Below are positions 1 to 5,346 of a stretch of DNA of 5,346 nucleotides, in pieces; the first letter of the stretch is position 1; the number at the start of each line of letters is the position of its first letter. Position numbers and translations under genes: made by a program. The DNA is taken from the NCBI GenBank assembly GCA_013867245.1, contig JACENB010000054.1:1-5346 (forward strand). Direction: 5' to 3'. The notes under the pieces were generated by a model, which saw only the letters and a program-made list of their open reading frames with translations, was not told where the DNA came from and searched no databases. This stretch comes from Nitrosopumilaceae archaeon. Lineage in GTDB: Archaea > Thermoproteota > Nitrososphaeria > Nitrososphaerales > Nitrosopumilaceae.

Positions 1-121
1 GATCAAAGCAAAAATTGTTAAGAAATCAAAAATTCGTTCAGGGATCTATACGCTTATCATTGGTGGAATTGCAGCAACTGTCGCCTATTTTGTAGGATAT
101 GGATTAAATTTTCTAGTTTAA
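1..121 (+). CDS. C-terminal fragment of a VIT1/CCC1-family (DUF125) membrane transporter, partial
   Basis: An open frame starts at base 2 and ends at the TAA at 119-121, giving 39 residues that begin IKAKIVKKSKIRSGIYTLII and finish YFVGYGLNFLV. It has a basic stretch (KAKIVKKSKIR), then one hydrophobic helix of about 22 residues containing a GGIAATVAYFVGYG pattern. This resembles the last helix of VIT1/CCC1 proteins, which typically end in a basic segment, a short helix with Gly and Ala, and 'yxxG' just before the stop. Those proteins move iron or manganese across membranes. The start lies outside the window, so size and metal-site residues cannot be checked. The permease start codon follows after only 12 bp on the same strand, so the two are probably co-transcribed. 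The frame is solid; the family call is a moderate inference from a short tail. Confidence 0.55.
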   Translation, partial: IKAKIVKKSKIRSGIYTLIIGGIAATVAYFVGYGLNFLV

Positions 122-133
122 GAGAAAACAGAG

Positions 134-1429
134 ATGGCTGAACTACATCGTCACATGGGACTTTTTCATCTTACTATGTATGGTGTGGGATTAATTCTAG
201 GTGCAGGAATCTACGTCCTAATTGGTGAAGCTGCAGGGTTTGCTGGAAATTCAATGTGGATATCATTTTTACTAGGTGGAGTAGTTGCTATGTTTGCTGG
301 ATTAAGTTATGCAGAACTTTCTGCACTATATCCAAAAGCTGCTGCAGAATATACTTTTGTAAAAAATGCTTTCAAGAATAGATTTTTTGGATTTATTATA
401 GGATGGCTCACTGCAATTACATCGATAATTGTTGCAGCTACAGTTGCTTTAGGATTTGGTGGTTATCTAACTCAGTTCATAGAACTGCCTATTACAATTG
501 GAGCAATAATTCTAATTGTAATTTTATCAGTTGTGAATTTTATTGGAATTAAAGAATCAGCATGGGCAAATACTATTTTTGCATTGGTTACTGCTGCAGG
601 ACTTGTTCTAATCATTTTTCTTGGGTTTTCAATGGAACCAGTTGAAACAATTGATTATTTTGAGGCACCAAGTGGTATTACAGGCATAATTCTTGCATTT
701 GTTTTGATTTTCTTTGCATTTATTGGGTTTGAGGATATGGCAAATGTTGCTGAAGAAGTAAAAAGACCAAAGAAAACAATTCCAAGAGCAATTATTTTGT
801 CGGTAGTAATTACCGGGATAATTTACATTCTAGTTTCTCTAGCAGCAATTAGAATTCTAAATTGGGAGGATTTAGCAGCATCTTCTGCTCCTTTAGCTGA
901 TGTAGCTCATTCAGCAATTGGTATGAATGGAAGTATTACACTATCCCTTATCGCACTTTTTGCTACAGCAAGTACTGTGCTAATTACACTAGTTGCTGGG
1001 GCCAGAATTCTATACGGAATGGCAAAAAGTGGAACTCTGCCTGAGTTTTTAGGTAGGGTACATCCTAAGACAAAAACACCTTGGATTGCAGTAATTGGAA
1101 TTTTAGTTACTTCCATTGCATTTGCTTTTGTAGGAGATATTGTAATAATTGCAAATATTGTGGTTTTTGCTGTAGTAATTACATTTGCAGCAATTAATTT
1201 AGCAGTAATTGTTCTCAGATATACTGAACCTGTTTTAGAAAGGCCATTCAGAGTTCCAGTGAATATTGGAAAATTTCCAATTTTGCCATTGTTTGGGTTT
1301 GGAACAACTGCTTACATGGCATTACAATTTGAGATAGAAATAGTTCTTGTAGGACTAGCAATTATTGCAATTGGAGCTGTTTTGTATTTATTTTTGAGAA
1401 GAAGAAAAGATTTTATGAATTCTGATTAG
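134..1429 (+). CDS. APC-superfamily amino acid/polyamine permease
   Basis: A 431-residue integral membrane protein, predicted to carry an amino acid or related amine across the cytoplasmic membrane by proton or ion symport or exchange. About 12 hydrophobic segments can be drawn, at roughly 10-34, 41-63, 84-108, 120-138, 145-165, 182-206, 220-240, 268-290, 317-335, 337-360, 384-400 and 401-421. Family signatures are the broken helix 1 (GVGLILGAGIY, 17-27), whose backbone binds the substrate amino and carboxyl groups in this fold; helix 6 and its loop (GFEDMANVAEEVKRPKKTIP, 198-217); and RILYGMAKSGTLPEFLGRVH (291-310). The length is slightly below the common 450-500. The C-terminus is a short basic cytosolic tail. 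The ATG at 134 gives a suitable lead into helix 1; a second Met at residue 8 (base 155) is possible but less likely. No Shine-Dalgarno site is visible, and translation may rely on the upstream gene 12 bp away. Closest in style to the cationic amino acid/APA groups, but the substrate cannot be read from sequence. Confidence 0.92.
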   Translation: MAELHRHMGLFHLTMYGVGLILGAGIYVLIGEAAGFAGNSMWISFLLGGVVAMFAGLSYAELSALYPKAAAEYTFVKNAFKNRFFGFIIGWLTAITSIIVAATVALGFGGYLTQFIELPITIGAIILIVILSVVNFIGIKESAWANTIFALVTAAGLVLIIFLGFSMEPVETIDYFEAPSGITGIILAFVLIFFAFIGFEDMANVAEEVKRPKKTIPRAIILSVVITGIIYILVSLAAIRILNWEDLAASSAPLADVAHSAIGMNGSITLSLIALFATASTVLITLVAGARILYGMAKSGTLPEFLGRVHPKTKTPWIAVIGILVTSIAFAFVGDIVIIANIVVFAVVITFAAINLAVIVLRYTEPVLERPFRVPVNIGKFPILPLFGFGTTAYMALQFEIEIVLVGLAIIAIGAVLYLFLRRRKDFMNSD

Positions 1430-2082
1430 TTCTTTTTAGATTTTGCAAGTGCGACAACTGCAATTGCTATTCCGATTAGACCAACACCAATTCCTGCATA
1501 ACCCATATCCATTTGTTGTTTAGTTTCTTCTAGTAGTTGCACTGAATCTTTTAGTTCACCAATATCCTCAATCAATGCAGTGTGTCCATCTATCATTTGT
1601 TGTACAGTAATATCAGATGGCTCAGGGAATTCAATGTAAGAACGTTCTGCTACTTTTGGAGGATGCATTGATAAACTAATCGGAGTGTCTTCAATCGAAC
1701 CTAACACATTTGCTTGATAAAATCCTGAAACAGTTGGATTTACAAATGCATAGTATTTTCCAGGAATGTCATGATCAGGTGATAACGGAAGATTGATACT
1801 TTCATCATTGTAAACTAATTGCATCTTTACTGTTTTTTTCAAGCCTTCAATTCCATTTTGAAATTCTTGAGATTCTGCACATTTCATAGGTTCTAATATT
1901 TCAGGACATGCAATTAATGGACTAACATAGAATTCAATTCCATTAGTTTCTCCTGAAACAACTGGTTCATTCATCCAACCAATTTCAACCCTATATTCTC
2001 CTACTGCATCAATAGTATGTCCATAAGCAGCACCAAATGAGCTTGGAATTAGTAATAAAAGAAATAGAATTTGGAGTCTCAT
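1426..2082 (-). CDS. Secreted membrane-anchored protein with an Ig-like (CopC/YtkA-like) domain and short coiled coil
   Basis: 218 residues. An N-terminal signal peptide (hydrophobic core about 3-16) has a plausible cleavage site after AYG (19-21), leaving His22 as the mature N-terminus. Residues 27-155 look like a beta-sandwich domain with motifs GEYRVEIGWMNEPVVSGETN (28-47) and IPGKYYAFVNPTVSGFYQ (106-123), followed by a Gly-Ser-Ile turn. This pattern occurs in exported, often copper-linked, hypothetical proteins of archaea and bacteria. Cys59 and Cys68 sit close together in an inserted loop and could form a disulfide. Residues 160-190 form an amphipathic, coiled-coil-like helix, then a transmembrane helix (about 195-213) and the basic tail KSKKN, so the domain should face outside. 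The ATG at 2082 is the first usable start; upstream in-frame codons offer only poor ones before a stop. It follows glutamine synthetase by 69 bp but seems to have its own promoter. Topology is well supported; function is not known. Confidence 0.85.
   Translation of the reverse strand: MRLQILFLLLLIPSSFGAAYGHTIDAVGEYRVEIGWMNEPVVSGETNGIEFYVSPLIACPEILEPMKCAESQEFQNGIEGLKKTVKMQLVYNDESINLPLSPDHDIPGKYYAFVNPTVSGFYQANVLGSIEDTPISLSMHPPKVAERSYIEFPEPSDITVQQMIDGHTALIEDIGELKDSVQLLEETKQQMDMGYAGIGVGLIGIAIAVVALAKSKKN
1433..1444 (+). terminator. Possible T-tract terminator for the permease transcript, inside the opposing gene
   Basis: Just after the permease TAG (1427-1429) the plus strand has TTTTT at 1433-1437 and TTTT at 1441-1444. 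Archaeal RNA polymerase can terminate on oligo-T runs without a hairpin. The tract lies within the last codons of the convergent gene, because the two genes overlap and leave no spacer. No stem was found. The tract is visible; its role is inferred, and the bases also encode the Lys/Asn-rich end of the opposing protein. Confidence 0.3.
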
Positions 2083-2085
2083 GCT

Positions 2086-2113
2086 AAAAAAACCATTTTT
2101 GATTTTAAAAATG
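2086..2113 (-). terminator. Hairpin plus T7 tract downstream of glutamine synthetase
   Basis: Reading leftward from the glutamine synthetase stop, the minus strand has CATTTTT (2113-2107), a 6-base loop AAAATC, the exact complement AAAAATG (2100-2094), one G, then seven T (2092-2086). A stem followed by a T-run is a standard 3'-end signal, and the T-run alone can stop archaeal polymerase. The stem is AT-rich with a single G-C pair, so the T7 tract is probably the working part. It ends only 3 bases before the next gene's ATG, which supports separate transcription of that gene. Confidence 0.45.
2103..2111 (-). promoter_or_regulatory. Probable TATA box for the secreted protein gene
   Basis: On the minus strand TTTTTAAAA lies with its centre about 25 bp before the ATG at 2082. 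That spacing matches an archaeal TATA box feeding a leaderless transcript beginning at or next to the start codon, and no Shine-Dalgarno sequence is present. The same bases are part of an inverted repeat that may also act as the 3' end of the glutamine synthetase transcript. Judged by position and composition only, in AT-rich DNA. Confidence 0.4.
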
Positions 2114-2151
2114 TTCTATGTTAGTCAGTAAAGATTTGAGGTTTGTACCAA

Positions 2152-3597
2152 TTATGCATCAGCATACATTGAAACTTCCCAAGCTGTAGGAGTTTGGGCA
2201 AATGCAACATATTCTTTGTATTTTAATTCAGAATAAACATCAAGAAAATCTTTGGTGAAAATTTCTTCAAGGAATTTTGAATCAGATGCCAAGGAATCAA
2301 GGGCACCTTTTAGTGATACAGGTAATGAACCAATTCTATATTCTCTTTTCTTTTCTGTAGAAAGTTTGTAGACATTTTCTTCAATTGGATCTCCCGGATC
2401 AATTTTATTTTTTATTCCATCCAAGCCTGCAAGTAATAACGCAGCCTCTAAAAGATAGATATTTGCAGTAGGATCAGGAACTCTATATTCAAGTCGTTTA
2501 CTTTTTTCTTGATTTCTATTATACATTGGAACTCGTATTGCAGCAGATCTATTTGCCAATCCCCAACAAACATTGACAGGTGCTTCAAAACCTGGAACAA
2601 GTCGTTTATACGAATTGGTGGTTGGATTTGAAATAGCACATAATGCTGATGCATGACTCATAATTCCTCCAATATAGTATCGTCCAGTTTGACTCATTTG
2701 TGCAAGTTCATCATTTTCATCATACATTGCATTTGAATTTTCATTCCACAAGCTTTGATGAGTATGCATTGCAGATGCATTATCGCCAAAAATTGGTTTT
2801 GGCATAAATGTTGCAACTTTATTTTTTCGTTTAGCCTTAACTTTAACTAAATTTTTTACTCCAATTACATTGTCAGCCATTTGTATCATTTCATCATATA
2901 CAAGGTTAATTTCACATTGACCAGAAGTTGCTACTTCATGATGTTCAGCTTCAATTCTAATTCCAAAGTAATTGTATAAATCATCACAAACATCTTTTCT
3001 AAATCCTTCAAGCGTGTCTTTGGGTTGAGATGGATAGTATCCTTCTTTGATATCAATTGCAGTACTTACATTTCCTTTAGCCCATGGAGATTCTTTAGAT
3101 TCAATGGAATAACCTGAACCGCCATACGAATGTGTTGCTGCATAGGGAGATGGATAAACATTGATGGTATCAAATACAAAAAATTCTATTTCAGGTCCCC
3201 AATTTGTATGAGTAAATCCAAATTCGGCTAGTTTCTTTGATGCTTTATGTGCAATACTTCTCGAATCTCTATTGTATCTTGAACTCTCATCTGTGCTACC
3301 ATCATACAAATCACAAAATATTCTAGCATTCTTCCTATGCCCTGGATCATAGTCGGGTGGAAGAATTTTAAATGAATTTGGATCAGGCATTAAAATCATA
3401 TCAGAATTATTTACAGATTTAAAACCAACAATTGAACTTGCATCTAATTTCTCAAGACCGTTAACAAAACTACTATTATCAATTGCATAACTTGGCATTC
3501 CAACATTATGTAATTCTCCAAAAATATCTACAAACCAAAAATCAATGAATGCAATCTTTTCATCTTGTATTTTTTGGAGTACCTGTTCTACGTTCAC
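2152..3597 (-). CDS. glnA: Glutamine synthetase, type I
   Basis: 481 residues; makes glutamine from glutamate, ammonia and ATP in the cytosol, the main ammonium assimilation step with glutamate synthase or dehydrogenase. The N-terminal beta-grasp domain carries LDASSIVGF (51-59) and SDMILMPDP (65-73), supplying Asp52 and Asp66 (E. coli Asp50, Asp64) to the neighbouring subunit. Metal ligands are Glu136 and Glu138 (WGPEIEFF), Glu221 (HHEVATSGQ), Glu229, His278 and Glu370. Substrate and phosphate contacts are Arg332, flap Glu338 (LVPGFEAP), Arg350, Arg355 and Arg372. Length and the segment between about 157 and 186 resemble the GSI-beta branch. Tyr410 matches the adenylylated Tyr397, but the following sequence is KLSTEK rather than DLPPEE, so adenylylation is unlikely. 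Odd points are DGSS to DASS (Ala53) and GSGMH to ASAMH (Ala274, Ala276). The start is GTG; an in-frame TGA lies four codons upstream. The KamA-like gene is 72 bp upstream on the same strand. Confidence 0.96.
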   Translation of the reverse strand: MNVEQVLQKIQDEKIAFIDFWFVDIFGELHNVGMPSYAIDNSSFVNGLEKLDASSIVGFKSVNNSDMILMPDPNSFKILPPDYDPGHRKNARIFCDLYDGSTDESSRYNRDSRSIAHKASKKLAEFGFTHTNWGPEIEFFVFDTINVYPSPYAATHSYGGSGYSIESKESPWAKGNVSTAIDIKEGYYPSQPKDTLEGFRKDVCDDLYNYFGIRIEAEHHEVATSGQCEINLVYDEMIQMADNVIGVKNLVKVKAKRKNKVATFMPKPIFGDNASAMHTHQSLWNENSNAMYDENDELAQMSQTGRYYIGGIMSHASALCAISNPTTNSYKRLVPGFEAPVNVCWGLANRSAAIRVPMYNRNQEKSKRLEYRVPDPTANIYLLEAALLLAGLDGIKNKIDPGDPIEENVYKLSTEKKREYRIGSLPVSLKGALDSLASDSKFLEEIFTKDFLDVYSELKYKEYVAFAQTPTAWEVSMYADA

Positions 3598-3618
3598 TAA
3601 TAATATTCAAAAATTGTT

Positions 3619-3638
3619 TTACTAATGTGGTTTAGTAA
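3619..3638. promoter_or_regulatory. Perfect 7-6-7 inverted repeat in the glutamine synthetase promoter region; candidate operator
   Basis: TTACTAA (3619-3625), spacer TGTGGT, TTAGTAA (3632-3638): both arms match exactly. It lies 22-41 bp before the GTG start of glutamine synthetase and so covers the place where a TATA box would sit for a leaderless transcript; the minus-strand TTAGTAAAA next to the start-proximal arm could be that box. The arms hold only one G-C pair each, so an RNA stem would be weak and a protein-binding DNA site is more plausible. A run of five T on the minus strand (3613-3609) follows and could weakly terminate the upstream transcript. The repeat is seen directly; its function is inferred. 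Confidence 0.4.
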
Positions 3639-3669
3639 GTTAGAATTGTCAATATGGTCAGGTTAAATT

Positions 3670-5034
3670 TTAGGCTTCAGGATAATCATCATTTGGATGA
3701 GATTTTTTGAAATTGTTCATCTCATCTTCAAAAAAGAATTTATCAGTTAGTGCTGGTTTAAGATCATCTAACCAGATTGCATTTTCATCATATTTTGCAA
3801 AGAATGGCACTTGCACCCAGTCAGGGTTTCTACCCTGTAAAAATCTCAGAACAATTACTTTTTGATCACTTAGTTGCGCAGTTCCTATAACATGCACTTT
3901 TCCAGGGGTTGCAGACATACTAGGTCCACGTACAGTTCGTGCTAATCCACTTACCGAAGAATATGCTTTTCTAAAGATTTCATATGCTCTGACTAAAGGC
4001 ACGCCAAAGTAATGTTGTGCGCCCGTATCTCTTACAACAAACATGTAGTAAGGAATACAACCAAGTTGAACCTGTTTTGTCCACATTTTTGCCCACATTT
4101 CTGCATCATCATTGATATGAGCTAAAATGGGTGATTGGGTTCTAATCTGAGCACCAGTTTTTCTTATTTCTTTAATTGCAGATTTTACAGCATCAGTTGA
4201 TAATTCATTTAGATGATTAAAGTGAGCCATAAATGCAAGATGTAATCCGTTGTCAGAAATCTTTTTGAAAACTTCCAGCATTTCTTGAGAATCTGAATCA
4301 GTCAAAAATTTGTAAGGCCAATAAGAAAGAGCCTTTGTTCCAATTCTGATAGTTTTGAGATTTGGTAATTTTGCTTCAAGTAATGCATCAACATATTTTG
4401 AAAACATTTTAGCTTTCATGATCATTGGATCACCGCCAGTGAAAAGAACATCAGTAATTTCAGGATGTTCTGAAACATATTGGACAAGTTGTTCTCCTTC
4501 CTGCATTGCAAATTTCATTTCATCCATTCCTACAAACTGTGGCCATCTAAAACAAAAACTACAATATGCATGACATGTCTGGCTTTGACTAGGGAAGAAT
4601 AGACAGGTTTCTTTGTATTTATGTTGCATTCCATACAATTTTGTACCATCTTTTAGGGATGGAACATTCAATTCCATTTGACCAGCAGGATGAGGATTAA
4701 GTTGTAAACGAATTTCATTTGCAACGTTTGCTATTTCCTTTTTATCAGAAGTATTTTTTAGAGTATTTTCCATTTTTGCATAATGTTCTGGTTTTAACAT
4801 TCCTTTCTGAGGGAATGTAAGAACATACATTGGATCAATTGGGATATTATTCCAATCAATTAATTGTTCAACAACATAGTTGTTTGCTTTAAATGGTAAA
4901 ACATTTCCCACAACTTCCATTTCAAATTGTTTTTCTTCAGAAATATTCTGAATCTGTGGAAGATCACGAAAATTTGATAGTGTATATGATTTTAGTGAAG
5001 GAGAATCACCCCAAACTGATTCTACATAGGTCAT
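3670..5034 (-). CDS. KamA-family radical SAM aminomutase homologue (lysine 2,3-aminomutase-like; substrate probably not lysine)
   Basis: 454 residues; a cytosolic radical SAM/PLP protein of the family that shifts an amino group from carbon 2 to carbon 3 of an amino acid. The 4Fe-4S/SAM motif is CHAYCSFC (Cys154, Cys158, Cys161), followed by Arg163, matching lysine mutase Arg134 that binds the substrate carboxylate. HKY (138-140) precedes it. FTGGDP (198-203) is the SAM-binding GGDP strand; AHFNHLNE (270-277), RTQSPILAHIND (298-309) and PYYMF (328-332) match the mutase barrel. PGK (377-379) places Lys379 at the PLP lysine (Lys337). Lysine mutase Asp293 and Asp330, which grip the side-chain amine, align with Arg335 and Ser372. 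The known enzyme's zinc cysteines are absent, and the N-terminus is about 29 residues longer. FCFRWPQFVG marks a distinct subfamily of unknown substrate. A TAA codon directly precedes the ATG, fixing the start. Glutamine synthetase follows 72 bp downstream. Confidence 0.9.
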   Translation of the reverse strand: MTYVESVWGDSPSLKSYTLSNFRDLPQIQNISEEKQFEMEVVGNVLPFKANNYVVEQLIDWNNIPIDPMYVLTFPQKGMLKPEHYAKMENTLKNTSDKKEIANVANEIRLQLNPHPAGQMELNVPSLKDGTKLYGMQHKYKETCLFFPSQSQTCHAYCSFCFRWPQFVGMDEMKFAMQEGEQLVQYVSEHPEITDVLFTGGDPMIMKAKMFSKYVDALLEAKLPNLKTIRIGTKALSYWPYKFLTDSDSQEMLEVFKKISDNGLHLAFMAHFNHLNELSTDAVKSAIKEIRKTGAQIRTQSPILAHINDDAEMWAKMWTKQVQLGCIPYYMFVVRDTGAQHYFGVPLVRAYEIFRKAYSSVSGLARTVRGPSMSATPGKVHVIGTAQLSDQKVIVLRFLQGRNPDWVQVPFFAKYDENAIWLDDLKPALTDKFFFEDEMNNFKKSHPNDDYPEA

Positions 5035-5051
5035 TTAGTAAATAGTATGTT

Positions 5052-5069
5052 TACCCTTGTTAAAGGTTA
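5052..5069 (-). promoter_or_regulatory. Imperfect inverted repeat at the expected promoter of the aminomutase gene
   Basis: TACCCTT (5052-5058), GTTA, AAGGTTA (5063-5069): 6 of 7 positions pair. Its centre is about 26 bp before the ATG at 5034, where a TATA box for a leaderless transcript would lie; the minus strand here reads CTTTAACAA, a weak TATA-like element. It could be an operator or chance. TTAGTAA, an arm of the repeat upstream of glutamine synthetase, also occurs once right before this start codon (5035-5041). Confidence 0.25.
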
Positions 5070-5095
5070 CAGGCTCAACACGCACAAAATTTTTC

Positions 5096-5103
5096 TATAA
5101 ATA
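5096..5103 (+). promoter_or_regulatory. TATA box (TATAAATA) in the divergent intergenic region
   Basis: TATAAATA is a good archaeal TATA element. On the plus strand it would start transcription near 5120-5130, leaving a leader of about 40 bases before the ATG at 5166. The complement (TATTTATA) could instead serve the minus-strand aminomutase gene with a leader of similar length. The plus-strand reading is preferred because no better box precedes 5166. The rest of the 131-bp spacer shows no tRNA or other gene. Confidence 0.45.
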
Positions 5104-5165
5104 ATGATAAGATGCCTTAACGTTTGTATTCTAGGACGCGGATTGTAGTAAGATAGTGATTAGTT

Positions 5166-5346
5166 ATGGCTGAAGAAGAATTATCTCAAATTTCAGTAGG
5201 AGAATTTGAAACTGTTTCACAGATCCTGGCATCCTCTGAATCACTTCAATTTGCATTTATGGTAATGATAGTGGGAATTATTGGGATTGTAATTGGATAT
5301 AGAAAATTTTCATTTTGGGTGGGTTCTCAAAAATTCTACTATAAGA
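5166..5346 (+). CDS. N-terminal part of an unrecognised membrane protein, partial
   Basis: An ATG at 5166 opens a frame that runs to the window edge (60 codons and one base). The first 27 residues are acidic and polar (MAEEELSQISVGEFETVSQI at 1-20). A hydrophobic helix follows at about 29-44 (FAFMVMIVGIIGIVIG), then a basic and aromatic stretch (YRKFSFWVGSQKFYYK). There is no cleavable signal peptide; the acidic N-terminus and basic residues after the helix suggest an N-out, C-in orientation. An in-frame TGA lies two codons before the ATG, so the start is fixed. No Shine-Dalgarno site is visible, and TATAAATA at 5096 is the likely promoter. I do not recognise the family from this much; a multi-helix channel or transporter is possible, as more helices may follow outside the window. 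Confidence 0.75.
   Translation, partial: MAEEELSQISVGEFETVSQILASSESLQFAFMVMIVGIIGIVIGYRKFSFWVGSQKFYYK

Follow-up and report, generated by a model that had tools for sequence, protein, structure and literature searches.

The 454 amino acid open reading frame in the window, i.e. the whole 5,346 nt stretch of Nitrosopumilaceae DNA analysed here, most probably encodes an enzyme of a distinct KamA subfamily, a glutamate 2,3-aminomutase whose product, beta-glutamate, serves these ammonia-oxidising archaea (AOA) as their main compatible solute. We document the residues, the predicted fold, the distribution, the gene context and the occurrence of gene and metabolite together in one species; we infer the substrate, the product, the role of Arg335 and the osmotic role. 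The public annotation of relatives is lysine 2,3-aminomutase. An earlier sequence-only reading had proposed a substrate with an acidic side chain such as glutamate, which would make the lysine label wrong. Both proposals have strong, though indirect, support: Arg335 is invariant, AblB is not found above its cut-off in 39 AOA genomes, the genetic context is osmotic and, above all, beta-glutamic acid is reported at 730 mM in N. maritimus SCM1 (PMC8269262, accessible text).

The nearest relatives of the protein are 82%–91% identical, and the named ones among the best 120 listed are from Nitrosopumilus or Nitrosopumilaceae (each protein-database search scored about 8,000 candidates and listed the best 120). 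Features of the window are collected in Table 1.

Table 1. Positions of the predicted genes, motifs and residues in the window.
Feature	Position (nt)	Strand	Size or basis
APC-type amino acid permease	134..1429	+	family-model match
GS2, second glutamine synthetase, candidate beta-glutamate amidating enzyme	2152..3597	-	72 bases downstream of the KamA-like gene
NASAMH motif of GS2, replacing xGSGMH of the other AOA glutamine synthetase	2764..2781	-	alignment
KamA-like radical SAM/PLP enzyme, predicted glutamate 2,3-aminomutase	3670..5034	-	454 aa
Lys379, equivalent of the PLP lysine Lys337	3898..3900	-	358/358 rows; codon 3900-3898
Ser372 at the LAM Asp330 place	3919..3921	-	S 231, V 119, I 3, A 3, C 2 of 358 rows; codon 3921-3919
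Arg369, conserved basic residue, Asp330 loop	3928..3930	-	R 351, K 7 of 358 rows
Arg366, conserved basic residue, Asp330 loop	3937..3939	-	R 357, K 1 of 358 rows
Arg335 at the LAM Asp293 place, proposed side-chain carboxylate contact	4030..4032	-	358/358 rows; codon 4032-4030
Arg163, equivalent of LAM Arg134	4546..4548	-	alignment to 2a5h; 358/358 rows
CxxxCxxC motif (C154, C158, C161), [4Fe-4S] cluster	4552..4575	-	each Cys in 358/358 family rows
Intergenic stretch common to the divergent KamA-like and MscS genes	5035..5165	.	open reading frame positions
Divergent MscS-type mechanosensitive channel gene, 5′ end, cut by the window end	5166..5345	+	profile match

The substrate pocket

The best NCBIfam model for the protein is that of the KamA family (TIGR00238), at 132.8 bits and under the cut-off of 199.2. 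Models of known aminomutases score lower, i.e. AblA (TIGR03820) at 110 bits with a cut-off of 525.4, EpmB (EF-P beta-lysylation, TIGR03821) at 103.3 with a cut-off of 369.3, arginine 2,3-aminomutase (TIGR04468) at 96.5 with a cut-off of 600, and the glutamate 2,3-aminomutase Eam (TIGR04368) at 87 with a cut-off of 650. EpmB and arginine 2,3-aminomutase are rejected on these scores.

The predicted structure displays the lysine 2,3-aminomutase (LAM) fold at about 20% identity to LAM, with low confidence in the loop at positions 162–173. The sequence search found a single relative of solved structure, the Clostridium subterminale LAM, 2a5h (phmmer, E-value = 7e-20). The fold, the CxxxCxxC motif, the carboxylate arginine, the PLP lysine and the GGD motif are alike in the two. 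The window family differs in the low identity, in small insertions round the cysteine motif, where the sequence is FCFRWPQFVG, and in two residues of the substrate pocket.

The family alignment has 358 rows, i.e. the window protein and its relatives from genomes, plasmids and protein databases, together with 21 further rows. It extends to a Rhizobium sequence of 32%–33% identity (L007), and the number 358 overstates the independent lineages because the rows include many close copies, and some genes appear twice (e.g. L012 and L146). The cluster cysteines, Arg163 and Lys379 were read as kept from the window sequence alone; all are present in the open reading frame and each KamA-type hallmark is found in 358 of 358 rows. 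Arg163 corresponds to Arg134 of LAM, which we take to be the contact for the alpha-carboxylate.

In LAM, Asp293 and Asp330 bind the epsilon-amine of lysine. The distance from PYY (positions 328–330) to PGK (positions 377–379) equals that of the clostridial enzyme, and the phmmer alignment with 2a5h has no gap over this span. Thus Asp293 falls on Arg335 and Asp330 on Ser372, as the sequence-only reading had it; the small indel near GAQH that it had called for is superfluous. Arginine at position 335 is invariant, although it was no criterion in the choice of family rows, and position 372 has D or E in none of the 358 rows. The neighbouring Asp336 is variable (350 D, 5 N, 2 E, 1 P). Chance is therefore excluded as the source of Arg335. 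The nearby Arg366 and Arg369 are also conserved. At the 369 place none of the compared LAM and Eam rows has Arg, and at the 366 place only one LAM-type row (L089) does.

All nine LAM-type rows, in addition to 2a5h, have Asp at both substrate places. The Lys/Asn pair attributed beforehand to glutamate 2,3-aminomutase is borne out in L158, the sole sequence above the Eam cut-off (716 bits) and the product of a gene found in 1 of 247 genomes searched in its phylum. Two rows below that cut-off, L159 and L160 (632 and 608 bits), have Lys/Thr. BlsG (L188, annotated as arginine 2,3-aminomutase), which is of KamA type like the window family, keeps Asp at the Asp293 place and has Thr at the Asp330 place. 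Outside the 358 rows, a Sinorhizobium sequence (L196, 31% identity) also has Arg at the Asp293 place. A further KamA relative, L131, has Glu/Ala at the two places and is unlike LAM, Eam and BlsG.

The window family thus resembles Eam in a basic residue at the Asp293 place, a non-acidic residue at the Asp330 place and the same predicted reaction, but has Arg rather than Lys and Ser or Val rather than Asn. In a 63-row quick tree the three Eam rows form a clade (99) within classical KamA, whereas the window family is a clade of its own (98) and the AOA copies one clade (99); the program flags long branches, so that exact placement is unsure. Membership in Eam is rejected on the score, the residues and the tree. 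The open reading frame is predicted to act like Eam but to belong to a distinct KamA subfamily. If the tree is right, there were at least two origins of a basic residue at the Asp293 place, Lys in Eam and Arg in the window family. The position of the AOA clade among bacterial copies suits one gain from bacteria. Aspartate as the substrate is set aside by reasoning, since the C2-to-C3 shift of the amino group would regenerate aspartate.

Distribution and gene neighbourhood

In a draw of 250 genomes from the phylum of G002, 68 have a match of any strength to the KamA-like protein and 32 a strong one (at least 65% identity). Archaeal AmoA is found in 39 of the 250, which include every one of the 32 strong carriers, i.e. 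the gene is in 32 of 39 AOA and in none of the 211 others. Fisher values for the overlap of such genome sets take no account of shared ancestry. The seven AOA that do not show it may include incomplete genomes. Each carrier has one match, thus no second KamA protein is seen in them. In 296 genomes from the phylum of G010 (Marinifilum), a full-length copy (at least 51% identity) is present in 32, the centre included, and two further genomes have broken or partial copies. The gene is not restricted to salt water, since L036 is from a Nitrosotalea genome and L037 and L038 are from Centralia MAGs, the latter two presumably of soil origin.

Loci surrounding the gene were taken from the best 80 of 591 relatives, a set that leans to close ones; 34 are from AOA (L008–L041) and 46 from bacteria. 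Of the AOA loci, 27 have a divergent MscS-type gene directly next to the KamA-like gene. The MscS-type gene is two open reading frames off on the same strand in L022, three off in L027 and five off in L041. The MscS neighbour family is absent from L029, L038, L039 and L040 (the last begins 103 bases before the gene); a different MscS-like gene is within three open reading frames in L038 and L039. The window open reading frame at position 5166 is the start of the MscS gene (E-value = 6e-26 against the AOA neighbour-family profile). This 60 aa 5′ fragment gives no Pfam match; a full-length member of the family displays MS_channel domains. The gene neighbours in AOA may represent inherited synteny.

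AOA glutamine synthetases form two clades. The GS2 type (at least 57% identity to that of the window) is within three open reading frames downstream in 17 of the 34 AOA loci, two of which (L014 and L034) end at the KamA-like gene. It is found in 26 of the 39 AOA genomes, one with a broken copy (G086), and all are carriers of the KamA-like gene, i.e. 26 of 32 carriers and 0 of 7 non-carriers. It is not always adjacent to that gene (e.g. G114, G150 and G174). NASAMH is present in all aligned GS2 rows (39 rows of at least 56% identity, some of them one gene fetched twice), and xGSGMH takes its place in 11 rows of the other clade. In bacterial glutamine synthetases the corresponding loop is next to the glutamate amino group, and the NASAMH form would fit the shifted amino group of beta-glutamate. 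The glutamine synthetase of Methanohalophilus portucalensis, which makes beta-glutamine according to the accessible text of PMC1224877, serves as a model for amidation of beta-glutamate by GS2; NASAMH is known here from AOA loci alone. GS2 is in pieces in L010 and missing in six carriers, hence the first step does not require it. The broken copies in L010 and G086 (pieces or a stop) suggest either that GS2 is dispensable in some strains or that there are assembly faults.

The 46 bacterial loci come from many phyla, and some titles suggest marine or saline settings. In L058 the next gene encodes a glucosylglycerol-phosphate synthase (745 bits, cut-off 569). L049 encodes a sucrose-phosphate synthase (691 bits, cut-off 576) and a K+/H+ antiporter homologue under its cut-off (79 bits, cut-off 309), along with two MscS-like genes, and L061 has the same sucrose sequence clusters. 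A ClC channel gene is directly downstream in L055, with a member of the same sequence cluster in L075, and L048 has a weak MscS-like match three open reading frames away. Most of the 46 loci show no osmotic partner, and no partner is common to most of them (Pfam tallies, 214/238 neighbour open reading frames, first 25 families listed each). The adjacent partner that recurs most, a class I/II aminotransferase from a single sequence cluster, is directly beside the gene in six loci (L048, L053, L057, L060, L068 and L078).

Natural-product clusters of bacterial members

Plasmid-borne members of the family have 43%–52% identity. Streptomyces plasmid L193 (positions 1-25242) has the gene in a type I PKS cluster that also encodes a proline iminopeptidase-type hydrolase, an AMP-binding enzyme and a PLP aminotransferase. 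Beta-amino-acid macrolactam clusters carry such a hydrolase and an AMP-binding enzyme, and by this likeness L193 is a candidate cluster of that kind. Other Streptomyces plasmid members are near NRPS or adenylation-domain genes and type III PKS genes. In Rhodococcus plasmid L006 (positions 8925-15578) a family member is found with a cupin, an FMN monooxygenase, an N-monooxygenase and a tRNA-ligase-like gene, a set that we take to resemble nitrogen-nitrogen bond clusters. No clear natural-product cluster surrounds the gene in the loci of Nocardia, Amycolatopsis and Mycetohabitans; the Mycetohabitans locus has an NRPS gene some kilobases away. The presence of actinobacterial members in natural-product clusters means that the family need not have one substrate.

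IdnL4 is a predicted radical SAM glutamate 2,3-aminomutase of incednine macrolactam formation; in the accessible text of PMC11284099, gene disruption confirmed its involvement and the protein was inactive in vitro. It does not appear by name among the 120 relatives listed. It has the same predicted reaction as the window protein, and L193 sits in a type I PKS cluster. If IdnL4 is of the window family, it would be independent support for the glutamate reading, although its inactivity in vitro would then also weigh against that reading.

Several more distant relatives have neighbours of other kinds. Shorter proteins of 31%–33% identity with Arg at the Asp293 place are encoded on rhizobial plasmids (L007:7752-8894 and L196:7788-8879), where ectoine synthase (L007) or ectB (L196) is nearby, as are genes with a biotin-carboxylase family annotation. 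Mesorhizobium has a very diverged relative (L191:5644-7074, 27% identity) with Arg/Ser, beside ferredoxin and aminotransferase genes. Klebsiella plasmid L190 (1869-4618) has a lysine-type KamA with Asp/Asp beside a class I tRNA-ligase-like gene.

The natural-product neighbours in Streptomyces and Rhodococcus, together with the linked GS2, would suit glutamine or a glutamate derivative (peptide or carrier-bound) as the substrate, with beta-glutamine or a natural-product building block as the product. This is unlikely for the AOA enzyme: Arg335 fits a carboxylate better than an amide, the compound found, as far as the accessible text goes, is free beta-glutamate, and the open reading frames shown within six places in the 34 AOA loci are at most about 620 aa, with no NRPS-sized neighbour among them.

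Osmolytes of AOA and the predicted pathway

Beta-glutamic acid is the top identified metabolite of N. maritimus SCM1 and is more abundant at depth than at surface (PMC8269262, accessible text). The open PMC papers searched did not yield a named enzyme for AOA beta-glutamate. The SCM1 genome (G120) has the KamA-like protein as its only KamA match. This copy is 448 aa long, 90.3% identical over 445 residues, and has Arg at the position of Arg335. SCM1 also displays a 481 aa GS2 with NASAMH, the divergent MscS gene and a strong ectoine synthase, the last already on record (PMC3043068, accessible text). Beta-glutamate is on record for this one AOA species in the accessible texts. For N. adriaticus CCS1 the accessible text of PMC11428151 describes trehalose and an amino acid pool dominated by glutamic acid and does not mention beta-glutamate. 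The single-species record, the CCS1 solutes and the ectoine synthase of SCM1 weigh against the favoured reading, as do the carriers outside salt water and the many bacterial loci with no osmotic partner.

Mannosylglycerate synthase is present in 3 of the 39 AOA genomes, all three without the KamA-like gene. A strong ectoine synthase (above 190 bits) is found in five, all with the gene; five other genomes that pass the cut-off with partial matches of about 27–29 bits only are uncounted, and 13 more are weaker. Thus 27 of the 32 carriers have neither enzyme. The accessible text of PMC7554672 places the loss of the mannosylglycerate pathway in an ancestor of mostly marine lineages, and also describes a gain of MscS channels; the word aminomutase is absent from its main text.

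Another AOA enzyme could make beta-glutamate by addition of ammonia to glutaconate or its CoA ester, and the KamA-like protein would then be unrelated. That route has been proposed for methanogens, where NMR ruled out a glutamate aminomutase (PMC1224877, accessible text). We consider it very improbable in AOA, since HGD-D is found in none of the 39 genomes (the controls E. coli and M. jannaschii matched) and the sole KamA match in SCM1 shows the residue change expected for glutamate. Least probable of all is a true lysine 2,3-aminomutase that binds the epsilon-amine with another acid, e.g. Asp336, and yields beta-lysine or N-acetyl-beta-lysine: the public names of relatives, the mostly conserved Asp336 and an AblA similarity slightly above that to Eam are in its favor, but both lysine-binding Asp residues have gone and Arg335 is invariant, the AblA score is far below its cut-off, AblB is over cut-off in 0 of 39 AOA (one weak partial match; controls over cut-off 3/14) and the top metabolite on record is beta-glutamate.

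For the glutamate 2,3-aminomutase, a reaction can be proposed from LAM chemistry. SAM bound to the [4Fe-4S] cluster would give the 5′-deoxyadenosyl radical, which would abstract a C3 hydrogen from PLP-bound glutamate (PLP on Lys379), and the amino group would then move from C2 to C3. Arg163 would bind the alpha-carboxylate. The gamma-carboxylate would be bound by Arg335, possibly helped by Arg366 and Arg369. GS2 may convert part of the beta-glutamate to its amide, and the adjacent MscS channel would release the solute on hypo-osmotic shock.

A wider proposal is tentative. It is possible that this is a second, independently evolved glutamate 2,3-aminomutase, with Arg in place of the Lys of Eam, which AOA gained once from bacteria and which replaced the mannosylglycerate route as they moved seaward. 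With the co-inherited GS2 (NASAMH) it might form a two-step path to beta-glutamate and beta-glutamine, and AOA might be a major source of beta-glutamate in the dark ocean.

For AOA beta-glutamate, the analysis points to a single gene, a single residue of its pocket and a linked set of genes, all of which are directly testable. The name lysine 2,3-aminomutase is probably wrong for a widespread family. Relabelling of this family would correct osmolyte predictions in archaea and bacteria and would guide work on beta-amino-acid natural products.
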